DNA of 64,000 bases from Catalinimonas niigatensis. GTDB lineage: Bacteria > Bacteroidota > Bacteroidia > Cytophagales > Cyclobacteriaceae. Below are positions 1-64,000 of the stretch, piece after piece. The translations under genes and the position numbers were made by a program. Each line of letters starts with the position of its first letter. Positions within the stretch are counted from its first letter, which is position 1. The stretch covers positions 186,001-250,000 of the forward strand of contig NZ_CP119422.1 in the NCBI RefSeq assembly GCF_030506285.1, read 5' to 3'. The notes under the pieces were generated by a model, which searched no databases, had not been told where the DNA came from, and saw nothing but the letters and a program-made list of their open reading frames with translations.

Positions 1-605
1 GCAACGGGATTAGGATTTAGTGGATCTGAAATGTATACCATACGAGTCTCTTTGTCATAGCCTTTGATCAATACAAAATGCCCACTAGGTTCACCTTTCA
101 CATCGTGGTATTGATTGGTTTCAGGAATCTCACGAGCACATTGGTACAAATAGGTAGCACTAAGACCTGTCAAAACAGGTATTTGTTTGACTAAATATTT
201 TTTTAAAAGTTTGGGTGTTAATTCTTCATATAAAATCCTTCCTCCTAGCTGGAGAAAATGCAGATAAGCATCCGTGGCTTGTTTGATTCTCAATTGTCTT
301 TTCAGCGATGCCTGTTGCCTTAATTTGATAGGTAAATTAATACCTTCAGCAAACCACGTAGGATCAAAAATATGCAGATTATAAGTGTAAATACTAGCCT
401 GATATCCACGCTGTAGTGCATGTATACCCAGATACACGGCCAATGTGCCTCCGGTTTTTAGTTGTTGTACTTCTGCAATCACTGTCTCCATCTCAATATG
501 ATCCTGATAGTAGTTGTACAACGCATGCAGACAGGTAGGCCCGCAAGTAACATCATCGGGCTGAGGTCTGATATTGACTGTCATAACATGCTTTGCTTCA
601 TCCAT
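1..605 (-). CDS. C39-like cysteine peptidase-fold protein, C-terminus beyond window
   Basis: The reading frame begins at the ATG at 605-603 and runs off the left edge of the window with no stop, giving 201 codons. Near the N-terminus is the motif DDVTCGPTCLHALYNYY, which resembles the Cys-containing nucleophile helix of peptidase C39-like proteins. Further on, GHFVLIKGYD looks like the histidine-containing part of the same papain-like fold, followed by a DPLNPNP segment. Such stand-alone C39-like proteins have no signal peptide here, so a cytoplasmic peptidase or amide-forming enzyme is possible. The substrate is unknown. It is transcribed divergently from the sigma factor gene that follows. 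The family assignment rests on motifs only and the missing C-terminus could change it. Confidence 0.6.
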   Translation of the reverse strand, partial: MDEAKHVMTVNIRPQPDDVTCGPTCLHALYNYYQDHIEMETVIAEVQQLKTGGTLAVYLGIHALQRGYQASIYTYNLHIFDPTWFAEGINLPIKLRQQASLKRQLRIKQATDAYLHFLQLGGRILYEELTPKLLKKYLVKQIPVLTGLSATYLYQCAREIPETNQYHDVKGEPSGHFVLIKGYDKETRMVYISDPLNPNPV

Positions 606-717
606 ACACTCTTCCGTATAATTTTAATACTTTGACGAAGGTGAAAGCAAAAGTCACTCTCATGGTGAGCAAATGTTTGTTATTATTGCAAATGGTAGAA
701 AAACGTATCAAATTCAT

Positions 718-1281
718 ATGACTGATATTGATAAATTGGATGATGAAGGGTTAGCGCTAAGACTTAAAGAAACCGGCGATCAGCGTTATTTTGCAGAATT
801 AATGCGCAGACATGAAAGAAAAATATTAAAAAAATGTAAGAGTTATGTAAAGCAGGATGAGGCCAGTGAGGACCTGATGCAGGAGGTAATGATTAAGCTT
901 TTTTTGCGGATAAAAGATTTTAGAAGCGAGGCAAAATTCTCTACCTGGCTTTTTACCATTATCCATAGTACCTGTATAGATTACCTTCGCAAACATAAAA
1001 AAAATGTTCACAGCATCATTACTGAAAAGCTTAGCGATGAAGTAGCAGAAATAGTGGATACAGAAGAGGAGGTGACTGAAGCGATGAGTGAAAAAATACT
1101 GGAAGAGCTGCTGAACCACATGACACCTGAAGAAAAGATGTTATTGCTGCTGAAATACAAGGAAAAACATCAGATCAAAGATATTCAACTCACTTTAAAC
1201 TTATCGGAAAGTGCAGTGAAGATGCGTCTAAAAAGAGCTAAAGAAAAAATTAATAAACTTTATTATAAACACAGGCAGTAA
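718..1281 (+). CDS. RNA polymerase sigma-70 family (ECF-type) sigma factor
   Basis: This is a small two-domain sigma factor of about 187 residues. Region 2 is visible as the segment around SEDLMQEVMIKLFLRIKDF followed by KFSTWLFTIIHSTCIDYLRK, the usual core-binding and -10 recognition helices. Region 4 is the C-terminal helix-turn-helix containing IKDIQLTLNLSESAVKMRLKRAKEKI. I chose the ATG at 718, which starts with the usual short acidic N-terminus (MTDIDKLDDEG). An in-frame ATG at 673 would add 15 residues. No anti-sigma gene follows; the next gene is the L-rhamnose mutarotase about 150 bases downstream. Whether it controls that rhamnose-related group is unknown. Confidence 0.85.
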   Translation: MTDIDKLDDEGLALRLKETGDQRYFAELMRRHERKILKKCKSYVKQDEASEDLMQEVMIKLFLRIKDFRSEAKFSTWLFTIIHSTCIDYLRKHKKNVHSIITEKLSDEVAEIVDTEEEVTEAMSEKILEELLNHMTPEEKMLLLLKYKEKHQIKDIQLTLNLSESAVKMRLKRAKEKINKLYYKHRQ

Positions 1282-1433
1282 TAGAATATTTGCTTAGTAC
1301 GAGGTTTACATTAACCATATTCAAAAAAAATAAATTTGAGATAGTGAATCCGTACATTTTTGCGAAAAGTGGCTCATTCACATTATAGACAAGTTATACA
1401 CAGAAAAGAATAGTGAAACTCTAAAACAATGCT

Positions 1434-1748
1434 ATGAAACGAAATGCATTCAAAATGAAACTGAAGCCGGGCTATGAGGATGAATATAAAAAGAGACATG
1501 ATCAAATCTGGCCGGAATTAAGTGAATGTCTGAAAGAAGCTGGAATACATGATTATTCTATCTATCTGGATGAAGAATCCTTAACGCTTTTTGCTTTTCA
1601 AAAATTAGAGGACGGGTACGATGCTCAGAAGTTAGCAATGCATCCGATAATTAGAAGATGGTGGGCTTTTATGGCAGATATCATGGATACCAATCCGGAT
1701 CATTCTCCAGTCAGTAAGCCTCTGTATGAAGTATTTCACATGGATTGA
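1434..1748 (+). CDS. rhaM: L-rhamnose mutarotase family protein
   Basis: The 104-residue product has the full length and motif series of the RhaM/YiiL family: KKRHDQIWPEL near residue 21 with the conserved His, DYSIYLD, LFAFQKLE, then WWAFMADIMDTNPDHSP and the terminal LYEVFHMD. RhaM interconverts the alpha and beta anomers of L-rhamnose, supplying the form used by rhamnose isomerase. It is cytoplasmic. Its downstream neighbours on the same strand are a secreted polysaccharide deacetylase and a GH106-type alpha-L-rhamnosidase, which makes a rhamnose-releasing and rhamnose-using role coherent. Some family members act on other 6-deoxy sugars such as L-fucose, so the exact substrate is inferred. 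Confidence 0.88.
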   Translation: MKRNAFKMKLKPGYEDEYKKRHDQIWPELSECLKEAGIHDYSIYLDEESLTLFAFQKLEDGYDAQKLAMHPIIRRWWAFMADIMDTNPDHSPVSKPLYEVFHMD

Positions 1749-1845
1749 GCCGTATAGGTAGCGTATGGAATCAAAAGTTTATTTAACAAGATGGAGAACA
1801 AAATCTATCAAAAAGTATTTTTAAGAGTTAAATCATTAGACCCAT

Positions 1846-2667
1846 ATGTACGCTTTATCCACTAAATTTCTACAGAATAATCCATCTAAAATAAGTAGAG
1901 TATTGGTATATATGTGTCTGTTCTCCCTTCCGGCTTTTTCGCAGATCATCCAAAAACCTATTCCTGATAAATTAGTGGTACTCACTTTTGATGATGCGGT
2001 CAGTACGCATGCTACTTATGTAGGACCGTTACTCAGGGAATATGGATTTGGAGGTACTTTCTTTGTCTGCGAATTCCCACCTGATTTTGAAGATAAATCT
2101 AAGTATATGTCTTGGAAGCAGATTCAGGAACTTGGTGAGATGGGTTTTGAGATTGCCAACCACACCAAAACACACACGCATGTCAACACAATGGATAAAG
2201 CTCAGTTTGTGGAAGAATTAGAGTATATAGAATACAAATGTCAGGAACTGGGTTTAGATAAACCAGTCAGTTTTGCTTATCCCGCTTACGATACCGATCC
2301 TGAGGCGATTAAAACTTTGGAAGAACAAGGGTATCAATTTGCCCGGGTGGGAGGAAGCCAGGCTTATGATCCAAAAGTAAATCATCCCTATCTGATTCCC
2401 AGTTTTAGTACTACCGGAGTAGACAAAGGACGTGTGTTGAAGGCGATAGATCAGGCAAAAGATGGAAAAATTGTGGTGCTCACCATTCACGGGGTACCGG
2501 ATTATGCCCACGATTGGGTGACTACTCCTCCCAAACTTTTTGAAGCTTATATGCAGTACCTGCATCAAAATGATTATAAAGTCATTGCATTGCGAGATCT
2601 GGAAAGATATATTAATGTAAAAGAAGCATTAAAGAAAATAGAACCGGATTTTGAGAGAGTGAAATGA
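1846..2667 (+). CDS. secreted polysaccharide deacetylase (NodB/CE4-like)
   Basis: A 273-residue protein with an N-terminal signal peptide ending near PAFSQ (about residue 33). The NodB homology domain follows: LTFDDAV carries the catalytic and metal-binding Asp pair, and ANHTKTHTHV supplies the metal-binding His-x-x-x-His-type motif. The conserved FAYPAYDTD lies near residues 141-149, and a late hydrophobic strand IVVLTIHGVPD provides the C-terminal catalytic His. Enzymes of this class remove N- or O-acetyl groups from carbohydrates such as chitin-like or acetylated plant polysaccharides. It is followed after 20 bases by the GH106 gene, so the two are probably co-transcribed and act together outside the inner membrane. 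The substrate is not determined by sequence. Confidence 0.83.
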   Translation: MYALSTKFLQNNPSKISRVLVYMCLFSLPAFSQIIQKPIPDKLVVLTFDDAVSTHATYVGPLLREYGFGGTFFVCEFPPDFEDKSKYMSWKQIQELGEMGFEIANHTKTHTHVNTMDKAQFVEELEYIEYKCQELGLDKPVSFAYPAYDTDPEAIKTLEEQGYQFARVGGSQAYDPKVNHPYLIPSFSTTGVDKGRVLKAIDQAKDGKIVVLTIHGVPDYAHDWVTTPPKLFEAYMQYLHQNDYKVIALRDLERYINVKEALKKIEPDFERVK

Positions 2668-2687
2668 GAAATAAATGACAGTGAATC

Positions 2688-5639
2688 ATGCCAAGTATGA
2701 TCAACATGACCACTTCCGATAGAATTTTTCAACTGTTACTTATCTGTATATTACTGATTATACCCCAGCTATGCTTTTCACAGATACAATGGCCGGAAAT
2801 TACACCGCAAAATAAACCCTGGACCCGCTGGTGGTGGATGGGTAGCAGCATCAACGAAAAGGATGTCAGTGATTTGCTAGAGACATACAAAGAAGCTGGT
2901 TTGGGTGGAGTAGAAATTACACCCATCTATGGAGTGGCCGGTTATGAGGAGCATTTCATACCCTATTTGTCAGATAAATGGGTACAAAAGCTGACTTTCA
3001 CATTCAAAGAAGCTGCCCGGCTTAAGCTTGGGGTAGATATGGCTACGGGTACCGGTTGGCCTTTTGGTGGTCCTTGGATAGGTGCTGAAGAAGCGAGCAA
3101 ATATGTAGCTTATAAAACGTATACACTTAATGCTGGCCAAAGGCTCAACGAAAGAGTGGTGTACCTACAGCAACCATTGGTGAGGGCAGTGGGCAACCAG
3201 ATTTATGAGTCTTACGGTATTTATAAACTGAATGGTGAAAAAATACATGGTTCACGCCAAAATCCTTTGTTAAAAGAAAACTCTAAACCAATTGACATTT
3301 CTGATATCAAAGAACCCATCACGGCGAACAAGAATTTGCAGGCTCTGGCGCTAGATCAGGTGAGATTTGAAAAGAGTTTACCTTTACAAACCCTGATGGC
3401 TTATTCAAATCAGGGTGAAGTTTTAAATTTAACTGATAAAGTTAACGATGAAGGAAATCTGGACTGGACGGCTTCCGATGATAAATGGACGCTTTATGCA
3501 GTTTTTCAGGGATGGCATGGGAAAATGGTGGAAAGGGCTGCCCCCGGAGGAGAAGGTTACGTCATTGATCATTTTTCACAAGAAGCTATCCGTGTTTATC
3601 TGGAAAAATTTGATCAAGCGTTGACTACAAAAGATATCTCTTCTTTAAGATCTTTTTTTAATGATTCTTATGAAGTAGATGATGCCAGTGGTCAGGCAAA
3701 CTGGACACCGGAACTGTGGGATGAATTTGGACAAAGAAGAGGCTACGATTTGAGGGAGCATTTACCAGCACTTTTCGGTAATGATGCTGAGGATAAAAAT
3801 AAGGCGGTACTGTCGGATTACCGGGAAACTATTTCTGAACTTCTACTTGAAAATTTTACCCAGCCCTGGCAGGAGTGGGCACATGGCAAAGATGCGATAA
3901 TACGCAATCAGGCACATGGTTCGCCCGCAAATATTTTGGATTTATATGCAGCCAGTGACATCCCTGAAACGGAGGGAAATGAAGTTCTTAGGTTCAAGTT
4001 CGCGACTTCAGCGGCTAATGTGGCGGGTAGAGAACTGGTTTCCGCAGAAGCGGCAACCTGGCTGAATGAACATTTCACCTCTACCTTATCAGATGTAAAA
4101 GAAGCGGTGGATCGTTTTTTTCTGGGTGGAGTAAACCATATCTTTTATCATGGGACTAATTATTCACCACAGCAGGAGGAGTGGCCGGGTTGGCTATTTT
4201 ATGCAGCGGTGCATTTTTCACCCTCAAATCCTTTGTGGGCAGATCTTGATGCGTTGAATACCTATATAGCCCACACTCAGTCATTTCTACAAATGGGTCA
4301 TCCAGACAATGATATCCTCTTGTATTATCCTGTCTATGACTATTACGCGGAGAGGGGCAACGAACTACTTCGTCATTTTGATGGCTTTGAAGAATCTGAT
4401 AAATCTTCATTTAAAAACAATGTAAATCTATTGCAGAAAAAAGGATATGCATTTGATATGATATCGGATAAACAGCTTCAAAAGGTGACTTATGCAGAGA
4501 AATCACTGGTATCAGCTAACAACCTTTATCAGACAATTGTAGTGCCCAATTGTGAATATATGCCATTAAACACTTTGCAGAAAATCATGCAACTGGCAGA
4601 AGGAGGAGCTTCTATCATCGTACATAGAGCTTTGCCTGCAAGCATCCCGGGCCTAAGAAAAGATAACCTGGAGGAGTTTAGAAAACTTAAAGCTCAATTA
4701 TACTTTAAGAAGCAAAGCAATGGGATACAGGAAGCAACTGTCGGACAAGGGAGAATCATCATGGGAAATAATTTTGAAAGGCTCATGAGCTATGCCTCTG
4801 TAAGGCGGGAAGTTTTGGTAGATCAAGGATTACAATTTGTCAGAAGGGTAAATGACAATCAACATCTCTATTTCCTAAAAAACCAGGGAGATAAACCACT
4901 AGAGGGATGGGTACCAATTCAGGCTACAGGACAGTTAGTCGCTATTTACGATCCTATGCGTAAAAAAAGTGGTCTGGCATCAGTGAGAAATACAAAAAAC
5001 AGAACATTGGAAGTATATCTTCAGCTTGCTCCCGGTGAAAGCTGCATATTGCAGACTTTTCCTAATTCTTTTTCAGCATCTACTTTTCCATATTATCAAG
5101 TGGTGGGAAAAGCCATACCTCTGGAAGGAAGCTGGTCCATTGATTTTATGAAAGGAGGGCCCACACTACCTTCCAGCATAAATACTTCTACTTTGAGATC
5201 ATGGACAGCCCTCAAGCAGGATGAGATTGATAAATTCTCAGGAACTGCCCGATATTCACTTAACTTTCCCTTACCCTCAGGAGAGTATGAAGCGCTGAGG
5301 CTTGATTTAGGAACTGTCAAAGAAAGCGCTACGGTATATTTAAATGGTGAAGTATTAGAAACTCTATTAGGCCCCAACTATTCAATCACTATAGATAGAA
5401 ATAAGATGATGTTAGTAAATAAGCTGGAGGTAGAAGTCTCAAATCTCATGGCTAATCGCATTGCTGATCTGGATCAGAGGAAGGTAGGGTGGAAAAAATT
5501 TTACAACATCAATTTCCCTGCACGTTTAAGCGAAAATCGTAATGCAAATGGATTATTTGATGCATCTCAATGGAGCCCCAAACCATCTGGCCTAATGGGT
5601 CCTGTCACACTTACTCCATTGAATAAAATGAAATTGTAG
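2688..5639 (+). CDS. GH106-type alpha-L-rhamnosidase
   Basis: A 983-residue secreted enzyme with a signal peptide ending near LCFSQ (residue 32). The mature N-terminus carries KPWTRWWWMGSSINEKDV and GLGGVEITPIYGV, then DMATGTGWPFGGPW, a series typical of the GH106 catalytic barrel. The middle holds SAEAATWLNEHFTSTLSDVK and a long barrel extension. The C-terminal third is made of beta-sandwich domains ending in WSPKPSGLMGPVTLTPL, which is the usual end of this family. Characterised GH106 enzymes hydrolyse terminal alpha-L-rhamnosyl residues, including those of rhamnogalacturonan II, and have a similar length of about 1000 residues. The gene lies 20 bases after the deacetylase gene and downstream of rhaM. 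The linkage it cuts cannot be read from sequence. Confidence 0.82.
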   Translation: MPSMINMTTSDRIFQLLLICILLIIPQLCFSQIQWPEITPQNKPWTRWWWMGSSINEKDVSDLLETYKEAGLGGVEITPIYGVAGYEEHFIPYLSDKWVQKLTFTFKEAARLKLGVDMATGTGWPFGGPWIGAEEASKYVAYKTYTLNAGQRLNERVVYLQQPLVRAVGNQIYESYGIYKLNGEKIHGSRQNPLLKENSKPIDISDIKEPITANKNLQALALDQVRFEKSLPLQTLMAYSNQGEVLNLTDKVNDEGNLDWTASDDKWTLYAVFQGWHGKMVERAAPGGEGYVIDHFSQEAIRVYLEKFDQALTTKDISSLRSFFNDSYEVDDASGQANWTPELWDEFGQRRGYDLREHLPALFGNDAEDKNKAVLSDYRETISELLLENFTQPWQEWAHGKDAIIRNQAHGSPANILDLYAASDIPETEGNEVLRFKFATSAANVAGRELVSAEAATWLNEHFTSTLSDVKEAVDRFFLGGVNHIFYHGTNYSPQQEEWPGWLFYAAVHFSPSNPLWADLDALNTYIAHTQSFLQMGHPDNDILLYYPVYDYYAERGNELLRHFDGFEESDKSSFKNNVNLLQKKGYAFDMISDKQLQKVTYAEKSLVSANNLYQTIVVPNCEYMPLNTLQKIMQLAEGGASIIVHRALPASIPGLRKDNLEEFRKLKAQLYFKKQSNGIQEATVGQGRIIMGNNFERLMSYASVRREVLVDQGLQFVRRVNDNQHLYFLKNQGDKPLEGWVPIQATGQLVAIYDPMRKKSGLASVRNTKNRTLEVYLQLAPGESCILQTFPNSFSASTFPYYQVVGKAIPLEGSWSIDFMKGGPTLPSSINTSTLRSWTALKQDEIDKFSGTARYSLNFPLPSGEYEALRLDLGTVKESATVYLNGEVLETLLGPNYSITIDRNKMMLVNKLEVEVSNLMANRIADLDQRKVGWKKFYNINFPARLSENRNANGLFDASQWSPKPSGLMGPVTLTPLNKMKL

Positions 5640-5908
5640 AAACCGGTTCTTTTTTCTTTCTAATCTAATTTTTCATTTCAGGATTTTTATACGATCAGAA
5701 GTTACGCAGAGACTGATTTAGTAGTAAAAAATGTACGTAGGGCAGGAAAAATCGTACTTGCTGCGTGTGTTTTTGTGCGCATAGCTATTATTTTGATAGT
5801 CCGAAGCTACTGTTCCTTTCTGTATCAAGAGTAACAAAAAATAAGCTCATTAGAGCACTTTTAAGCCTTAAAAAGGATGTTTGCGTAATTCCAAAAGATA
5901 AGAGAAAT

Positions 5909-7063
5909 CTAAAAAATCACACCTAATCTTAAGTCAAAATTGTCAGCTACCTGAGCATGTGCTTTCAATGAAATACCTGCTACCAAGAATTCATTCAACT
6001 GATAAGCCAATTCATACCTTTGATAAAACTTTTGACTAATAAGCGAACTTGGTTTATACACATAATAAATCATTTGTTGGTTAAAATTGAATTTACCAAA
6101 AATGAAATGATGACCAACTGACCAGCCCAATACATGTGGATCTTCGTCAATTTCTCTCCTCCGGGCTTCCACAGAAAGTGAGTTATCCCTGAAAAATTCA
6201 ACCCCAGTACTTAAAGCATTAAAATTTGCAATCATGATTTTTGCCCCTCCTGCAATCCCTAAAAGCCATCTCTTTTCTTCGGTAAATTCATCAGTTGCTG
6301 TCGCTGTTTTCCGTGTAGCAAACAATCGTCCATATCCTTGAATTGCGCCTTTTCTAACTTCAACTTTATCCCATTTTTTTAAAGGCAAAGGGTTTATTTT
6401 GTAATCCAGGCCCAAACCTATCGTAGGAAAATTCATCCCTTTATTAGGTTGTTTGATACCACCGTTAGAGATGTGATTATAATGTATAGTTAAGTTTAAA
6501 TACCACTCTGGAGAGATTTTATAATTAATAGCAAAATTCAAGAATACGATAAAGCTTATCGGAGAACTAAAGAAGGTATTTTGGGGATTCGTCACTTCAT
6601 CATAGACCTGATCCAGATACGTTGCCCCAATTCCAGTACGAAAAGTAAAAAAAAGATCCTTTTGAAAAGTTAAATAAGGTTCTCCATACAAGATAAGGTT
6701 GTAAGCATTGCCCAGTAAAGCAGGATTGCCAAAGTTAAAATAAGTAAAGGATAAGCCAACCTTTGAGTAACAGTTGCATTGGTTCCATGCCTTTTGTGTA
6801 AGGCTCAATTTGCTCCAGTCTAACTGCAATCCCCAGGGATAGGAATCAGCTATTGTAGCAAGTTCTCTTGAATGTGGAATAATAAAGCCGTAATGTGTCT
6901 TGAGTCCCAAAAGAGTGGAAGAGCTTTGTTCATTTTGAGCAGTAGCATACAAGGGATCAACTATGCATAGCGTGAGTAGAATGAGCTGTTTTTTATAGGA
7001 TATGAGGAGCTTTCCTGAGCATATCACGTTGTCTAACATAAAAATTGATAGTGCTCGGAGCAT
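5909..7063 (-). CDS. acyloxyacyl hydrolase / PagL-like outer-membrane protein
   Basis: A 384-residue protein with an N-terminal hydrophobic signal ending near YATAQ, then a run of alternating beta strands expected for an outer-membrane barrel. The segment HYNHISNGGIKQPNKGMNFP matches the His-x-Ser-Asn catalytic motif of PagL-type lipid A 3-O-deacylases, where His and Ser form the active site. In Bacteroidota such proteins are often larger than proteobacterial PagL because of a C-terminal extension, as here (about 150 extra residues). The likely role is remodelling of lipid A or another outer-membrane lipid. It is convergent with the GH106 gene and stands alone. An in-frame start eight residues later is also possible. 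Confidence 0.68.
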   Translation of the reverse strand: MLRALSIFMLDNVICSGKLLISYKKQLILLTLCIVDPLYATAQNEQSSSTLLGLKTHYGFIIPHSRELATIADSYPWGLQLDWSKLSLTQKAWNQCNCYSKVGLSFTYFNFGNPALLGNAYNLILYGEPYLTFQKDLFFTFRTGIGATYLDQVYDEVTNPQNTFFSSPISFIVFLNFAINYKISPEWYLNLTIHYNHISNGGIKQPNKGMNFPTIGLGLDYKINPLPLKKWDKVEVRKGAIQGYGRLFATRKTATATDEFTEEKRWLLGIAGGAKIMIANFNALSTGVEFFRDNSLSVEARRREIDEDPHVLGWSVGHHFIFGKFNFNQQMIYYVYKPSSLISQKFYQRYELAYQLNEFLVAGISLKAHAQVADNFDLRLGVIF

Positions 7064-7240
7064 AATTTAATTGTTTGATAAAAGATACCCTCGTCGGAGT
7101 CATCTTAACCAGATTGACTATCTTAAGGTTATTACCAAATAATAGCAATTTAAGAAACACATTTGCTATCTAAAGGCTGTGTTTGGCTACTACAGAATTA
7201 TCACTAGATTAGTCTCTCAGTATATTTTATCTGCTATACC

Positions 7241-9517
7241 ATGTCTACTCAATCTGATATAAAAGCCGATTCCGAAAGGGGTAAATCTAACATTTCACGG
7301 AGAGATTTCTTGCAGTACAGTGCTGTTCTTGCGGCAGTTACAGTACAACTACCTCTGACTAATCATGAAGGGAGTATTCAGCATAATGATCAAACCTCCT
7401 TCTGGTACCAGCAGCCTTTACGAATTCTGCAAACCGTGCTGAGGGAAACAGACGCTAAAAGTTATGATGCTAATGCGGTAGTATCATATATGCAGCAAGC
7501 CGGATGTAATACTTTGGTGGTCAATGCGGGTGGTATTGTAGATTTTTTTCAGAACCCTCTGCCTGGTGCCAATATCAATCCTTTGATGGGCGATAGAGAT
7601 ATACTGAAAGAAATTACAACGGCCTGTCAGGAAGCAGGCATCAGAGTGATAGGCAGGGTAGATTTCCGAGGAGTAGAAAAAAAGATTTACCAGCAATTTC
7701 CTGAATGGTTTAGTATGGGAGCTGATCAAAAGCCTGTACAACTTGACTATACCAGACCCAGGTTATATGCTTCCTGCTATACCGGCTATCACCGAAATGA
7801 GCATGCTGAAAAATTCATTGCTTATTTAATGCAAAACTATGTCTTGGACGGCATCTGGCACAACAGTATAGGTGTAGGTGGCATCTGTCATTGTAAACAC
7901 TGTCAATCAAGTTTTGAAGCAGATACAGGATTAAAAGTACCTGATCATCAGTCCGCTACCGAAGCTCAACTAGACCAGTACATGAAGTGGAAATCACAGG
8001 TAGCGGATCAGCATATGGAGCGAATGAAGAGAACTGTCAAGTCTTTTGGTGAAAATAAAGTATATACTGCTGAGGTATTCAGCATGTTTGAATCAGGGGG
8101 ACGTATCCACTCCGGCATTGATTTGTACAATGCCCGCGATCATTTTGATTTTCTGGTGAGTGTAGCTTTTCTGACAGAAAATAGTGAGCATATTCGATAT
8201 GAGGATCTAAATTATGCCAATACTATTGTCAAATTTCTCAAATCTATGGCTCCGGAGAAAGAAGCTATTATTTTATATGGAGGCAATGGCACCGCTCACC
8301 GATATGTCATGGACCCACCAATTGACTTACAAGTTTGGCTGTGGCAAGCACTCGCAGCAGGAGGCAGGTTTTGGAATTGTAATTTTACCGGTATGCATCC
8401 TGATGCTACCCATGACCGCCGAAATGCTTATAACAATACCGAAGCTTATCATTTTGTTCAGACACATGCGGAACTGCTGGCACAACAGGTACCGGTTGCC
8501 AATGTGGGTATTTACTATTCCCGTTCTACGCGCTTGTTTTACCGCGACCAGCCAGAAGAAGGAGATCGCTTTGATGCTGCGATCAAAGGTGTGGAAAGTG
8601 TGCTGATGGAAAACCACATACTCCATGATTTTATAGCAGATGATCAGCTTAGTAGAGTAAGACTACAGAAATATAAACTTGTCATTCTCCCTAATGTACG
8701 TTGTCTTTCTGATACGGAAATAGAGATTTTGATTAACTATGTGCAGGAAGGAGGAAGATTAATGGCCACCTATGCCACAAGTTTGTACGATAATGACGGA
8801 ATTGAGAGAACTGATTTTGGTTTGGCTGAAGTATTTGGTTGTCATTACACTGGTGAAAAAGTAAATACACGTAAAGATAATTATCAATATATTCTTCAGC
8901 CTGAGCATCCTATTGTAGCAGAGGACAGTAAAAAAACAGAGCTGCTCATCAACGCAGGCTATACTTTACTAACGAGCGCCTCTCAAACCCCCAAAGTCAT
9001 TTGTACCCATGTGCCTACTGTTCATAATCAACCGCCGGAGAAAGCCTGGGTAGGAGAGTGGTCAACGGAACATCCTACAGTCGTAGAAAACTCTTTTGGC
9101 AAAGGAAAGGTACTGTATTTTGCCAACCAACCGGATCAGATTACTTATGAAATAGGACATCCTGATGCAAGAAATCTGTTGTATAGAAGTGTGAAGTATT
9201 TGGCAGGAGACGCTATACCTATAGAAAGTACTGCACCCGAAAGTGTACATATTGGCTTGACAAAATCCATCAAAGAACCAGATCATTATATTTTATCGTT
9301 TGTCAACACTACCTCAGCACCGGTCCGACCGATTCGTAGTTTATTACCAGTAAGAGATATTTCAGTAAAACTGCGTTTGGACGGAAAGACTCTGGCTTCG
9401 CATCAGGTTTTGCGTGCGCAAGGTGATTGTCAGATCAATTCTGATGGGAGAGTCCTCACCATCAATATTAGCAAATTAGAAGATTTATGTGCTCTCTATT
9501 TGCAGATGCAATCATGA
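7241..9517 (+). CDS. Tat-exported glycoside-hydrolase-like protein with beta-galactosidase trimerisation-type domain
   Basis: The 758-residue product begins with a twin-arginine signal (SRRDFLQYSAVLAA). Residues about 55-390 form a barrel resembling the hypothetical glycoside hydrolase family GHL6: conserved GCNTLVVNAGGIVDFFQ, RVIGRVDFRGVEKK, YHRNEHAEKFIAYLMQNY, DGIWHNSIG and a CHCKHC cysteine cluster near residue 220. Residues about 410-650 look like the flavodoxin-like trimerisation domain of GH42 beta-galactosidases (YKLVILPNVRCLS, INYVQEGGRLMATY, GKGKVLYFANQPDQ). A short beta domain closes the protein. Members are often annotated as alpha-amylase-family or GH42-related proteins, but I know of no assigned substrate. 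Catalytic residues cannot be named with confidence. Confidence 0.66.
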   Translation: MSTQSDIKADSERGKSNISRRDFLQYSAVLAAVTVQLPLTNHEGSIQHNDQTSFWYQQPLRILQTVLRETDAKSYDANAVVSYMQQAGCNTLVVNAGGIVDFFQNPLPGANINPLMGDRDILKEITTACQEAGIRVIGRVDFRGVEKKIYQQFPEWFSMGADQKPVQLDYTRPRLYASCYTGYHRNEHAEKFIAYLMQNYVLDGIWHNSIGVGGICHCKHCQSSFEADTGLKVPDHQSATEAQLDQYMKWKSQVADQHMERMKRTVKSFGENKVYTAEVFSMFESGGRIHSGIDLYNARDHFDFLVSVAFLTENSEHIRYEDLNYANTIVKFLKSMAPEKEAIILYGGNGTAHRYVMDPPIDLQVWLWQALAAGGRFWNCNFTGMHPDATHDRRNAYNNTEAYHFVQTHAELLAQQVPVANVGIYYSRSTRLFYRDQPEEGDRFDAAIKGVESVLMENHILHDFIADDQLSRVRLQKYKLVILPNVRCLSDTEIEILINYVQEGGRLMATYATSLYDNDGIERTDFGLAEVFGCHYTGEKVNTRKDNYQYILQPEHPIVAEDSKKTELLINAGYTLLTSASQTPKVICTHVPTVHNQPPEKAWVGEWSTEHPTVVENSFGKGKVLYFANQPDQITYEIGHPDARNLLYRSVKYLAGDAIPIESTAPESVHIGLTKSIKEPDHYILSFVNTTSAPVRPIRSLLPVRDISVKLRLDGKTLASHQVLRAQGDCQINSDGRVLTINISKLEDLCALYLQMQS

Positions 9518-9806
9518 TTCTCAAGTAGAAATTATCTTTTTTCACGATAGCCGCCATAATGGAATATTATTTAAAGATTTGGTTATATAAACTTTTATTT
9601 CATTCAGAAATTATATACTAAAATTGGTTTATTCTCCCTTTTTTTAACCAAAAATTAGAGCATTGTTTAATAATGCGTTAAAATCCCCGTAAATCAGCAA
9701 TTGCACTTTGAGTATCCAGGGTTTCAAATTTGTTTTTGCTTGCTAAAGATTGTATAAAATTGATTAGTTTATACCATTGTTTTATAACTGATACTCAACC
9801 ATTATC

Positions 9807-10811
9807 ATGAAATTGATGAAATTTCCTTCGCTTTTCACATTATTTTTTCTCCTGCAAATGACAACTGCTTTTTCTCAGAATTACCCTCAGTTACCCGAAG
9901 ATGTGCGTTTACAACGCTTGCTACCACCGCAGGGAAAAATCCGCGTAGTACTGGATACCGATACATATAATGAAATAGATGATCAGTTCGCTGTAGTGTA
10001 TGCATTGCTTTCACCTGAACAATTGCAGATAGATGCCATTTACGCTGCACCTTACCTGAATAATCGTTCTAGCAGTCCGGAGGATGGTATGGAGAAGAGT
10101 TATGAAGAAATTCTTCGCCTGCTGGACAAATTGGGAAAGTCTCCGGACGGACTGGTATACCGTGGCTCCGATACTTTTCTGCAAAGTTATGACCAACCTA
10201 TAGAAAGCGAAGCTGCCCGCGACTTGATCAAAAGAGCAATGGGGGCTACCGAACCACTCTATGTGCTGGCAGTTGGTGCGCCTACCAACGTGGCTTCTGC
10301 TATCCTGATGGAACCCGAAATTATCAATAAAATTGTAGTGATATGGCTGGGTGGTAAAGGGCTTAACTGGCGCCATGCCAGCGAGTTTAACTTGCAGCAG
10401 GATATACACTCCTCCAAAGTGCTCTTTGATTCTGGAGTGCCGTTGATTCAATTGCCTACAGAACCAGTAACATCCCATCTCTTAACCAGTGTACCTGAAA
10501 TAGAAACCTACCTACAGGGACAGGGCCCTATCGGCGATTATTTGGTTGAGATTTTCAAGGACTATCATAAAGATCACTTTGCGTGGTCAAAGGTGATCTG
10601 GGACATTTCAGCAGTAGCTTATGCCATTAACCCGAGTTGGTTTTCTACTGAATTAATGCATACACCAATTCTTACTGATCAGCAAACCTACAGTGTAGAC
10701 AATACCCGCCCTTTTTATCGGGTTGCGACCCACTTGAATCGGGATCAGATCTTTGAGGACATGTTCAGAAAAATTCAGCAACAGAACAGACAGGAAAGCG
10801 AAGGGAAATAA
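9807..10811 (+). CDS. secreted nucleoside hydrolase (IunH-like)
   Basis: A 334-residue protein with a signal peptide (MKLMKFPSLFTLFFLLQMTTAFSQ). At about residues 50-60 it carries DTDTYNEIDDQFAVVYAL, the Asp-rich calcium-binding motif that defines nucleoside hydrolases. LYVLAVGAPTNVASAI and VVIWLGGKG follow, and a late VIWDISAVAY supplies the usual second calcium-site Asp. The family cleaves the N-glycosidic bond of ribonucleosides to give base and ribose. Export suggests scavenging of nucleosides in the periplasm, or action on a related glycoside. It lies 290 bases after the GHL6-like gene on the same strand, so co-transcription is uncertain. Exported Bacteroidota members are commonly found in sugar-utilisation regions. 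Confidence 0.85.
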   Translation: MKLMKFPSLFTLFFLLQMTTAFSQNYPQLPEDVRLQRLLPPQGKIRVVLDTDTYNEIDDQFAVVYALLSPEQLQIDAIYAAPYLNNRSSSPEDGMEKSYEEILRLLDKLGKSPDGLVYRGSDTFLQSYDQPIESEAARDLIKRAMGATEPLYVLAVGAPTNVASAILMEPEIINKIVVIWLGGKGLNWRHASEFNLQQDIHSSKVLFDSGVPLIQLPTEPVTSHLLTSVPEIETYLQGQGPIGDYLVEIFKDYHKDHFAWSKVIWDISAVAYAINPSWFSTELMHTPILTDQQTYSVDNTRPFYRVATHLNRDQIFEDMFRKIQQQNRQESEGK

Positions 10812-10992
10812 ATTGTTGTATAGGAAATGCAAAGCAATCTCTTTCAGGAAACATGCATTACTAGGGTGCATAATTTTAATCAAACAGAAAGGCAATCTGA
10901 AACAAACACATATTATTGAAAATGATCCTGGAATTGTTGACTTGACGGAAATACATTTAAACAAACTTGGATGCAAGATAAATAAAAATAAC

Positions 10993-11137
10993 GTGATTCC
11001 CTGAAATTACTGTACAGATTTAAGATAGATTTACAGTCATTTTTTCTTTTCACTAGCTGTATTTTTTTGAGATTTATTCTTTTCCCTTTGACCGTTTTTC
11101 TTCCAGACTCTTGGGATGGGTCCTGTGAGTGAATAGA
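10993..11137 (-). pseudogene. remnant of IS3-type element (3' end of transposase orfB and terminus)
   Basis: Read on the minus strand this stretch encodes LTGPIPRVWKKNG...KSQKNTASEKK and a stop at 11039-11037, followed by a terminal sequence. It matches the last residues and terminus of the decayed IS3 element at 24.85-26.3 kb, which reads LTGPIPRVWKKNG...KSQKNTAGEKK. The 5' part of the gene is missing: the homology ends where the intact IS3 element begins at about 11138. It is therefore an older element interrupted and largely deleted. The terminus GTGATTCCCTGAAATTACTG (10993-11012) corresponds to the inverted-repeat end of the other copy. Confidence 0.75.
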
Positions 11138-11248
11138 GCTAAAATAGGTCTGCAGAAAGGAGGGATTTAAAGGTAATAGATTAATTGTACATTATTAAGA
11201 ACTTGTCTTTTCTCGTCATACATTATTTCAAAAATCTGCTCTTGTTAC

Positions 11249-11309
11249 TCATTTTTCCCTCAGTCATACCCTCTGTTTCAGGTGGAGGGTAGTGGCTGAG
11301 GGAAAAATG
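11249..11309. repeat. long perfect-to-near-perfect hairpin in the IS 3' region
   Basis: The left arm CATTTTTCCCTCAGTCATAC continues with CCTC. It pairs with the right arm GAGGGTAGTGGCTGAGGGAA, which continues with AAATG. The stem is about 24 pairs with a single bulge and an 11-base loop. It lies downstream of the transposase stop codon. It could act as a transcription terminator in both directions or be a structure used by the element; the sequence alone does not decide. Confidence 0.7.
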
Positions 11310-11331
11310 TTTGTTCTTTTTGGATTACATA

Positions 11332-12249
11332 TTAAGCAACCATTGCATCCAACACTGCTTGATTAGCCTTTCTAGAGTACTTCTTCCATTTCTTCTTACC
11401 TGGTTTTCTGCCTCTGTGTACTTGATTTGGTGTCAAGTAACCTAAACTACCATGTGGATATTTATGGTTGTAAACATAAATTGTCCTGGCCACTGCTTGT
11501 AGAGCTAAATCAAAGGTTGGAAAACCCCTTTCAAGCTTAAATTCCTCTTTGAGTGTTCTGTGCATACGTTCAGCAAGAGCATTTTCTAGTGGATCAGGGA
11601 AATTGGTCATAGAAACTAAAATTTTGTTGTCATTGAGGAGCTTGATATAATCATTACAACAATATTGTATACCACGATCCGAATGGTGGATCATCTGGTA
11701 GGGGGGATGCTCACCTTTTTGATTCAAAGCCATATTTAGGGCTTTAATACTGCCTATTGCATGAAGACTCTTATGCAAATGCCATCCTACTATTTTGCGA
11801 GAGTATGCGTCCGTGACCAGACTTAAATAAGCAAATCCACTTCCAACAGGTATATATGTGATATCTGAGACATACAATTGATTGATAGCTGTGATCTCCA
11901 GTCCTTCAGTTAAATTCTTATATCGCTTATACCCATGATCTGAGTAGGTTGTGCGTGTACTTCTTTTCTTGAAAGAAATATGCATATCAGCTTTTCTGAG
12001 CACTTCGTGCAGTTTATCACGGCCCATCTTAATACCATGCTTTTTACGGTAGGATATGGTCATGTGGTGTAGTCTTCGTGTCCCGGTACCTGGTAGATCC
12101 TGGCGTATTTTCTTTACTTTCTCGATCATCAGATGATCTCTTATATCTTGCTGTTCTTTACGTTTTACTGCTTTATAGTAGGCATGTCTGGTGAGGCCAA
12201 ACAGTCCGCAGAGTACCCTCAAGCCTTCAGAAGGGTATCTGAGCTTCAT
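11332..12249 (-). CDS. IS3-family transposase OrfB, DDE integrase
   Basis: The 305-residue product has the HTH_21-like region (KKHGIKMGRDKLHEVLR) and the rve integrase core. The catalytic triad is visible: Asp in YVSDITYIPVG, Asp in IHHSDRGIQYC, and Glu in ENALAERMHRTLKEE. The reading frame is complete with no frameshift, so the element may be active. The start ATG overlaps the orfA stop by four bases (ATGA), so OrfB is probably made by translational coupling or as an OrfAB fusion through frameshifting, as in other IS3 elements. Confidence 0.93.
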   Translation of the reverse strand: MKLRYPSEGLRVLCGLFGLTRHAYYKAVKRKEQQDIRDHLMIEKVKKIRQDLPGTGTRRLHHMTISYRKKHGIKMGRDKLHEVLRKADMHISFKKRSTRTTYSDHGYKRYKNLTEGLEITAINQLYVSDITYIPVGSGFAYLSLVTDAYSRKIVGWHLHKSLHAIGSIKALNMALNQKGEHPPYQMIHHSDRGIQYCCNDYIKLLNDNKILVSMTNFPDPLENALAERMHRTLKEEFKLERGFPTFDLALQAVARTIYVYNHKYPHGSLGYLTPNQVHRGRKPGKKKWKKYSRKANQAVLDAMVA

Positions 12250-12623
12250 TTTTTGGACTGTCTGGCGCCACGCTTTTTTTCAATCTGAATGTTAAATTCT
12301 TCCTCAGCAATGTTAATCATAGTTTCATAAGCTTCACGCTTAAGCTTTTCATATTTGGCTTGTTGCTGAGATTCTTTGAGCTGGCTTTCAAGTAATTTGA
12401 TCTTCTCTTTATCAGATAATTTCTTTCTGGCCATAGCAGTGGGATTTTGATAGGGTTGAACAAAATATCTATCATACCAACGCTGCCACTCATGGAGGAG
12501 TTTGAGGGAAATCTTGAATTTTTGACAGGCTTGATCTTCAGTGAGAAGTCCTACAGATACGAGTTGAACCGCTTTTTTCTTGGTTTTGAGAGGGAAATAA
12601 GGTTTTTTACGTTTCATCATCAT
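12246..12623 (-). CDS. IS3-family transposase OrfA
   Basis: The 125-residue protein has an N-terminal helix-turn-helix (KKKAVQLVSVGLLTEDQACQ, then LKLLHEWQRWYDRYF) and a C-terminal coiled coil with a leucine-rich heptad pattern (KLSDKEKIKLLESQLKESQQ). These are the DNA-binding and multimerisation parts of IS3 OrfA. It binds the element ends together with OrfB. A truncated homologue of its first residues is found again at 26.4 kb. Confidence 0.9.
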   Translation of the reverse strand: MMMKRKKPYFPLKTKKKAVQLVSVGLLTEDQACQKFKISLKLLHEWQRWYDRYFVQPYQNPTAMARKKLSDKEKIKLLESQLKESQQQAKYEKLKREAYETMINIAEEEFNIQIEKKRGARQSKK

Positions 12624-12689
12624 TCTAATTAATTGTGATTAAATGATCTAAAAACCCCTCTGTAGACTATTTTTAGGACGATCCATAAA

Positions 12690-12714
12690 GTTATATAACT
12701 AATATTATGTTAAA
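12690..12714 (-). repeat. 25-base sequence shared with the flank of the 24.8-kb IS copy
   Basis: On the minus strand this reads TTTAACATAAT, five variable bases, then TTATATAAC. The same two blocks with the same spacing occur at 24823-24847 just outside the inferred left end of the decayed IS3 element. Here it lies beside the intact IS and upstream of ribBA. It may mark the far side of the older interrupted element or a preferred target. Confidence 0.5.
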
Positions 12715-12768
12715 CAAAAATTTCGTTCTTTTAACAAAAGTTAATATGTTGCAGAAAAATTAGGTGAG

Positions 12769-13866
12769 ATGCTTGATAAAATAGAAGATGCTATCCAAAG
12801 TGTTAAGGATGGAAAAATTATTATTGTCGTTGATGATGAGAATAGAGAAAATGAAGGAGATTTTATCTGCGCTGCAGAACATATTACTCCAGAAATTATC
12901 AATTTCATGGCAACCCATGGTAGAGGCTTGATTTGTGCTTCACTGACAGAAGACAGATGTAATGAGTTAGGTTTAGAATTAATGGTAGGCAAAAATACCT
13001 CGTACTTTGACACTCCATTTACTGTATCTGTGGATTTGATTAGCAACGATACGAGTACAGGTATTTCAGCAGCAGACAGGGCAAAAACAATCAGAGCATT
13101 GACTGATCCTAAAACGAAACCTGAACAATTGGGAAAACCTGGACATATTTTCCCTCTCAAAGCTAAAAAAGGTGGTGTACTGAGACGTACTGGACATACA
13201 GAAGCGGCCATTGACTTTCCTCGCTTAGCAGGATTAAAACCTGCGGGTGTACTGGTAGAAATTATGAATGAAGATGGAACTATGGCGCGCCTCCCTGACT
13301 TAAGAAAAGTTGCCGATAGGTTCAATCTCAGGCTTGTATCAATTAAAGATCTCATCGAGTATCGTTTAAACACGGAAAGTTTGATTCATGAGGAATTCAT
13401 AAGTGATGTAGAAACTGCATATGGAAGATTCCAGCTTCATATTTTTAAACAAATAAATGCTGATGACATTCATCTAGCTCTAGTCAAAGGAAGCTGGCAT
13501 GAAGATGAATCAGTTTTGGTGCGAGTGCATTCTGCAAATTATTTTGAAGATATCTTCGGTTCTAGCTCAGGTAACAGTTCTATACAGCAAGTGTTGAAAA
13601 AAATTAACGCGGCTGGAAAGGGGATTTTACTTTATATGAATCAGGAAAGTATGGGGGATGGCTTAATTCAGAAACTGAAGAAATATACTGACCCTGAAAA
13701 TCAAATGGGCAGTAATTTAGACCAGCGCGATTTTGGTATCGGTGCTCAAATTTTGCGTCATCTGCATGCACGAAAATTACTTCTATTAACCAATCATCCT
13801 AAAAAAAGAGTAGGTTTACCTGGTTATGGACTTGAAATCATAGACAATGTTCCTATAGAGGAATAA
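12769..13866 (+). CDS. ribB: 3,4-dihydroxy-2-butanone-4-phosphate synthase with degenerate GTP cyclohydrolase II domain (RibB/RibBA)
   Basis: Residues about 1-205 are a complete RibB domain that forms 3,4-dihydroxy-2-butanone 4-phosphate from ribulose 5-phosphate for riboflavin synthesis. Visible motifs are VDDENRENEGDFICAAE, HGRGLICASL, FTVSVDL, and HTEAAIDFPRLAGLKPAGVLVE. Residues about 210-365 have the RibA fold (VRVHSANYFEDIFG, GKGILLYMNQESMGDGLIQK, RDFGIGAQILRHL, LTNHPKKRVGLPGYGLEI). The Cys-x-Asp-Cys zinc site expected after the IFGS segment is replaced by SSSGNSSIQQ, so GTP cyclohydrolase activity is unlikely. A separate RibA would be needed elsewhere. The gene stands alone between the IS and a hypothetical gene. 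Confidence 0.9.
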   Translation: MLDKIEDAIQSVKDGKIIIVVDDENRENEGDFICAAEHITPEIINFMATHGRGLICASLTEDRCNELGLELMVGKNTSYFDTPFTVSVDLISNDTSTGISAADRAKTIRALTDPKTKPEQLGKPGHIFPLKAKKGGVLRRTGHTEAAIDFPRLAGLKPAGVLVEIMNEDGTMARLPDLRKVADRFNLRLVSIKDLIEYRLNTESLIHEEFISDVETAYGRFQLHIFKQINADDIHLALVKGSWHEDESVLVRVHSANYFEDIFGSSSGNSSIQQVLKKINAAGKGILLYMNQESMGDGLIQKLKKYTDPENQMGSNLDQRDFGIGAQILRHLHARKLLLLTNHPKKRVGLPGYGLEIIDNVPIEE

Positions 13867-13926
13867 AGGAGCACACTTTTCTTTTGACTTTTGTGTTAAT
13901 ATATTGAAACAAGAAAGTCCCAAAAT

Positions 13927-14556
13927 ATGAACATGAAGTTTAGCTATCTATTTGTACTGCTTGTCTTTTGGCTTACAAAAGACGCTTACGCTCAGTATTT
14001 CCCATCAGAAGTATGGCATGATGGAAAAATAACCTTACTATCAGGTGAGGATATTCAAGGAAAAATCAAATATAATTTTGAATCAGATCTTGTACAGGTT
14101 AACCTCAATAATACAATACAAACATATAGTGCCCGGAAAATACTTTATTTTGAGATTTACGATCAGGAAGTAGAAAGATACAGACAGTTTTATGCTTTAC
14201 CTTTTAGTGTACGTCCTAATTATAAAGTACCGATGTTTTTTGAGGTTTTGTATGAAAATACTATGACACTCTTATGCCGTGAATCAGTTATTCAGGAAAG
14301 CATACCTCAATATGGTTACTATAGCTACTATGGTAATCGTTATACCTCTCGCTACCGCCTGGCATTTGATTATTATTTCTTAAACAAAGAAGGGCAGATA
14401 ATTCCTTATTCTCAGAAAAAAGATGATTTGTATGCTATCTTAACGAAGAATAAAGACAGTTTAGAAAAGTATGTCAAAGAAAATCGTTTAAAGTATGATC
14501 GGCACCGGGATTTAGTGCGGATCACGGCCTATTATAACTCTCTATTAAATTCCTAA
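13927..14556 (+). CDS. secreted hypothetical protein
   Basis: A 209-residue protein with a clear signal peptide (MNMKFSYLFVLLVFWLTKDAYAQ). The mature part is rich in beta strands and aromatic residues (YGYYSYYGNRYTSRYRLAFD near residues 137-156) and ends in a charged helical tail. The pattern, with KITLLSGEDIQGKI followed by a YSARKILYFEIYD segment, is common in unassigned Bacteroidota exported proteins. It lies about 60 bases after ribB and seven bases before surE, so it may be co-transcribed with surE. I do not recognise a function. Confidence 0.8.
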   Translation: MNMKFSYLFVLLVFWLTKDAYAQYFPSEVWHDGKITLLSGEDIQGKIKYNFESDLVQVNLNNTIQTYSARKILYFEIYDQEVERYRQFYALPFSVRPNYKVPMFFEVLYENTMTLLCRESVIQESIPQYGYYSYYGNRYTSRYRLAFDYYFLNKEGQIIPYSQKKDDLYAILTKNKDSLEKYVKENRLKYDRHRDLVRITAYYNSLLNS

Positions 14557-14563
14557 ATTTTTC

Positions 14564-15331
14564 ATGCAAAGACCCCTAATTCTGGTATCTAATGATGATG
14601 GAATCACCGCCACTGGCATCAAAGTTTTAGTGAATGTGATGAAAGAACTGGGTGAGGTGGTGGTTGTAGCGCCAGATAGTCCACAGTCGGGTATGGGTCA
14701 TGCAATTACAATCGGAAATACCCTCAGACTTACTGAGACTGATATTTTCAAAGATGTCAGAGCTTATAAATGTTCAGGCACTCCAGCTGATTGTGTAAAG
14801 CTAGGTAAATTTCATGTTCTCAAAGATCGTAGACCGGATTTAGTGGTCAGTGGGATTAATCATGGGAGTAACACTTCTATAAGTGTGTTATATTCTGGTA
14901 CCATGTCAGCAGCAGTAGAGGGAGCCATGGAAGGACTGCCAGCTATCGGGTACTCTTTGTGTGACTATGATACTGACGCTGATTTTTCTCATACTGAAGA
15001 CTATGTAAAGAAAATCGCAATACAAGTGCTCGAGAGAGGAACTCCTAAGGGAATTGCATTAAATGTAAATTTTCCGCCCAAACAGCGTGAAAGCTTAAAA
15101 GGTATTAAAATTTGCCGTCAAGCCCATGCAAAATGGCAGGAAGAATTTGATCAAAGATATGACCCTAACGGAAGAAGGTACTTTTGGCTGGCAGGTAATT
15201 TTGTAAATTTTGACAAAGGAGAAGATAATGATGAATGGGCCATTGCAAATAATTATGTCTCTGTTGTTCCTTGTCAGTATGATTTAACCGCTCATCATGC
15301 CATAAGTACGCTGAATGAATGGGATTTTTAA
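14564..15331 (+). CDS. surE: 5'/3'-nucleotidase SurE
   Basis: The 255-residue product has the SurE signature throughout: ILVSNDDGITATGIKVL with the metal-binding Asp pair, VVVAPDSPQSGMGHAITI, SGTPADCVKLG, and VVSGINHGSNTSISVLYSGT with the third and fourth metal ligands. SurE is a metal-dependent phosphatase that removes phosphate from nucleoside monophosphates in the cytoplasm and is linked to stress survival. The length is normal. Its stop codon overlaps by four bases the end of the convergent DtxR-type regulator gene. Confidence 0.96.
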   Translation: MQRPLILVSNDDGITATGIKVLVNVMKELGEVVVVAPDSPQSGMGHAITIGNTLRLTETDIFKDVRAYKCSGTPADCVKLGKFHVLKDRRPDLVVSGINHGSNTSISVLYSGTMSAAVEGAMEGLPAIGYSLCDYDTDADFSHTEDYVKKIAIQVLERGTPKGIALNVNFPPKQRESLKGIKICRQAHAKWQEEFDQRYDPNGRRYFWLAGNFVNFDKGEDNDEWAIANNYVSVVPCQYDLTAHHAISTLNEWDF

Positions 15332-16002
15332 TCTTTATCATCAACAGCTTCAAAGAACAAATTGGCAGCTACTTCTTTTGATACATATACTTCACTTTCA
15401 TTATTGATGGCAATTAATGAGGAGTGGTCAAAACTAAGGATATCCAAAACTTTCACGTGCGAACCTATTTCCAAATTCAATTTATCCAGATAACGTAAGA
15501 AACTTGCTTCACTTACCTTTACTGCTACCAGTTTTCCCTGCTGTCCGGTTTTCATATCAGAAAGTAACGTTCTTATTTTCTGCCGGTAGTTACCTTCAGC
15601 ATCAGGAATTGGTTCTCCATGAGGATCAAACTTAGGGTGTCCTAAAAATATATCTAATCTTTCAACCAGAAGGGTAGATTGTATATGTTCAAGTTGCTCA
15701 GCCACATTATGAACTTCATCCCATCCAAAGCCTAGTGTTTCTACTAAAAATGTTTCCCACAGCCTATGCTTTCTAATAATCTTTAGCGCATGAGCTTTAC
15801 CGATTTTTGAAACGTTTACTCCCTGATATTTTTCATAAATTACCAGATCTTTGTCCGCCAGCTTTCTAATCATATCAGTAGCAGATGCTGGTTTAGTTTC
15901 AAGCTTAGCAGCTAATGCATTAGTAGAAACATTCAACTTACCTCCTTCGGAAAGGTGATATATCGCTTTAAGATAATTTTCTTCTGCTAATGTATGCTGC
16001 AT
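15328..16002 (-). CDS. DtxR/MntR-family metal-dependent transcriptional regulator
   Basis: This 224-residue protein has an N-terminal winged helix (EENYLKAIYHLSEGGKLNVS, then TKPASATDMIRKLADKDLV and YEKYQGVNVSKIGKAHALKI), and a dimerisation and metal-binding region (RKHRLWETFLVETLGFGWDE, then HNVAEQLEHIQS). It ends in an SH3-like FeoA-type domain (LVAVKVSEASFLRYLDKLN onward). This is the domain order of DtxR, IdeR and MntR. It probably represses iron or manganese uptake genes when the metal is abundant. No such transport genes are adjacent here, so targets lie elsewhere. Confidence 0.9.
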   Translation of the reverse strand: MQHTLAEENYLKAIYHLSEGGKLNVSTNALAAKLETKPASATDMIRKLADKDLVIYEKYQGVNVSKIGKAHALKIIRKHRLWETFLVETLGFGWDEVHNVAEQLEHIQSTLLVERLDIFLGHPKFDPHGEPIPDAEGNYRQKIRTLLSDMKTGQQGKLVAVKVSEASFLRYLDKLNLEIGSHVKVLDILSFDHSSLIAINNESEVYVSKEVAANLFFEAVDDKD

Positions 16003-16051
16003 GAAAACGGGGTTAGCATATTGTTAGTAATTATTTTTAAATAGCTGACAA

Positions 16052-17197
16052 TCAGTTTTTTATGGCAAAAACATCATCAACTGCTTGAATTAGTTTTGTT
16101 TCCTCCGTGTTCCAGTAAATATTGTCAGGGTTTCCATTTGGATAAAATTGACTGCTTTTCATTTGTTGTGCAACAAAATGTGAGTCAAAATTTTTGAAAT
16201 CAATGTTAATAGAACACTTCCAGGGCTTGCAGTAGGATGTCCAGTAGGTATGGTCTTGTAATATAAAAGGTTTTTTATGAGCCATATATTCATATATCCG
16301 TGTTGGAAAACAATTTTTAATGCTTTCTACAGGCCTATGTGCTACTAATCCAAAGTCAGCTAACTTAATCAGCTTAATAATATCCATATGAGGAATGGGA
16401 TCTTTATCTACATATGTAAGAAGGTGAAAATCTTCTTTTTCCAAATTTAGCAAGTAGCTTAGTAATTTAGTATTGGTAACGTGTCCTGCTAAAATTAGTA
16501 AAATATCTGGAAAGTCTTGGCGCAAGCTTTTTGCTAAATCAAGAGCTTCGTAAATACCATAGTTTTCGCTAATTGTTCCGGTAAAGATGAGCAATGGAGA
16601 TGAATTTTTCGCTCTATCAATCACTTCTGAAGGCAAACTTAACTTTTTCACCTGAATTGCCTTATACTTGTTCAGTATATAAATATATGGTTTGCTAAAA
16701 AATTTCATTTCTTTAGCGTATTCAGTTTCTGCTAATATATTTAGCGAAATGTAGTTTTGGCTATTTTTTTCTATAAGCCTAATAGTCTTAGCAATGATTT
16801 TATTTACATATCCAGGCCTTCTGTTCGTTAAATAATTAAGCGCATAGTTCTCACTCACATCGTACATCAATTCTATTTTATTATTGAGTAACTTATAAAA
16901 TATCGAGACAGGAAGAAGCTCGAAGGTGGTGACAATTACTAAAGATGGATTTATTTTAAATAAATATTTTCCAAATAAAAAAGAGGCAAAAAAACGTTTC
17001 CAGCTGTTGTTTTCAAAACTGAAAATGGGATAAAAAATAATATCTCTCTGTTTAGGTGGATTTTTTGACACAAAACCTATGATATTTACTGCATATCTGT
17101 TTGTTTGCTGCAATGAAAGCCCAAACTTTTCGTACATTCTCGTATCATCAACTGGTTTGAGCACTGAAGCAATCACTGTTTTAATTTTATTACCCAT
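16052..17197 (-). CDS. glycosyltransferase, GT4-like
   Basis: A product of about 381 residues is obtained from the ATG at 17197 (MGNKIKTVIASVLKPVDD), which avoids overlapping the divergent dapD gene. An upstream in-frame start at 17272 would overlap dapD and is less likely. The C-terminal half has the Rossmann-like donor-binding domain: LLIFTGTISENYGIYEALDL, then ILLILAGHV, then ADFGLVAHRPVESIKNCFPTR and a YEYMAHKKPFI motif with the usual Glu. This architecture is that of GT4-type (GT-B fold) glycosyltransferases, which use a nucleotide sugar. The gene is alone between unrelated housekeeping genes, so its product glycan is unknown. Confidence 0.8.
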   Translation of the reverse strand: MGNKIKTVIASVLKPVDDTRMYEKFGLSLQQTNRYAVNIIGFVSKNPPKQRDIIFYPIFSFENNSWKRFFASFLFGKYLFKINPSLVIVTTFELLPVSIFYKLLNNKIELMYDVSENYALNYLTNRRPGYVNKIIAKTIRLIEKNSQNYISLNILAETEYAKEMKFFSKPYIYILNKYKAIQVKKLSLPSEVIDRAKNSSPLLIFTGTISENYGIYEALDLAKSLRQDFPDILLILAGHVTNTKLLSYLLNLEKEDFHLLTYVDKDPIPHMDIIKLIKLADFGLVAHRPVESIKNCFPTRIYEYMAHKKPFILQDHTYWTSYCKPWKCSINIDFKNFDSHFVAQQMKSSQFYPNGNPDNIYWNTEETKLIQAVDDVFAIKN

Positions 17198-17218
17198 AAT
17201 AACTAGTAAAAAATCCGC

Positions 17219-18031
17219 ATGGAACTCCGAAATTTGATTGAAAAAGCATGGGACAATCGTCAGATGCTGCAAGACAAAGATGTAAAAATCGCCATTAAAT
17301 CAATTATAGATGAATTGGATAGTGGTACCAAACGTGTTGCCGAACCGATTGATAACGAATGGGTAGTTCATGAATGGATCAAAAAAGCGGTAATTTTATA
17401 TTTTCCTATTCAAAAAATGCAGTTGGTTGAAATTGGCCCTTTTGAATTTCATGATAAAATGAAACTTAAAACTGGCTATGACAAAATGGGAGTAAGGGTA
17501 GTGCCTCATGCTGTCGCCCGTTATGGTGCTTATTTAAGTAAGGGAGTGGTTATGATGCCATCATATGTCAATATTGGAGCATATGTAGACGAAGGAACAA
17601 TGGTGGATACCTGGGCTACTGTAGGAAGTTGCGCCCAGATAGGCAAAAATGTCCATTTAAGTGGTGGGGTTGGCATAGGTGGAGTTCTTGAACCCTTACA
17701 GGCAAAGCCAGTGATTGTTGAAGATAATGCATTTATCGGCTCACGCTGTATATTGGTAGAAGGTGTTCATATTGAAAAAGAAGCCGTTTTAGGCGCTAAT
17801 GTAACACTTACTGCCAGTTCTAAAATAATAGATGTGACTGGGAGTGAACCAAAAATTTTTACTGGCAGGGTTCCTTCTCGTTCTGTGGTAATTCCTGGTA
17901 CCTATACTAAAAAATTTCCTGCGGGAGAATATCAGGTTCCCTGTGCATTGATTATTGGCCAACGTAAACCTAGTACAGATTTAAAAACATCGCTTAATGA
18001 AGCTCTTCGCGAGAATAATGTAGCAGTTTAA
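17219..18031 (+). CDS. dapD: 2,3,4,5-tetrahydropyridine-2,6-dicarboxylate N-succinyltransferase DapD
   Basis: The 270-residue protein matches DapD in length and motifs: WDNRQMLQDKDVKIAI near the N-terminus, then left-handed parallel beta-helix hexapeptide repeats from about residue 110 (GVVMMPSYVNIGAYVDEGTM, DTWATVGSCAQIGKNVHLSG, GGVGIGGVLEPLQAKPVIVE). The loop EPLQAKPVIVEDNAFIGSRC and the GVHIEKEAVLGANVTLTAS coil are characteristic. It transfers succinyl from succinyl-CoA to tetrahydrodipicolinate in lysine and diaminopimelate synthesis. It stands alone. Confidence 0.95.
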   Translation: MELRNLIEKAWDNRQMLQDKDVKIAIKSIIDELDSGTKRVAEPIDNEWVVHEWIKKAVILYFPIQKMQLVEIGPFEFHDKMKLKTGYDKMGVRVVPHAVARYGAYLSKGVVMMPSYVNIGAYVDEGTMVDTWATVGSCAQIGKNVHLSGGVGIGGVLEPLQAKPVIVEDNAFIGSRCILVEGVHIEKEAVLGANVTLTASSKIIDVTGSEPKIFTGRVPSRSVVIPGTYTKKFPAGEYQVPCALIIGQRKPSTDLKTSLNEALRENNVAV

Positions 18032-18159
18032 AGTACAGTATGGCATTTATTTTGATTTCTAACCTATGCCATTTTTGTTATAGAATTTGAACTGTTTCAT
18101 AAACCTTAATTATTGACCACGTGTTATCTTTAAGATTTCGCAAAAAAACTAATAAAATC

Positions 18160-18762
18160 ATGACACTAAGTAAAGGAATACTGAGTTTCAGTATTATTTC
18201 AATACTTTTTTTTGCCTGTGAGAGTGATGAATACAAAACAGCACATAGCTATTTTGAACAGGGAGAATATACAAAAGCTATTGAACAATATAATGAATAT
18301 TTAGAGGAAGAACCTACGCATATTGAGTCCTTATATAATCGCGGACGGGCTTATGAAGAATTAGGAGAATATGATAAGTCATTGGCTAGCTATAAAGAGA
18401 CATTAGAAGTTGAGCCAGAGAATGTAAATGCGCTTATGAGTATTGGCAAATATCATTTTAGAAACGAAGGTTATAAGGACGCTGCTTTTTATTTTGATAA
18501 AGCTGCCCAAGTACATAAAAATGATGCTCAAGCGCATTATCTGGCTGGTAGAGCTTTTCATAAATCAGGAGAAACAGATAAGGCCTTGCAGGCATATAAT
18601 GCTGCAATCAGCGCCAACAAAGATCTGGGAGAAGCTTATCTGTATCGTGGCGCACTCAAAGTTTATCAGGGAAATGAATCAGGCGGTTGTGAAGATTTCA
18701 ACCTGGCAAAATCGCTTAGTGTAGCAGAAGCGCAAGAAGCCATAAATCAATATTGCAACTAA
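18160..18762 (+). CDS. TPR-repeat lipoprotein
   Basis: From the ATG at 18160 the product has 200 residues and a lipoprotein signal (SFSIISILFFAC, with the lipidated Cys at about residue 20). A GTG start at 18121 would hide this signal behind 13 basic residues. The mature protein consists of about five tetratricopeptide repeats, for example YFEQGEYTKAIEQYNEYLEE, then ALMSIGKYHFRNEGYKDAAF. TPR lipoproteins act as scaffolds on the inner or outer membrane. The specific partner is unknown. Confidence 0.82.
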   Translation: MTLSKGILSFSIISILFFACESDEYKTAHSYFEQGEYTKAIEQYNEYLEEEPTHIESLYNRGRAYEELGEYDKSLASYKETLEVEPENVNALMSIGKYHFRNEGYKDAAFYFDKAAQVHKNDAQAHYLAGRAFHKSGETDKALQAYNAAISANKDLGEAYLYRGALKVYQGNESGGCEDFNLAKSLSVAEAQEAINQYCN

Positions 18763-18780
18763 TGTATCATCCAACTAAGC

Positions 18781-18830
18781 GCTGCACAGTTTAGGAAAAT
18801 TGTGCAGCTAATTTGGGGTTTTTTTTGTCT
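18781..18830 (+). terminator. hairpin terminator between convergent genes
   Basis: GCTGCACA (18781-18788) and TGTGCAGC (18801-18808) form an eight-pair stem with a 12-base loop, followed at about 18819 by GGGG and eight T. It lies just after the TPR lipoprotein gene. The distal arm is inside the last codons of the convergent dehydrogenase gene, so its role for that gene is less clear. Confidence 0.5.
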
Positions 18831-19678
18831 TCTCGATAATCATAAAAACCTTGTTTGCTTTTCACACCTAAATTTCCTGAAGCCACCATGTTGACTAAAA
18901 GCGGACAAGGAGCATATCTTGGATTACCAAATCCATCCTGCAATACCTTAAGAATGGAAAGACATACATCAAGCCCAATAAAATCTGCCAGTTTAAGCGG
19001 TCCCATAGGGTGAGCCATGCCCAGTTCCGTAATCTGATCAATCTCTTTCACACCCGCTACGCCTTCATACAAACTATAAATAGCTTCGTTAATCATTGGC
19101 ATCAGTATTCTGTTAGAAATGAATCCCGGATAATCCTCTACAACCAGGGGAATTTTGTTTAGATCCTTGGACAACTTTATAACGCTAGTTGCTACTTCCT
19201 CTGATGTAGCATATCCTTTAATTACTTCTACCAATTTCATGACAGGTACAGGGTTCATAAAATGCATGCCAATGACTTGAGCTGGCCTTTGTGTACAGGA
19301 GGCAATTTTAGTAATTGAAATAGAGGAAGTATTGGTGGCCAGTATAGTATCTGGCTGACAAAGAGAATCAAGTTCCTGAAAAATTGCTTTTTTTACTTCA
19401 AAGTTTTCAGTAGCTGCTTCAATGACCAGACTTACGTCTTTCACACTTTTTTCAAGATGGGATGAGACAGAAATATTCTGCAATGCTTTTTGTTTCTCTT
19501 CACTGCTAATGATTTCTTTCTTGAGCTGACGTTCTAAATTACTTTCTATGGTAGTAAGCGCCTGACTTAACAGATTATCATTTAAGTCATAGAGGTGTAC
19601 CTGATATGCATGCTGAGCAAATACATGAGCGATACCATTCCCCATAGTACCTGCACCAATTACACAAATTTTATCCAT
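18791..19678 (-). CDS. 3-hydroxybutyryl-CoA / 3-hydroxyacyl-CoA dehydrogenase
   Basis: The product of about 295 residues starts at the ATG at 19678 (MDKICVIGAGTMGNGIAHVF), a canonical NAD-binding motif close to the N-terminus. Further markers are VIEAATENFEVKKAIFQELD, LATNTSSISITKIAS, and GMHFMNPVPVMKLVEVI with the catalytic His. The C-terminal 3HCDH domain includes YPGFISNRILMPMINEAI. The enzyme oxidises or reduces 3-hydroxyacyl-CoA, either in beta-oxidation or in butanoyl-CoA metabolism. The length excludes the multifunctional FadB-type fusion. No beta-oxidation gene is adjacent. Confidence 0.93.
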   Translation of the reverse strand: MDKICVIGAGTMGNGIAHVFAQHAYQVHLYDLNDNLLSQALTTIESNLERQLKKEIISSEEKQKALQNISVSSHLEKSVKDVSLVIEAATENFEVKKAIFQELDSLCQPDTILATNTSSISITKIASCTQRPAQVIGMHFMNPVPVMKLVEVIKGYATSEEVATSVIKLSKDLNKIPLVVEDYPGFISNRILMPMINEAIYSLYEGVAGVKEIDQITELGMAHPMGPLKLADFIGLDVCLSILKVLQDGFGNPRYAPCPLLVNMVASGNLGVKSKQGFYDYREDKKNPKLAAQFS

Positions 19679-19852
19679 AAGCATCTGATTTATAGTTTTT
19701 TATATTAAATCAAGTATATTAATTATTTAATACACCAAAAAGCTAATTTTTCACGATAATAATTAGAATGAATCTTGCTCGTTATTTAAACAATGTGTTA
19801 TAATTTGGCATATTAATTACCGAAACTTATTTTAATAACAAAACATAATTCA

Positions 19853-20881
19853 ATGCGTCAATTTTCATTGATTGCTTTATTTCTTTTTTTATACACAGGA
19901 ATAAGCGCTCAGGGTTTTAATCCGGGTATGGAAGATGACCGACATCCCTATCCTTTTCGCGCTTTTTTAAATAAGTTTTCAGTGAATTTAAGCTCTGGTT
20001 ATGCCCGCACTTTTTACAGGCAGGAATTTACAGATTTTGCTTATCTGAGAAATCAACAAGGTTCATTTTTAATCAATGCTGATGATGCTATTGAAGGAAC
20101 TACTATAAGTGGCTTGAATAATTGGTTTTCAGGTGTGGGTACTACCAATGAGATAGCGTTGAATGGAGAGTACAAAATGATACGATTTGACTCTACTGAC
20201 AGCCCTCTTAGGAGCAGTGGATATGGGGTACCGATTAACCTTGCAATTTATTTTAATATTTTCAGACTAAGATTGGGTGGTGGCGCCAGTATGGAGTTTC
20301 TTACTGCTAACGTTACTGAACCTGAGGATTTTCTCTCTCCTTATTCTGATCCTGAACAGATAAAGAGCCGTATGACACGCTATTATTTCCTTATGGGGTA
20401 TAGTATTTATGAGTACTATGATCTCGCTTTTGGGATAGATATCAGGGCAGGAAAGGTAAATAGAGGGAGTGGGTTTGACGATACCTATATCCAATCTAAT
20501 CCCTACTTTAATATTGGTGTAACATTTGAAAAGGTGTACTCTGAGTATTTTAGAGTCTACCTCAGACCTTCCTATGAGTTTAAGAGTTTTGAGGTGAGCT
20601 TACCTGAAACTGCTGCGCAACCCAGTCTAACTGTCAACGACAACGTCTTTCAGCTAACATTGGGTTTAAGTATTAACTATCCGGATCTTCCCAGATCACC
20701 CATTCCTAATGACAAAACACAAATGAAACACTATGTGTCCGACTCCAAAGGAAACAGAATGTTGGTAAGAGGTCAGCCTTTTTGGAAGAAGCAAGACCCT
20801 AAAATTGGAGAGCTTTATCCAGAACTTAAAAAAAGTAAACGGAAGAGGAATAGTCGTTTTTTGTTCTTTAAAAAGAAGTGA
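19853..20881 (+). CDS. outer-membrane beta-barrel-like hypothetical protein
   Basis: The 342-residue product has a signal peptide (MRQFSLIALFLFLYTGISAQ) followed by alternating hydrophobic and polar strands rich in Tyr and Phe, such as FSVNLSSGYARTFYRQEF, then YFNIGVTFEKVYSEYFRVYL. The tail is very basic (KSKRKRNSRFLFFKKK). This pattern fits a Bacteroidota outer-membrane barrel or porin-like protein, but I recognise no family. It is followed about 190 bases later by gyrA and appears to be a single-gene unit. Confidence 0.65.
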   Translation: MRQFSLIALFLFLYTGISAQGFNPGMEDDRHPYPFRAFLNKFSVNLSSGYARTFYRQEFTDFAYLRNQQGSFLINADDAIEGTTISGLNNWFSGVGTTNEIALNGEYKMIRFDSTDSPLRSSGYGVPINLAIYFNIFRLRLGGGASMEFLTANVTEPEDFLSPYSDPEQIKSRMTRYYFLMGYSIYEYYDLAFGIDIRAGKVNRGSGFDDTYIQSNPYFNIGVTFEKVYSEYFRVYLRPSYEFKSFEVSLPETAAQPSLTVNDNVFQLTLGLSINYPDLPRSPIPNDKTQMKHYVSDSKGNRMLVRGQPFWKKQDPKIGELYPELKKSKRKRNSRFLFFKKK

Positions 20882-21071
20882 TTAACGTCTTCTTAATGAA
20901 CATTGAATTTAATCAAGATGAAAGATGTCCCTTAAGGCTTTAATCCAACATAAAATGTATGTGGATTGAACAATTTTTGGTAAATTGCACCCTTCAAACA
21001 AAGTCTTTTTTAAAATATTTATTGGTAAGGTACCTTTCAATCAAAGATTAATTAGAGTTAGAATTTAGATT

Positions 21072-23549
21072 ATGGCAGACGGCGCTAATGAGAACATCAT
21101 CCCTATCAACATAGAAGATGAAATGAGAGGGGCATACATCGACTACTCGATGTCTGTAATTATCTCCAGAGCATTACCAGATGTAAGAGACGGGTTAAAA
21201 CCTGTACATAGACGAGTATTGTATGGTATGCTTGATTTAGGACTTACACATAACAAATCACATAAAAAATCGGCAAGAATTGTAGGAGAAGTACTAGGAA
21301 AGTACCATCCTCATGGTGATGCTTCTGTATACGATTCTATGGTTCGCATGGCACAGCATTGGTCTATGCGCTATATGCTGGTGGATGGGCAGGGTAATTT
21401 TGGTTCAGTGGATGGCGATTCCCCCGCAGCCATGCGATATACTGAGGCCCGCTTAAGAAGAATCGCTGAAGAACTTCTGGCTGATATCAACAAAGATACC
21501 ATTGATTTTCAGTCTAACTTTGACGACTCTCTCAAAGAACCGGTGTGTCTGCCTTCCAAGTTGCCCAATATTCTGGTGAATGGCACTTCTGGTATTGCAG
21601 TAGGAATGGCTACCAATATGGCTCCTCATAACTTGACAGAAGTCATAGACGGAATCAAACATTTCATTGATGATGAAGAAGTTACGATAGAAGAGCTTAT
21701 GCAGCATGTGAAGGCTCCTGATTTCCCAACTGGTGGAATTATCTATGGCTATCAGGGAGTTAAAAATGCACTTGAAACGGGTAGGGGACGAATTGTGATT
21801 CGTGCTAAAGCTGAAATTCTGGAAACCAAAACTGGCAAAACACAAATTATCGTTACCGAGATTCCCTATCAGGTCAACAAAGCATCAATGATTGAAAAGA
21901 CGGCTGCTTTGGTGAATGAAAAGAAAATTGAAGGTATATCAGATATTCGGGATGAATCGGATAGAAATGGGATGAGAATCGTTTACGATCTTAAAAAGGA
22001 TGCGGTGCCCAATGTTGTTTTAAACAACTTATACAAGTATACACAGCTTCAATCTTCATTTGGGGTAAACAATGTTGCTTTGGTAAAAGGAAGACCGCAA
22101 ACTCTAAACCTTAAGCAAATTATTACTCATTTTGTGGAACATCGCCACAATGTTGTAGTTAGAAGGACTCAGTTTGAACTCAATGAAGCAGAAAAAAGAC
22201 TACATCTTTTAGAGGGATATCTGATTGCACTAGATAATATTGATGAAGTCATTAATATTATTAGATCATCTCAAGACCCTGAAACAGCCCGTACACGGCT
22301 GATGGAGTCGTTTGAACTCACAGAGATTCAAGCCAGGGCAATTCTTGATATGCGTCTTCAACGTCTCACCGGTCTGGAAAGAGACAAAATCCAGAAAGAA
22401 TACGAAGAAGTACAAAGTCAGGTAGAATATTTGCGTAAAGTGCTGGAAGAAAGGGATCTTCGTATGCAAATTATCAAAGATGAACTTGATGATTTAAAGG
22501 ATAAATATGGAGATGATCGTCGCACTGACATTGTATACAGTGCTGAAGACCTGAGTAATGAAGATATGATTCCTAATGAGGAGATGTTAATCACGATCTC
22601 TCACAATGGATATATTAAACGATCAAACCTGAATGAATACAGAACACAGGGTAGAGGAGGTGTAGGTTCAAGAGGTGCTTCTTCTAAAGATGGTGATTTT
22701 ACTGAGCATCTTTTTATTGCTCATATGCACAATTATCTTTTGATTTTTACCGAATTGGGCAAGGTATTTTGGATCAAAGTCTACGCAATACCCGAAGGTA
22801 GTAAAACCGCAAAAGGTAGGGCTATTCAGAATTTGATCAATATTACTCCTGATGATTCTGTAAGAGCGGTCATCAATGTAAAGAACCTTGAAGATCCTGA
22901 TTATGTTAATAATGCCTATTTAGTAATGTCTACTAAAAACGGGATCATTAAAAAGACCAGCTTAGAAGCTTATTCAAGGCCAAGAGCAAACGGAATCAAT
23001 GCAATTACCATTAATGAGGGAGACCGCTTATTAAATGTGGCTTTAACGGATGGGAAATCAGAAGTGATTTTAGCCGTTAAGTCTGGCAGAGCTATCCGTT
23101 TTAATGAAAATGAAGTACGCTCTATGGGTCGTACAGCAGCTGGCGTAAGAGGCATCACTTTAGACGATGAAAAGGATGAAGTGATTGGAATGGTTTGCGT
23201 AAATGATCTGGAAAGTCATCTGCTAGTAGTTTCTGAAAAGGGTTATGGAAAAAGATCTATGCTGGATGAGTATAGAATAACCCGAAGAGGAGGAAAAGGT
23301 GTGAAGACTATGAACATTACTTCAAAAACAGGAACTTTGGTCTCTATTGCTGAAGTTACTGATGAAAATGATTTAATGCTCATCAATAGATCAGGAATTA
23401 TGATCCGGCTTGCTGTCTCTGAATTGCGAGTGATGGGACGTGCAACTCAGGGAGTAAGGCTAATCAGATTAAACCAGGATGACATCATTACTTCAGTTGC
23501 CAAAGTTGATAAACTACCTGAAGAGGTAGATGAAGAAGAAAAATCTTAG
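21072..23549 (+). CDS. gyrA: DNA gyrase subunit A
   Basis: The 825-residue protein begins with the gyrase N-terminal motif [10 protein letters not shown]-like sequence ([20 protein letters not shown]). The quinolone-resistance region [10 protein letters not shown] is at residues 81-88 or so, and the catalytic Tyr is Tyr123 in [10 protein letters not shown]. The C-terminal domain contains beta-pinwheel blades, including [11 protein letters not shown], the GyrA-box that separates gyrase from topoisomerase IV. GyrA cuts and religates DNA in the A2B2 holoenzyme that introduces negative supercoils. The residue at the E. coli Ser83 position is Ala84 here. gyrB is not in the window. Confidence 0.97.
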
Positions 23550-23610
23550 TAGTCAATAATTAAATATCTTTATATTCTTTATAAAAACTTGTTACCTATA
23601 CTGCACAATT

Positions 23611-24750
23611 ATGAAAAAGTACACTTTAAGTCTTATTGTTTGTTTGGCCGTAGTTGCAACAGCATTCGGTCAAAGCAAGAACGTTAGAAAGGCAGAATCA
23701 GCTCTAGAAAAAGGTGATCTTGCTGAAGCTAAATCAATGATTGATCCAGCGATAACTGATGAGAAAACCAAAGATGAAGGCAAAACTTGGTTTATCTATG
23801 GTCAGGTTTATCAGGCGATAGGTGAGGATTCTACCAATTCTGTTCAGGTAGATTCTCCATACCAAACTGCTTTGGATGCTTACCGTAAAGCCAAAGATTT
23901 GGAAAAAGAAGGAGCGGTATATTATACTTTTGCAGATCAGCAAATTCAGGATATTTGGGCTAAGAATGTGAATGCTGGTGCTGAAATGTACCAGGCACAA
24001 GATTTTGAAAATGCTATTCAGGCCTTTGATGTTGCTAAAATGGCTGTTCCTGAAGATACAACGGCTTATATTTACGCTGGGATTTCAGCTCAACAAGCGG
24101 GAAATTTAGATGTTGCTGCTGAAAATTATGAATACCTTGTTGATGAACTAGATTACAAAAGTGAAGATTTTTACAATAGCTTAATTTATATCTACTTGGT
24201 AGAGAAAAAAGACAACGAAAAAGCTGTTGAGTACTTGAGAAAAGCGCAAGAGGCTTATCCAGAAAATTCTGATTTTCTAAAAAGAGAAATTAATGTTCTT
24301 ATCAATGATGAAAATTATGATGAAGCTGAGCAAAAGCTAACTAAAGCTATTGAAGCAGAGGATGATAATTCAATTTTATACTACAATAGAGCTTATTTGT
24401 ATGAGCAGATGGATAGAGATGAAGAAGCAATAACCAATTATAAGAAAGCCATTGAACTTGATCCTTCTTACTTTGATGCAAATTTTAATTTAGCTGCGTT
24501 TTATTTCAATAAAGCCGCTGAAGTTCTTCAGGAAGCTAATGATATGGATTTGAAAGAATATCAGAAGCGTGGGAAAGAAATAGAAGGAAATGCCAAAGCT
24601 TATTTTGAGCAAGCACTTCCTTACCTGGAGAAATCCAAAGAGCTTAAGCCTGATGATGAGAAAGTTTTAACAACTCTTCAGACTGTTTATACAAGATTGG
24701 GAATGGAAGATAAAGCTGAACAACTTCAATCAGAAATGAGTGGACAGTAA
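23611..24750 (+). CDS. exported TPR-repeat protein
   Basis: The 379-residue product has a signal peptide (MKKYTLSLIVCLAVVATAFG) and then mostly tetratricopeptide repeats, for example AGISAQQAGNLDVAAENYEY, then ILYYNRAYLYEQMDRDEEAI and AIELDPSYFDANFNLAAFYF. The composition is acidic. It lies about 60 bases after gyrA but has its own start region, and a hairpin terminator follows. Such periplasmic TPR proteins are widespread in Cytophagales and have no assigned role. Confidence 0.85.
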   Translation: MKKYTLSLIVCLAVVATAFGQSKNVRKAESALEKGDLAEAKSMIDPAITDEKTKDEGKTWFIYGQVYQAIGEDSTNSVQVDSPYQTALDAYRKAKDLEKEGAVYYTFADQQIQDIWAKNVNAGAEMYQAQDFENAIQAFDVAKMAVPEDTTAYIYAGISAQQAGNLDVAAENYEYLVDELDYKSEDFYNSLIYIYLVEKKDNEKAVEYLRKAQEAYPENSDFLKREINVLINDENYDEAEQKLTKAIEAEDDNSILYYNRAYLYEQMDRDEEAITNYKKAIELDPSYFDANFNLAAFYFNKAAEVLQEANDMDLKEYQKRGKEIEGNAKAYFEQALPYLEKSKELKPDDEKVLTTLQTVYTRLGMEDKAEQLQSEMSGQ

Positions 24751-24773
24751 AAGAAGCTAATTTTCAAATTTAT

Positions 24774-24806
24774 AAAAGAGAGGCTAAGCTAAAAGGTCTC
24801 TTTTTT
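24774..24806 (+). terminator. intrinsic terminator after TPR gene
   Basis: AAAAGAGA (24774-24781) pairs with TCTCTTTT (24797-24804), followed by further T residues. It lies about 24 bases after the stop codon of the TPR gene and before the decayed IS region. Confidence 0.6.
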
Positions 24807-24822
24807 ATGGTCTTATTATTTA

Positions 24823-24847
24823 TTTAACATAATGTAAATTATATAAC
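24823..24847 (+). repeat. 25-base sequence shared with 12690-12714
   Basis: TTTAACATAAT, five variable bases, then TTATATAAC. The same blocks with identical spacing occur beside the intact IS near 12.7 kb on the other strand. It is directly outside the inferred left inverted repeat of the decayed IS3 copy. Confidence 0.5.
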
Positions 24848-24894
24848 CGTTTGGGTAATACCCTGAAATAGCTCTACACAACTATTAAAAAGCT

Positions 24895-25284
24895 ATGAAA
24901 CAGAGTAATTTAGGGACTTTATCCAAAAAGTTATACTTCCCTTATCGCCTTAGACGGCATATTATTGAGAAAATAAATGTTGGTCTACTTACTGAGCACA
25001 AGGCCTGTGAAAAGTACGGCATAACGCTTAAATTGATTAGACAATGGCGCCGTAGTTACTACAAACATCGCATTTTGTCACCGCTAAATTCTTCTCCTAT
25101 GAAAGCTAAAAAGACCTCCCAAGATGAAATTAAAGCACTCAAAGCCAAATTAGCAGCTACTCAAAAGGCCTACGAAGATGAAAAAATAAAAGCCAGAGCC
25201 TATGAGATCATGATCGAGATTGCTGAAGAACAGTTTAAAATTCCTATCAGAAAAAAGTCTGGCCCCAAACAGCCAATCAAGTGA
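24895..25284 (+). CDS. IS3-family transposase OrfA (copy with dead OrfB)
   Basis: The 129-residue product has the OrfA helix-turn-helix (LRRHIIEKINVGLLTEHKAC, then LKLIRQWRRSYYKH) and a C-terminal coiled coil (KKTSQDEIKALKAKLAATQK onward). The frame is open, but the catalytic partner downstream is frameshifted, so the element cannot move by itself. It is related to, but clearly different from, the OrfA at 12246-12623. Confidence 0.85.
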   Translation: MKQSNLGTLSKKLYFPYRLRRHIIEKINVGLLTEHKACEKYGITLKLIRQWRRSYYKHRILSPLNSSPMKAKKTSQDEIKALKAKLAATQKAYEDEKIKARAYEIMIEIAEEQFKIPIRKKSGPKQPIK

Positions 25285-26273
25285 TCCAGGAGTTTCCTTT
25301 GCATAGCGTAGAGAAAACTTGTCAGCTATTTGGGGTGTCAAGGAGTGCCTTCAATAAGGCAGAAAAACGGATTAACGAGCGCTGCCTTCAGGAGGCATTG
25401 GTACTGGAAGAAGTTCGTCAGATAAAAAAGGTGGGCCCCACCGGGATCAGCCAAAGTTAGGCACCGAAAAAGTATACCTAAAGATTCAGCCATTTTTGAA
25501 AGAGCATGCCATTAAAATGGGCAGAGATAAGCTCTATGATTTGCTGAGAGCCTATCATTTGCTGCCTAAAAGAGGCAGATCTGGCATCAGAACTACATAT
25601 TCTAAGCATCACTTTTATAAATATCCGAACCTGGTGAAGGATATGGATGTGCTCAGGCCTAATCTGGTCTGGTGCAGCGACATCACGTACATAAGAACAG
25701 GAAATGGATGGAGTTATCTAAGCTTAATTACTGCCGGTGTGGAACACATGCTTATTCTCACAAGCTCATGGGTTGGTCTCTTCAACCTAGCCTGAGAGCT
25801 GAAGGGCCGGTTGAAGCACTCAAAATAGCTTTATCTTCCATTCCCAGGCGCATCAGAGCTGACTCCCCTACCCAATTGATCCACCACTCAGATCGTGGAA
25901 TACAATACTGCTGTAGAGAATATGTGAGTCTGTTAGAAAAGCACCAGGCGGCAGCCGCGCTGTAGATATCAGCATGGCTAAAGAGTCGTATGAGAATCCG
26001 ATATCCGAGCGAATCAACGGTATTCTTAAGGATGAATTGCTCCGCCCTGGATATCCCAGGTTTGAATTGGCTCAGAAAGCCATTAAGAAGGCAGTGCGGA
26101 TTTATAACACTGAAAGACCGCACAGAAGCATCAACATGATGTACCCTGTGGATGCTGAAAACTTAACAGGTCCTATCCCAAGGGTCTGGAAGAAAAATGG
26201 CTATAGGGAAAAGCAAAAATCTCAAAAAAATACAGCGGGTGAAAAGAAAAAAATAGAAGTGATTACATCTTAA
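25281..26273 (+). pseudogene. frameshifted IS3-family transposase OrfB
   Basis: Pieces of one orfB occur in successive frames. The first begins at 25281 (VIQEFPLHSVEKTCQLFGVS). A second contains KMGRDKLYDLLRAYHLLPKR and WCSDITYIRTG with the first catalytic Asp. A third carries LIHHSDRGIQYCCREYVSLL with the second Asp. The last has NPISERINGILKDELLRPGY with the catalytic Glu. At least three frame changes, near 25435, 25730 and 25960, separate them. All three DDE residues survive, so the decay is by small insertions or deletions rather than by loss of the active site. Confidence 0.85.
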
Positions 26274-26305
26274 ATCTGTACAGTGATTTTAGGGAATTAC
26301 CTAAA

Positions 26306-26394
26306 GCTATGAAAAAGAGTAATCCATATTTCAAAGAATTGCTTACCGGGTAAAGAAGAAATCTAAAAAAATACAGCTAGTATATATAGTTAGA
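26306..26394 (+). pseudogene. internally deleted remnant of a second IS3 copy
   Basis: GCTATGAAAAAGAGTAAT at 26306 onward mirrors the orfA start of the preceding element (GCTATGAAACAGAGTAAT). Shortly after it, AAATCTAAAAAAATACAGCT resembles the 3' end of orfB (AAATCTCAAAAAAATACAGC). The two ends of an element are thus joined with the interior missing. The short open frame stops after 14 codons. Confidence 0.55.
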
Positions 26395-26462
26395 ATGATG
26401 ATGAAACGTGAAAACTTTTTTATCCCCAAGACCAAGAAAAAAGCGGTTCAACTAGTAGTTGA
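26395..26462 (+). pseudogene. truncated orfA start of the 11-12.7 kb IS type
   Basis: GAATGATGATGAAACGT followed by codons for KKKAVQLV matches the start of the OrfA of the intact element (MMMKRKKPYFPLKTKKKAVQ). Homology ends after about 60 bases. The remnant abuts the 3' end of the convergent TIM-barrel gene and supplies its stop codon. Confidence 0.7.
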
Positions 26463-27335
26463 CGAATTGTTGTTTGGTGAAATAGTGAGAGATTTAAATT
26501 TGTGAGTCAGAGCGGTTAATGATTCTTCAACACCCATGCGTTCTAGAGATGATGCTCCCACAAAGCCATGTACATCAGTTTCATCTAATATCACCCTTAC
26601 ATCTTCAGGCGTATTGATAGGTCCGCCATGTGCCAGAAAAAAAATATCAGAATTCACTTTTTTACCGGCCTTCATAATCTTTTTTGTCCTTTCAACAGCA
26701 TCTTCCATAGTACAAGTTGCTCCAATAACTCCTACTGAGCCTCCCACGGTAGTGCCTACATGGGCAATGATGGCATCCGCACCTGCTTCAGCCATCTGAA
26801 TAGCCTCCTCAGGTTTTGCTACATAAACGATAGAAAAAAACTCCATTTTAGAGGCAAGCCTCACCATTTCTACTTCTTTTTCAAAACCCATCCCCGTTTC
26901 TTCAAGCACATTTCTGAAATGCCCATCTACTATAGAATGAGTAGGAAAATTGTTAATTCCAGAGAAGCCCATATCTTTTACTTTTAATAAATGATGCCAA
27001 ATTCTCCGACGAGGATCAGATCCATGTACACCACAAATTACCGGAATTTCCTCTACAACGGGCAGTACTTCAAACTCACCAATTTCCATAGCCACTGCGT
27101 TAGCATCACCATAAGCCATTAAACCAGCCGTTGATCCATGTCCTGACATTCTAAAACGACCTGAATTATAAATGATAATCAAATCAGCGCCACCTTTTTC
27201 AATAAATTTAGCACTTATGCCTGTACCGGCACCCGCAGCAATGATGGCTTTATTCTGAGCCAGTGTAGCTTGTAAACGATCTCTGACTTCTTGTCTTGTA
27301 TAAGGATTTCCCTTACCCGTCCATGGATTTGGCAT
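26448..27335 (-). CDS. TIM-barrel phosphoenolpyruvate hydrolase-family protein (Tm-1 C-terminal-domain homologue)
   Basis: The 295-residue product is a TIM-barrel protein of the PEP-hydrolase-like family. Visible motifs are AIIAAGAGTGISAKFIEKGG, IIYNSGRFRMSGHGSTAGLM, GINNFPTHSIVDGHFR, ADAIIAHVGTTVGGSVG and FLAHGGPINTPEDV. In plants and fungi a related barrel is fused behind a Tm-1/UPF0261 domain, and here the UPF0261 gene is the upstream neighbour. The reaction is not established. The last three residues and the stop codon come from an IS3 remnant, so the native C-terminus may have been slightly altered. Confidence 0.85.
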   Translation of the reverse strand: MPNPWTGKGNPYTRQEVRDRLQATLAQNKAIIAAGAGTGISAKFIEKGGADLIIIYNSGRFRMSGHGSTAGLMAYGDANAVAMEIGEFEVLPVVEEIPVICGVHGSDPRRRIWHHLLKVKDMGFSGINNFPTHSIVDGHFRNVLEETGMGFEKEVEMVRLASKMEFFSIVYVAKPEEAIQMAEAGADAIIAHVGTTVGGSVGVIGATCTMEDAVERTKKIMKAGKKVNSDIFFLAHGGPINTPEDVRVILDETDVHGFVGASSLERMGVEESLTALTHKFKSLTISPNNNSSTTS

Positions 27336-27468
27336 GATGATTACTTTATTTATTATTCAGATTGATTGGTTATTTTATCATTTTACACAATGGGATCAAT
27401 CGTCCAAAGCCCAAAAATATAATATCAATACTATACTAAAGTGATTTATCTCTGAATCTTTTATCAAG

Positions 27469-28725
27469 CTATTTTCTTTCTATCATGTTCAACAATGTTT
27501 TTACAGCTATTTCAGCAAATTTCCGATCATTGATATGAGCGTCAACCTCAATCACATTTACAGTTTGACTGACATTTTTTTTAATAGAACCAAACAGAGC
27601 CTGGTCAATCTCTGGATTATAAAAAAATCCCCCCTCTGTATCTAATTGAGATATTCCTCTTGTAGGTAACAAAATCGTAGCGGCTACATTGGACTGATTT
27701 AGCTTATTGGTAAGAATTTCTCCCAGAATTATATTTTCATCAATATTTGTCCGCATCAAAGTAACATCGGGTGCCCAAGCATAGAGTTTACGTGATTTAT
27801 ACTTTTCAGGCACCATATCCATTTGAGCAAAATTGACCATATCCAAACAGCCAGGAACAACTACTTGTGGTACACCTATCTCAGCAGCAGCATTCAGACG
27901 GTCAGGCCCTGCACTTAAAACTCCTCCACATAACTCATCGGCTAATTCTGTAGTTGTTACATCCAAAACCGCGTCAAAATAGCCTTCGCGAATTAAGGCT
28001 TCCATGGTTTTACCCCCTACACCTGTGGCATGAAAAGCCAGTACTTCATAACCTCTTTTTTCTAAAAGTTCGCTGCATTGATCAACACAGTTAGTTGTAT
28101 TTCCAAACATACTAATAGCAATCGTACCTGACGTAGCTACATCTTCAGTAGCATTTACTTTTGTCATAGCACATATTGACTTAGCTGCTTGTTGTATTAA
28201 TAGTCTGCTGATTCTATTCAGGCCAGCTACGTCCACAACTGAAGGCATCAAAACAATATTTTTATTTCCCATTTGTCGGGATAAATCTTTGGCGGCCAGG
28301 GTGGATAAGCAAATTTTAGGAATTGACAAAGGTATTTCCTGCATTGCAGAAAGGGCTATATATGTTCCGCCACCCCCACCCATGCCGATGGCTCCTTTTA
28401 TTTGTCCATCTTTTACAAGTCTGGCAATAATTCTGGCCGCTCCCCTACCCATCCTATCTACCGCATGCCCACGATCTGCTTTTTCTCTTAAGCTATCAAT
28501 TGTGCAACCTCCTTCCAAAGCCACCTGGTCTGATTCAATATCTACTGGAAAAGAAGTGGTTGTTCCCATCACTCCGGTATTGACTGCAATCACTTGTTCT
28601 CCCTGTTCCAGGATACACTGACGAAGGAAGGAAAAAACTTCTCCTTTGGTGTCAAAGCAGCCAAGCATTAAGATGGATTGGGTAGAAGGCATATTTAATG
28701 GGTAAAGCGATTGTTCTTCATTCAT
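27469..28725 (-). CDS. Tm-1-like ATP-binding domain protein (UPF0261)
   Basis: A 418-residue protein of the UPF0261/Tm-1-like family. Recognisable segments are ILMLGCFDTKGEVFSFLRQC, then DRGHAVDRMGRGAARIIARL and GAIGMGGGGGTYIALSAMQE, the glycine-rich nucleotide-binding loop. VDVAGLNRISRLLIQQAAKS, AISMFGNTTNCVDQC, FHATGVGGKTMEALIREGYF, and DVTTTELADELCGGVLSAGP follow. The tomato Tm-1 relative binds ATP, but the bacterial reaction is not known. It is 10 bases downstream of the Gfo/Idh dehydrogenase gene and upstream of the TIM-barrel gene, forming a probable three-gene operon. Confidence 0.9.
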   Translation of the reverse strand: MNEEQSLYPLNMPSTQSILMLGCFDTKGEVFSFLRQCILEQGEQVIAVNTGVMGTTTSFPVDIESDQVALEGGCTIDSLREKADRGHAVDRMGRGAARIIARLVKDGQIKGAIGMGGGGGTYIALSAMQEIPLSIPKICLSTLAAKDLSRQMGNKNIVLMPSVVDVAGLNRISRLLIQQAAKSICAMTKVNATEDVATSGTIAISMFGNTTNCVDQCSELLEKRGYEVLAFHATGVGGKTMEALIREGYFDAVLDVTTTELADELCGGVLSAGPDRLNAAAEIGVPQVVVPGCLDMVNFAQMDMVPEKYKSRKLYAWAPDVTLMRTNIDENIILGEILTNKLNQSNVAATILLPTRGISQLDTEGGFFYNPEIDQALFGSIKKNVSQTVNVIEVDAHINDRKFAEIAVKTLLNMIERK

Positions 28726-28734
28726 TGCAGGATA

Positions 28735-30060
28735 CTACAAAACTTTGGTTTTTCCTGGAATGGGTATAGGGTAATTTCCATCCGGTCCGGGGAGTACAGG
28801 AGGATCAGCATCCCAGGAGAACCTTTCAGGTAAAATACTTATATCTGAATTAATCGCATCCTCCCATTCAATCAGTTGTCCGGAATGTGCTGCCATACGA
28901 CCCATAATCGCAGTCATACTACTTTTGGCTCCCCATTCGGTATCATTAATGAGAGTATTATTTTGTATAGCAGCAAAAAATTCATCATGTTCCTGTTGAT
29001 AAGGGTTCACTTCCTTCACACCTCTTATCCTCCATAATGATTTTCCTGAAAGATCCTTAAGACCTACTCTCATATCTCCCGAACCTTTGGTCCCTTGAAA
29101 GAATGAGCCGCCATTATTATACGTTCCACCAATCGTACGAATCTGACTATGTAATTTACTGCCATCAGCGTATTCATACTCAATGTAAAAATGGTCAAAG
29201 ATATCTCCTTTTTCCGGTCCCTGATAAACAGCACGACCTCCCATTCCCTGAGCCCGTATGGGATATGCATTTTTTACCCAATGCACAACATCGGTATTGT
29301 GAATTTGTAATCCTGCAGGTGATCCTGCCCATAACCAACTAAAATACCGCCAATTGCGCATCTGGTACTCCATCTCCGTTTGACCGGATTTTCGGGGTAC
29401 TAAATTCACTGGGCCTATCATGTAATAGCAGGTAGATGAAATAATATCGCCAATCATTCCGTCCTTCAGATGTCCCACAAACGTTTGGTAAACTGGATCA
29501 TAACGGTTTTGTAATCCCACCACCACACTCAGTTTTTTTTTCTTAGCCTCTTTTCCGGCAGCCATTATTTTCCTGATACCAGGGGCATCTGAGGCCAGAG
29601 GCTTCTCCATAAATACATGTTTGCCTGATCGCACGGCTTCCTCAAAATGCATAGGACGAAAAGCAGGAGGTGTAGCCAGCAATACCACATCTGCCAGTGC
29701 AATGGCACTTTTATAGGCTTCAAAACCAATAAATTTGTTTTCTTCAGCTACCTCTACCCTCCCCTTGATATCGTCTATTTTCTTAAGGTTATCATATGTT
29801 TCATCCAACTGATCACGGAAAGCATCAGCCATAGCCACTAGTTTCACATTTTCGGAGGTACTCAACGCCTGAGCGGCAGCGCCTGCTCCACGTTTTCCAC
29901 ATCCTATAAGTGCGACTTTTAACATATCGCTACCAAGTACGTGAGCACTGGCTTCTACCGGTAAATTGTAGAGCAATGTTCCGCCCAGTGCTGCCGAAGA
30001 AGCTTTCATGAATTGACGACGGGAAGAAAATGATTTTGATGAATCGGATTTATCATTCAT
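28735..30060 (-). CDS. Tat-exported Gfo/Idh/MocA-family oxidoreductase
   Basis: The start at 30060 (MNDKSDSSKSFSSRRQFMKA) places a twin-arginine signal at the N-terminus, giving about 441 residues; a start at 30102 would add 14. After the signal come the NAD(P)-binding motif VALIGCGKRGAGAAAQAL, the VVLLATPPAFRPMHFEEAV strand, and EKPLASDAPGIRKI with the catalytic Lys of the EKP motif. The C-terminal domain contains AGLQIHNTDVVHWV. The family oxidises sugars or cyclitols; exported members work in the periplasm with a tightly bound cofactor. It heads an operon with the Tm-1-like pair. Its 5' end and promoter region lie in an exact tandem duplication. Confidence 0.88.
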   Translation of the reverse strand: MNDKSDSSKSFSSRRQFMKASSAALGGTLLYNLPVEASAHVLGSDMLKVALIGCGKRGAGAAAQALSTSENVKLVAMADAFRDQLDETYDNLKKIDDIKGRVEVAEENKFIGFEAYKSAIALADVVLLATPPAFRPMHFEEAVRSGKHVFMEKPLASDAPGIRKIMAAGKEAKKKKLSVVVGLQNRYDPVYQTFVGHLKDGMIGDIISSTCYYMIGPVNLVPRKSGQTEMEYQMRNWRYFSWLWAGSPAGLQIHNTDVVHWVKNAYPIRAQGMGGRAVYQGPEKGDIFDHFYIEYEYADGSKLHSQIRTIGGTYNNGGSFFQGTKGSGDMRVGLKDLSGKSLWRIRGVKEVNPYQQEHDEFFAAIQNNTLINDTEWGAKSSMTAIMGRMAAHSGQLIEWEDAINSDISILPERFSWDADPPVLPGPDGNYPIPIPGKTKVL

Positions 30061-30149
30061 AACATAGGCTTTGATGTAGTGGACATGATCCCATTTAAAC
30101 ACTTACTTAAAAGCCGGACATTTTTCATCGGGATCAATTGCATAAAAAA

Positions 30150-30164
30150 TGATAATGATTATCA
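30150..30164. promoter_or_regulatory. Fur-box-like 7-1-7 palindrome, gene-proximal copy
   Basis: TGATAATGATTATCA fits the classical Fur recognition sequence TGATAATNATTATCA exactly. It lies 86-100 bases upstream of the Gfo/Idh start codon, so a ferric-uptake-regulator-type protein may control that operon. The DtxR-family gene elsewhere in the window is not expected to use this sequence. Confidence 0.55.
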
Positions 30165-30273
30165 TTTCTCATGCTTTGAAAAAAACATTTTATAAAAGCA
30201 ATAAGCAAATCTTTTGTAACGGAAATATAGCCAGGAAAATTAGTTAGGACAAGCTTCATCTTGAGATTACTAC

Positions 30274-30519
30274 CTACTTATTGTCAGCCATAGCCACTAG
30301 TTTCACATTTTCGGAGGTACTCAACGCCTGAGCGGCAGCGCCTGCTCCACGTTTTCCACATCCTATAAGTGCGACTTTTAACATATCGCTACCAAGTACG
30401 TGAGCACTGGCTTCTACCGGTAAATTGTAGAGCAATGTTCCGCCCAGTGCTGCCGAAGAAGCTTTCATGAATTGACGACGGGAAGAAAATGATTTTGATG
30501 AATCGGATTTATCATTCAT
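30274..30519 (-). pseudogene. truncated duplicate of Gfo/Idh gene 5' end
   Basis: This is the upstream copy of the start of the Gfo/Idh gene, identical through codon for AMAD, then ending in NK and a stop where the tandem duplication closes. It encodes only the Tat signal and first NAD-binding strand, about 80 residues from the inferred start. If transcribed from its own copy of the promoter, it could be made as a short exported peptide, but it has no catalytic domain. Confidence 0.88.
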
Positions 30520-30608
30520 AACATAGGCTTTGATGTAGTGGACATGATCCCATTTAAACACTTACTTAAAAGCCGGACATTTTTCATCGGGATCAATTGC
30601 ATAAAAAA

Positions 30609-30623
30609 TGATAATGATTATCA
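30609..30623. promoter_or_regulatory. Fur-box-like 7-1-7 palindrome, duplicate copy
   Basis: TGATAATGATTATCA, identical to the copy at 30150-30164. It lies between the truncated duplicate and the divergent haem-c lipoprotein gene, about 210 bases before that gene's start, so it could now also affect the divergent promoter. Confidence 0.5.
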
Positions 30624-30831
30624 TTTCTCATGCTTTGAAAAAAACATTTTATAAAAGCAATAAGCAAATCTTTTGTAACGGAAATATAGCCAGGAAAATT
30701 AGTTAGGACAAGCTTCATCTTGAGATTACTACCTACTTATTGGCAGCATTTATAAAAAAGAGATATATTAGTTACAGGTCGCGGCCTCGCTACTGCGGTA
30801 TTTGTATTTGCCTAGACACAACCTAAAGATT

Positions 30832-33045
30832 ATGAAAGCAAAAGAGACTACTCAATCAATTCATAAATTCATCTTCAATGGAGAACAGAAGATACGAAAT
30901 AGGATAAGAACTAAGCGTTTTATCATCCTGGCTGTACTTCTGACGCTTTGGAGTGCTTGTGAATCTAATGAATCCTCCATACAGATAGAGGACAACGAAC
31001 TCACAGGTATGGTTACTGGACCGGATGGACCTGAAGCAGGTGTATGGGTGATTGCGGAAACACATGATCTTCCCACTCGTTTTGCCAAAATTGTAGTTAC
31101 TAATGATGAGGGACGATACCTAATTCCCGATCTCCCCGATGCAAATTATTCTGTTTGGGTACGTGGCTATGGGTTAATAGATTCACCTAAGAAAGAGGCG
31201 ACACCCGGCACAATGCTTAATCTGGATGTTGTAGTAGCCCCCAACCCACATGCCGCAGCACAATACTATCCGGCGGGCTACTGGTTTTCTCTGCTTGATA
31301 TACCTGACAAAAATATGTTTCCCGGTACCGGACCCAAGGGAAACGGAATTTCTCCCAACATAAAAAATCAGGCTGAATTTCTCATGAATGTCAAATCAGG
31401 TACCTGTTTAGCCTGTCATCAATTGGGTAGTAAAGGAACACGTGAACTTCATGAATCTCTTGGAAACTTTGAAGACTCGGAAGAAGCCTGGGCACGCCGT
31501 ATTCAATCCGGGCAAGCCGGCGCCAGTATGATTTCGGGGATCCAAAGGATCGGACAGGAAGAGTCACTCAGGATGTTCGCAGACTGGACTGATCGTATTG
31601 CTGAAGGTGAAGTACCGCAGGCACCCCCAAGGCCGGAAGGGCTGGAACGTAATGTGGTCATTACACAGTGGGACTGGGCAGATCCTCAGGCATATCTACA
31701 CGATGTGGTTTCTACTGACCGGCGTAATCCAACAATCAACGCTAATGGTGCCCTTTACGGAGCATTAGAGGCCAGCGCAGATTATCTGCCGGTACTTGAT
31801 CCGGTAAAACACGATACCAGTCAGGTGCCATTGACTGTGCGTGATCCCAACACCCAACCTGCTTCCGGACCAGGAATGCCCCAGCCCTCTCCTTATTGGG
31901 GCAATGAGGCTATATGGGATAGCAAAGCCAACGTACATAATCCTATGATTGACGAACAAGGCAGAGTATGGATCACTGCTACCGTACGTCCACCGGATAA
32001 TCCTGACTTCTGCCTGGAAGGATCAGACCATCCTTCAGCACAATTATATCCTAAAGAAAGAGCCAGTCGTCACCTGGGCGTGTATGATCCGAAAACCAAA
32101 GAATATAAACATATCAGTACCTGCTTCAGCACGCATCATCTTATGTTTGCTGAAGATGAAAATAATACACTCTGGACCAGTGGCGGTGGCGATGTGATCG
32201 GCTGGCTGAATACGAAGATGTATGATGAAACAGGAGATGAAGAAGCCTCACAAGGCTGGACTGCACTTATCCTGGATACCAATGGAAATGGTAAAAGAGA
32301 TAAATTCGTAGAACCCGATGCAGCTGTTGACCCTACCAAAGACAAACGAATTTCTAAAGGTCTTTATGCTGTCGCTCCGGCAGCAGACGGTTCAGTCTGG
32401 GGATCTTCATTAGGATATCCCGGTGCTGTCATCCGCTTAGATCCGGGAGCTAATCCACCTGAAACTGCACTTGTGGAGTACTATGAGCTGCCTTTGAATG
32501 AATCAGGAGAACCAGTGGAAGGGTTTTCTCCTCGTGGAATGGACATTGACCGCAATGGAGTGGCTTGGGTTGCGCTAGCCAGTGGGCACCTGGCCAGCTT
32601 TGACCGAAGTAAGTGTTCCGGATCACTCAACGGGCCTGATGCAACCGGTCAGCATTGCCCCGAAGGTTGGACATTTTATACAGAACCTCTGCCACAATTC
32701 CAGAGTGTGAATGATCCTGGCAGCGCAGAAGCCAGTTACTATACCTGGGTAGATCAATTTAATACTTTGGGACTGGGCGAGAACGTACCGATCAATACAG
32801 GAAATGAGTCTGAAGGACTATTGGTACTTAAAGACGGAGAATGGGTGGTACTCCGTGTCCCCTACCCTCTGGGATTCTATACAAAATGGATGGATGGCCG
32901 CATTGATGATCCGGATGCAGGCTGGAAAGGAAGAGGCTTGTGGGCGACAATCAGTACCCGAGCTCCTTTTCACATGGAAGGAGGCAAAGGAACCACAAGC
33001 AAAGTTTTTAAATTTCAGATGCGTCCTGATCCCCTGGCAAGATGA
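30832..33045 (+). CDS. exported haem-c lipoprotein with carboxypeptidase-regulatory-like and beta-propeller regions
   Basis: From the ATG at 30832 the product has about 737 residues. It starts with a basic N-region and the lipobox LWSAC (Cys near residue 43). Residues about 55-125 form a carboxypeptidase-regulatory-like beta domain (GPDGPEAGVWVIAETHDLPT). At about residue 190, CLACH is a haem c binding motif. The remaining about 500 residues contain repeated propeller-like blades such as DNPDFCLEGS, ENNTLWTSGGGDVIGWL, and DIDRNGVAWVALASGHLASF, resembling streptogramin-lyase-type propellers. A periplasmic redox or sugar-binding role is plausible. It is divergent from the Fur-box-bearing dehydrogenase operon. 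The function is unassigned. Confidence 0.75.
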   Translation: MKAKETTQSIHKFIFNGEQKIRNRIRTKRFIILAVLLTLWSACESNESSIQIEDNELTGMVTGPDGPEAGVWVIAETHDLPTRFAKIVVTNDEGRYLIPDLPDANYSVWVRGYGLIDSPKKEATPGTMLNLDVVVAPNPHAAAQYYPAGYWFSLLDIPDKNMFPGTGPKGNGISPNIKNQAEFLMNVKSGTCLACHQLGSKGTRELHESLGNFEDSEEAWARRIQSGQAGASMISGIQRIGQEESLRMFADWTDRIAEGEVPQAPPRPEGLERNVVITQWDWADPQAYLHDVVSTDRRNPTINANGALYGALEASADYLPVLDPVKHDTSQVPLTVRDPNTQPASGPGMPQPSPYWGNEAIWDSKANVHNPMIDEQGRVWITATVRPPDNPDFCLEGSDHPSAQLYPKERASRHLGVYDPKTKEYKHISTCFSTHHLMFAEDENNTLWTSGGGDVIGWLNTKMYDETGDEEASQGWTALILDTNGNGKRDKFVEPDAAVDPTKDKRISKGLYAVAPAADGSVWGSSLGYPGAVIRLDPGANPPETALVEYYELPLNESGEPVEGFSPRGMDIDRNGVAWVALASGHLASFDRSKCSGSLNGPDATGQHCPEGWTFYTEPLPQFQSVNDPGSAEASYYTWVDQFNTLGLGENVPINTGNESEGLLVLKDGEWVVLRVPYPLGFYTKWMDGRIDDPDAGWKGRGLWATISTRAPFHMEGGKGTTSKVFKFQMRPDPLAR

Positions 33046-33187
33046 TACTTTGATAGGAGCTGGCCATTCATGCGTTTTTTCTAAAACTTCATTTACTAAG
33101 ATTTATATTTAAGTGCAATGTGCAGTATAGGCAAAAAAATGCCCTAGCATAATTTTGCTACATTTGCCTGCAAATAATCAATTTGAT

Positions 33188-34126
33188 ATGCCCATTGCCA
33201 TTGCACTGCACGGGGGAGCCGGAACCATATTGCGCTCAGAAATGAGCCCGGAAAAAGAAGTTCAATATACGCATGCTTTGAAGGATGCCCTTCATGCAGC
33301 TTATCAACATCTTCTGGATCATGGAAGTGCTTTAGATGCTGTAGAAATAGCTGTGACTATGCTGGAAGACTGCCCCTTATTCAATGCGGGTAAAGGATCT
33401 GTATTTACAGCCGAAGGAAAGCATGAGATGGATGCTTCTATCATGGAAGGTAGAAATCGTTCTGCCGGAGCTATTTCTCTAGTTACTGGTGTAAAAAACC
33501 CCATTCGTCTGGCACGTCTGGTGATGGAGAAATCAGAGCATGTTTTTTTAGCAGGCTCCGGGGCAATGGAATTTGCCCGTAAGATGAAGTGTGACTTTGC
33601 CGATGAAACTTATTTCTTTGACCGGTTCCGTTACGACCAATGGCAAAAAATTAAAGATACACAAAGCTTTCAGCTGGATCATTCGGTAAATACAGATCAG
33701 GAAAAACCCAAAAAAATGGGTACTGTAGGCGCTGTAGCCTGCGATGTTCAGGGCAACATTGCTGCGGCAACCTCTACCGGAGGTATGACCAACAAACGCT
33801 GGGGACGTATTGGCGACAGTCCGGTGATCGGTTCCGGCACCTACGCCCATAATCTTACCTGTGCCGTATCGTGCACTGGTAGTGGCGAGTACTTTTTACG
33901 TGGCGTAGTAGCTTACGATGTCTCGTGCCTGATAGAATATAAAAACTATTCTTTGGCACAGGCATGCCAGGAAGTGATCTTACAGCGACTGTTAGAATTG
34001 GGAGGAGACGGGGGCCTGGTGGCGGTAAATGCAAAAGGTGAAGTGAGCATGACCTTTAATACTGAAGGAATGTACCGTGCTTCCAAATCTCCCCTAGGTG
34101 AAACTATCGCGATCTACGACGCTTGA
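33188..34126 (+). CDS. iaaA: isoaspartyl peptidase / L-asparaginase (Ntn hydrolase)
   Basis: The ATG at 33188 gives a 312-residue protein starting MPIAIALHGGAGTI, the family N-terminus. The autocleavage site is Gly-Thr in KKMGTVGAVACD, making Thr179 the nucleophile of the mature beta subunit. ATSTGGMTNKRWGRIGDSP follows with the substrate-binding residues, and GSGEYFLRGVVAYDV is also conserved. Plant-type asparaginases split beta-aspartyl dipeptides. Its position beside cyanophycinase and cyanophycin synthetase suggests that it hydrolyses the beta-Asp-Arg dipeptide released from cyanophycin. The end overlaps the convergent cyanophycinase gene by 23 bases. Confidence 0.93.
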   Translation: MPIAIALHGGAGTILRSEMSPEKEVQYTHALKDALHAAYQHLLDHGSALDAVEIAVTMLEDCPLFNAGKGSVFTAEGKHEMDASIMEGRNRSAGAISLVTGVKNPIRLARLVMEKSEHVFLAGSGAMEFARKMKCDFADETYFFDRFRYDQWQKIKDTQSFQLDHSVNTDQEKPKKMGTVGAVACDVQGNIAAATSTGGMTNKRWGRIGDSPVIGSGTYAHNLTCAVSCTGSGEYFLRGVVAYDVSCLIEYKNYSLAQACQEVILQRLLELGGDGGLVAVNAKGEVSMTFNTEGMYRASKSPLGETIAIYDA

Positions 34127-35015
34127 GTTTAAAAGGTTTTTCTAATAAGAGTCTGGCATCTATGTTCATAGGTAAAATTTCTAATTCTCGGCTATCCAGG
34201 CGGAAACGATCACCTACCGAAAGTACATGGACAACAAGGTTGGACAATGACATAGGAGTGCCCTCTTCCAAGACCTCTTCATGATTATGTGTCAACTGGC
34301 TGGGGTCCACCAATACTACCATTCCTGAACCGATAACTTCACATTCGTTGCAGTTTTTAATCACCAGACCGGTATCTTCAGCCAGCCCTACACCCAGTAA
34401 TTTAGGAAAACGAGCTACTGCCTCCATTAGTCTTCCAAAACGTCCCCGTTGAATGAAGTGCGAATCAATAATCAAATCTGGTACATAGCCCATACCCTGA
34501 CCCATCTTTACCGCTCCTTTGAAAAGAGATTCAGTAGATTTTCCTCCAGTAATCATCTCTCTTGACATAGACATGGCGCCAGCGCTGGTACCTGCAATCA
34601 CAAACTCTTCCTGTTGATACCGCTGCATAAGCAGACGTTGTAATGGAGTATCAAAAATAATACGGGTAATTTTAGATTGATTTCCACCGGAAAACATGAC
34701 GCAATCAGCTTTTTCAACCCAACTCAAAAATTCAGGATTTTCTGTTTGCTGTCGCTCCCTGATATCAAGTATATGTATATGGGCTGCATCCAACTGACTG
34801 AATGCCGCCTCATATTTCTCACCTACCTCAACAGGAATACTGGAAGCTGTAGGAATGACTACAATCAGTGGCTCTGGCTTCTTACATTCTCTGATGACAC
34901 GAGCCAGAATACTTTTCTGCACAAAATTCAACTGATTTGACTCATCTCTATGTGTCCCTTTATCTTCATTTCCACCGATTGGTATAATAGTCCCTTTAAC
35001 TTCTGTATTTATCAT
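34104..35015 (-). CDS. cphB: cyanophycinase
   Basis: A 303-residue protein of the peptidase S51 type. It begins VKGTIIPIGGNEDKG, has the CVMFSGGNQSKITR segment and carries the nucleophile elbow GTSAGAMSMSREMI with the catalytic Ser. HFIQRGRFGRLMEAVARFP and LGVGLAEDTGLVI follow. Cyanophycinase cuts the polymer of aspartate backbone and arginine side groups into beta-Asp-Arg dipeptides. There is no signal peptide, so it acts on intracellular granules. It is divergent from cphA, with about 100 bases between the two starts for shared regulation. Confidence 0.94.
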   Translation of the reverse strand: MINTEVKGTIIPIGGNEDKGTHRDESNQLNFVQKSILARVIRECKKPEPLIVVIPTASSIPVEVGEKYEAAFSQLDAAHIHILDIRERQQTENPEFLSWVEKADCVMFSGGNQSKITRIIFDTPLQRLLMQRYQQEEFVIAGTSAGAMSMSREMITGGKSTESLFKGAVKMGQGMGYVPDLIIDSHFIQRGRFGRLMEAVARFPKLLGVGLAEDTGLVIKNCNECEVIGSGMVVLVDPSQLTHNHEEVLEEGTPMSLSNLVVHVLSVGDRFRLDSRELEILPMNIDARLLLEKPFKLKRRRSR

Positions 35016-35116
35016 TATTTACAGTATAAAATTTCGTAACTAACAAATGTAACAATTATCATAAAAAGTAACTTTTATATATTTAGTAAACTATATAAGT
35101 CTAACCAAAATATTAC

Positions 35117-37813
35117 ATGCAAATAAAGGAAATAAATGTAATGCGGGGTCCTAACTACTGGTCAATCCGCCGACATAAATTGATAGTGATGACACTTGAT
35201 CTGGAGGAGCTGGAAGAACGCCCCACAAATGCTATAGAAGGTTTTTACGATCGGTTAAAAAACTTCATTCCTTCTTTGTATGAACACCAATGCTCTGAAG
35301 GTGTCCAAGGGGGCTTTTTTCTTCGGGTAAAGGAGGGTACCTGGATGGGGCATGTCATTGAACATATTGCGCTGGAGATACAAACCTTAGCAGGTATGGA
35401 CGTAGGTTTCGGACGCACCCGTAGCTATGGCGAAAAGGGCGTGTATCAAGTAGTATTTGCCTATACAGAAGAAAGCGTAGGGCGGTATGCTGCCGAAGCA
35501 GCCGTACGCATTGCAGAAGCGCTCATTGACAATCAGCCCTATTCATTAGACAACGATTTACAGAAGATGAAAGAGCTACGGGAACAAGAGCGTTTAGGAC
35601 CAAGCACTGCTTCTATTATAGATGAAGCTGTTTCCCGTGGCATTCCCTGGATACGACTCAATAAACAATCACTATGTCAGTTGGGCTACGGAGCCTGTCA
35701 AAAACGTATTCAGGCAACCATTACCAGCCAGACCAGCAGTATCAGTGTAGAACTCGCTTGTGATAAAACAGATACCAAATACTTACTGGAACAGGCGGAG
35801 ATCCCTGTACCCAGGGGAAGGATTGTCCGCAGCCTGGAAGAACTAAAAGAAGCGATAGATAGTCTGGGTTATCCGCTGGCCATCAAACCTATCAATGGAA
35901 ATCATGGTCGGGGAATTACGGCAGATATCACCTCCTGGAAAACTGCTGAACTGGCTTTTAACGAAGCACAACAAATTTCCAAGAGTGTTATTGTAGAAAG
36001 ACACATTGAGGGCGAAGACTATCGCTTACTGGTCATCAATCACAAATTAGTGGCCGCTGCCAAACGCTCACCTGCCCACGTAATAGGGAATGGTAAAGAT
36101 ACCATTCAACAATTGATTGATGTGATAAATCTGGACCCCCGTAGAGGTTATGGCCACGAAAAAGTACTTACTGCTATCGTAGTGGATGACATGACAAGAG
36201 GTATTCTCAATGCCGAAGGATATACGCTGGATACCGTATTACCTTCAGGAAAATTGCTCAAACTAAAAGACACTGCCAACTTAAGCACAGGAGGCACTGC
36301 TACTGATGTGACGCACAAAGTTCATCCCGAAAACGAGTTCATGGCTGAACGTATTTCCAAAATCATTGGCCTGGATATTTGTGGCATTGATGTGATGACC
36401 ACTGATATTAGTCTTCCTTTGTCGATAACCGGAGGAGCGGTGCTGGAAGTGAATGCTGCTCCCGGCTTCCGCATGCATTTATCCCCTACTGAGGGCCTTC
36501 CCCGTAATGTAGCGTCTCCGGTCATAGACATGCTCTACCCTGCCGGTTCATCCTTCCGTATCCCCATTGTGGCGGTAACAGGTACCAACGGCAAGACCAC
36601 AACGACCCGGCTTATTGCCCATATGATGAAGATGCATGGCTATAAAGTGGGCTATACAACTACCGACGGTATTTATGTAAACAATCACCTGTTGATGAAA
36701 GGAGATTGTACTGGTCCCATGAGCACCCAGTTTGTACTCAAAGACCCCATTGTTAACTATGCGGTGCTGGAGGTGGCCCGAGGGGGCTTGCTACGTGCAG
36801 GTCTGGGTTTTGACCATTGCGACATCGGAATTGTTACCAATGTAAGTGCAGATCACCTGGGACTCAAAGGAATCCACACCCTGGAGCAGTTGGCAAGAGT
36901 AAAATCCGTGATTCCTGAATCAGTCCACAAAGACGGCTATGCCATCCTGAATGCCGATGACGATCTGGTTTATGCGATGAGTAAACAAGTAGCATGTCAG
37001 GTGGCATTATTCTCCATCAATGAGAAGAACCCTCGTATTTTGGAGCACACCAAAAATGGAGGGATTGCAGCAATTTGGGAGAATGGCTATATCACCATCT
37101 GCAAAGGAGAATGGAAGCTCAGAGTGACTAAAGCGATAAATGTCCCGTTAACCTTTGGTGGAAAGGCAACCTTTATGATTCAGAATTTACTTCCTGCCGT
37201 ACTGACCGGTGTCATCAATAAGTTTACTATTGAAGATATCCGTTCAGCCCTGGAATCTTTTATTCCTTCACCTTCACAGACGCCAGGCCGGTTAAATATG
37301 TTTAATTTCAAGCACTTCAGATTTTTGCTGGACTATGCACACAATCCAGCCGGACTCAGGGCACTACAAAACTTGATCATGAATCTGGACAGCAGTCACA
37401 AGGTAGGTATCATTACCGGCATCGGAGACCGGAGAAGAGAAGATACGGAAGAAGTAGGACGCATTGCCTGCGAAATGTTTGATGAAATTATCATTCGGGC
37501 CGATAGAAACCTGCGCGGTAAAACTCAGGAGGAAATCACCGAGATGCTGATTGCAGGTATTCATCAGGTAGATGCCCATAAAAAAGCAACGGTTATTCCG
37601 AGCGAGAAAGAAGCGATTGATCATGCAATAAATCATGCTCAGCCTGGTTCTTTGATTGTGTTGTTCAGCGATGCAATATCTGAAGCATTAGCACAGGTGA
37701 TGTTTCATAAAGAAGAAGAAGCACATAAACTATATTCCTTTTCCGAAGAGGAGCTTCAAAATGCATTGGGTCTTAACGATCAGGACCTTAATCCGGTACA
37801 AAAGCCTGAATAA
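35117..37813 (+). CDS. cphA: cyanophycin synthetase CphA
   Basis: The 898-residue product has the full length of CphA1. An N-terminal domain (RGPNYWSIRRHKLIVMTLDL) precedes an ATP-grasp domain at about residues 210-470 (PLAIKPINGNHGRGITADI, IVERHIEGEDYRLLVI, LEVNAAPGFRMHL). A Mur-ligase domain follows from about residue 485 with the P-loop AVTGTNGKTTTTRLIAHM and DYAHNPAGLRAL. The ATP-grasp domain adds Asp to the backbone and the Mur-like domain adds Arg to the side chain, giving multi-L-arginyl-poly-L-aspartate as a nitrogen and carbon reserve. It is divergent from cyanophycinase and followed by a clear terminator. Confidence 0.95.
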   Translation: MQIKEINVMRGPNYWSIRRHKLIVMTLDLEELEERPTNAIEGFYDRLKNFIPSLYEHQCSEGVQGGFFLRVKEGTWMGHVIEHIALEIQTLAGMDVGFGRTRSYGEKGVYQVVFAYTEESVGRYAAEAAVRIAEALIDNQPYSLDNDLQKMKELREQERLGPSTASIIDEAVSRGIPWIRLNKQSLCQLGYGACQKRIQATITSQTSSISVELACDKTDTKYLLEQAEIPVPRGRIVRSLEELKEAIDSLGYPLAIKPINGNHGRGITADITSWKTAELAFNEAQQISKSVIVERHIEGEDYRLLVINHKLVAAAKRSPAHVIGNGKDTIQQLIDVINLDPRRGYGHEKVLTAIVVDDMTRGILNAEGYTLDTVLPSGKLLKLKDTANLSTGGTATDVTHKVHPENEFMAERISKIIGLDICGIDVMTTDISLPLSITGGAVLEVNAAPGFRMHLSPTEGLPRNVASPVIDMLYPAGSSFRIPIVAVTGTNGKTTTTRLIAHMMKMHGYKVGYTTTDGIYVNNHLLMKGDCTGPMSTQFVLKDPIVNYAVLEVARGGLLRAGLGFDHCDIGIVTNVSADHLGLKGIHTLEQLARVKSVIPESVHKDGYAILNADDDLVYAMSKQVACQVALFSINEKNPRILEHTKNGGIAAIWENGYITICKGEWKLRVTKAINVPLTFGGKATFMIQNLLPAVLTGVINKFTIEDIRSALESFIPSPSQTPGRLNMFNFKHFRFLLDYAHNPAGLRALQNLIMNLDSSHKVGIITGIGDRRREDTEEVGRIACEMFDEIIIRADRNLRGKTQEEITEMLIAGIHQVDAHKKATVIPSEKEAIDHAINHAQPGSLIVLFSDAISEALAQVMFHKEEEAHKLYSFSEEELQNALGLNDQDLNPVQKPE

Positions 37814-37880
37814 AGAAGGGATATGTAAAGTATATGATGGAAGCTGACTCCACGGCCTTTTATCATGGTATATTTCTAAT

Positions 37881-37918
37881 AAGCCTGGTCAGTAAGCACA
37901 CTGACCAGGCTTCTTTTG
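37881..37918 (+). terminator. intrinsic terminator after cphA
   Basis: A perfect 13-pair stem is formed by AAGCCTGGTCAGT (37881-37893) and ACTGACCAGGCTT (37900-37912) with a six-base loop, followed by CTTTTG. It lies 68 bases after the cphA stop codon. The stem also ends in A and T tracts that allow function in the other orientation. Confidence 0.8.
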
Positions 37919-38077
37919 TAAATACATCTCTTTATCAAAAGTACAGCAAATCTTCTTTAAAAGTTTTACGTCCATCCTTTGATGAGATCGCCAATTTTAA
38001 ACTTTTCTGATTTTCAAACGAATTCACATAAAATAACTAATTTAGAATTTGGATAGAATCAATATTCATTCATATTT

Positions 38078-40636
38078 ATGACTCCTTTTCAGCAATTCTC
38101 CTCCTATGTTTTGGCTCATCAGCTCGATACAATAGCTACCCATTATCTTTCAAGAGCCAGAGATACTAAACTTGGTTTGCTCTCATTGTTTGAGCATCTA
38201 TCAGAAGAGCAAATACATGAAGTAATTGAGAAAAACTTCAGACAGCTGCTGGAAAGTATCATTGAAGGAACTGCCTATGAACATGCCATAGCATCTATAA
38301 CACTCTGGGCAGAAAACAAATTTCCAGGTATCCAAAGTAATGATCCAGGATTACATGATCTGATTCAGGTAATTGGTATCCGAAAATACAGCTTTATTAA
38401 AGTTTTACCTGAGTTTACCCAGGACCTTGAAGTGTATACATCCATTATTCTGGAGATGAATGAATACTACGACTTCTACCGGGAAAAAGTCTATGAGACC
38501 TATATCAATATACAGCATCAGAAATTACAGGAAGAAAAAGATTTTATTGAGCTGGTAATGGATACCACTACAGAAGGTATATCAGCTTTAGATACTGAAC
38601 TGAGGGTAACTTTATGGAACAAAGCCCTGACCGAACGATCAGGGATAAAGAAAGAAGATATCGTCGGTAAACCCTTATTTGATTTTTTCCCGAAAAATAA
38701 AACAGTTCTGGAAATGGAAGCTATTGAAAAAGCTCAGAAAGGTGAAAAGGTTTATCTCCAGGATATTCCGATTAAGGCAAGGCAAGGTTTTTACGACATG
38801 CATGTCGTTCCTCTTAAAGATGCATCAGGCCGAATTGCAGGTAGTTTAAGTTTATCCAGAGATGTAACGGAGAGAAAGCTTTTGATAGATAAAATGCAGG
38901 AAACGAATGAAGAACTTCAATCTACCAACACGCACCTTGAAGAGAAAATTCAGGAACTCAGACAAACGCAAAATGCGCTTGAAGAAAGTCACAATTTTAT
39001 TAAAAGTGTTACTGATACCTCTCCTGACTTCATTACTGTATATAATTTAAAAGAAAGAAAAAATATTTATGCTAATCGTCAGGTAGCAGGTTTTCTAGGG
39101 TATGAAGAAGAAGAAGCGCGTGAAGGAGGATTTACATTTCTCAGCACAATTATGCATCCCGATGATATTCCTGTGATTAAAACTTTTATCCAGGAATATT
39201 TAATCTATGAAGGTGATACTCCAAGAGAACTGGAGTACAGAGTAAAATCAGCTCAGGGAGATTATCGTTGGATCAGAGCCAGCTATAATGTATTTCGCCG
39301 TGATGAAAATGGTTTTCCAATAGAAGTAGTAAGTATATCCAAGGATATTACCCTTGTAAAGCGACAGGAACAGCAACTACAAAGTTCTAATGAAGAACTG
39401 GAAGCAGCATTGGAAGAGCTAAAAAGTGCTGAAGAGCAGTTGCTTGAAGCCAATGCTGAACTTGAAAACAGAGTACAGGAACGTACCAAAGAATTGGTGG
39501 CCAGTGAAGAGGAATTAAGACAACTACTGGATAAAAGTGTAGAACTCAATGATGCGCTGGCAGACAAAGAACAACAGATGCGTCTGATTACTGATGCACT
39601 ACCCGTATTAATTTCATATGTGGATGTCAACGAAACTTACGTTTTCGTGAATGAAGCCTATACGCGTTGGTTTAAAAAAAGCAAAGAAGAAATTATTGGC
39701 AGTAAATCAAAAGATATACTGGGAGAGCAAGCCTACCAGGAAATTAAAGGAGTGGTAAAAAAAGTACTTTCTGGCGAAGAGATTAGCTATGAGGGTCGGA
39801 TGACTTATCAAACCGCAGGCACCAAGGATGTAATATCTACCTTTATTCCTCATCAGGTAAATGGTACTGTCGTTGGTTTTTTTGCATTGGTTACTGACAT
39901 ATCATCTTTGAAGCAAGTCCAGGAAGAAATATTACACAAAAACGCAGAACTCACCAGAATCAACACTGATCTGGATAACTTCATTTACACAGCATCTCAT
40001 GACTTAAAGTCTCCTATTGTTAATCTGGAAGGCATTATTTTGGCACTCAGCGATACGATCATGGAAAAGCTGGACGATACAGAGCTAAAGCTCTTTAAAA
40101 TGATGGGGCTTTCCATTGAAAAACTTAAGGATACGATTAGCTATTTGGGTGATGTAACCAGAATTTCCAAAAATCTGGAAGATAAGAAAGAAATGATTTC
40201 CATCGCTCAGGTCATGACAGATGTTAAAGGTGATATCTCTCATCTGATAGAAGAAATGCAGCCTGCTTTTGAAGAAGAATATCATATTGAACAGATTAAG
40301 TTCTCACGTGCCAATTTCAAAAGTATTGTCTATAATCTGGTTTCCAATGCCGTAAAGTATCGTTCGTTTGACAGACCATTAAAAGTAAGCATTAAGTCTT
40401 ATGTTCAGGATCAATATGTGGTGTTGGCGGTGCAGGACAATGGCTTAGGTTTATCCTCCAGCCAGCAACTTAAGCTATTTAAAATGTTTCGCAGGCTGCA
40501 TACTCACGTAGAGGGTACAGGTATCGGCTTATATATTGTGAAAAGAATTATTGAGAATTCGGGAGGAAGAATTGAGGTGCAAAGTAAGGAAAAAGAAGGA
40601 AGCACATTCTTTGTCTATTTCCCAAAAAACGAGTAA
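38078..40636 (+). CDS. multi-PAS sensor histidine kinase
   Basis: The 852-residue protein has no clear transmembrane segment and is probably soluble. Residues 1-155 form a helical N-terminal domain I do not recognise with certainty. Three PAS domains follow (about 160-275, 305-430, 500-620), with a coiled coil rich in Glu and Leu between the second and third. The kinase core has the phosphoacceptor His641 in the SHDLKSPIVNLEG box, the N box NLVSNAVKYRS, and G boxes DNGLGLS and GTGIGLYIVKRIIENSGG. It would phosphorylate a response regulator, but none is adjacent. The signal is unknown. Confidence 0.9.
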   Translation: MTPFQQFSSYVLAHQLDTIATHYLSRARDTKLGLLSLFEHLSEEQIHEVIEKNFRQLLESIIEGTAYEHAIASITLWAENKFPGIQSNDPGLHDLIQVIGIRKYSFIKVLPEFTQDLEVYTSIILEMNEYYDFYREKVYETYINIQHQKLQEEKDFIELVMDTTTEGISALDTELRVTLWNKALTERSGIKKEDIVGKPLFDFFPKNKTVLEMEAIEKAQKGEKVYLQDIPIKARQGFYDMHVVPLKDASGRIAGSLSLSRDVTERKLLIDKMQETNEELQSTNTHLEEKIQELRQTQNALEESHNFIKSVTDTSPDFITVYNLKERKNIYANRQVAGFLGYEEEEAREGGFTFLSTIMHPDDIPVIKTFIQEYLIYEGDTPRELEYRVKSAQGDYRWIRASYNVFRRDENGFPIEVVSISKDITLVKRQEQQLQSSNEELEAALEELKSAEEQLLEANAELENRVQERTKELVASEEELRQLLDKSVELNDALADKEQQMRLITDALPVLISYVDVNETYVFVNEAYTRWFKKSKEEIIGSKSKDILGEQAYQEIKGVVKKVLSGEEISYEGRMTYQTAGTKDVISTFIPHQVNGTVVGFFALVTDISSLKQVQEEILHKNAELTRINTDLDNFIYTASHDLKSPIVNLEGIILALSDTIMEKLDDTELKLFKMMGLSIEKLKDTISYLGDVTRISKNLEDKKEMISIAQVMTDVKGDISHLIEEMQPAFEEEYHIEQIKFSRANFKSIVYNLVSNAVKYRSFDRPLKVSIKSYVQDQYVVLAVQDNGLGLSSSQQLKLFKMFRRLHTHVEGTGIGLYIVKRIIENSGGRIEVQSKEKEGSTFFVYFPKNE

Positions 40637-40689
40637 TTCATCAATTCCGATTTACTTAAGTGAATTAAATGTGCACCTCTTCTATGTTA

Positions 40690-41970
40690 TCACCAATTAT
40701 GTATAGAACCATCCGGACTGGTCAGGATAGGATGTGGAAATGTGGTCTTGGTCGTCACTTCCATAACAAAATCAGCTTTCTCCGGATCAAATTGTATACC
40801 TAGGCCGGGATTGGGATTCAGGTATATTTTACCATTCCTAAAGTCCAGAAAGTCTTCATTAAAATAGGCAGGTTTTTCAGGCTCACCTCCTGCCAGTTCA
40901 ATCATACAGCGGGTAGGACTGCTGGAGCCTAACACATGCACCAGGGCTGCGGTAGACAAAGGACCGGTAAAGTGTGGAATGATCCCCAAATAATGCGTTT
41001 CACACATTGCCGCGATTTTCTTAAACTCAGAAATACCTCCGGTATTGGGTAAGGTGACCCGCGTATAATCTATAAGGTGTTTTTCTATCAATTCATTGAT
41101 GTCCCACCGATCGCCAAATTGTTCACCCACCGCTATGGGCACGTTAGTCATCTGCCTGATCGTCTGATAAACGCCAGGGTTTTCTGACCTGATAATATCT
41201 TCTACAAAATAAGGCTCCAGATTCTCCAGAGCTTTGCAAATTTTAATGGCTTCGGTTGTATCAAAACGTGTATGCAGATCAATGGCCCAGTTTCCACTTC
41301 CACCTACAGCTTCATCAATTCTTTTACAATGATCAATGGTTTTATTTGCATGCTCATAAAAATCAAATCTTTCCTCACCATTTCCTCCGGTAGGCCCAAT
41401 CCTATATGCTCTGAAACCAGCTTCTATACAATCTCTAGCTCTTTCTTCTTCTGTTTTAGCATTGGAAGGCCTGAATCCGGTGGCATAACATTCCACATAT
41501 TCACGGGTTGAGCCCCCAAGCAAATCATAAACGGGTACTCCCAGTGCTTTGCCTTTAATGTCCCAAAGCGCCATTTCAATCGCTCCCAAAGCATGTAGTT
41601 TTTCTCTGCCCGGAGGATAAAACATACCGCGATATACATACTGCCAGAGATGCTCAATTCGAAAGGGATCTTCTCCAATCAGCATCTGGGCACACTGCTC
41701 AATCATATCCCTGGAGCCGCCCTCTCCAATACCTATAATTCCTCCATCAGTTTCCACTTCTACTATCCCTCTGGCCTGGTTAAAGAGCGGCTTGTTGTAG
41801 CCGGGAGCACTGTAATACCTGATTTTGGTGATCTTCATTTTGGAAGTTGTAAATACTGCCGCATCAGTTTGTTGTGTAACTGAAGCTGATTCGGACTTGA
41901 AAAGTGGGAAAGCACTGAGTGCAGCGGAACTGAGAAAAGTAGTTTTCAGGAAGTTTCTTCTTTGCATCAT
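40690..41970 (-). CDS. Tat-exported enolase-superfamily protein (acid-sugar dehydratase-like)
   Basis: The 426-residue product starts MMQRRNFLKTTFLSS, a twin-arginine-like signal, followed by the mandelate racemase/muconate lactonizing enzyme fold. Visible features are DIKGKALGVPVYDLLGG, the second-strand region FRAYRIGPTGG in place of a KxK pair, AIDLHTRFD with the first metal-binding Asp and a His, YFVEDIIRSEN with Glu, IAVGEQFGDR, and a C-terminal FVMEVTTKT segment. The DLHTRFD form is shared with sugar-acid dehydratases such as D-mannonate or D-gluconate dehydratases. Export is unusual for the family, so the signal may be a false lead. The substrate is unassigned. Confidence 0.82.
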   Translation of the reverse strand: MMQRRNFLKTTFLSSAALSAFPLFKSESASVTQQTDAAVFTTSKMKITKIRYYSAPGYNKPLFNQARGIVEVETDGGIIGIGEGGSRDMIEQCAQMLIGEDPFRIEHLWQYVYRGMFYPPGREKLHALGAIEMALWDIKGKALGVPVYDLLGGSTREYVECYATGFRPSNAKTEEERARDCIEAGFRAYRIGPTGGNGEERFDFYEHANKTIDHCKRIDEAVGGSGNWAIDLHTRFDTTEAIKICKALENLEPYFVEDIIRSENPGVYQTIRQMTNVPIAVGEQFGDRWDINELIEKHLIDYTRVTLPNTGGISEFKKIAAMCETHYLGIIPHFTGPLSTAALVHVLGSSSPTRCMIELAGGEPEKPAYFNEDFLDFRNGKIYLNPNPGLGIQFDPEKADFVMEVTTKTTFPHPILTSPDGSIHNW

Positions 41971-42260
41971 CTTAATTTTAAGTTGCTGCCTATGCCAGGC
42001 AAGTCAGTTTGAGTAATGCAATAAGATACTAAAAAGCTTTGAAAATGAATCCTTGTTCACTCTCTTTCAAGATCAATGAGTTAAATGATTGTTATTGTTT
42101 AGCAATGATTTCCCCCACAGCAAAACTATTTCAGGAGGTTTATTATAAAATAAGTTGAAGTAATTAAATTTCTCTCTTTGGTGACTGTAAATAACTCAGA
42201 AGAACACAATAAAAATAACCCTGCTATAACATTAGGATAATAAGCATTTGATGTGGTATT

Positions 42261-44249
42261 TCATACCTTGATTACCTCATGAAATCGGGAAATATCTTCC
42301 GGTTTACCCGCCAAAAAAAGGATATCAAGTTGTTTAATTTCTGTATCTGCTTCAATATGCGAAAGGTAATCCTCATCTCTTTGTATGGCCAGAATATTTA
42401 CCCCATATTTTGAACGAATTCTTGACTCATTAATGGTTTTTCCTACTATATCCTTGTTGCTATTCTGCACCCTGAGGGTGGAAATATTAAGATTAGGAAT
42501 GGTTACTTTGGTGATTCTCTTATGAGAAATCTCATGCGGCCTGAGCATTTCATAATTGTCCGATCGTATACTTTGTACAAAGTTTTCAATCTCATCCTGT
42601 GGAATCAGGTATTTATGCAATAATCTTGTAAAGATTTCTACTGAGGTTTCAAACTCCTCAGGAATTACTTCGCTGGCCCCAAGACGTAATTGATCACTCA
42701 TTTCATGCATAAACCGTGTTCTGACAATGACATGTACCGTAGGACAAATAGAGCGGATGCTGGTCACTACTGCTTTGGTGGCCGGAGGATCGGAAATGGC
42801 AATGATGGCTACTCTGGCACTATATACTTTTACATGTTCTAGAATGAAATGATTCGTTGCATCACCAAAAAGAATAGGTTCGCCCTTTGCTCTTTCATGT
42901 TTTACTGTATCTGCATTCATTTCAATAATTACGTAGGGAATATTAGCAAATTTTGCTGCCCGTGCTACGTTTCTACCATTCACACCATAACCAATAATAA
43001 TCGTATGATCTTTTAGGTTTTCAATAAGCTGATCCCCTTCTGGGCTTTCTTTATTACCGCCCAATACAGGCATCTTATCAGATAAACCAGTTTTAGAAAA
43101 AAGCCTCGTCACCGCTTCAGAATGTTGAATGACGAAGGGTGTTATGGCCATTGAAAGTATAGAAACAGCCAGAAAGTACTGATAGGTATTTTCTGTAAGA
43201 AGGTTATTATCCATCCCTACTTTAGAAAGGATAAAAGCAAATTCTCCTATCTGAAAGAGGCTCAAGCCAGTAAGTATACCCGTTCTTAGCGGGTACTTTA
43301 ACAATACTGCTGCCAATCCGGCTATCATTGCTTTAAAGAGAATGACAAGTACTAAAATCCCTAAAATTATGAACAAATGTTCAATCAGGAAAGAAACATC
43401 CATCAACATGCCAATAGATACAAAGAAGAAACTGGTAAAAATCTCCCGAAAAGGAATGATAAAACCAGTAGCCTGATAGCTGTAATCTGATTCAGAGATC
43501 ACCAGGCCTGCCAGGAAAGCTCCTAAAGCTAAAGACAGCCCAATACTGGAGGTAGCCCAGGCTACAGCAAAACAGATGACCACCACAAATAAAATAAACA
43601 ACTCACGACTTTTGGTTTTAGCTACTTCATGTAACAAAATGGGAATGAGATAGCGCGCCCCAAATAATACCACAACAATTACAATGGCTGCCTTTAGCAG
43701 AAGTTCCAGTAAGATAATCCAGATATCGCCTTCCTGCCCGGATAAGATGGGCGTCAGCAGCATCATGGGTACCACAATGATGTCCTGAAAAATAAGAATG
43801 GCCAGTGCAATTTTACCATGAGGACTGTTGACCTCGTTTCTTTCTTGTAGTAGCTTGAGTACAATGGCCGTGCTGCTCAAAGAGAAGACAAATCCCAAAA
43901 AAATGGCACTATTCATCTCAAAGCCCACCCAGAACGCAATAAGTGCTGTGAGCAATATTGTTAAACCCACCTGCACTGACCCTCCAATTAGTACACTGTT
44001 TTTTATCGCTGCCAGACTTTTCAAAGAAAATTCCATTCCAATGATAAACAACAGCAAAATAACTCCAATTTCCGCCAGCACTTCTACTTCATGAGATGCT
44101 GAAATTAAAGCCAGCATGTGAGGTCCGGCTATGATCCCCGTCATGAGATACCCTAATATGGTAGGCAGGTTGAGCTTTTGAAAAAGATAAATGACCAAAA
44201 CAGAAGCCCCTAAAATAATGGTAATCTCAGTGAGTAAAGGTATTTCCAT
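42261..44249 (-). CDS. Kef-type monovalent cation/proton antiporter with RCK domain
   Basis: The start at 44249 (MEIPLLTEITIILGASVLVI) gives about 662 residues; a longer frame to 44306 adds an unlikely 19. Residues 1-385 form some 12 membrane segments of the CPA2 family (NLPTILGYLMTGIIAGPHML, FVFSLSSTAIVLKLLQERNE). Next is a TrkA-N domain with the Rossmann motif IIIGYGVNGRNVARAAKFAN, and a TrkA-C domain at the end. This is the build of KefB/KefC-like potassium efflux systems that respond to nucleotides or electrophiles. It follows the apiose operon by about 75 bases on the same strand, but its function does not suggest a link. Confidence 0.92.
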   Translation of the reverse strand: MEIPLLTEITIILGASVLVIYLFQKLNLPTILGYLMTGIIAGPHMLALISASHEVEVLAEIGVILLLFIIGMEFSLKSLAAIKNSVLIGGSVQVGLTILLTALIAFWVGFEMNSAIFLGFVFSLSSTAIVLKLLQERNEVNSPHGKIALAILIFQDIIVVPMMLLTPILSGQEGDIWIILLELLLKAAIVIVVVLFGARYLIPILLHEVAKTKSRELFILFVVVICFAVAWATSSIGLSLALGAFLAGLVISESDYSYQATGFIIPFREIFTSFFFVSIGMLMDVSFLIEHLFIILGILVLVILFKAMIAGLAAVLLKYPLRTGILTGLSLFQIGEFAFILSKVGMDNNLLTENTYQYFLAVSILSMAITPFVIQHSEAVTRLFSKTGLSDKMPVLGGNKESPEGDQLIENLKDHTIIIGYGVNGRNVARAAKFANIPYVIIEMNADTVKHERAKGEPILFGDATNHFILEHVKVYSARVAIIAISDPPATKAVVTSIRSICPTVHVIVRTRFMHEMSDQLRLGASEVIPEEFETSVEIFTRLLHKYLIPQDEIENFVQSIRSDNYEMLRPHEISHKRITKVTIPNLNISTLRVQNSNKDIVGKTINESRIRSKYGVNILAIQRDEDYLSHIEADTEIKQLDILFLAGKPEDISRFHEVIKV

Positions 44250-44324
44250 AAGTAACAAAAAAATCTTTTGCGCCTTTAAGATGAAAAAACTGCAAATCAC
44301 TGCCAACTGAAATCCATTAAAAAT

Positions 44325-46226
44325 TTATTTAAGGATCGCTATCGCATAGGGAGAAAGACTGATGCTTTTTTTCGTTTTATTCCAGGGTAAAGCCAGAAAT
44401 GCCTCAACATCTTCGGTAAATTGATGAAAATTACCTTGATCCAGTACTTTAATTTCAAACTGATTTTTCCAACCGCTTACTTCTATCTCCTCTGTTTCGG
44501 GCTGCATATTGGCCAGCATCATCATCTGTCTGCCTTTGGCTGTCCAGGCTAAGCCCTCTACCTGCAAAGGATCACTGCTTCTGGTACGGATTACTTCAAC
44601 CTTTTTATCTTGAAGCAGCCAGTAAAATACCCAGTACATGGGGTAAACTATGCCTTTTTTTACTCTAAATTTTTGCGGTAAAATAGGTTCATTGGCCCCC
44701 TGCATCAACCCTCTTCTTCCTAAAGTTTCAAAGTAAGTTATAGCATTTAAATCGCTATTTGTCAAATATTTAAGACTTCCCAATGTCCAGCCTGCTCCAA
44801 AGAGTGACATCTGACGGGTATCTACCTGAGATGGTAATTGATCAGGATGTGTTTCTGCTTCCGGTCCGGTGGCATTAGGATTGAACCTCATCTTCAAAGT
44901 AACCGGAGAAATGTGGACCGGCAAGCCTTCTGAGAATTGTTTTGCACTGTCAAGGGTGAAGGCTTGTGCCTGCAAGGTTTCCACCAAAGACTGGTTATCA
45001 AACTGATGCACCTGAGGATTAAGCGAGTAGCTCAAAAAATCCAGACCATTCGTAGGCAATCGCTCACGATTAAGTTCTGTAAAAAAACAATCTGTCCCAG
45101 CACCGATAAGCGCTTTAGGTAAAAGTTTGCGAAGAGCAGGCAAGACCTTTTGCAATACTTTCGTTGAAGTGGATTTCTGTACTGTTGAGAAAATCATGAG
45201 TTGTTTGATCGCAGGCCTGTCTTTTTCTATCCAGCTTCCAAATCGCTCTAATTCATCTTCCAGATGATCATCATTAAAGTGTAAAGCCAGTTCCAAAGGC
45301 AGATTCAACTGATGGGCTTCCTGCACCGCTCTCTTCCATGCTTGGGCAGGCTTTTCTTCGCTCAACTTTAAATCTACACGATAATGGCTAAAGCGTATCG
45401 CTTTCAGGAGTTTCAGATCTTCCTCTGTTATTATTGCGATATCTGAGGATTGTCCAATGCCTATGTCTGGTAAAGGATAGCGTTCTTTGCCCAAAGAAAT
45501 CACCAAATGTTTAGCCGCTACATGCTTTTGCGTTTTTGCATTTTCTACTGACAGCCTGACGGACTGATGGATTTTATCTCCTTTTTGCACGCGCACCGGA
45601 AAAGGAAGTCCCAGTGGTGTACTATAGGTTTTGAAGGAGGCATCGGTCCAGTTACGCTGGTCTTCCATTTCAAAAATATCACCTTCAAACTTTAGACTGG
45701 TCTGTATACCCTCCATTTTCCACACAATACCTTTCATATTCATAAAGGGCTGATGCGGACTGATATACCTGGGGAAAACGCCTTTTTCATCTTCGCCTTT
45801 CATATGTTGTACCCTACAAGACAAGCCAGCTACTTGGGGTGGATGAAGGACATTGAAGCCTATCCGGTTTTTGAGAAAAGTACGCATCGCCTCCCCTTGC
45901 ATCTCAAACTGAATATTACCTTCTCTATCTCCCTGAAGATGATAGTGGGCCCGAAAATCAATCTCGCCCTCTTGATAAACACAATCATAATGAATATCAA
46001 AATGATCCTCTTCCTGAACAATTTGTTCATTACTAATCTGTGGAGTAATAGTTGCCCAGTTATGATCGCGCACCGCCGGGTAGATCATACGCAATAATTC
46101 TGTATTTCCTGCCTTGATATAACGCAGATAACCTACTTCATATCGGCAAATGAGTGGCCCTGCTTTTAAAAAAGTAAAACATGGAGGACGATGCTCCGAA
46201 CCTCCATAGTAAATATCTTCTTTCAT
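44325..46226 (-). CDS. apnL: predicted D-apionate lactonase (ApnL-like)
   Basis: The 633-residue protein matches the ApnL architecture and length: an N-terminal beta domain (about 1-235, with the GFNVLHPPQVAGLSC segment), a TIM-barrel-like middle part (about 245-520, SHYRVDLKLSEEKPAQAWKR and GAGTDCFFTELNRERLP) and a C-terminal beta domain. ApnL opens D-apionolactone to D-apionate. The gene closes the operon that also encodes a D-apiose dehydrogenase-like enzyme, ApnO and OiaK homologues and a RuBisCO-like protein, which strongly supports this reading. No signal peptide is present. Unrelated sugar-binding roles cannot be excluded on sequence alone. Confidence 0.78.
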   Translation of the reverse strand: MKEDIYYGGSEHRPPCFTFLKAGPLICRYEVGYLRYIKAGNTELLRMIYPAVRDHNWATITPQISNEQIVQEEDHFDIHYDCVYQEGEIDFRAHYHLQGDREGNIQFEMQGEAMRTFLKNRIGFNVLHPPQVAGLSCRVQHMKGEDEKGVFPRYISPHQPFMNMKGIVWKMEGIQTSLKFEGDIFEMEDQRNWTDASFKTYSTPLGLPFPVRVQKGDKIHQSVRLSVENAKTQKHVAAKHLVISLGKERYPLPDIGIGQSSDIAIITEEDLKLLKAIRFSHYRVDLKLSEEKPAQAWKRAVQEAHQLNLPLELALHFNDDHLEDELERFGSWIEKDRPAIKQLMIFSTVQKSTSTKVLQKVLPALRKLLPKALIGAGTDCFFTELNRERLPTNGLDFLSYSLNPQVHQFDNQSLVETLQAQAFTLDSAKQFSEGLPVHISPVTLKMRFNPNATGPEAETHPDQLPSQVDTRQMSLFGAGWTLGSLKYLTNSDLNAITYFETLGRRGLMQGANEPILPQKFRVKKGIVYPMYWVFYWLLQDKKVEVIRTRSSDPLQVEGLAWTAKGRQMMMLANMQPETEEIEVSGWKNQFEIKVLDQGNFHQFTEDVEAFLALPWNKTKKSISLSPYAIAILK

Positions 46227-46270
46227 TGGGGTTTAGGGGTTGGGTTGCAATAAAACGTACTACCCTAAGG

Positions 46271-47101
46271 CTATGTAATCGCTTTAATCTGTTTCATCAC
46301 ATTGTCCCATTCAAAAATATCTTTCCAGTTTTCTTTGAATATCAGAGGTTTTCCGATCTCAATGGCTTTATAAGCTGCATCCGAAAATTGTCCTCCAGGC
46401 AATTGACCAAAAAGCAAAGCAAGTTCAATATTGACATGCCCGAGAAAAAAGTCGTAAGCTGCTTCTTTAGGCACTCCTTTGGCTACTACCGTATCTACGG
46501 CTTCTTTCATAACGGTAATCACGGCTGCAGCGAAGGTTTCTGAAAGTGCGGGTTCCAGTATCCCCATCTGCTCTATGGTTACCCTATGGGCTTTGGTCAC
46601 GGGAGCGTACATGCTGCTGGCAAGCTTCTTTCCTACTTCATAATCTTCTTCAGGACCTTGTATGAGGGCACAAACAATGGATTGCCGGGCAGCGATGCCT
46701 CCGAAATAATCAAAATGAGCTTTTTCGTTGGGTTCCCAGTTGAATACTGACGGATGAGAAGGGTGAGCAGCAAAATACGTAATATCTTCCCGCTGAGGCA
46801 AATGGCCTGCACAGGGTGCCGCAGGGTCCAGCGTCACCACCATTGCACCCGCTTTTATTTGTGGTACAATTTCCACGGCTACCTTGCGGATGGCCACATC
46901 AGGAATGGCGAGAATAACAATGTCAGCATGAGGTAGTATTTCTTGGGCTTGGGTAACTTCAATGTCTATTTCTTTAAGCCTTTTGATACCCTCAGGACTA
47001 ACCTCCAGATAGTACATATCATATGCTGAGTCGTTACGAAGATTGGCCGTGGTCCGCCATCCCATTTTGCCTCCTGCGCCTATTAAAACTACTTTTTTCA
47101 T
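46271..47101 (-). CDS. apnO: predicted D-apionate oxidoisomerase (ApnO-like)
   Basis: The start at 47101 (MKKVVLIGAGGKMGWRTTAN) gives 276 residues with the NAD-binding motif at the very N-terminus and avoids overlap with the kinase gene. The next features are ADIVILAIPDVAIRKVAVEI, LDPAAPCAGHLPQREDITYF, and AAHPSHPSVFN, followed by a helical C-terminal domain similar to 6-phosphogluconate dehydrogenases (EAAYDFFLGHVNIELALLFG). ApnO oxidises and rearranges D-apionate to 3-oxo-isoapionate. Position between the kinase and the lactonase genes agrees with that role. Proteins of this family are often labelled phosphogluconate dehydrogenase-like. Confidence 0.82.
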   Translation of the reverse strand: MKKVVLIGAGGKMGWRTTANLRNDSAYDMYYLEVSPEGIKRLKEIDIEVTQAQEILPHADIVILAIPDVAIRKVAVEIVPQIKAGAMVVTLDPAAPCAGHLPQREDITYFAAHPSHPSVFNWEPNEKAHFDYFGGIAARQSIVCALIQGPEEDYEVGKKLASSMYAPVTKAHRVTIEQMGILEPALSETFAAAVITVMKEAVDTVVAKGVPKEAAYDFFLGHVNIELALLFGQLPGGQFSDAAYKAIEIGKPLIFKENWKDIFEWDNVMKQIKAIT

Positions 47102-47123
47102 GATGGTATATTTAGGTTGATTT

Positions 47124-48545
47124 TTAAAATGATGTGCTGATATCTTTTCCGTATAAAATAGATTCAAAAAAATTCGCTTTTCCATTCTGACCACCTTTCA
47201 GGCAGATTTCAAGGCCATCAAATTGAGGGTTATGAGAGTGAGCAGTACAAAGGGGCGCACCAGGAGCAATGGGCATCAGCGTTTCCAGTGCATAAATGCC
47301 CAGTGCCCGGGATACATAACCTGAAGTATCGCCTCCAGCCACTACCAGACGTTTTTTACCAGTAATTTCCAACACTTCTTTGACTAGGCGCCCTTGTGTT
47401 CCTGCCAGGATAGCACTGGATGGGATATCCTCTCGTCCACATGCCTTCATCCGCTCCGCAGTCGCCTTGATACTGGGATCATCCGGTCCAAGTGCTGTAT
47501 ACATCACCAGGCTCTTTCCTTCTTCTAAAGCATTAAGCATTAGCGATTTAACTCTTATCACTTCATCTTCTGATTCATTGGGGATGACCAATTTGACAGC
47601 ATCCAGACGGATATCAGCGAAGCCTTTTTGAATGGCCCATTCCAGTTGCGCTTGTGTGGGTGGGGCACAACTCCCACCAACTACAATCAGCTGATCTGAT
47701 TTACCGGGAGAAGGTGGATCTGGCGGTTTTTGCAAATCACCTTTATCCTGCCATGCATGGCAGAGCGCATATTCAATACCCGAAGAGCCTACCAATAACT
47801 GACTGGAATGAAGCCTGTTGTTATAAATTAAACACCCTATATTCTGAAGGTGTTTTTCATCATAAGTATCAAAAAGAACTAAATTTCCTTTTTCCGAAAG
47901 TAAGTTTTCAAATTTTTGTTGACGCTCTTCCTCTCCTAATCCTAAGGAAAAGAGATCCATCAGATACACTTTGCGGGAAGTTTGCCTGGCAAGATGCAGC
48001 CTTAAGTCACTTTCCCCCATGGGGGTGACCGGATGTTTTGACATGGTAGGATGTCGGTCCAGCCTATACGTTGTGTCCTCTACCCGAGCGAATAAATTGC
48101 CGAAGATACAATAGCGGTTGAGCGATGGAGCGCCTATCAGCATAGGAATATAGTCCGAAGGAAAATAGTGATAGGCGATGTCAACTGCATGGCCAATACT
48201 GCCGATACCGGGTGATGAATCAAAGGTAGAACAGACTTTGTAATGGAAAAACTGCGTAGGAATTTTACTGATCCGGGAGAAAATGTAGGGAAGTTCCCGG
48301 TCCATTTCACCTGGGGTTAGGCTACGGCTGATTCCGGCTACTCCAAAGGCCTGCAAATGTGTTTGTTCTCCACTGACCTTATTTTTGAGCTCAAATGATT
48401 CTAATTCTTCAATTGTCGGTGGCTTAAGAAAAAGCGCAGTAGGTATGCCGTTTAGCGCTAGGGCTTCCATCACATCGGAAGAACCGGTAAAGTCGTCTCC
48501 GTAATAGCTCAATAACATTGGCGCTAGATTCGGCTGATTACTCAT
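47124..48545 (-). CDS. oiaK: predicted 3-oxo-isoapionate kinase (DUF1537 four-carbon acid sugar kinase family)
   Basis: A 473-residue cytoplasmic kinase. The substrate-binding N-terminal domain contains YYGDDFTGSSDVMEALALNG and FHYKVCSTFDSSPGIGSIGH. The nucleotide-binding C-terminal domain contains VVGGSCAPPTQAQLEWAI, VVAGGDTSGYVSRALGI and the terminal LEICLKGGQNGKANFFESI. This is the DUF1537 (SBD_N/NBD_C) family, whose members phosphorylate acid sugars such as threonate, erythronate and 3-oxo-isoapionate. The choice of 3-oxo-isoapionate rests on the neighbouring ApnO, ApnL and RuBisCO-like genes. The gene follows the RuBisCO-like gene by 11 bases. Confidence 0.85.
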   Translation of the reverse strand: MSNQPNLAPMLLSYYGDDFTGSSDVMEALALNGIPTALFLKPPTIEELESFELKNKVSGEQTHLQAFGVAGISRSLTPGEMDRELPYIFSRISKIPTQFFHYKVCSTFDSSPGIGSIGHAVDIAYHYFPSDYIPMLIGAPSLNRYCIFGNLFARVEDTTYRLDRHPTMSKHPVTPMGESDLRLHLARQTSRKVYLMDLFSLGLGEEERQQKFENLLSEKGNLVLFDTYDEKHLQNIGCLIYNNRLHSSQLLVGSSGIEYALCHAWQDKGDLQKPPDPPSPGKSDQLIVVGGSCAPPTQAQLEWAIQKGFADIRLDAVKLVIPNESEDEVIRVKSLMLNALEEGKSLVMYTALGPDDPSIKATAERMKACGREDIPSSAILAGTQGRLVKEVLEITGKKRLVVAGGDTSGYVSRALGIYALETLMPIAPGAPLCTAHSHNPQFDGLEICLKGGQNGKANFFESILYGKDISTSF

Positions 48546-48556
48546 ATCTTTTATAC

Positions 48557-49816
48557 TTACTTGCCATACAATGCGATCGCCTGATCAATTTCAGGATGTT
48601 GTGCTTGCAAATTATGAATGGTTTTTCCTTGCACCGCGCCTTCCCAGGCCAATTGGATGCTTCTAACGCCAGCGGCCATACCGCCCGGATGACCGGTAAT
48701 CCCTCCTCCACAAAGATACATCAGATCAGTGCTTTGTATTTGCCGATAGGTATCAAAAGCCTGCTCCGCCCATTGACCCGAAGAAATTACTGGCATCACA
48801 GGATAACCACCACCATCGGGATTCAGGCAGGCCCGAATGGAAGTCAGTACTGACTCGTCTGACTCACAAAATTTGTTACGAATACCATTGGTATGCAGAT
48901 GATCCACTCCCGCCATGCTAAAAATTTTGTGGTAAGCCTTAAAGGCAATGCCGATATCTTCAGAGCGGGAATACAGTCCCCAGCCGTTGCGATGCCCGTG
49001 GATAGGCAATTGAGTATGTTGCGCCAACTTATTGACTCCGCTGATGCCTACCCAATTGAGGCTGATCATCACACAGCTGCCGCCTTTTTGCAGCACATAA
49101 TCATGCCGAAACAGCATGTCATCTACATCTCCGCTGAGGTTGAAGGCAAACATAGGTTTTTTGCCGTTTCGTTGGGCATAGCGGTTGATCACATCCATGA
49201 CAGCATCTACCCGCTCCGTAAAAGGAGAATGAGGTGAGTCACCCATCAGCTCATCGTCTTTGACAAAATCCAGTCCCGCTTCTATCAGGGTATGTACCTG
49301 CTGTGCCGTTTGTTGCGGAGAAAGTCCCACGCTGGGTTTAATGATGGTGCCTATGATCGGACGTTCATAGACATCACAAAGCCTTCGGGTCTCTTTTATG
49401 CCAAACTGTGGTCCGGGATATTTCTCATTAAACGCATCCGGAACCGTGATATCCAGTAATTTAAGCGCAGAGAAAGGAGAAAGCTCAAACAGATTGCCTG
49501 CCACTGTAGCCATCAGGTTGGACAGGTTCAGACCTACATTTTCCAGAGGCCAGGCCAATTCTACATAAGCCCGCTTATAAACAGGATTACTTATCCCTTT
49601 GGGTACTTGGGTACCGGGAAGTGCAGGCACCAAACGCTCTTCTATCTCTTCCATTGATGCTATGCCTGCCCCATGCTTTTCCTTCAGTTCCCGGGTTTCT
49701 CCCGGTGTTTTGACAAAAGTACCCGAAGACTGCTCGCCCGCCATGATCTCAGCCGCTTGCTCAAGGGGATAAGCAGTTTCTATGAGATATTTTGCTTTGA
49801 TAGGTCTGTACGCCAT
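48557..49816 (-). CDS. RuBisCO-like protein (form IV), predicted 3-oxo-isoapionate-4-phosphate transcarboxylase/hydrolase or decarboxylase
   Basis: The 419-residue protein covers the whole RuBisCO large-chain fold. The equivalent of RuBisCO Lys175 is Lys160 in GTIIKPSVGLSP, but the second Lys of the motif is replaced by Ser162. The metal-binding KDDE is at 186-189, so the carbamylated Lys, Asp and Glu are all present. HGHRNGWG and HLHTNGIRNK supply the loops, SSGQW is at 345-349 and CGGGITGHPGGMAAG at 369-383. It is not a CO2-fixing enzyme. In apionate pathways two related enzymes act: OiaT (giving 3-phosphoglycerate and glycolate) and OiaX (a decarboxylase). I cannot separate them by sequence, so no symbol is given. 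Confidence 0.88.
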   Translation of the reverse strand: MAYRPIKAKYLIETAYPLEQAAEIMAGEQSSGTFVKTPGETRELKEKHGAGIASMEEIEERLVPALPGTQVPKGISNPVYKRAYVELAWPLENVGLNLSNLMATVAGNLFELSPFSALKLLDITVPDAFNEKYPGPQFGIKETRRLCDVYERPIIGTIIKPSVGLSPQQTAQQVHTLIEAGLDFVKDDELMGDSPHSPFTERVDAVMDVINRYAQRNGKKPMFAFNLSGDVDDMLFRHDYVLQKGGSCVMISLNWVGISGVNKLAQHTQLPIHGHRNGWGLYSRSEDIGIAFKAYHKIFSMAGVDHLHTNGIRNKFCESDESVLTSIRACLNPDGGGYPVMPVISSGQWAEQAFDTYRQIQSTDLMYLCGGGITGHPGGMAAGVRSIQLAWEGAVQGKTIHNLQAQHPEIDQAIALYGK

Positions 49817-49823
49817 ATGTATT

Positions 49824-50879
49824 TCAAAAGGTTACGGCTTCAATTTTGACCACCTGTCCACTTTCAGCAGAGGCATAACTGGCATAGACCAGTTGCATGG
49901 TGCGGTAATTATCTTCGCCGGTAATCTCTGCTTGCCTGCCTTCCTGCAAGGCTTGCAGAAAATCCCGATTCAGGTCTACCATGCAGGACTGTACCAAAGC
50001 ATAATCCGGGTTAACCCAATGATACATTTCAGGACTTACTTTCCTTTTCTCAATCTCTTTGGGGCTGGTGATGCTCAGTTGAAAATCACAATCCAGTCTC
50101 AATGACCCCTTGCTCCCCTCAATGAGTAGCAGCGTTTCAGGAAAAGCTTCTCTTTCCAATAAAGAAGCGTAGGACATTTCTACAAAGCAATGGGCTCCAC
50201 TTTTCATCTCCATCAGTACGTTGGCTACATCTTCTCCTTTAATTCTTGGATTAACTCTCCTGGTGAGGCAGCGCAGGTTGTCCACTTCTCCCATCAGAAA
50301 GCGGGCGATGTCCAGCACATGCGAGCCGATGTCGGCAAGGATAAATTTATCTAATTCCGCCAGTACAGGCTGGTTGTCATAGACTGGAAAAGCGGAACAG
50401 AAAGTCACTCGGCCTTTGAATACTTCTCCGATTTTTCCTGAATCCAGCACCTCTCTTACCTGTCGGATGGGGGCCTGCCAGCGAAAATTTTCGTGGACAA
50501 AAAGCGACACCCCTGCCTGCTTACACGCTTCTACCATTTCTCTGGCAGTTTTCAGATCAGGACCGAGGGGTTTTTGGCAAATGGCTGAAACACCAAATTT
50601 AGCGGCCATGATGACAAATACTGCATGTGCCTCAACAGTAGTGATGATGTCTACAAAGTCCAGCTTTTCTTTCTCAAAAAGCTCTTGTGCATTCGTATAA
50701 TGACGTGCTGCTCCAAACTTCTCGGCTGTTCTTAATGCTTTTTCTTCGTCCAGATCGCAGACTGCCACCAGTTCTGCCGCTTCCAGTTCCTTCCAGGCCG
50801 CTATCTGATACTGAGCCCAAAAGCCGCATCCGATGACCGCAAATCTGAGTGTTCTATTCATAAGTATATTTTCAATCAC
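49824..50879 (-). CDS. apsD: Gfo/Idh-family sugar dehydrogenase, predicted D-apiose dehydrogenase
   Basis: The 351-residue product has the NAD(P)-binding motif RFAVIGCGFWAQYQIAAWKE and the EKP-like segment AICQKPLGPDLKTAREMVEA with the catalytic Lys. FVHENFRWQAPIRQVREVLD and the ILADIGSHVLDIARFLMG histidine-bearing helix follow. Apiose dehydrogenases of this family convert D-apiose to D-apionolactone. The next enzymes of that route are encoded immediately downstream. The start codon overlaps the stop of the binding-protein gene by four bases (ATGA), which supports this start; a second ATG six codons later is possible. Substrate assignment is by context. Confidence 0.78.
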   Translation of the reverse strand: MIENILMNRTLRFAVIGCGFWAQYQIAAWKELEAAELVAVCDLDEEKALRTAEKFGAARHYTNAQELFEKEKLDFVDIITTVEAHAVFVIMAAKFGVSAICQKPLGPDLKTAREMVEACKQAGVSLFVHENFRWQAPIRQVREVLDSGKIGEVFKGRVTFCSAFPVYDNQPVLAELDKFILADIGSHVLDIARFLMGEVDNLRCLTRRVNPRIKGEDVANVLMEMKSGAHCFVEMSYASLLEREAFPETLLLIEGSKGSLRLDCDFQLSITSPKEIEKRKVSPEMYHWVNPDYALVQSCMVDLNRDFLQALQEGRQAEITGEDNYRTMQLVYASYASAESGQVVKIEAVTF

Positions 50880-51889
50880 ATATTGGTTTTCATAAAAAGA
50901 TGAATATTGTCCCGGGTGATTTCCAGCAAACCGGTATTGACTGAATGAGGAACATTGGTGATTCCGGCTTTTTCATCATTCTGAGACAGCTTATTGGTAT
51001 CATGTACCATGTCAAAAAGAAACTGGGCACCGTACCAGGTGAAGAGTTCGCGCTTCTGCCCGATCAATACATCAATGACACCTTCCTGCACCAGTTTCAA
51101 ATGCTCTGGTTCCCAGTCAACGGTGGTTACTTTTACTTTACCGGCTTTGCCAGCTTCTTTGATGGAAAGGCCAATACCCGGCCCGCTCATAGCATCAAAC
51201 CCGCAGATGCCTGCCAGATCAGGATTTGCACTCAACAGATCAGAAGTAATCCGGGCGGCTTCTTCCACATTGGAACCATCATCATACTTACCTACTACTT
51301 CTATGTCGGGATAGCCTTTCAGTACATCCAGCAAGCCCTGGAAACCCGCTTCCATGCTGTTCATCCCTAAAATACCCATGTAAGCAATCTTGCCTTTGCC
51401 TCCTATGAGTTTTACCATCGCTTCCCCCTGCAACTTTCCGATCTGGTACCAGTCGGTTCCAAGAAATGCATGACGTTTACTAGTGGGAATATCCGAGTCA
51501 TAGACCACCGTAGGAATACCGGCTTCAACAGCTTTGTTGATGGCTCCGGCAATGGCAGGGTCAGTACCGTTGATAAGCAGACCAGTAGGCCGGGTACCAA
51601 TGACCTGCTCAATGGTGGAAATCTGTGCCTGCACATCCCATTCCGATGGGCCGAGGATAGCCGTTTTCACTCCTCTGGATTGTCCCCAGCGTATAAACGC
51701 TGCCTGATCGTGGTTGACGTACATGGGAAAGTTGACCATAGTTGTCACCATCACATATTCTTCATCTGAATTAATTTCTACAGCTTGTGCCTGAAGTTGT
51801 TGCTGTTGTTTGTAGAGTTCCCCTTTGGTAGGGTCACAGCCTACAGCTAAGCATATCAGGAAAACCGATAGGTTGAGATATCTTTTCAT
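50876..51889 (-). CDS. sugar ABC transporter substrate-binding lipoprotein (Rbs/Xyl type), predicted for D-apiose
   Basis: A 337-residue protein with a lipoprotein signal (YLNLSVFLICLAVGC, lipidated Cys at residue 18). It has the two-lobe type I periplasmic-binding fold of the RbsB family: VNFPMYVNHDQAAFIRWGQS, GLLINGTDPAIAGAINKAVE, IPTVVYDSDIPTSKRHAFLG, IAYMGILGMNSMEAGFQGLL and KVTTVDWEPEHLKLVQEGVI. It delivers the sugar to the membrane complex. Its gene overlaps the permease and dehydrogenase genes by four bases each, indicating translational coupling. Anchored binding proteins like this are less common in Bacteroidota. Confidence 0.88.
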   Translation of the reverse strand: MKRYLNLSVFLICLAVGCDPTKGELYKQQQQLQAQAVEINSDEEYVMVTTMVNFPMYVNHDQAAFIRWGQSRGVKTAILGPSEWDVQAQISTIEQVIGTRPTGLLINGTDPAIAGAINKAVEAGIPTVVYDSDIPTSKRHAFLGTDWYQIGKLQGEAMVKLIGGKGKIAYMGILGMNSMEAGFQGLLDVLKGYPDIEVVGKYDDGSNVEEAARITSDLLSANPDLAGICGFDAMSGPGIGLSIKEAGKAGKVKVTTVDWEPEHLKLVQEGVIDVLIGQKRELFTWYGAQFLFDMVHDTNKLSQNDEKAGITNVPHSVNTGLLEITRDNIHLFMKTNM

Positions 51890-52899
51890 ACTTCTACTTT
51901 TGGAGGTTTAATTTCAGTAGCTTTCTGCACATAAGCCCTCGGTGTAGTTCCTGCTCTTTTCTGGGCAAGCACATCCACTGCAACTGCAAGGATCAGGATG
52001 ATGCCTAAAACAATTTCCTGCCAGTAACCGGAGACCCTGGCCAGGATCATGATATTACTCACCAGCCCCATAAAAATTGTTCCCAGCAAAGCTCCGATGA
52101 TTTTTCCTTGTCCACCCAATAAGCTTGCTCCTCCAAGAATGACCGCTGTTATTACCCGCAATTCCATGCCTCGCCCAGAAGTTGCCAGAGCAGCGCCCAA
52201 ACGGGAAGCCAGCAGTATTCCCGCGATACCCGCCAGCACTGAGGTGAGCACAAAGCCAATGATCTTTACCTGATCTACCCGGATACCGGAAAGCTTGGCG
52301 GCTTTCTCATTGCCACCGATATAGTAATACTGTCGGAAGAAAACCGTCCTTGAAACCAGAACGCTGAAAATAATGACAATGAAGACCATGAACCAGACGG
52401 GCGATTGCACACCCAGAATTTTTGTCTGACCGATGGCATTGAAAGCTTCAGGTAAATTTTGTAAGCCCGCACCAGCCACCATAAGTGCTAATCCCCGGAC
52501 AATGCCCATCATGGCCAGCGTTTGAATCAGCGGATTTATACCTACTTTCGCCACAAAAAAACCGTTGGTCAGACCGATGAACGCCGCAAACCCTAATCCT
52601 ACTAAAATGGCAACCGGTACATACATGCCATACCAGTACATAAAATAAGCGGTAATACTACCAGCGAAAGCAACCACTGAGCCTACCGAAAGGTCAAACA
52701 TACCGGAGATCAGCAGCAGCATCATGCCTACCGCTACGATCGATTCTATGGATAGATTAAGCAGTACCAACGAAATATTGTCAAAAGTGGGAAATTTATC
52801 GGGCCAGATAAAGGCACAGACGATGAACATGAGGGCGATTGTCACCGAAAGGGTAAATACCCGGTCTTGCAGCAGTTGAGTGAGTTTATCTTTCTTCAT
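51886..52899 (-). CDS. sugar ABC transporter permease (RbsC type)
   Basis: The start at 52899 (MKKDKLTQLLQDRVFTLSVT) leaves four bases after the ATPase stop and gives about 337 residues. There are eight to ten membrane segments. The branched-chain amino acid/sugar permease (BPD_transp_2) signature includes SVGSVVAFAGSITAYFMYWY, NGFFVAKVGINPLIQTLAMM, and VFFRQYYYIGGNEKAAKLSG, followed by the EAA-like loop and GRGMELRVITAVILGGASLL. It forms the membrane channel of the importer together with the neighbouring ATPase and binding protein. Confidence 0.9.
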   Translation of the reverse strand: MKKDKLTQLLQDRVFTLSVTIALMFIVCAFIWPDKFPTFDNISLVLLNLSIESIVAVGMMLLLISGMFDLSVGSVVAFAGSITAYFMYWYGMYVPVAILVGLGFAAFIGLTNGFFVAKVGINPLIQTLAMMGIVRGLALMVAGAGLQNLPEAFNAIGQTKILGVQSPVWFMVFIVIIFSVLVSRTVFFRQYYYIGGNEKAAKLSGIRVDQVKIIGFVLTSVLAGIAGILLASRLGAALATSGRGMELRVITAVILGGASLLGGQGKIIGALLGTIFMGLVSNIMILARVSGYWQEIVLGIILILAVAVDVLAQKRAGTTPRAYVQKATEIKPPKVEV

Positions 52900-52903
52900 A
52901 AGC

Positions 52904-54403
52904 TCAGGCAAACATCATTTTGGTTCCGGAAGCATAATGTATAATTTCTTCTTCGCTGGCTTCATCACGGCTGAGTTCGGCGGTCAATTGACCATTCCAC
53001 ATCACCAGAATGCGGTCGCTAAGCGCCAGCACTTCGGGCAATTCGGAAGAAATCAGCAAGATAGCTACTCCCTGTCGGGTCAGCTCTTTGAGAATGGAAT
53101 AGATTTCTGATTTTGCCCCTACATCCACTCCATGTGTAGGTTCATCCACCATAAATACTTTGGGTTCACGCAGCAGCCATTTGGCCAGCACTACTTTCTG
53201 TTGATTACCCCCACTGAGGTGGATCACCTTCTGCCGACTACCAGGCGTCATGATCCGCAGCATCTGTATATATTTTTCAGCAGCCTGCTTCACTTTATTA
53301 TGTTGAATAAAACCTTTTTCGGCCGCCTCAGTAAGGTAAGCAGAGATGATGTTGTCTTCCACACTCATATCCAGAAAAAGCCCGTTAGATTTTCTTTCTT
53401 CCGGCAGATAACCCATCCCCAACTCTGTTGCAGTTTGAGGGTGAGCAATATTGACTTTCTTTCCTTCCCAATAAATTTCACCTCCCATTTTCTTGTCTGC
53501 CCCCATAATGGTACGGGCAACTTCTGTTCGCCCGGCACCAACCAGTCCGGCAAGTGCCAGTATTTCTCCCTCTCGTAGCTGAAAGCTCACATCCCGAAAG
53601 CGCATTCCACTCAGGTTTTTAACTTCCAGTACTATCTTTTCCCGGGTATAAGACTGAAAATAATGCTTTTCCAACTGACGCCCCACCATCATGCGGATGA
53701 TTTCATCCACATTCGTTTCCGCTACATTACGTGTGCCCTGGTATTTGCCGTCTTTGAGTACCGTCACCCGGTCAGCAATGTCAAAGATCTCCGCCATGCG
53801 ATGAGAAATATATATGACGGACACCCCCACTTTACTCAGATCGCGGATGATCTTGAAAAGAATATGGGTTTCGGTCTCGGTAATGGAGGCTGTAGGCTCG
53901 TCTAATATGAGAAATTGGGGATTTTGAGAAAGTGCCTTAGCAATTTCTACCATTTGCTGCTGAGCAGCTGATAAATGCCTGAGTTCCATTTTAGGGCGGA
54001 TTTCCCCTATGTTGAGGCGGTCTAATAAGTGCTGGGTATTCTGATAAAGTTGTGGAAAATCAATCCATCCCCAGCGGTTGCGGGGTTTGTTGGTAGTATA
54101 GATATTTTCGGCAACGCTGAGGTTCTCCACCAGACTTCTTTCCTGATACACGATCGCAATGCCCAGCCGCTGCGCTTCCATCTGGTTAAAAATATTCACT
54201 TCTTTCCCATGCAATAGAATATGCCCCTGGTCAGGTTTAGTATTACCGGAAAGCACATTCATCAGCGTACTTTTGCCTGCGCCATTCTCACCACATAGGG
54301 CATGTACTTCTCCTTTTCTGATTTCCATACTTACTTCATCCAGGGCTTTTACTCCGGGAAAGTACTTGGAAATTCGCTTGACTTCCAGGCTAATCTCTTT
54401 CAA
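52904..54403 (-). CDS. sugar ABC transporter ATPase with two nucleotide-binding domains (RbsA type)
   Basis: The 499-residue protein has two tandem ABC domains. The first has the Walker A CGENGAGKSTLMNVLSGN, the signature LSAAQQQMVEIAKALSQ and Walker B FLILDEPTASIT. The second has the atypical AGLVGAGRTEVARTIMG loop and the signature LSGGNQQKVVLAKWLL with VFMVDEPTHGVDVGAKSE. This arrangement is that of RbsA, MglA and XylG. It is the first gene of the operon and is divergent from the AraC regulator. It powers uptake of a pentose, most likely D-apiose by context. Confidence 0.93.
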   Translation of the reverse strand: MKEISLEVKRISKYFPGVKALDEVSMEIRKGEVHALCGENGAGKSTLMNVLSGNTKPDQGHILLHGKEVNIFNQMEAQRLGIAIVYQERSLVENLSVAENIYTTNKPRNRWGWIDFPQLYQNTQHLLDRLNIGEIRPKMELRHLSAAQQQMVEIAKALSQNPQFLILDEPTASITETETHILFKIIRDLSKVGVSVIYISHRMAEIFDIADRVTVLKDGKYQGTRNVAETNVDEIIRMMVGRQLEKHYFQSYTREKIVLEVKNLSGMRFRDVSFQLREGEILALAGLVGAGRTEVARTIMGADKKMGGEIYWEGKKVNIAHPQTATELGMGYLPEERKSNGLFLDMSVEDNIISAYLTEAAEKGFIQHNKVKQAAEKYIQMLRIMTPGSRQKVIHLSGGNQQKVVLAKWLLREPKVFMVDEPTHGVDVGAKSEIYSILKELTRQGVAILLISSELPEVLALSDRILVMWNGQLTAELSRDEASEEEIIHYASGTKMMFA

Positions 54404-54571
54404 GGCAATAGGCTGCTTCTAAGTTATAGTTAAACCAAAAAATAGGAATATCATTAAAGATTTACTAAATGTAATGCTTTTTATAATGTTATTATTAATG
54501 AATATTGAACAAGTATAGCCTTTTATTTAAATCATTTCTACAAGTATTTTTTCATAAATAAGTACTATCTT

Positions 54572-54592
54572 GATCATTTTTAAAGATCATTT
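54572..54592. promoter_or_regulatory. possible regulator site, direct repeat
   Basis: GATCATTT occurs at 54572-54579 and again at 54585-54592, in the 240-base divergent region between the AraC regulator and the ABC operon. AraC-type regulators often bind tandem repeats there. The 13-base period is shorter than typical AraC spacing, so this is tentative. Confidence 0.3.
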
Positions 54593-54646
54593 AATGAGAA
54601 TCAGCAATATTGTATAGATACTGAGGATTGATAACGGGATATTATT

Positions 54647-55528
54647 ATGAAACCCATCCTAGAAAAACTTTTACCTCAACCTGATGCATCTTTTTCAGTC
54701 AGTGCCAAAGGCCAGCCGCTCTTTGATCCATTTCTGCATAAGCATGACATGTTTGAACTCACCTATATGCCCAGGATCAAAGCGCAAAGGTTTATCGGTG
54801 ACAATGTCAGAGAAATAGACGATTCAGAACTGGTACTGCTTGCTCCTAATCTGATCCATTGCTGGCATATTCTTAGAGCGGAAGAGCAAACAATCTCCGC
54901 ACTGGTGATCCATTTTTCTGAAGATTTTATGGGTAGCGATTTTTTTAAAAAGCCAGAACTTAGTGGCTTTCAAAAACTCATGAAATTGGCGCAAAGAGGC
55001 ATTAAATTCAACGGAAAGCTGGTCAAAGACATCGTTTCACTCATGCAAGACATGCGTGCAGAACCACCGATAAGACGTTTCATTACTTTGCTCAGAATTT
55101 TTGAAATCATGGCAGATGCTTCTTCTGACAATTATGAGATGATTGCCAGCGCGAATTATAAGACTCTGCGTGATGAAAAAGAATACAAGAAAATTAATCA
55201 AATCTATGGCTATGTTCAGCAAAATTATATGGAAAACATCAGCTTACAGACAGCGGCAGATATTGCCAACCTCTCTCCTTCAGCTTTTTGCAGGTATTTC
55301 AAAAAATGCACCCATAAGACTTTTATTGAATTTGTGAAGGAGGTGAGGATCAGTCGTGCCTGCCATATGTTACGCGATCAGCATATTTCCATTGCTGAAG
55401 TCGGCTATGCCTGTGGATACAATAACATGGCCAATTTTAATCGTCAGTTTCGGCAAGTCACACAAAAAAATCCAAGAACTTACCAAAGGTTATTCTCTTT
55501 TGAAGCTAATGGCACAAGAAAATTTTGA
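54647..55528 (+). CDS. AraC-family transcriptional regulator, likely of the apiose operon
   Basis: A 293-residue protein with an N-terminal cupin-like effector domain (FDPFLHKHDMFELTYMPRIK, then SELVLLAPNLIHCWHIL) and two C-terminal helix-turn-helix units (ISLQTAADIANLSPSAFCRY, ISIAEVGYACGYNNMANFNR, FRQVTQKNPRTYQR). The order and length are those of sugar-responsive AraC/XylS regulators. It is divergent from the ABC importer gene, the usual location for a pathway regulator. The effector is inferred to be apiose or a pathway intermediate. Confidence 0.88.
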   Translation: MKPILEKLLPQPDASFSVSAKGQPLFDPFLHKHDMFELTYMPRIKAQRFIGDNVREIDDSELVLLAPNLIHCWHILRAEEQTISALVIHFSEDFMGSDFFKKPELSGFQKLMKLAQRGIKFNGKLVKDIVSLMQDMRAEPPIRRFITLLRIFEIMADASSDNYEMIASANYKTLRDEKEYKKINQIYGYVQQNYMENISLQTAADIANLSPSAFCRYFKKCTHKTFIEFVKEVRISRACHMLRDQHISIAEVGYACGYNNMANFNRQFRQVTQKNPRTYQRLFSFEANGTRKF

Positions 55529-55619
55529 CAATCTATTGGTTTAAGTTTTATTACATAAAATATTATAAGACAATAGGTTATGCTTAAAATTTATCCAGAT
55601 ATATTAAAGGCTTCTATTT

Positions 55620-58600
55620 TTAATTAATTTCACTACCATGGTTTTGTTCTTCTAAAGAATGGATAATTTGCTCGATCATTTTCTTTCCTTCCTTTTTTGC
55701 ACTTTCTAGCTGTTCATAGGGAGCATCACTTTCCAGGAGAAGTTTACTATGATCAAGCCATTTTTTCAATTGATCTAATGACAAAATTTTCATCACCATA
55801 GCCATTTTATGGCTTGAATTTGATAAAACTCCTTTATCCTTTAGGGACATGGCTTTGTCATACTCTTCCTGAAATTTTGCAAAACTCTGGATGGCTTTGT
55901 TATAAAACTGCCTGGTCATCTCCATATCATCCTGAAATATCTTCTGCACCTCATCTATGTTCAGTGGTAAAGCCTGACCAGCAGCTTGTCTGGCTTTATT
56001 CTTTTTCATTGGAAGGTATTCCAGTATTTTTTTTTGTAAGTCATCAGGGTCAAAGGGCTTAGTCACTATATCAGTAAAAAGATGTGCCAGTGGATGTTTT
56101 TGCACCTCCTGTGGAGTGTCGGCAGTCAGGGCGATAATTGGTACTTGTTTGTAATGTTTTTCTTCCAAATCTCTGATCAGGCGAGTAGCCTGATAGCCAT
56201 CCATATTGGGCATGCGCACATCCATCAGGATGATATCATATTGTTTTGCCTGAGCCATTTCCAATGCCTCTTTGCCATCAACAGCTTCATCCGGTTTTAT
56301 TTGCCACCATTCATTCAAAAACTGGTTGACCACCATACGGTTAATGGCCTCATCTTCGGTCAGCAAAATTTCTATCTCCGGAAACTGAGCATCTTCTTCC
56401 ACCAGCTGAATTTCTTCCTTTGCCGGTACTTTTGCAGCATCTCCTTTTTTTACCGCCAGGGTAAAAAAGAAACAAGATCCTTCTCCCTTTTTACTTTTGA
56501 CTTCAATGTTGCTACCCATCATCTCCAGCAGCAGTTTGGTGATGGATAAACCAAGGCCAGTTCCGCCGTATTGCTTAACAGTAGAATTATCCGCCTGCGT
56601 AAATGCATCAAAAATAGTAAGAAGCTTATCCTGAGCTATACCAATACCGGTATCGCTAACAGAGAAATGTATCCATACTTTATCTTTTTTTACTTTTTTT
56701 AATTTTACCTCTACGTTGACAGAACCATTTTCGGTGAATTTTATGGCATTGCTCAGCAGATTATGCATCACCTGGGAAAGCTTCAGCTGATCCGTGCAAA
56801 TTACTTCAGGAATAGATTGATCCAATGCAAACTTTAGTACATTGTTCTTTTCCGATGCTTGAAGTTGGTGAGCATTGTATAGACTATTCATTAGTTCTGT
56901 TAGCCTTATACTGGATTCATCCACCGATACTTTGCCCGCTTGAATCTTGCTAAAGTCCAGAATATCATTGACTAGCATTTTGAGATTTTCCGCAGAAAAC
57001 TTTAGTGTCTGTAAGTTTTCCAACATTTCAGCTTGCTTATTCTGTCTTATCATCAGGTTGGACAAGCCCAGCACTGCGTTGAGTGGGGTACGGATTTCAT
57101 GGCTCATGTGGGCCAGAAAATCCTCTTTGGCACGGGCAGCAATTTCAGCTTTCTCTTTGGCGTTCCTCAGCGCCTCCTCTGTTTCTCTATTGTCTATGAG
57201 ATCAGCAATTTGTCTGGCCAATAAATCCAACAGTTTTTTACTCCGATCTGACAATTTACCTGACTTGCGATAATAGGTAGATAACACACCGATTACTTCT
57301 CCATTCCGACTGATCAATGGGGTTGATTGGGCTGAGTGATATCCGGCGTCTAACGCTACTTGTACAAATTCCTGATAACTTTCATCTCTTTCAACATCCT
57401 CAATTACACAACGTCTTCCTGATCGTAAGGCCCGGTTGAACGATGTATTATGTTGAATTTTTACTGACTCCAATTTCTTGAGAAAATCCCTGTCAAAACC
57501 ATAATGCGCTACTAATTCCAGGCTTCTCTTTTCTGGTTTAAAAAGCTGTATAAAACCAAATTCTGCCTCTAACAAAGTGATTGTTGTATTCAGCATTTTG
57601 TCCAATGCTTCTTGTATACTTTGTGTCTCCAACACCTCCATAGTCATTTTATGAAGTTCATTGAGAGACATGACCTCATACTCCAGATGCTGCTCACTTT
57701 TGCGTAACGCCTGCTCTGCTTTAGTGCGTTCTGTCAGGTCAACGCTCACTGCCAGTACTGAGCGCGGATGCCCCTGCTCATCGTCTAGCCTGGTAATACT
57801 GCTGTTTGCCCAGACAATACTTCCATCAGGTTTTACATAGCGCTTGTCTATGGATACCGGCTCATTGGTCATAAGCAACTTTTCAAAAGCAGAAAAACTA
57901 TGAGAGATATCTTCCGGATGCGTAATATCGCTCATGCCCATTTTCAAAAGCTCTTCTCTGGACCGTCCTAAAATATGACAAATCTGGTCGTTTACCTTAA
58001 GAATTTTGCCTTCCAGAGAAATTTCAGAAAGCCCAACGGCTGCTTTTGAGAAAATTGCTGCCAATTCTTTTTCGCTCCTACGTACCGACTCTTCACTCAT
58101 TTTGCGTTTGCTAATATCGCGTGTTGACCCTACAATAGACTCCACTTCTCCATCTGAAGAAAGAATAGGGACCAGAATATATTCCAAATAAATAGTTTTA
58201 CCTGTAGAGGTGGTGTATGATGTGGTATGTGCAGATGATCTCTTTGATTTACAAACAGTTTCAAAGCTATTGTGCACAACTTCAACCACTTCAGGAGCGG
58301 CACCAATATCAGGCATTTTTTTTCCCACTACATCTTCCACTTTTCTTTTTCCCAGAAAATTCAGATTTTTCTGATTGCAGTAAAGGAAACGCTTTTCTCT
58401 GTCCACGATAAAAATCCCATCCTCTACTGTTGAAAGTACAGTGTCAAATTCCTTTGCTCTTTTTTCTAGTTCGCTTAGTATCTTTTGTTGCGCCTCTTCT
58501 GCACATTTTCTTTTGGTGATATCCAGGATTACAGCGCCGGTTTGTAATACCCTTCCATTGTGCTCATATTGATCAACATTTACGCTCATGGATATCCAAC

Positions 58601-60011
58601 GGATTTGCCCGTTTTTATGGGTAATTTGCTTTTCAATGTCAAAGGATGAGCGCACACCATTCACCAGTTCAACAAACAGCTTTTTAGTTTCTTCCATATC
58701 CTGAGGATCAGTCAATTCCCAGAGGGTACGCTCCAGAAGTTCGTGCTCATCATAGCCGGTGATATCACAAAGCTTTTGATTGACAAGCAGAATGTTTCCT
58801 GTTTTTGCATCTGCCTGTAGATTTCCTACAATTTTTTGTTGAAAATGAGCTTTAAACTCTTCTTTTCGCCGTTTCAACTCTTCTTCAAACTTTTTGCGCT
58901 CAGTAATGTCATAAGAAACCACCAGTACTGCCTTGGTCTTCTCATGATCTTCAGGCAGAGGAGTGCCGTGGGAAACATAATAATGACCGTGGTTACTATG
59001 CTCATGCATAAATGACTGACCTGTCAAAGCCTTACGATAATAGGGTGCAAACTCATTGGCAAGTTTATCGCCCAAGGCTTCCCAAATCGTCTTACCTTCC
59101 AGATCTGAGCTTTTCAACCCCAACTGCTTCAGTGCCAGTCCATCAGCCAGGATATAACGCAGGTTTTGGTCTAGAATAAAAGCGGCACCAAAGGGTAAAT
59201 GAGAAGCAAGGTTACGATACAGATTTACCTCTTCAGCCATTTCTTCAGATTGTCTGCGGTCACTGAGTATGATATTCATACCCAGCCATTTGTCAACGCT
59301 ATTGTCAATATTGTGCAGCGCTATGGCCCTGGCTATTGTCCATGACCAACGCCCACTGGTAAGATGATGTACACGATAGGTGACTTTAAAAGGAGTTCCT
59401 GATTCTATGGATTTGCGCCAGAGGGTCAGTACTTTTTCTTTATCATCCGGATGAACCACATTCAGCCATCCGCTTGCTTTGTATTCTTCATAGGACTGTC
59501 CTGTAAAAGCGCACCAGGAGGGAGAATTTTCTTCAACCAGACCATCTGCATTGGTGGTCCAGATCATTTGCGCACTAGATTCCAGCAGATCTTTGTAATA
59601 GTGCTTTACACTGCTATAATTGATGGGCGCACGCGTAAGCTCTTTTGCCTGATGTAAAATATATTCTACCTGACCATTATCATCTGGTATTGGAATATAA
59701 GATAATTCATAGTTGGCAGCTTCATGCTGATCAGTTTCTGATGATATATTGTTTATTTGATATTTTTCTTCTTTCCCACTTTCACGTACTCTTTCCAGTT
59801 TGCTTCTTAGCATGTTGACTCCACCCAGCTTATTAGCATATTTTTTGTCCTGTACATAAGCGATTATATTTTTTTGGATGAGAGCAGTTTCAGTTTCACC
59901 TAACCATTCCAGATAAGCATTACTAATTCCAACACAGTTGAAGTTCCGATCTACCAGCCAATAAAGACCGGGCAGTTTATTACAAAGCTTATGCAGTAGA
60001 AGTATTTGCAT
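55620..60011 (-). CDS. hybrid sensor histidine kinase with six PAS domains, GAF, receiver and Hpt-like domains
   Basis: The 1463-residue protein is soluble and very long. About six PAS/PAC units span residues 10-770 (for example SGRWSWTIARAIALHNID, then GKTIYLEYILVPILSSDGEV). A GAF domain follows at about 790-950 (IQHNTSFNRALRSGRRCVIE). The HisKA box has phosphoacceptor His971 in AHMSHEIRTPLNAVLGLS, followed by an HATPase domain (NLLSNAIKFTENG, DTGIGI, GGTGLGLSI). The receiver domain has the phosphoacceptor Asp1264 in ILMDVRMPNMDGYQ. The end has an Hpt-like helix bundle with SSHKMAMVMKIL. It can thus act as an internal phosphorelay. It lacks an HTH, so it is not an HTCS regulator. It starts next to the AraC gene and faces it. 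Confidence 0.9.
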   Translation of the reverse strand: MQILLLHKLCNKLPGLYWLVDRNFNCVGISNAYLEWLGETETALIQKNIIAYVQDKKYANKLGGVNMLRSKLERVRESGKEEKYQINNISSETDQHEAANYELSYIPIPDDNGQVEYILHQAKELTRAPINYSSVKHYYKDLLESSAQMIWTTNADGLVEENSPSWCAFTGQSYEEYKASGWLNVVHPDDKEKVLTLWRKSIESGTPFKVTYRVHHLTSGRWSWTIARAIALHNIDNSVDKWLGMNIILSDRRQSEEMAEEVNLYRNLASHLPFGAAFILDQNLRYILADGLALKQLGLKSSDLEGKTIWEALGDKLANEFAPYYRKALTGQSFMHEHSNHGHYYVSHGTPLPEDHEKTKAVLVVSYDITERKKFEEELKRRKEEFKAHFQQKIVGNLQADAKTGNILLVNQKLCDITGYDEHELLERTLWELTDPQDMEETKKLFVELVNGVRSSFDIEKQITHKNGQIRWISMSVNVDQYEHNGRVLQTGAVILDITKRKCAEEAQQKILSELEKRAKEFDTVLSTVEDGIFIVDREKRFLYCNQKNLNFLGKRKVEDVVGKKMPDIGAAPEVVEVVHNSFETVCKSKRSSAHTTSYTTSTGKTIYLEYILVPILSSDGEVESIVGSTRDISKRKMSEESVRRSEKELAAIFSKAAVGLSEISLEGKILKVNDQICHILGRSREELLKMGMSDITHPEDISHSFSAFEKLLMTNEPVSIDKRYVKPDGSIVWANSSITRLDDEQGHPRSVLAVSVDLTERTKAEQALRKSEQHLEYEVMSLNELHKMTMEVLETQSIQEALDKMLNTTITLLEAEFGFIQLFKPEKRSLELVAHYGFDRDFLKKLESVKIQHNTSFNRALRSGRRCVIEDVERDESYQEFVQVALDAGYHSAQSTPLISRNGEVIGVLSTYYRKSGKLSDRSKKLLDLLARQIADLIDNRETEEALRNAKEKAEIAARAKEDFLAHMSHEIRTPLNAVLGLSNLMIRQNKQAEMLENLQTLKFSAENLKMLVNDILDFSKIQAGKVSVDESSIRLTELMNSLYNAHQLQASEKNNVLKFALDQSIPEVICTDQLKLSQVMHNLLSNAIKFTENGSVNVEVKLKKVKKDKVWIHFSVSDTGIGIAQDKLLTIFDAFTQADNSTVKQYGGTGLGLSITKLLLEMMGSNIEVKSKKGEGSCFFFTLAVKKGDAAKVPAKEEIQLVEEDAQFPEIEILLTEDEAINRMVVNQFLNEWWQIKPDEAVDGKEALEMAQAKQYDIILMDVRMPNMDGYQATRLIRDLEEKHYKQVPIIALTADTPQEVQKHPLAHLFTDIVTKPFDPDDLQKKILEYLPMKKNKARQAAGQALPLNIDEVQKIFQDDMEMTRQFYNKAIQSFAKFQEEYDKAMSLKDKGVLSNSSHKMAMVMKILSLDQLKKWLDHSKLLLESDAPYEQLESAKKEGKKMIEQIIHSLEEQNHGSEIN

Positions 60012-60612
60012 GTGGTAACAATATATTTTAGTAAATAGCGAATAATACTAGCTACCTGTCTTATCATAAGAGCAAGCTTTATAAGCTGAGTGTACTATTT
60101 ATTGAACTGTACTTACCTAAGTTTAGTAAAAAAAATTGTATTGGAAATATTTGAAATGATTAATTTCCATTTCATTTCAAAGTTTCTTTTCCATACTTCT
60201 TGGGGAATGATCTATAAAATTGTTATATCTAAAAGTAATAGTTATAAATGCTTATCAGGGTTTCAACCTGCTTTTATCTATAAGTCGTTTATTGGATTTG
60301 GAAGACTCGTGTTGATTTTAGAATCCAGTCATCTTGCACCAGACATTTACCTGGTGAATAAAGTTCCTAAGCTAAAAAGATTTATAAGGGAGCTTATTCA
60401 TACCACATTTCTCTTTTTTAAGCATTTACTTTGAACCCTTGGATAATTATCCGAACATTTCTTTAGAAACAGGATCACTTTTGATGTGTTCCGGCTTTTG
60501 TTTATGAAGCTGACAAAATTACCCGTTGAGGGGTAAACTATTTTTTTGAGAAAACAAAAGCCCTGCCATAATCCTGACAGGGCTTCTATTAGCATTTAGA
60601 AATTATTAAAAT
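60012..60612. other. 601-base intergenic region without a supported gene
   Basis: I see no coding feature that I can support here. A plus-strand frame at 60090-60434 is hydrophobic and low-complexity and has no recognisable motif, so I leave it out. The right end holds the SusD terminator on the minus strand. The left end is the upstream region of the hybrid kinase gene. Confidence 0.6.
60551..60585 (-). terminator. intrinsic terminator after susD
   Basis: On the minus strand AAGCCCTG and CAGGGCTT (60585-60578 and 60565-60558) form an eight-pair stem with a 12-base loop, followed by TTTGTTTTC. It begins about 30 bases after the SusD stop codon. Confidence 0.75.
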
Positions 60613-62124
60613 CTAATAGCCAGGGTTTTGTGGTCTGAGATTTGGATTTACTGCCAGGTCAACTTGTGGTAGTGGCATCAGATAATCCCGGTTTGGATCA
60701 AAACTAGGATGAGGTTCCAGAGAACTAGGTCCGGTGAATACTTCTTCCCCTAATCTTCTGCGTTTGATGTCATACCAGCGCTTATATTCAAACGCAAGTT
60801 CCAGACGTCTTTCATCCAACACCAAATCTATAAAATCGGCCTGGCTAATTCCTGCTGTTACGTCTTCCGGGAAGCTGGAGACTACCCCTGCCCAGTTTCT
60901 GGCTCTTTCACGGATTTGGTTCACATAGCCGATGGCTTCTGCATTAGGCCCACTTATTTCTGCCAAAGCTTCCGCTGCAATCAGCAATACTTCCGCATAG
61001 CGCATGGCTGCATAATTATTGTCAGAATTCCTGGTGTCACCGCTGGCATTACCCGGATATCTGGCATACTTGGCAATGTGTGGCCTTTGGGTATTGTCAA
61101 ATTCAGTGTATGGGACAAGTACCCCTGCTTCGGAAATAGAATCTTCAAAGCTCACTTCTTTACGGTAATCCCGGTCATCCCAGGTATTGTAGACTTCCAT
61201 AGAAGGTACAAGAACACTCCAACCCAGTTGATCTCCTCCCCTGACACCAGTCATCGGACCCATGATGTCATCATCAGCACCACCTGATCCTCCCTGTAAG
61301 CCCAGGAAGTCCATCACAAAAATGGGTTCATTCAGATTGTCTTGTTGTTCCGCTCTGAAAAGATCCTGAAAATCAGCCGTAAGTCCATAGCCAAACAAGT
61401 CTTTGTTATCAATTACCCATTTTGCTTCATCATAAGCGCTTTGATAATCTTCCAGGGTAAGGTATACTGAGGCCAGATAAGAAGCCGCTGTGCCTTTGGT
61501 AGCCCTGGATCTGATGCCACCATCATGAATATCCGGCAGCCATTGCTTTGCATATTCCAGATCTTCAATAATTCCGCTATAGACTTCACTGACCGGCGTT
61601 TTGGAAATATCCTGCACTATAGAGGGATCGGTGATAAAGAAATCAATATAGGGAATATCACCAAACACTCTAACCAGATGGTAATAGCTGAAAGCCCGGA
61701 TAAATCTGGCTTCAGCAATCAGGGGGTTGATTTCCTCATCGGACAAGTCCAGTGTTTCAGCCCCGGCTACCGCTGCATTGGCAGCACTGATAGTCTGATA
61801 CCAATAGGGCCAGAATTGGCGTACCATCCCATTGTCGGCATCCATATTAAAATCATTAACCTGTTGTCTTTCAGCAGGCGTACCGCGGTCGCCGATATCT
61901 ACCATATCCCCTCTGAGCATGAGTGCCGATACAAACTGCCTGCCGTACAGTCGTTCGGTAGAAATCCATCCATAGGCACCAAAAATAACAACTTCTACAT
62001 CATTTGGAGTTCTGAAAAGTGATTCGGGTGAAAGTAACCCTACTGGCTTCTCCTCCAGATCTGCACAGCTGGCAAAACAGACGACTAGCGCCATAATCCA
62101 TGCTTTATTTATTCTATTTTTCAT
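60613..62124 (-). CDS. susD: SusD/RagB-family nutrient-binding outer-membrane lipoprotein
   Basis: The 503-residue product has a lipoprotein signal (MKNRINKAWIMALVVCFASC, Cys at residue 20). Typical SusD parts follow: LLSPESLFRTPNDVEVVIFG, the AEARFIRAFSYYHLVRVFGDIPYI TPR-like helix (in part LVRVFGDIPYIDFFI), TKGTAASYLASVYLTLEDYQ and YAAMRYAEVLLIAAEALAEI. The C-terminal part ends with WYDIKRRRLGEE and PLPQVDLAVNPNLRPQNPGY. It forms the lid of a SusC transporter and binds an oligosaccharide at the cell surface. The gene lies 22 bases after susC. The glycan is not known; a pectin-type glycan is suggested by neighbouring genes only. Confidence 0.95.
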   Translation of the reverse strand: MKNRINKAWIMALVVCFASCADLEEKPVGLLSPESLFRTPNDVEVVIFGAYGWISTERLYGRQFVSALMLRGDMVDIGDRGTPAERQQVNDFNMDADNGMVRQFWPYWYQTISAANAAVAGAETLDLSDEEINPLIAEARFIRAFSYYHLVRVFGDIPYIDFFITDPSIVQDISKTPVSEVYSGIIEDLEYAKQWLPDIHDGGIRSRATKGTAASYLASVYLTLEDYQSAYDEAKWVIDNKDLFGYGLTADFQDLFRAEQQDNLNEPIFVMDFLGLQGGSGGADDDIMGPMTGVRGGDQLGWSVLVPSMEVYNTWDDRDYRKEVSFEDSISEAGVLVPYTEFDNTQRPHIAKYARYPGNASGDTRNSDNNYAAMRYAEVLLIAAEALAEISGPNAEAIGYVNQIRERARNWAGVVSSFPEDVTAGISQADFIDLVLDERRLELAFEYKRWYDIKRRRLGEEVFTGPSSLEPHPSFDPNRDYLMPLPQVDLAVNPNLRPQNPGY

Positions 62125-62146
62125 AATTCAATAATTTTAAACGTCT

Positions 62147-64000
62147 TTAAAATCCGATATTAAGTCCTACAGTATAGGATTTAGCATTAGGATAACTTCC
62201 ATAATCCAAACCGAGATTACGGTTTCCGTTTTGCCCTCCCGAAGTCTGATAGTTTACTTCAGGATCATATCCGGGATAATCAGTGAATGTCAGTATATTC
62301 TGAGCACTGACGTAAATTCTCAATCTTTCCAGATTCAGCCTGTCCAGCACTGTTTGGGGAAGGGTGTAACCCAAAGCCAAATTTTTCAGACGGATATAAC
62401 TGCCATCATAAATCCAGCGGGTAGATACCCGACGCGTACGTCCTGATGAAGCTTTGGGAATATCTGTATTGGTATTGCTGGGTGTCCAGCGGTCTAGCGC
62501 TTCCGTAGTCGCATTGTTGATACCGGAGAGCAGATTTAATTCCATTAACGTATAGCTAAGGATATCATTGCCCTGCGAACCCTGGAAGAAAATATTCAAA
62601 TCAAAGTTTCTCCATTTGAAATCGTTGTTAAATCCCCAGATAAAATCAGGATTAGGATTACCGATAATTGTTCTGTCATCGCTGTTCAGTGTGCCATCAG
62701 GTCCATCGGTCAGGTTACCTTCCTCATCGCGCCCATAGATGTCCATAAATTTCTCTCCACCGGCTTCCTGCTCAAATCCACCGCCGGCTACAAAGTCATC
62801 ACCCTCCTGGTACACTCCATCATACATCCATCCAAAGAAAGTACCCACCGCATACCCTTCACGTAAGATCTGGGTATCTCCCAGGCCTACCATATGACCG
62901 GGAGCAGAGCTGTAAAAGATATCGTTTCCGTCAGGAAGTGAAAGCACTTTATTCCGGTTGGCAGATACATTCAAATTGGTGGTCCACTGAAACTCACCCG
63001 TCAGATTGCGAGAGGAGATCATGGCTTCCCATCCTTTATTTTCTACTTTACCGAGGTTTTTTAGTTGTTCAGGATAACCGGTATACTGTGGTAAACGAAC
63101 CTCAAACAGCAGATCTGAAGTTACCATGCTATAATAATCCACCGTTAAGTTGATCCTGTCATCCAGAAAACCGATATCTGCACCAATGTCAAATTGCGCA
63201 GTAGTTTCCCAGCTAAGAATTTCGTTGGCTACCTCAGTAGGGCGGGCAGCATTGACTGATTGTCCACCAATCACTGAATATACAGGAGAGAATCTGGCCA
63301 GGGTTTGATAAGGGCCAATGGCTTGGTTTCCGGTCAGACCGTAACTAACCCGCCATTTCCAGAAACTCAGCCAGTTGACATCTTGCATGAACTGCTCTTC
63401 TTTCATGTTCCAGGCCAGTGCCCCGGAAGGGAAGAATGCCCATTTGTTATTTCTGCTAAAATTAGAAGCTCCATCATAACGAGCGTTGAAAGTCAGTAAA
63501 TAACGATCAAGCAATGAATAATTCAAACGCCCATAATATGACGCTATTTGCCATTCGGTAAGGCCGGAATTAGGTGCCTGATAAACTGATCCTGAGCCAA
63601 GTCCCCAGAATGAAAATGAGTCATTGATGAACGACTGGCTTCTTCCTCCCCAGTCTTCTGAAGAAGATGACTGAAAAGAGTAACCTGCCATTACAGATAG
63701 GTTATGAATCTGGCCAAATGACTTGCTATAGGTCAGATAATTCTCATTCAGCAGTAGTGTATTTTTTGATCCGTCTACGCGAGCATCTCCCCCTCCTGCA
63801 TTTCTACCTTCCTGCAAAGTAGTTGGTGAATACCTTCCTCGGCGACCATTGTTGGTGGTTGCTCCGAAAGTTGTCCTGAATTTGAGGTCTTTGAAGATAT
63901 CATATTCTGCGTACACGTTGGCCTGAAAACGATCGTTAACAGACTCATCCTGCAATTGGGTAGCAATCGCATAAGGATTGTCAATCGGGTCGTTCAGGCG
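62147..64000 (-). CDS. susC: SusC/RagA-family TonB-dependent transporter, N-terminus beyond window
   Basis: The frame is open to the right window edge, so only the C-terminal 617 residues are seen. These form the beta-barrel part of a SusC-type TonB-dependent receptor, with LKFRTTFGATTNNGRRGRYS, EQFMQDVNWLSFWKWRVSYG, TGNQAIGPYQTLARFSPVYS, TAQFDIGADIGFLDDRINLT and the family-typical FNNDFKWRNFDLNIFFQGSQ. It ends in a barrel strand SYTVGLNIGF. It imports the oligosaccharide captured by SusD. The plug, TonB box and carboxypeptidase-like N-terminal domain lie outside the window. Confidence 0.94.
   Translation of the reverse strand, partial: RLNDPIDNPYAIATQLQDESVNDRFQANVYAEYDIFKDLKFRTTFGATTNNGRRGRYSPTTLQEGRNAGGGDARVDGSKNTLLLNENYLTYSKSFGQIHNLSVMAGYSFQSSSSEDWGGRSQSFINDSFSFWGLGSGSVYQAPNSGLTEWQIASYYGRLNYSLLDRYLLTFNARYDGASNFSRNNKWAFFPSGALAWNMKEEQFMQDVNWLSFWKWRVSYGLTGNQAIGPYQTLARFSPVYSVIGGQSVNAARPTEVANEILSWETTAQFDIGADIGFLDDRINLTVDYYSMVTSDLLFEVRLPQYTGYPEQLKNLGKVENKGWEAMISSRNLTGEFQWTTNLNVSANRNKVLSLPDGNDIFYSSAPGHMVGLGDTQILREGYAVGTFFGWMYDGVYQEGDDFVAGGGFEQEAGGEKFMDIYGRDEEGNLTDGPDGTLNSDDRTIIGNPNPDFIWGFNNDFKWRNFDLNIFFQGSQGNDILSYTLMELNLLSGINNATTEALDRWTPSNTNTDIPKASSGRTRRVSTRWIYDGSYIRLKNLALGYTLPQTVLDRLNLERLRIYVSAQNILTFTDYPGYDPEVNYQTSGGQNGNRNLGLDYGSYPNAKSYTVGLNIGF

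Follow-up and report, generated by a model that had tools for sequence, protein, structure and literature searches.

A RuBisCO-like protein in an apiose operon of a Cytophagales-type bacterium is probably of the OiaT type

Introduction

The OiaT and OiaX reactions both exist among RuBisCO-like proteins (RLPs) (PMC6302742). A verified OiaT is attributed to Xanthobacter autotrophicus ATCC BAA-1158 (Carter et al. 2018, as cited in PMC6302742), and an RLP oxygenase of a D-hamamelose pathway is attributed to Kim et al. 2018 (as cited in PMC10176493).

The window analysed here is a 64,000-nucleotide stretch of the Catalinimonas niigatensis genome (contig 186001-250000), and positions below are window positions unless the contig is named. 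It holds an RLP gene within a set of apiose genes. The original prediction preferred OiaT over OiaX for this RLP on the ground that no tetrulose-phosphate isomerase gene was seen in the window. The preference is supported, and the choice now stands on stronger evidence, namely the exclusion of the RLP from the OiaX clade, five active-site residues, and genome-wide counts of triose-phosphate isomerase (TIM)-family genes. Judging from the exclusion of OiaX, the residues, and the genome content, the RLP is likely the OiaT-type last enzyme of the D-apiose/D-apionate pathway.

Results

The RLP open reading frame runs from 49816 to 48557 on the minus strand and encodes 419 amino acids, with an ATG start and no internal stops. 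The Pfam scan matched RuBisCO_large (PF00016, 223.9 bits) and RuBisCO_large_N (32 bits). The fold is settled by the PDB sequence search, since the best match was 3nwr (E = 2.9e-112, residues 6-418). The original prediction of an RLP at this site, which had left the strand unstated, was thus confirmed, and so was its claim that the RuBisCO fold and the metal site (KDDE 186-189, Lys160) are retained, the latter by alignment to two form I RuBisCOs. The PF00016 score and the replacement of K177 by Ser162 and of H298 by Trp279 place the protein in form IV (RLP) of the RuBisCO superfamily. It was the single RLP detected in the whole 7.13-Mb single-contig genome. The nearest RLPs, 65-66% identical, are from Cytophagales-type bacteria, e.g. 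Rhabdobacter and a Cyclobacteriaceae metagenome-assembled genome.

The genes of the region were as follows.

52904..54403, minus strand: sugar ABC importer, double ATPase (profile matches)
51886..52911, minus strand: sugar ABC importer, permease, BPD_transp_2 (profile matches)
50876..51889, minus strand: sugar ABC importer, periplasmic binding protein, Peripla_BP_4 (profile matches)
49824..50879, minus strand: Gfo/Idh/MocA oxidoreductase, ApsD-like, putative apiose dehydrogenase (Pfam and similarity to RLP neighbours)
48557..49816, minus strand: RLP, OiaT-like, putative 3-oxo-isoapionate-4-phosphate transcarboxylase/hydrolase (RuBisCO fold by sequence, residues, position outside the OiaX clade)
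47124..48545, minus strand: DUF1537-family kinase, OiaK-like, putative 3-oxo-isoapionate kinase (best family NF042436, 451 bits, cut-off 700; SBD_N, NBD_C)
46271..47194, minus strand: ApnO-like putative D-apionate oxidoisomerase, PGDH_C and KARI-type NAD domain (PF16896, 207.6 bits; PF07991)
44325..46226, minus strand: ApnL-like putative D-apionate lactonase (sole family match NF049900, 338.5 bits, cut-off 750)
54647..55528, plus strand: AraC-type regulator, divergent (position)

Along the minus strand, the gene order is ABC ATPase, permease, binding protein, ApsD-like, RLP, OiaK-like, ApnO-like, and ApnL-like, and a Bacteroidetes metagenome-assembled genome (L017) has ApsD-RLP-OiaK-ApnO-ApnL in the same order. 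The ApnO-like protein is 58-71% identical to RLP neighbours in the Bacteroidota loci L014, L015, L017-L019, L024, and L064, and 48% in L029; the family is also present in annotated OiaX loci. Its true start probably lies downstream of the listed GTG, relatives being 274-285 amino acids long. The ApsD-like protein is 45-55% identical to the products of genes adjoining RLPs in L014, L017, L024, and L029, and Gfo/Idh genes also occur in annotated RLP/ApnO clusters. The NCBIfam matches for OiaK, ApnL, and OiaX were to the right families, but every one was below the equivalog cut-off; the apionate operon with OiaK and ApnO, the context looked for in an OiaT, is accordingly present at the level of families and not of NCBIfam equivalogs. 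The AraC-type gene is, from its position, a probable regulator of the operon. The operon region is flanked on one side by an enolase-superfamily acid-sugar dehydratase-like gene (40690-41970, minus strand) and on the other by a SusD-like (NanU-related) gene (60613-62124, minus strand).

When the RLP was scanned against NCBIfam, the OiaX equivalog NF042437 was the top match with 426.7 bits, below its cut-off of 700, and no OiaT model was returned. All 20 loci comprising annotated OiaX and close relatives scored higher against the OiaX reference than against the window RLP; the reverse held for all the non-OiaX RLP loci. Two trees were built, a 62-row IQ-TREE and a quick 105-row tree, with rows drawn from RLPs other than the verified X. 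autotrophicus OiaT. As shown by the IQ-TREE, OiaX was monophyletic with a support of 100/100 and the window RLP fell outside it, and the 105-row tree agreed. Clustering with OiaX, which would speak against an OiaT, was looked for and was not seen in the tree. The window RLP grouped with L014, L015, L017, L018, and L024 in a Bacteroidota clade (99/97), and these clade-mates are proteins from apionate operons. The deeper branch linking this clade to the branch that holds OiaX was weak (82/63). The non-OiaX RLPs are a broad set that includes loci without apionate genes, and they probably catalyse several reactions, some in other pathways. No Xanthobacter RLP was present among the best 60 plasmid matches.

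The active sites of the window RLP, 20 OiaX sequences, and 130 non-OiaX relatives were aligned to the two form I RuBisCOs. Lys160 corresponds to spinach K175, Ser162 to K177, and Lys186/Asp188/Glu189 to K201/D203/E204. The window RLP retains E28, N108, K160, K186, D188, E189, H275, R276, H306, H308, K315, and S345. Five positions, RuBisCO E60, N123, H325, H327, and S379, separated the groups: all five are retained in the window RLP; E60, N123, H327, and S379 are kept in nearly all of the 130 relatives and H325 in most; and all five are altered in 20/20 OiaX sequences (D60, G123, Q325, Q327, and C/G379). With rare exceptions, neither group has lost K334 or the metal ligands. The original prediction had also pointed to Ser162 in place of the second catalytic lysine. 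The residue is correct, being the K177 position, but it does not discriminate OiaT from OiaX because the lysine is lost across the family, with S or N in the non-OiaX relatives and A or S in OiaX. Ser162 was therefore ruled out as an OiaT marker.

In the RuBisCO mechanism, N123, E60, and K334 serve CO2 addition, and the window RLP has all three (as N108, E28, and K315). A decarboxylase would be able to lose some of them, and a transcarboxylase should keep them. Their retention would fit OiaT, which must add CO2, while OiaX need not; a verified OiaT would be expected to possess them as well.

The OiaX product, L-erythrulose-1-phosphate, reportedly needs the isomerases LerI (TIM family) and DerI (RpiB family). 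No TIM- or RpiB-family gene was found within the window, as the original prediction had noted for tetrulose-phosphate isomerases; this local absence is insufficient alone, because 11/20 OiaX loci likewise lack a TIM-family gene over the nearest 9-10 kb or so. A TIM gene lies within the locus in 9/20 OiaX loci and in 0/130 other RLP loci. The argument becomes informative once it is extended genome-wide. At least two TIM-family genes were present in 18/18 OiaX genomes, the second copy being a candidate LerI isomerase, often beside oiaX, versus only one of 23 genomes of the same order with a non-OiaX RLP, the other 22 having one (Fisher p = 9e-11, about 1e-10, phylogeny ignored); two TIM matches in one genome (G138) are pieces of one gene and were counted as one. 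A single TIM was also found in 10/12 further non-OiaX-RLP genomes, giving 32/35 in all. The three exceptions with more than one TIM despite a non-OiaX RLP were G217 (L098), G005 (L030, Litchfieldella), and G012 (L088, Caballeronia).

Isomerases elsewhere in the genome, which would likewise speak against an OiaT, were searched for in the complete window genome. It has one TIM-family gene, which passes the triose-phosphate isomerase model TIGR00419 (housekeeping), and two RpiB-family genes, which at 83 and 95 bits fall well short of the 240-bit cut-off of the DerI model; all three have housekeeping scores or contexts. One RpiB gene adjoins tatC and a serine hydroxymethyltransferase gene. The other, with 95 bits, adjoins gnd and zwf, and was rejected as a DerI. 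Genome-wide, there is neither a candidate LerI nor a good DerI, and thus no dedicated isomerase for an OiaX product.

Of the two expected products, 3-phosphoglycerate goes straight into glycolysis, and glycolate could be used through a gene cluster on the minus strand at 3.47 Mb (contig about 3466500-3473200; L189:3548-10156). This possible glycolate-use operon encodes a malate synthase (632 aa), an FAD/Fe-S dehydrogenase of the GlcD/YdiJ type (966 aa), and a lactate/glycolate permease of the LctP/GlcA type. The substrate of the GlcD-like protein is uncertain since a D-2-hydroxyglutarate dehydrogenase model matches better than glcD. The glycolate genes are not co-located with RLPs, because the glycolate dehydrogenase and malate synthase of this genome had no match in 150 RLP loci. 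On the supply side, three apiosidase-family (PF13204) genes are present in the genome and would fit apiose, a sugar of plant cell walls, as a food source.

Other RLPs occurred in other contexts. L065 (7888-14625) has an RLP and an OiaK-like kinase without ApnO or ApnL, within about 10 kb of a gene closely homologous to aceric acid hydrolase (NF049879, 1176 bits, above the cut-off of 950). An RLP at a similar distance from such a homologue, again with neither ApnO nor ApnL, was also seen in L050, L066, L068, L069, L075, L078, and L082, and in L057, L022, and L039. The hydrolase homologues are 49-100% identical across the 11 loci, nearly all of which have an OiaK-like kinase; most also encode a protein of the Asp/Glu-racemase family, and those of Bacteroidota add an SBF transporter and further RG-II-type glycosidases. 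We speculate that a branch of aceric acid degradation may use an RLP: once isomerised to the 2-ketose and phosphorylated at C1, the substrate would share the carboxyl-ketone-CH2OP motif, from which a reaction of the OiaT kind would yield 3-phosphoglycerate and lactate. Pairs of an RLP and a DUF1537 kinase without apionate genes in view were found in L003/L089 (Chimaeribacter arupi), L013 (Rhizobium sp. Pop5), and L049 (Methylobacterium), with an SDR-type FabG gene nearby in L003 and L013; one pathway to which these pairs may belong is the RLP pathway reported for D-hamamelose.

Discussion

We propose the following route, its chemistry derived from the structures of the compounds. Apiose would be taken up by the ABC importer, oxidised by the ApsD-like enzyme, and delactonised by the ApnL-like enzyme; the ApnO-like enzyme would rearrange D-apionate to 3-oxo-isoapionate, and the OiaK-like kinase would phosphorylate it. 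The presumed RLP substrate, 3-oxo-isoapionate-4-phosphate, HOOC-C(OH)(CH2OH)-CO-CH2OP, is a beta-keto acid. A metal on Lys186, presumably carbamylated, and Asp188/Glu189 would assist CO2 departure to leave the 2,3-enediolate of a tetrulose phosphate. An OiaX would protonate this enediolate. On the OiaT route, the CO2 would be retained by Asn108, Lys315, and Glu28 and re-added to the neighbouring, former ketone, carbon, and the new carboxylated keto intermediate would be hydrated and cleaved between carbons into 3-phosphoglycerate and glycolate. Once CO2 has left, the remaining steps would match the carboxylation, hydration, and cleavage carried out by RuBisCO itself, in keeping with the retained RuBisCO residues.

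Two other readings were weighed against OiaT. That the RLP is an OiaX-type decarboxylase, which would release CO2 and L-erythrulose-1-phosphate for isomerases encoded elsewhere, could be argued from NF042437 as the best NCBIfam match and from the weakly supported (82/63) joining of the Bacteroidota apiose clade to the larger branch holding OiaX. It is nevertheless unlikely in view of the 427 bits against a cut-off of 700, the position outside the OiaX clade, the retention of N123, E60, H327, and S379, which are absent from all 20 OiaX sequences, and a genome whose single TIM leaves no candidate for LerI and whose two RpiB proteins score far under the DerI cut-off.

Alternatively, the RLP may catalyse a different reaction of this substrate or of one related to it, for example a direct hydrolysis, with no CO2 transfer, to glycerate and 2-phosphoglycolate, or an oxygenation of the D-hamamelose type. 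Non-OiaX relatives do have varied gene neighbourhoods, in many of which no ApnO is in view, and an RLP oxygenase has been reported, as noted above. However, a full apionate gene set adjoins the RLP, its order is kept in related Bacteroidota, and the retained E60/N123/K334 would fit re-carboxylation, so we consider such a reaction unlikely. Also improbable is a reaction of the Bacteroidota RLPs that lies outside both known apionate RLP reactions, e.g. C-C hydrolysis without CO2 transfer, or oxygenation.

An OiaT-like RLP in the apiose operon of a Cytophagales-type bacterium would, as is likely here, extend a known apiose pathway to a new bacterial group. The five active-site positions and the second TIM gene may separate the decarboxylating OiaX from other apionate RLPs, and could be used to annotate many entries named 'ribulose-bisphosphate carboxylase large subunit family protein'. 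The tree also suggests, with modest support around the nodes concerned, that OiaX is derived among the RLPs and has lost residues for re-adding CO2; if true, this would offer a case of RuBisCO superfamily evolution that can be tested.

Compared with form I RuBisCO, the window RLP keeps E60, N123, K175, K201, D203, E204, H294, R295, H325, H327, K334, and S379, but it has Ser at K177, Trp at H298, and Phe at W66, and no carboxylase activity is claimed for it. 3nwr, which we take to be an RLP of known structure from Burkholderia, has E60, N123, H327, K334, and S379 in common with it; unlike the window RLP, it has Asn at K177 and groups in the tree with RLPs without ApnO in view. OiaX (NF042437; Agrobacterium radiobacter K84) is alike in fold, neighbours, and presumably substrate, and the window RLP is 40-42% identical to the two OiaX-annotated proteins aligned; it differs by its score, its place outside the clade, its five retained residues, and a genome without a second TIM gene. 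The OiaT of X. autotrophicus would be alike in gene context, class, and residues: the apionate genes around it (ABC importer, ApsD, ApnL, ApnO, and OiaK), a non-OiaX RLP, RuBisCO catalytic residues that would be kept, and no need of LerI or DerI. The two differ in lineage, Alphaproteobacteria there and Bacteroidota here.
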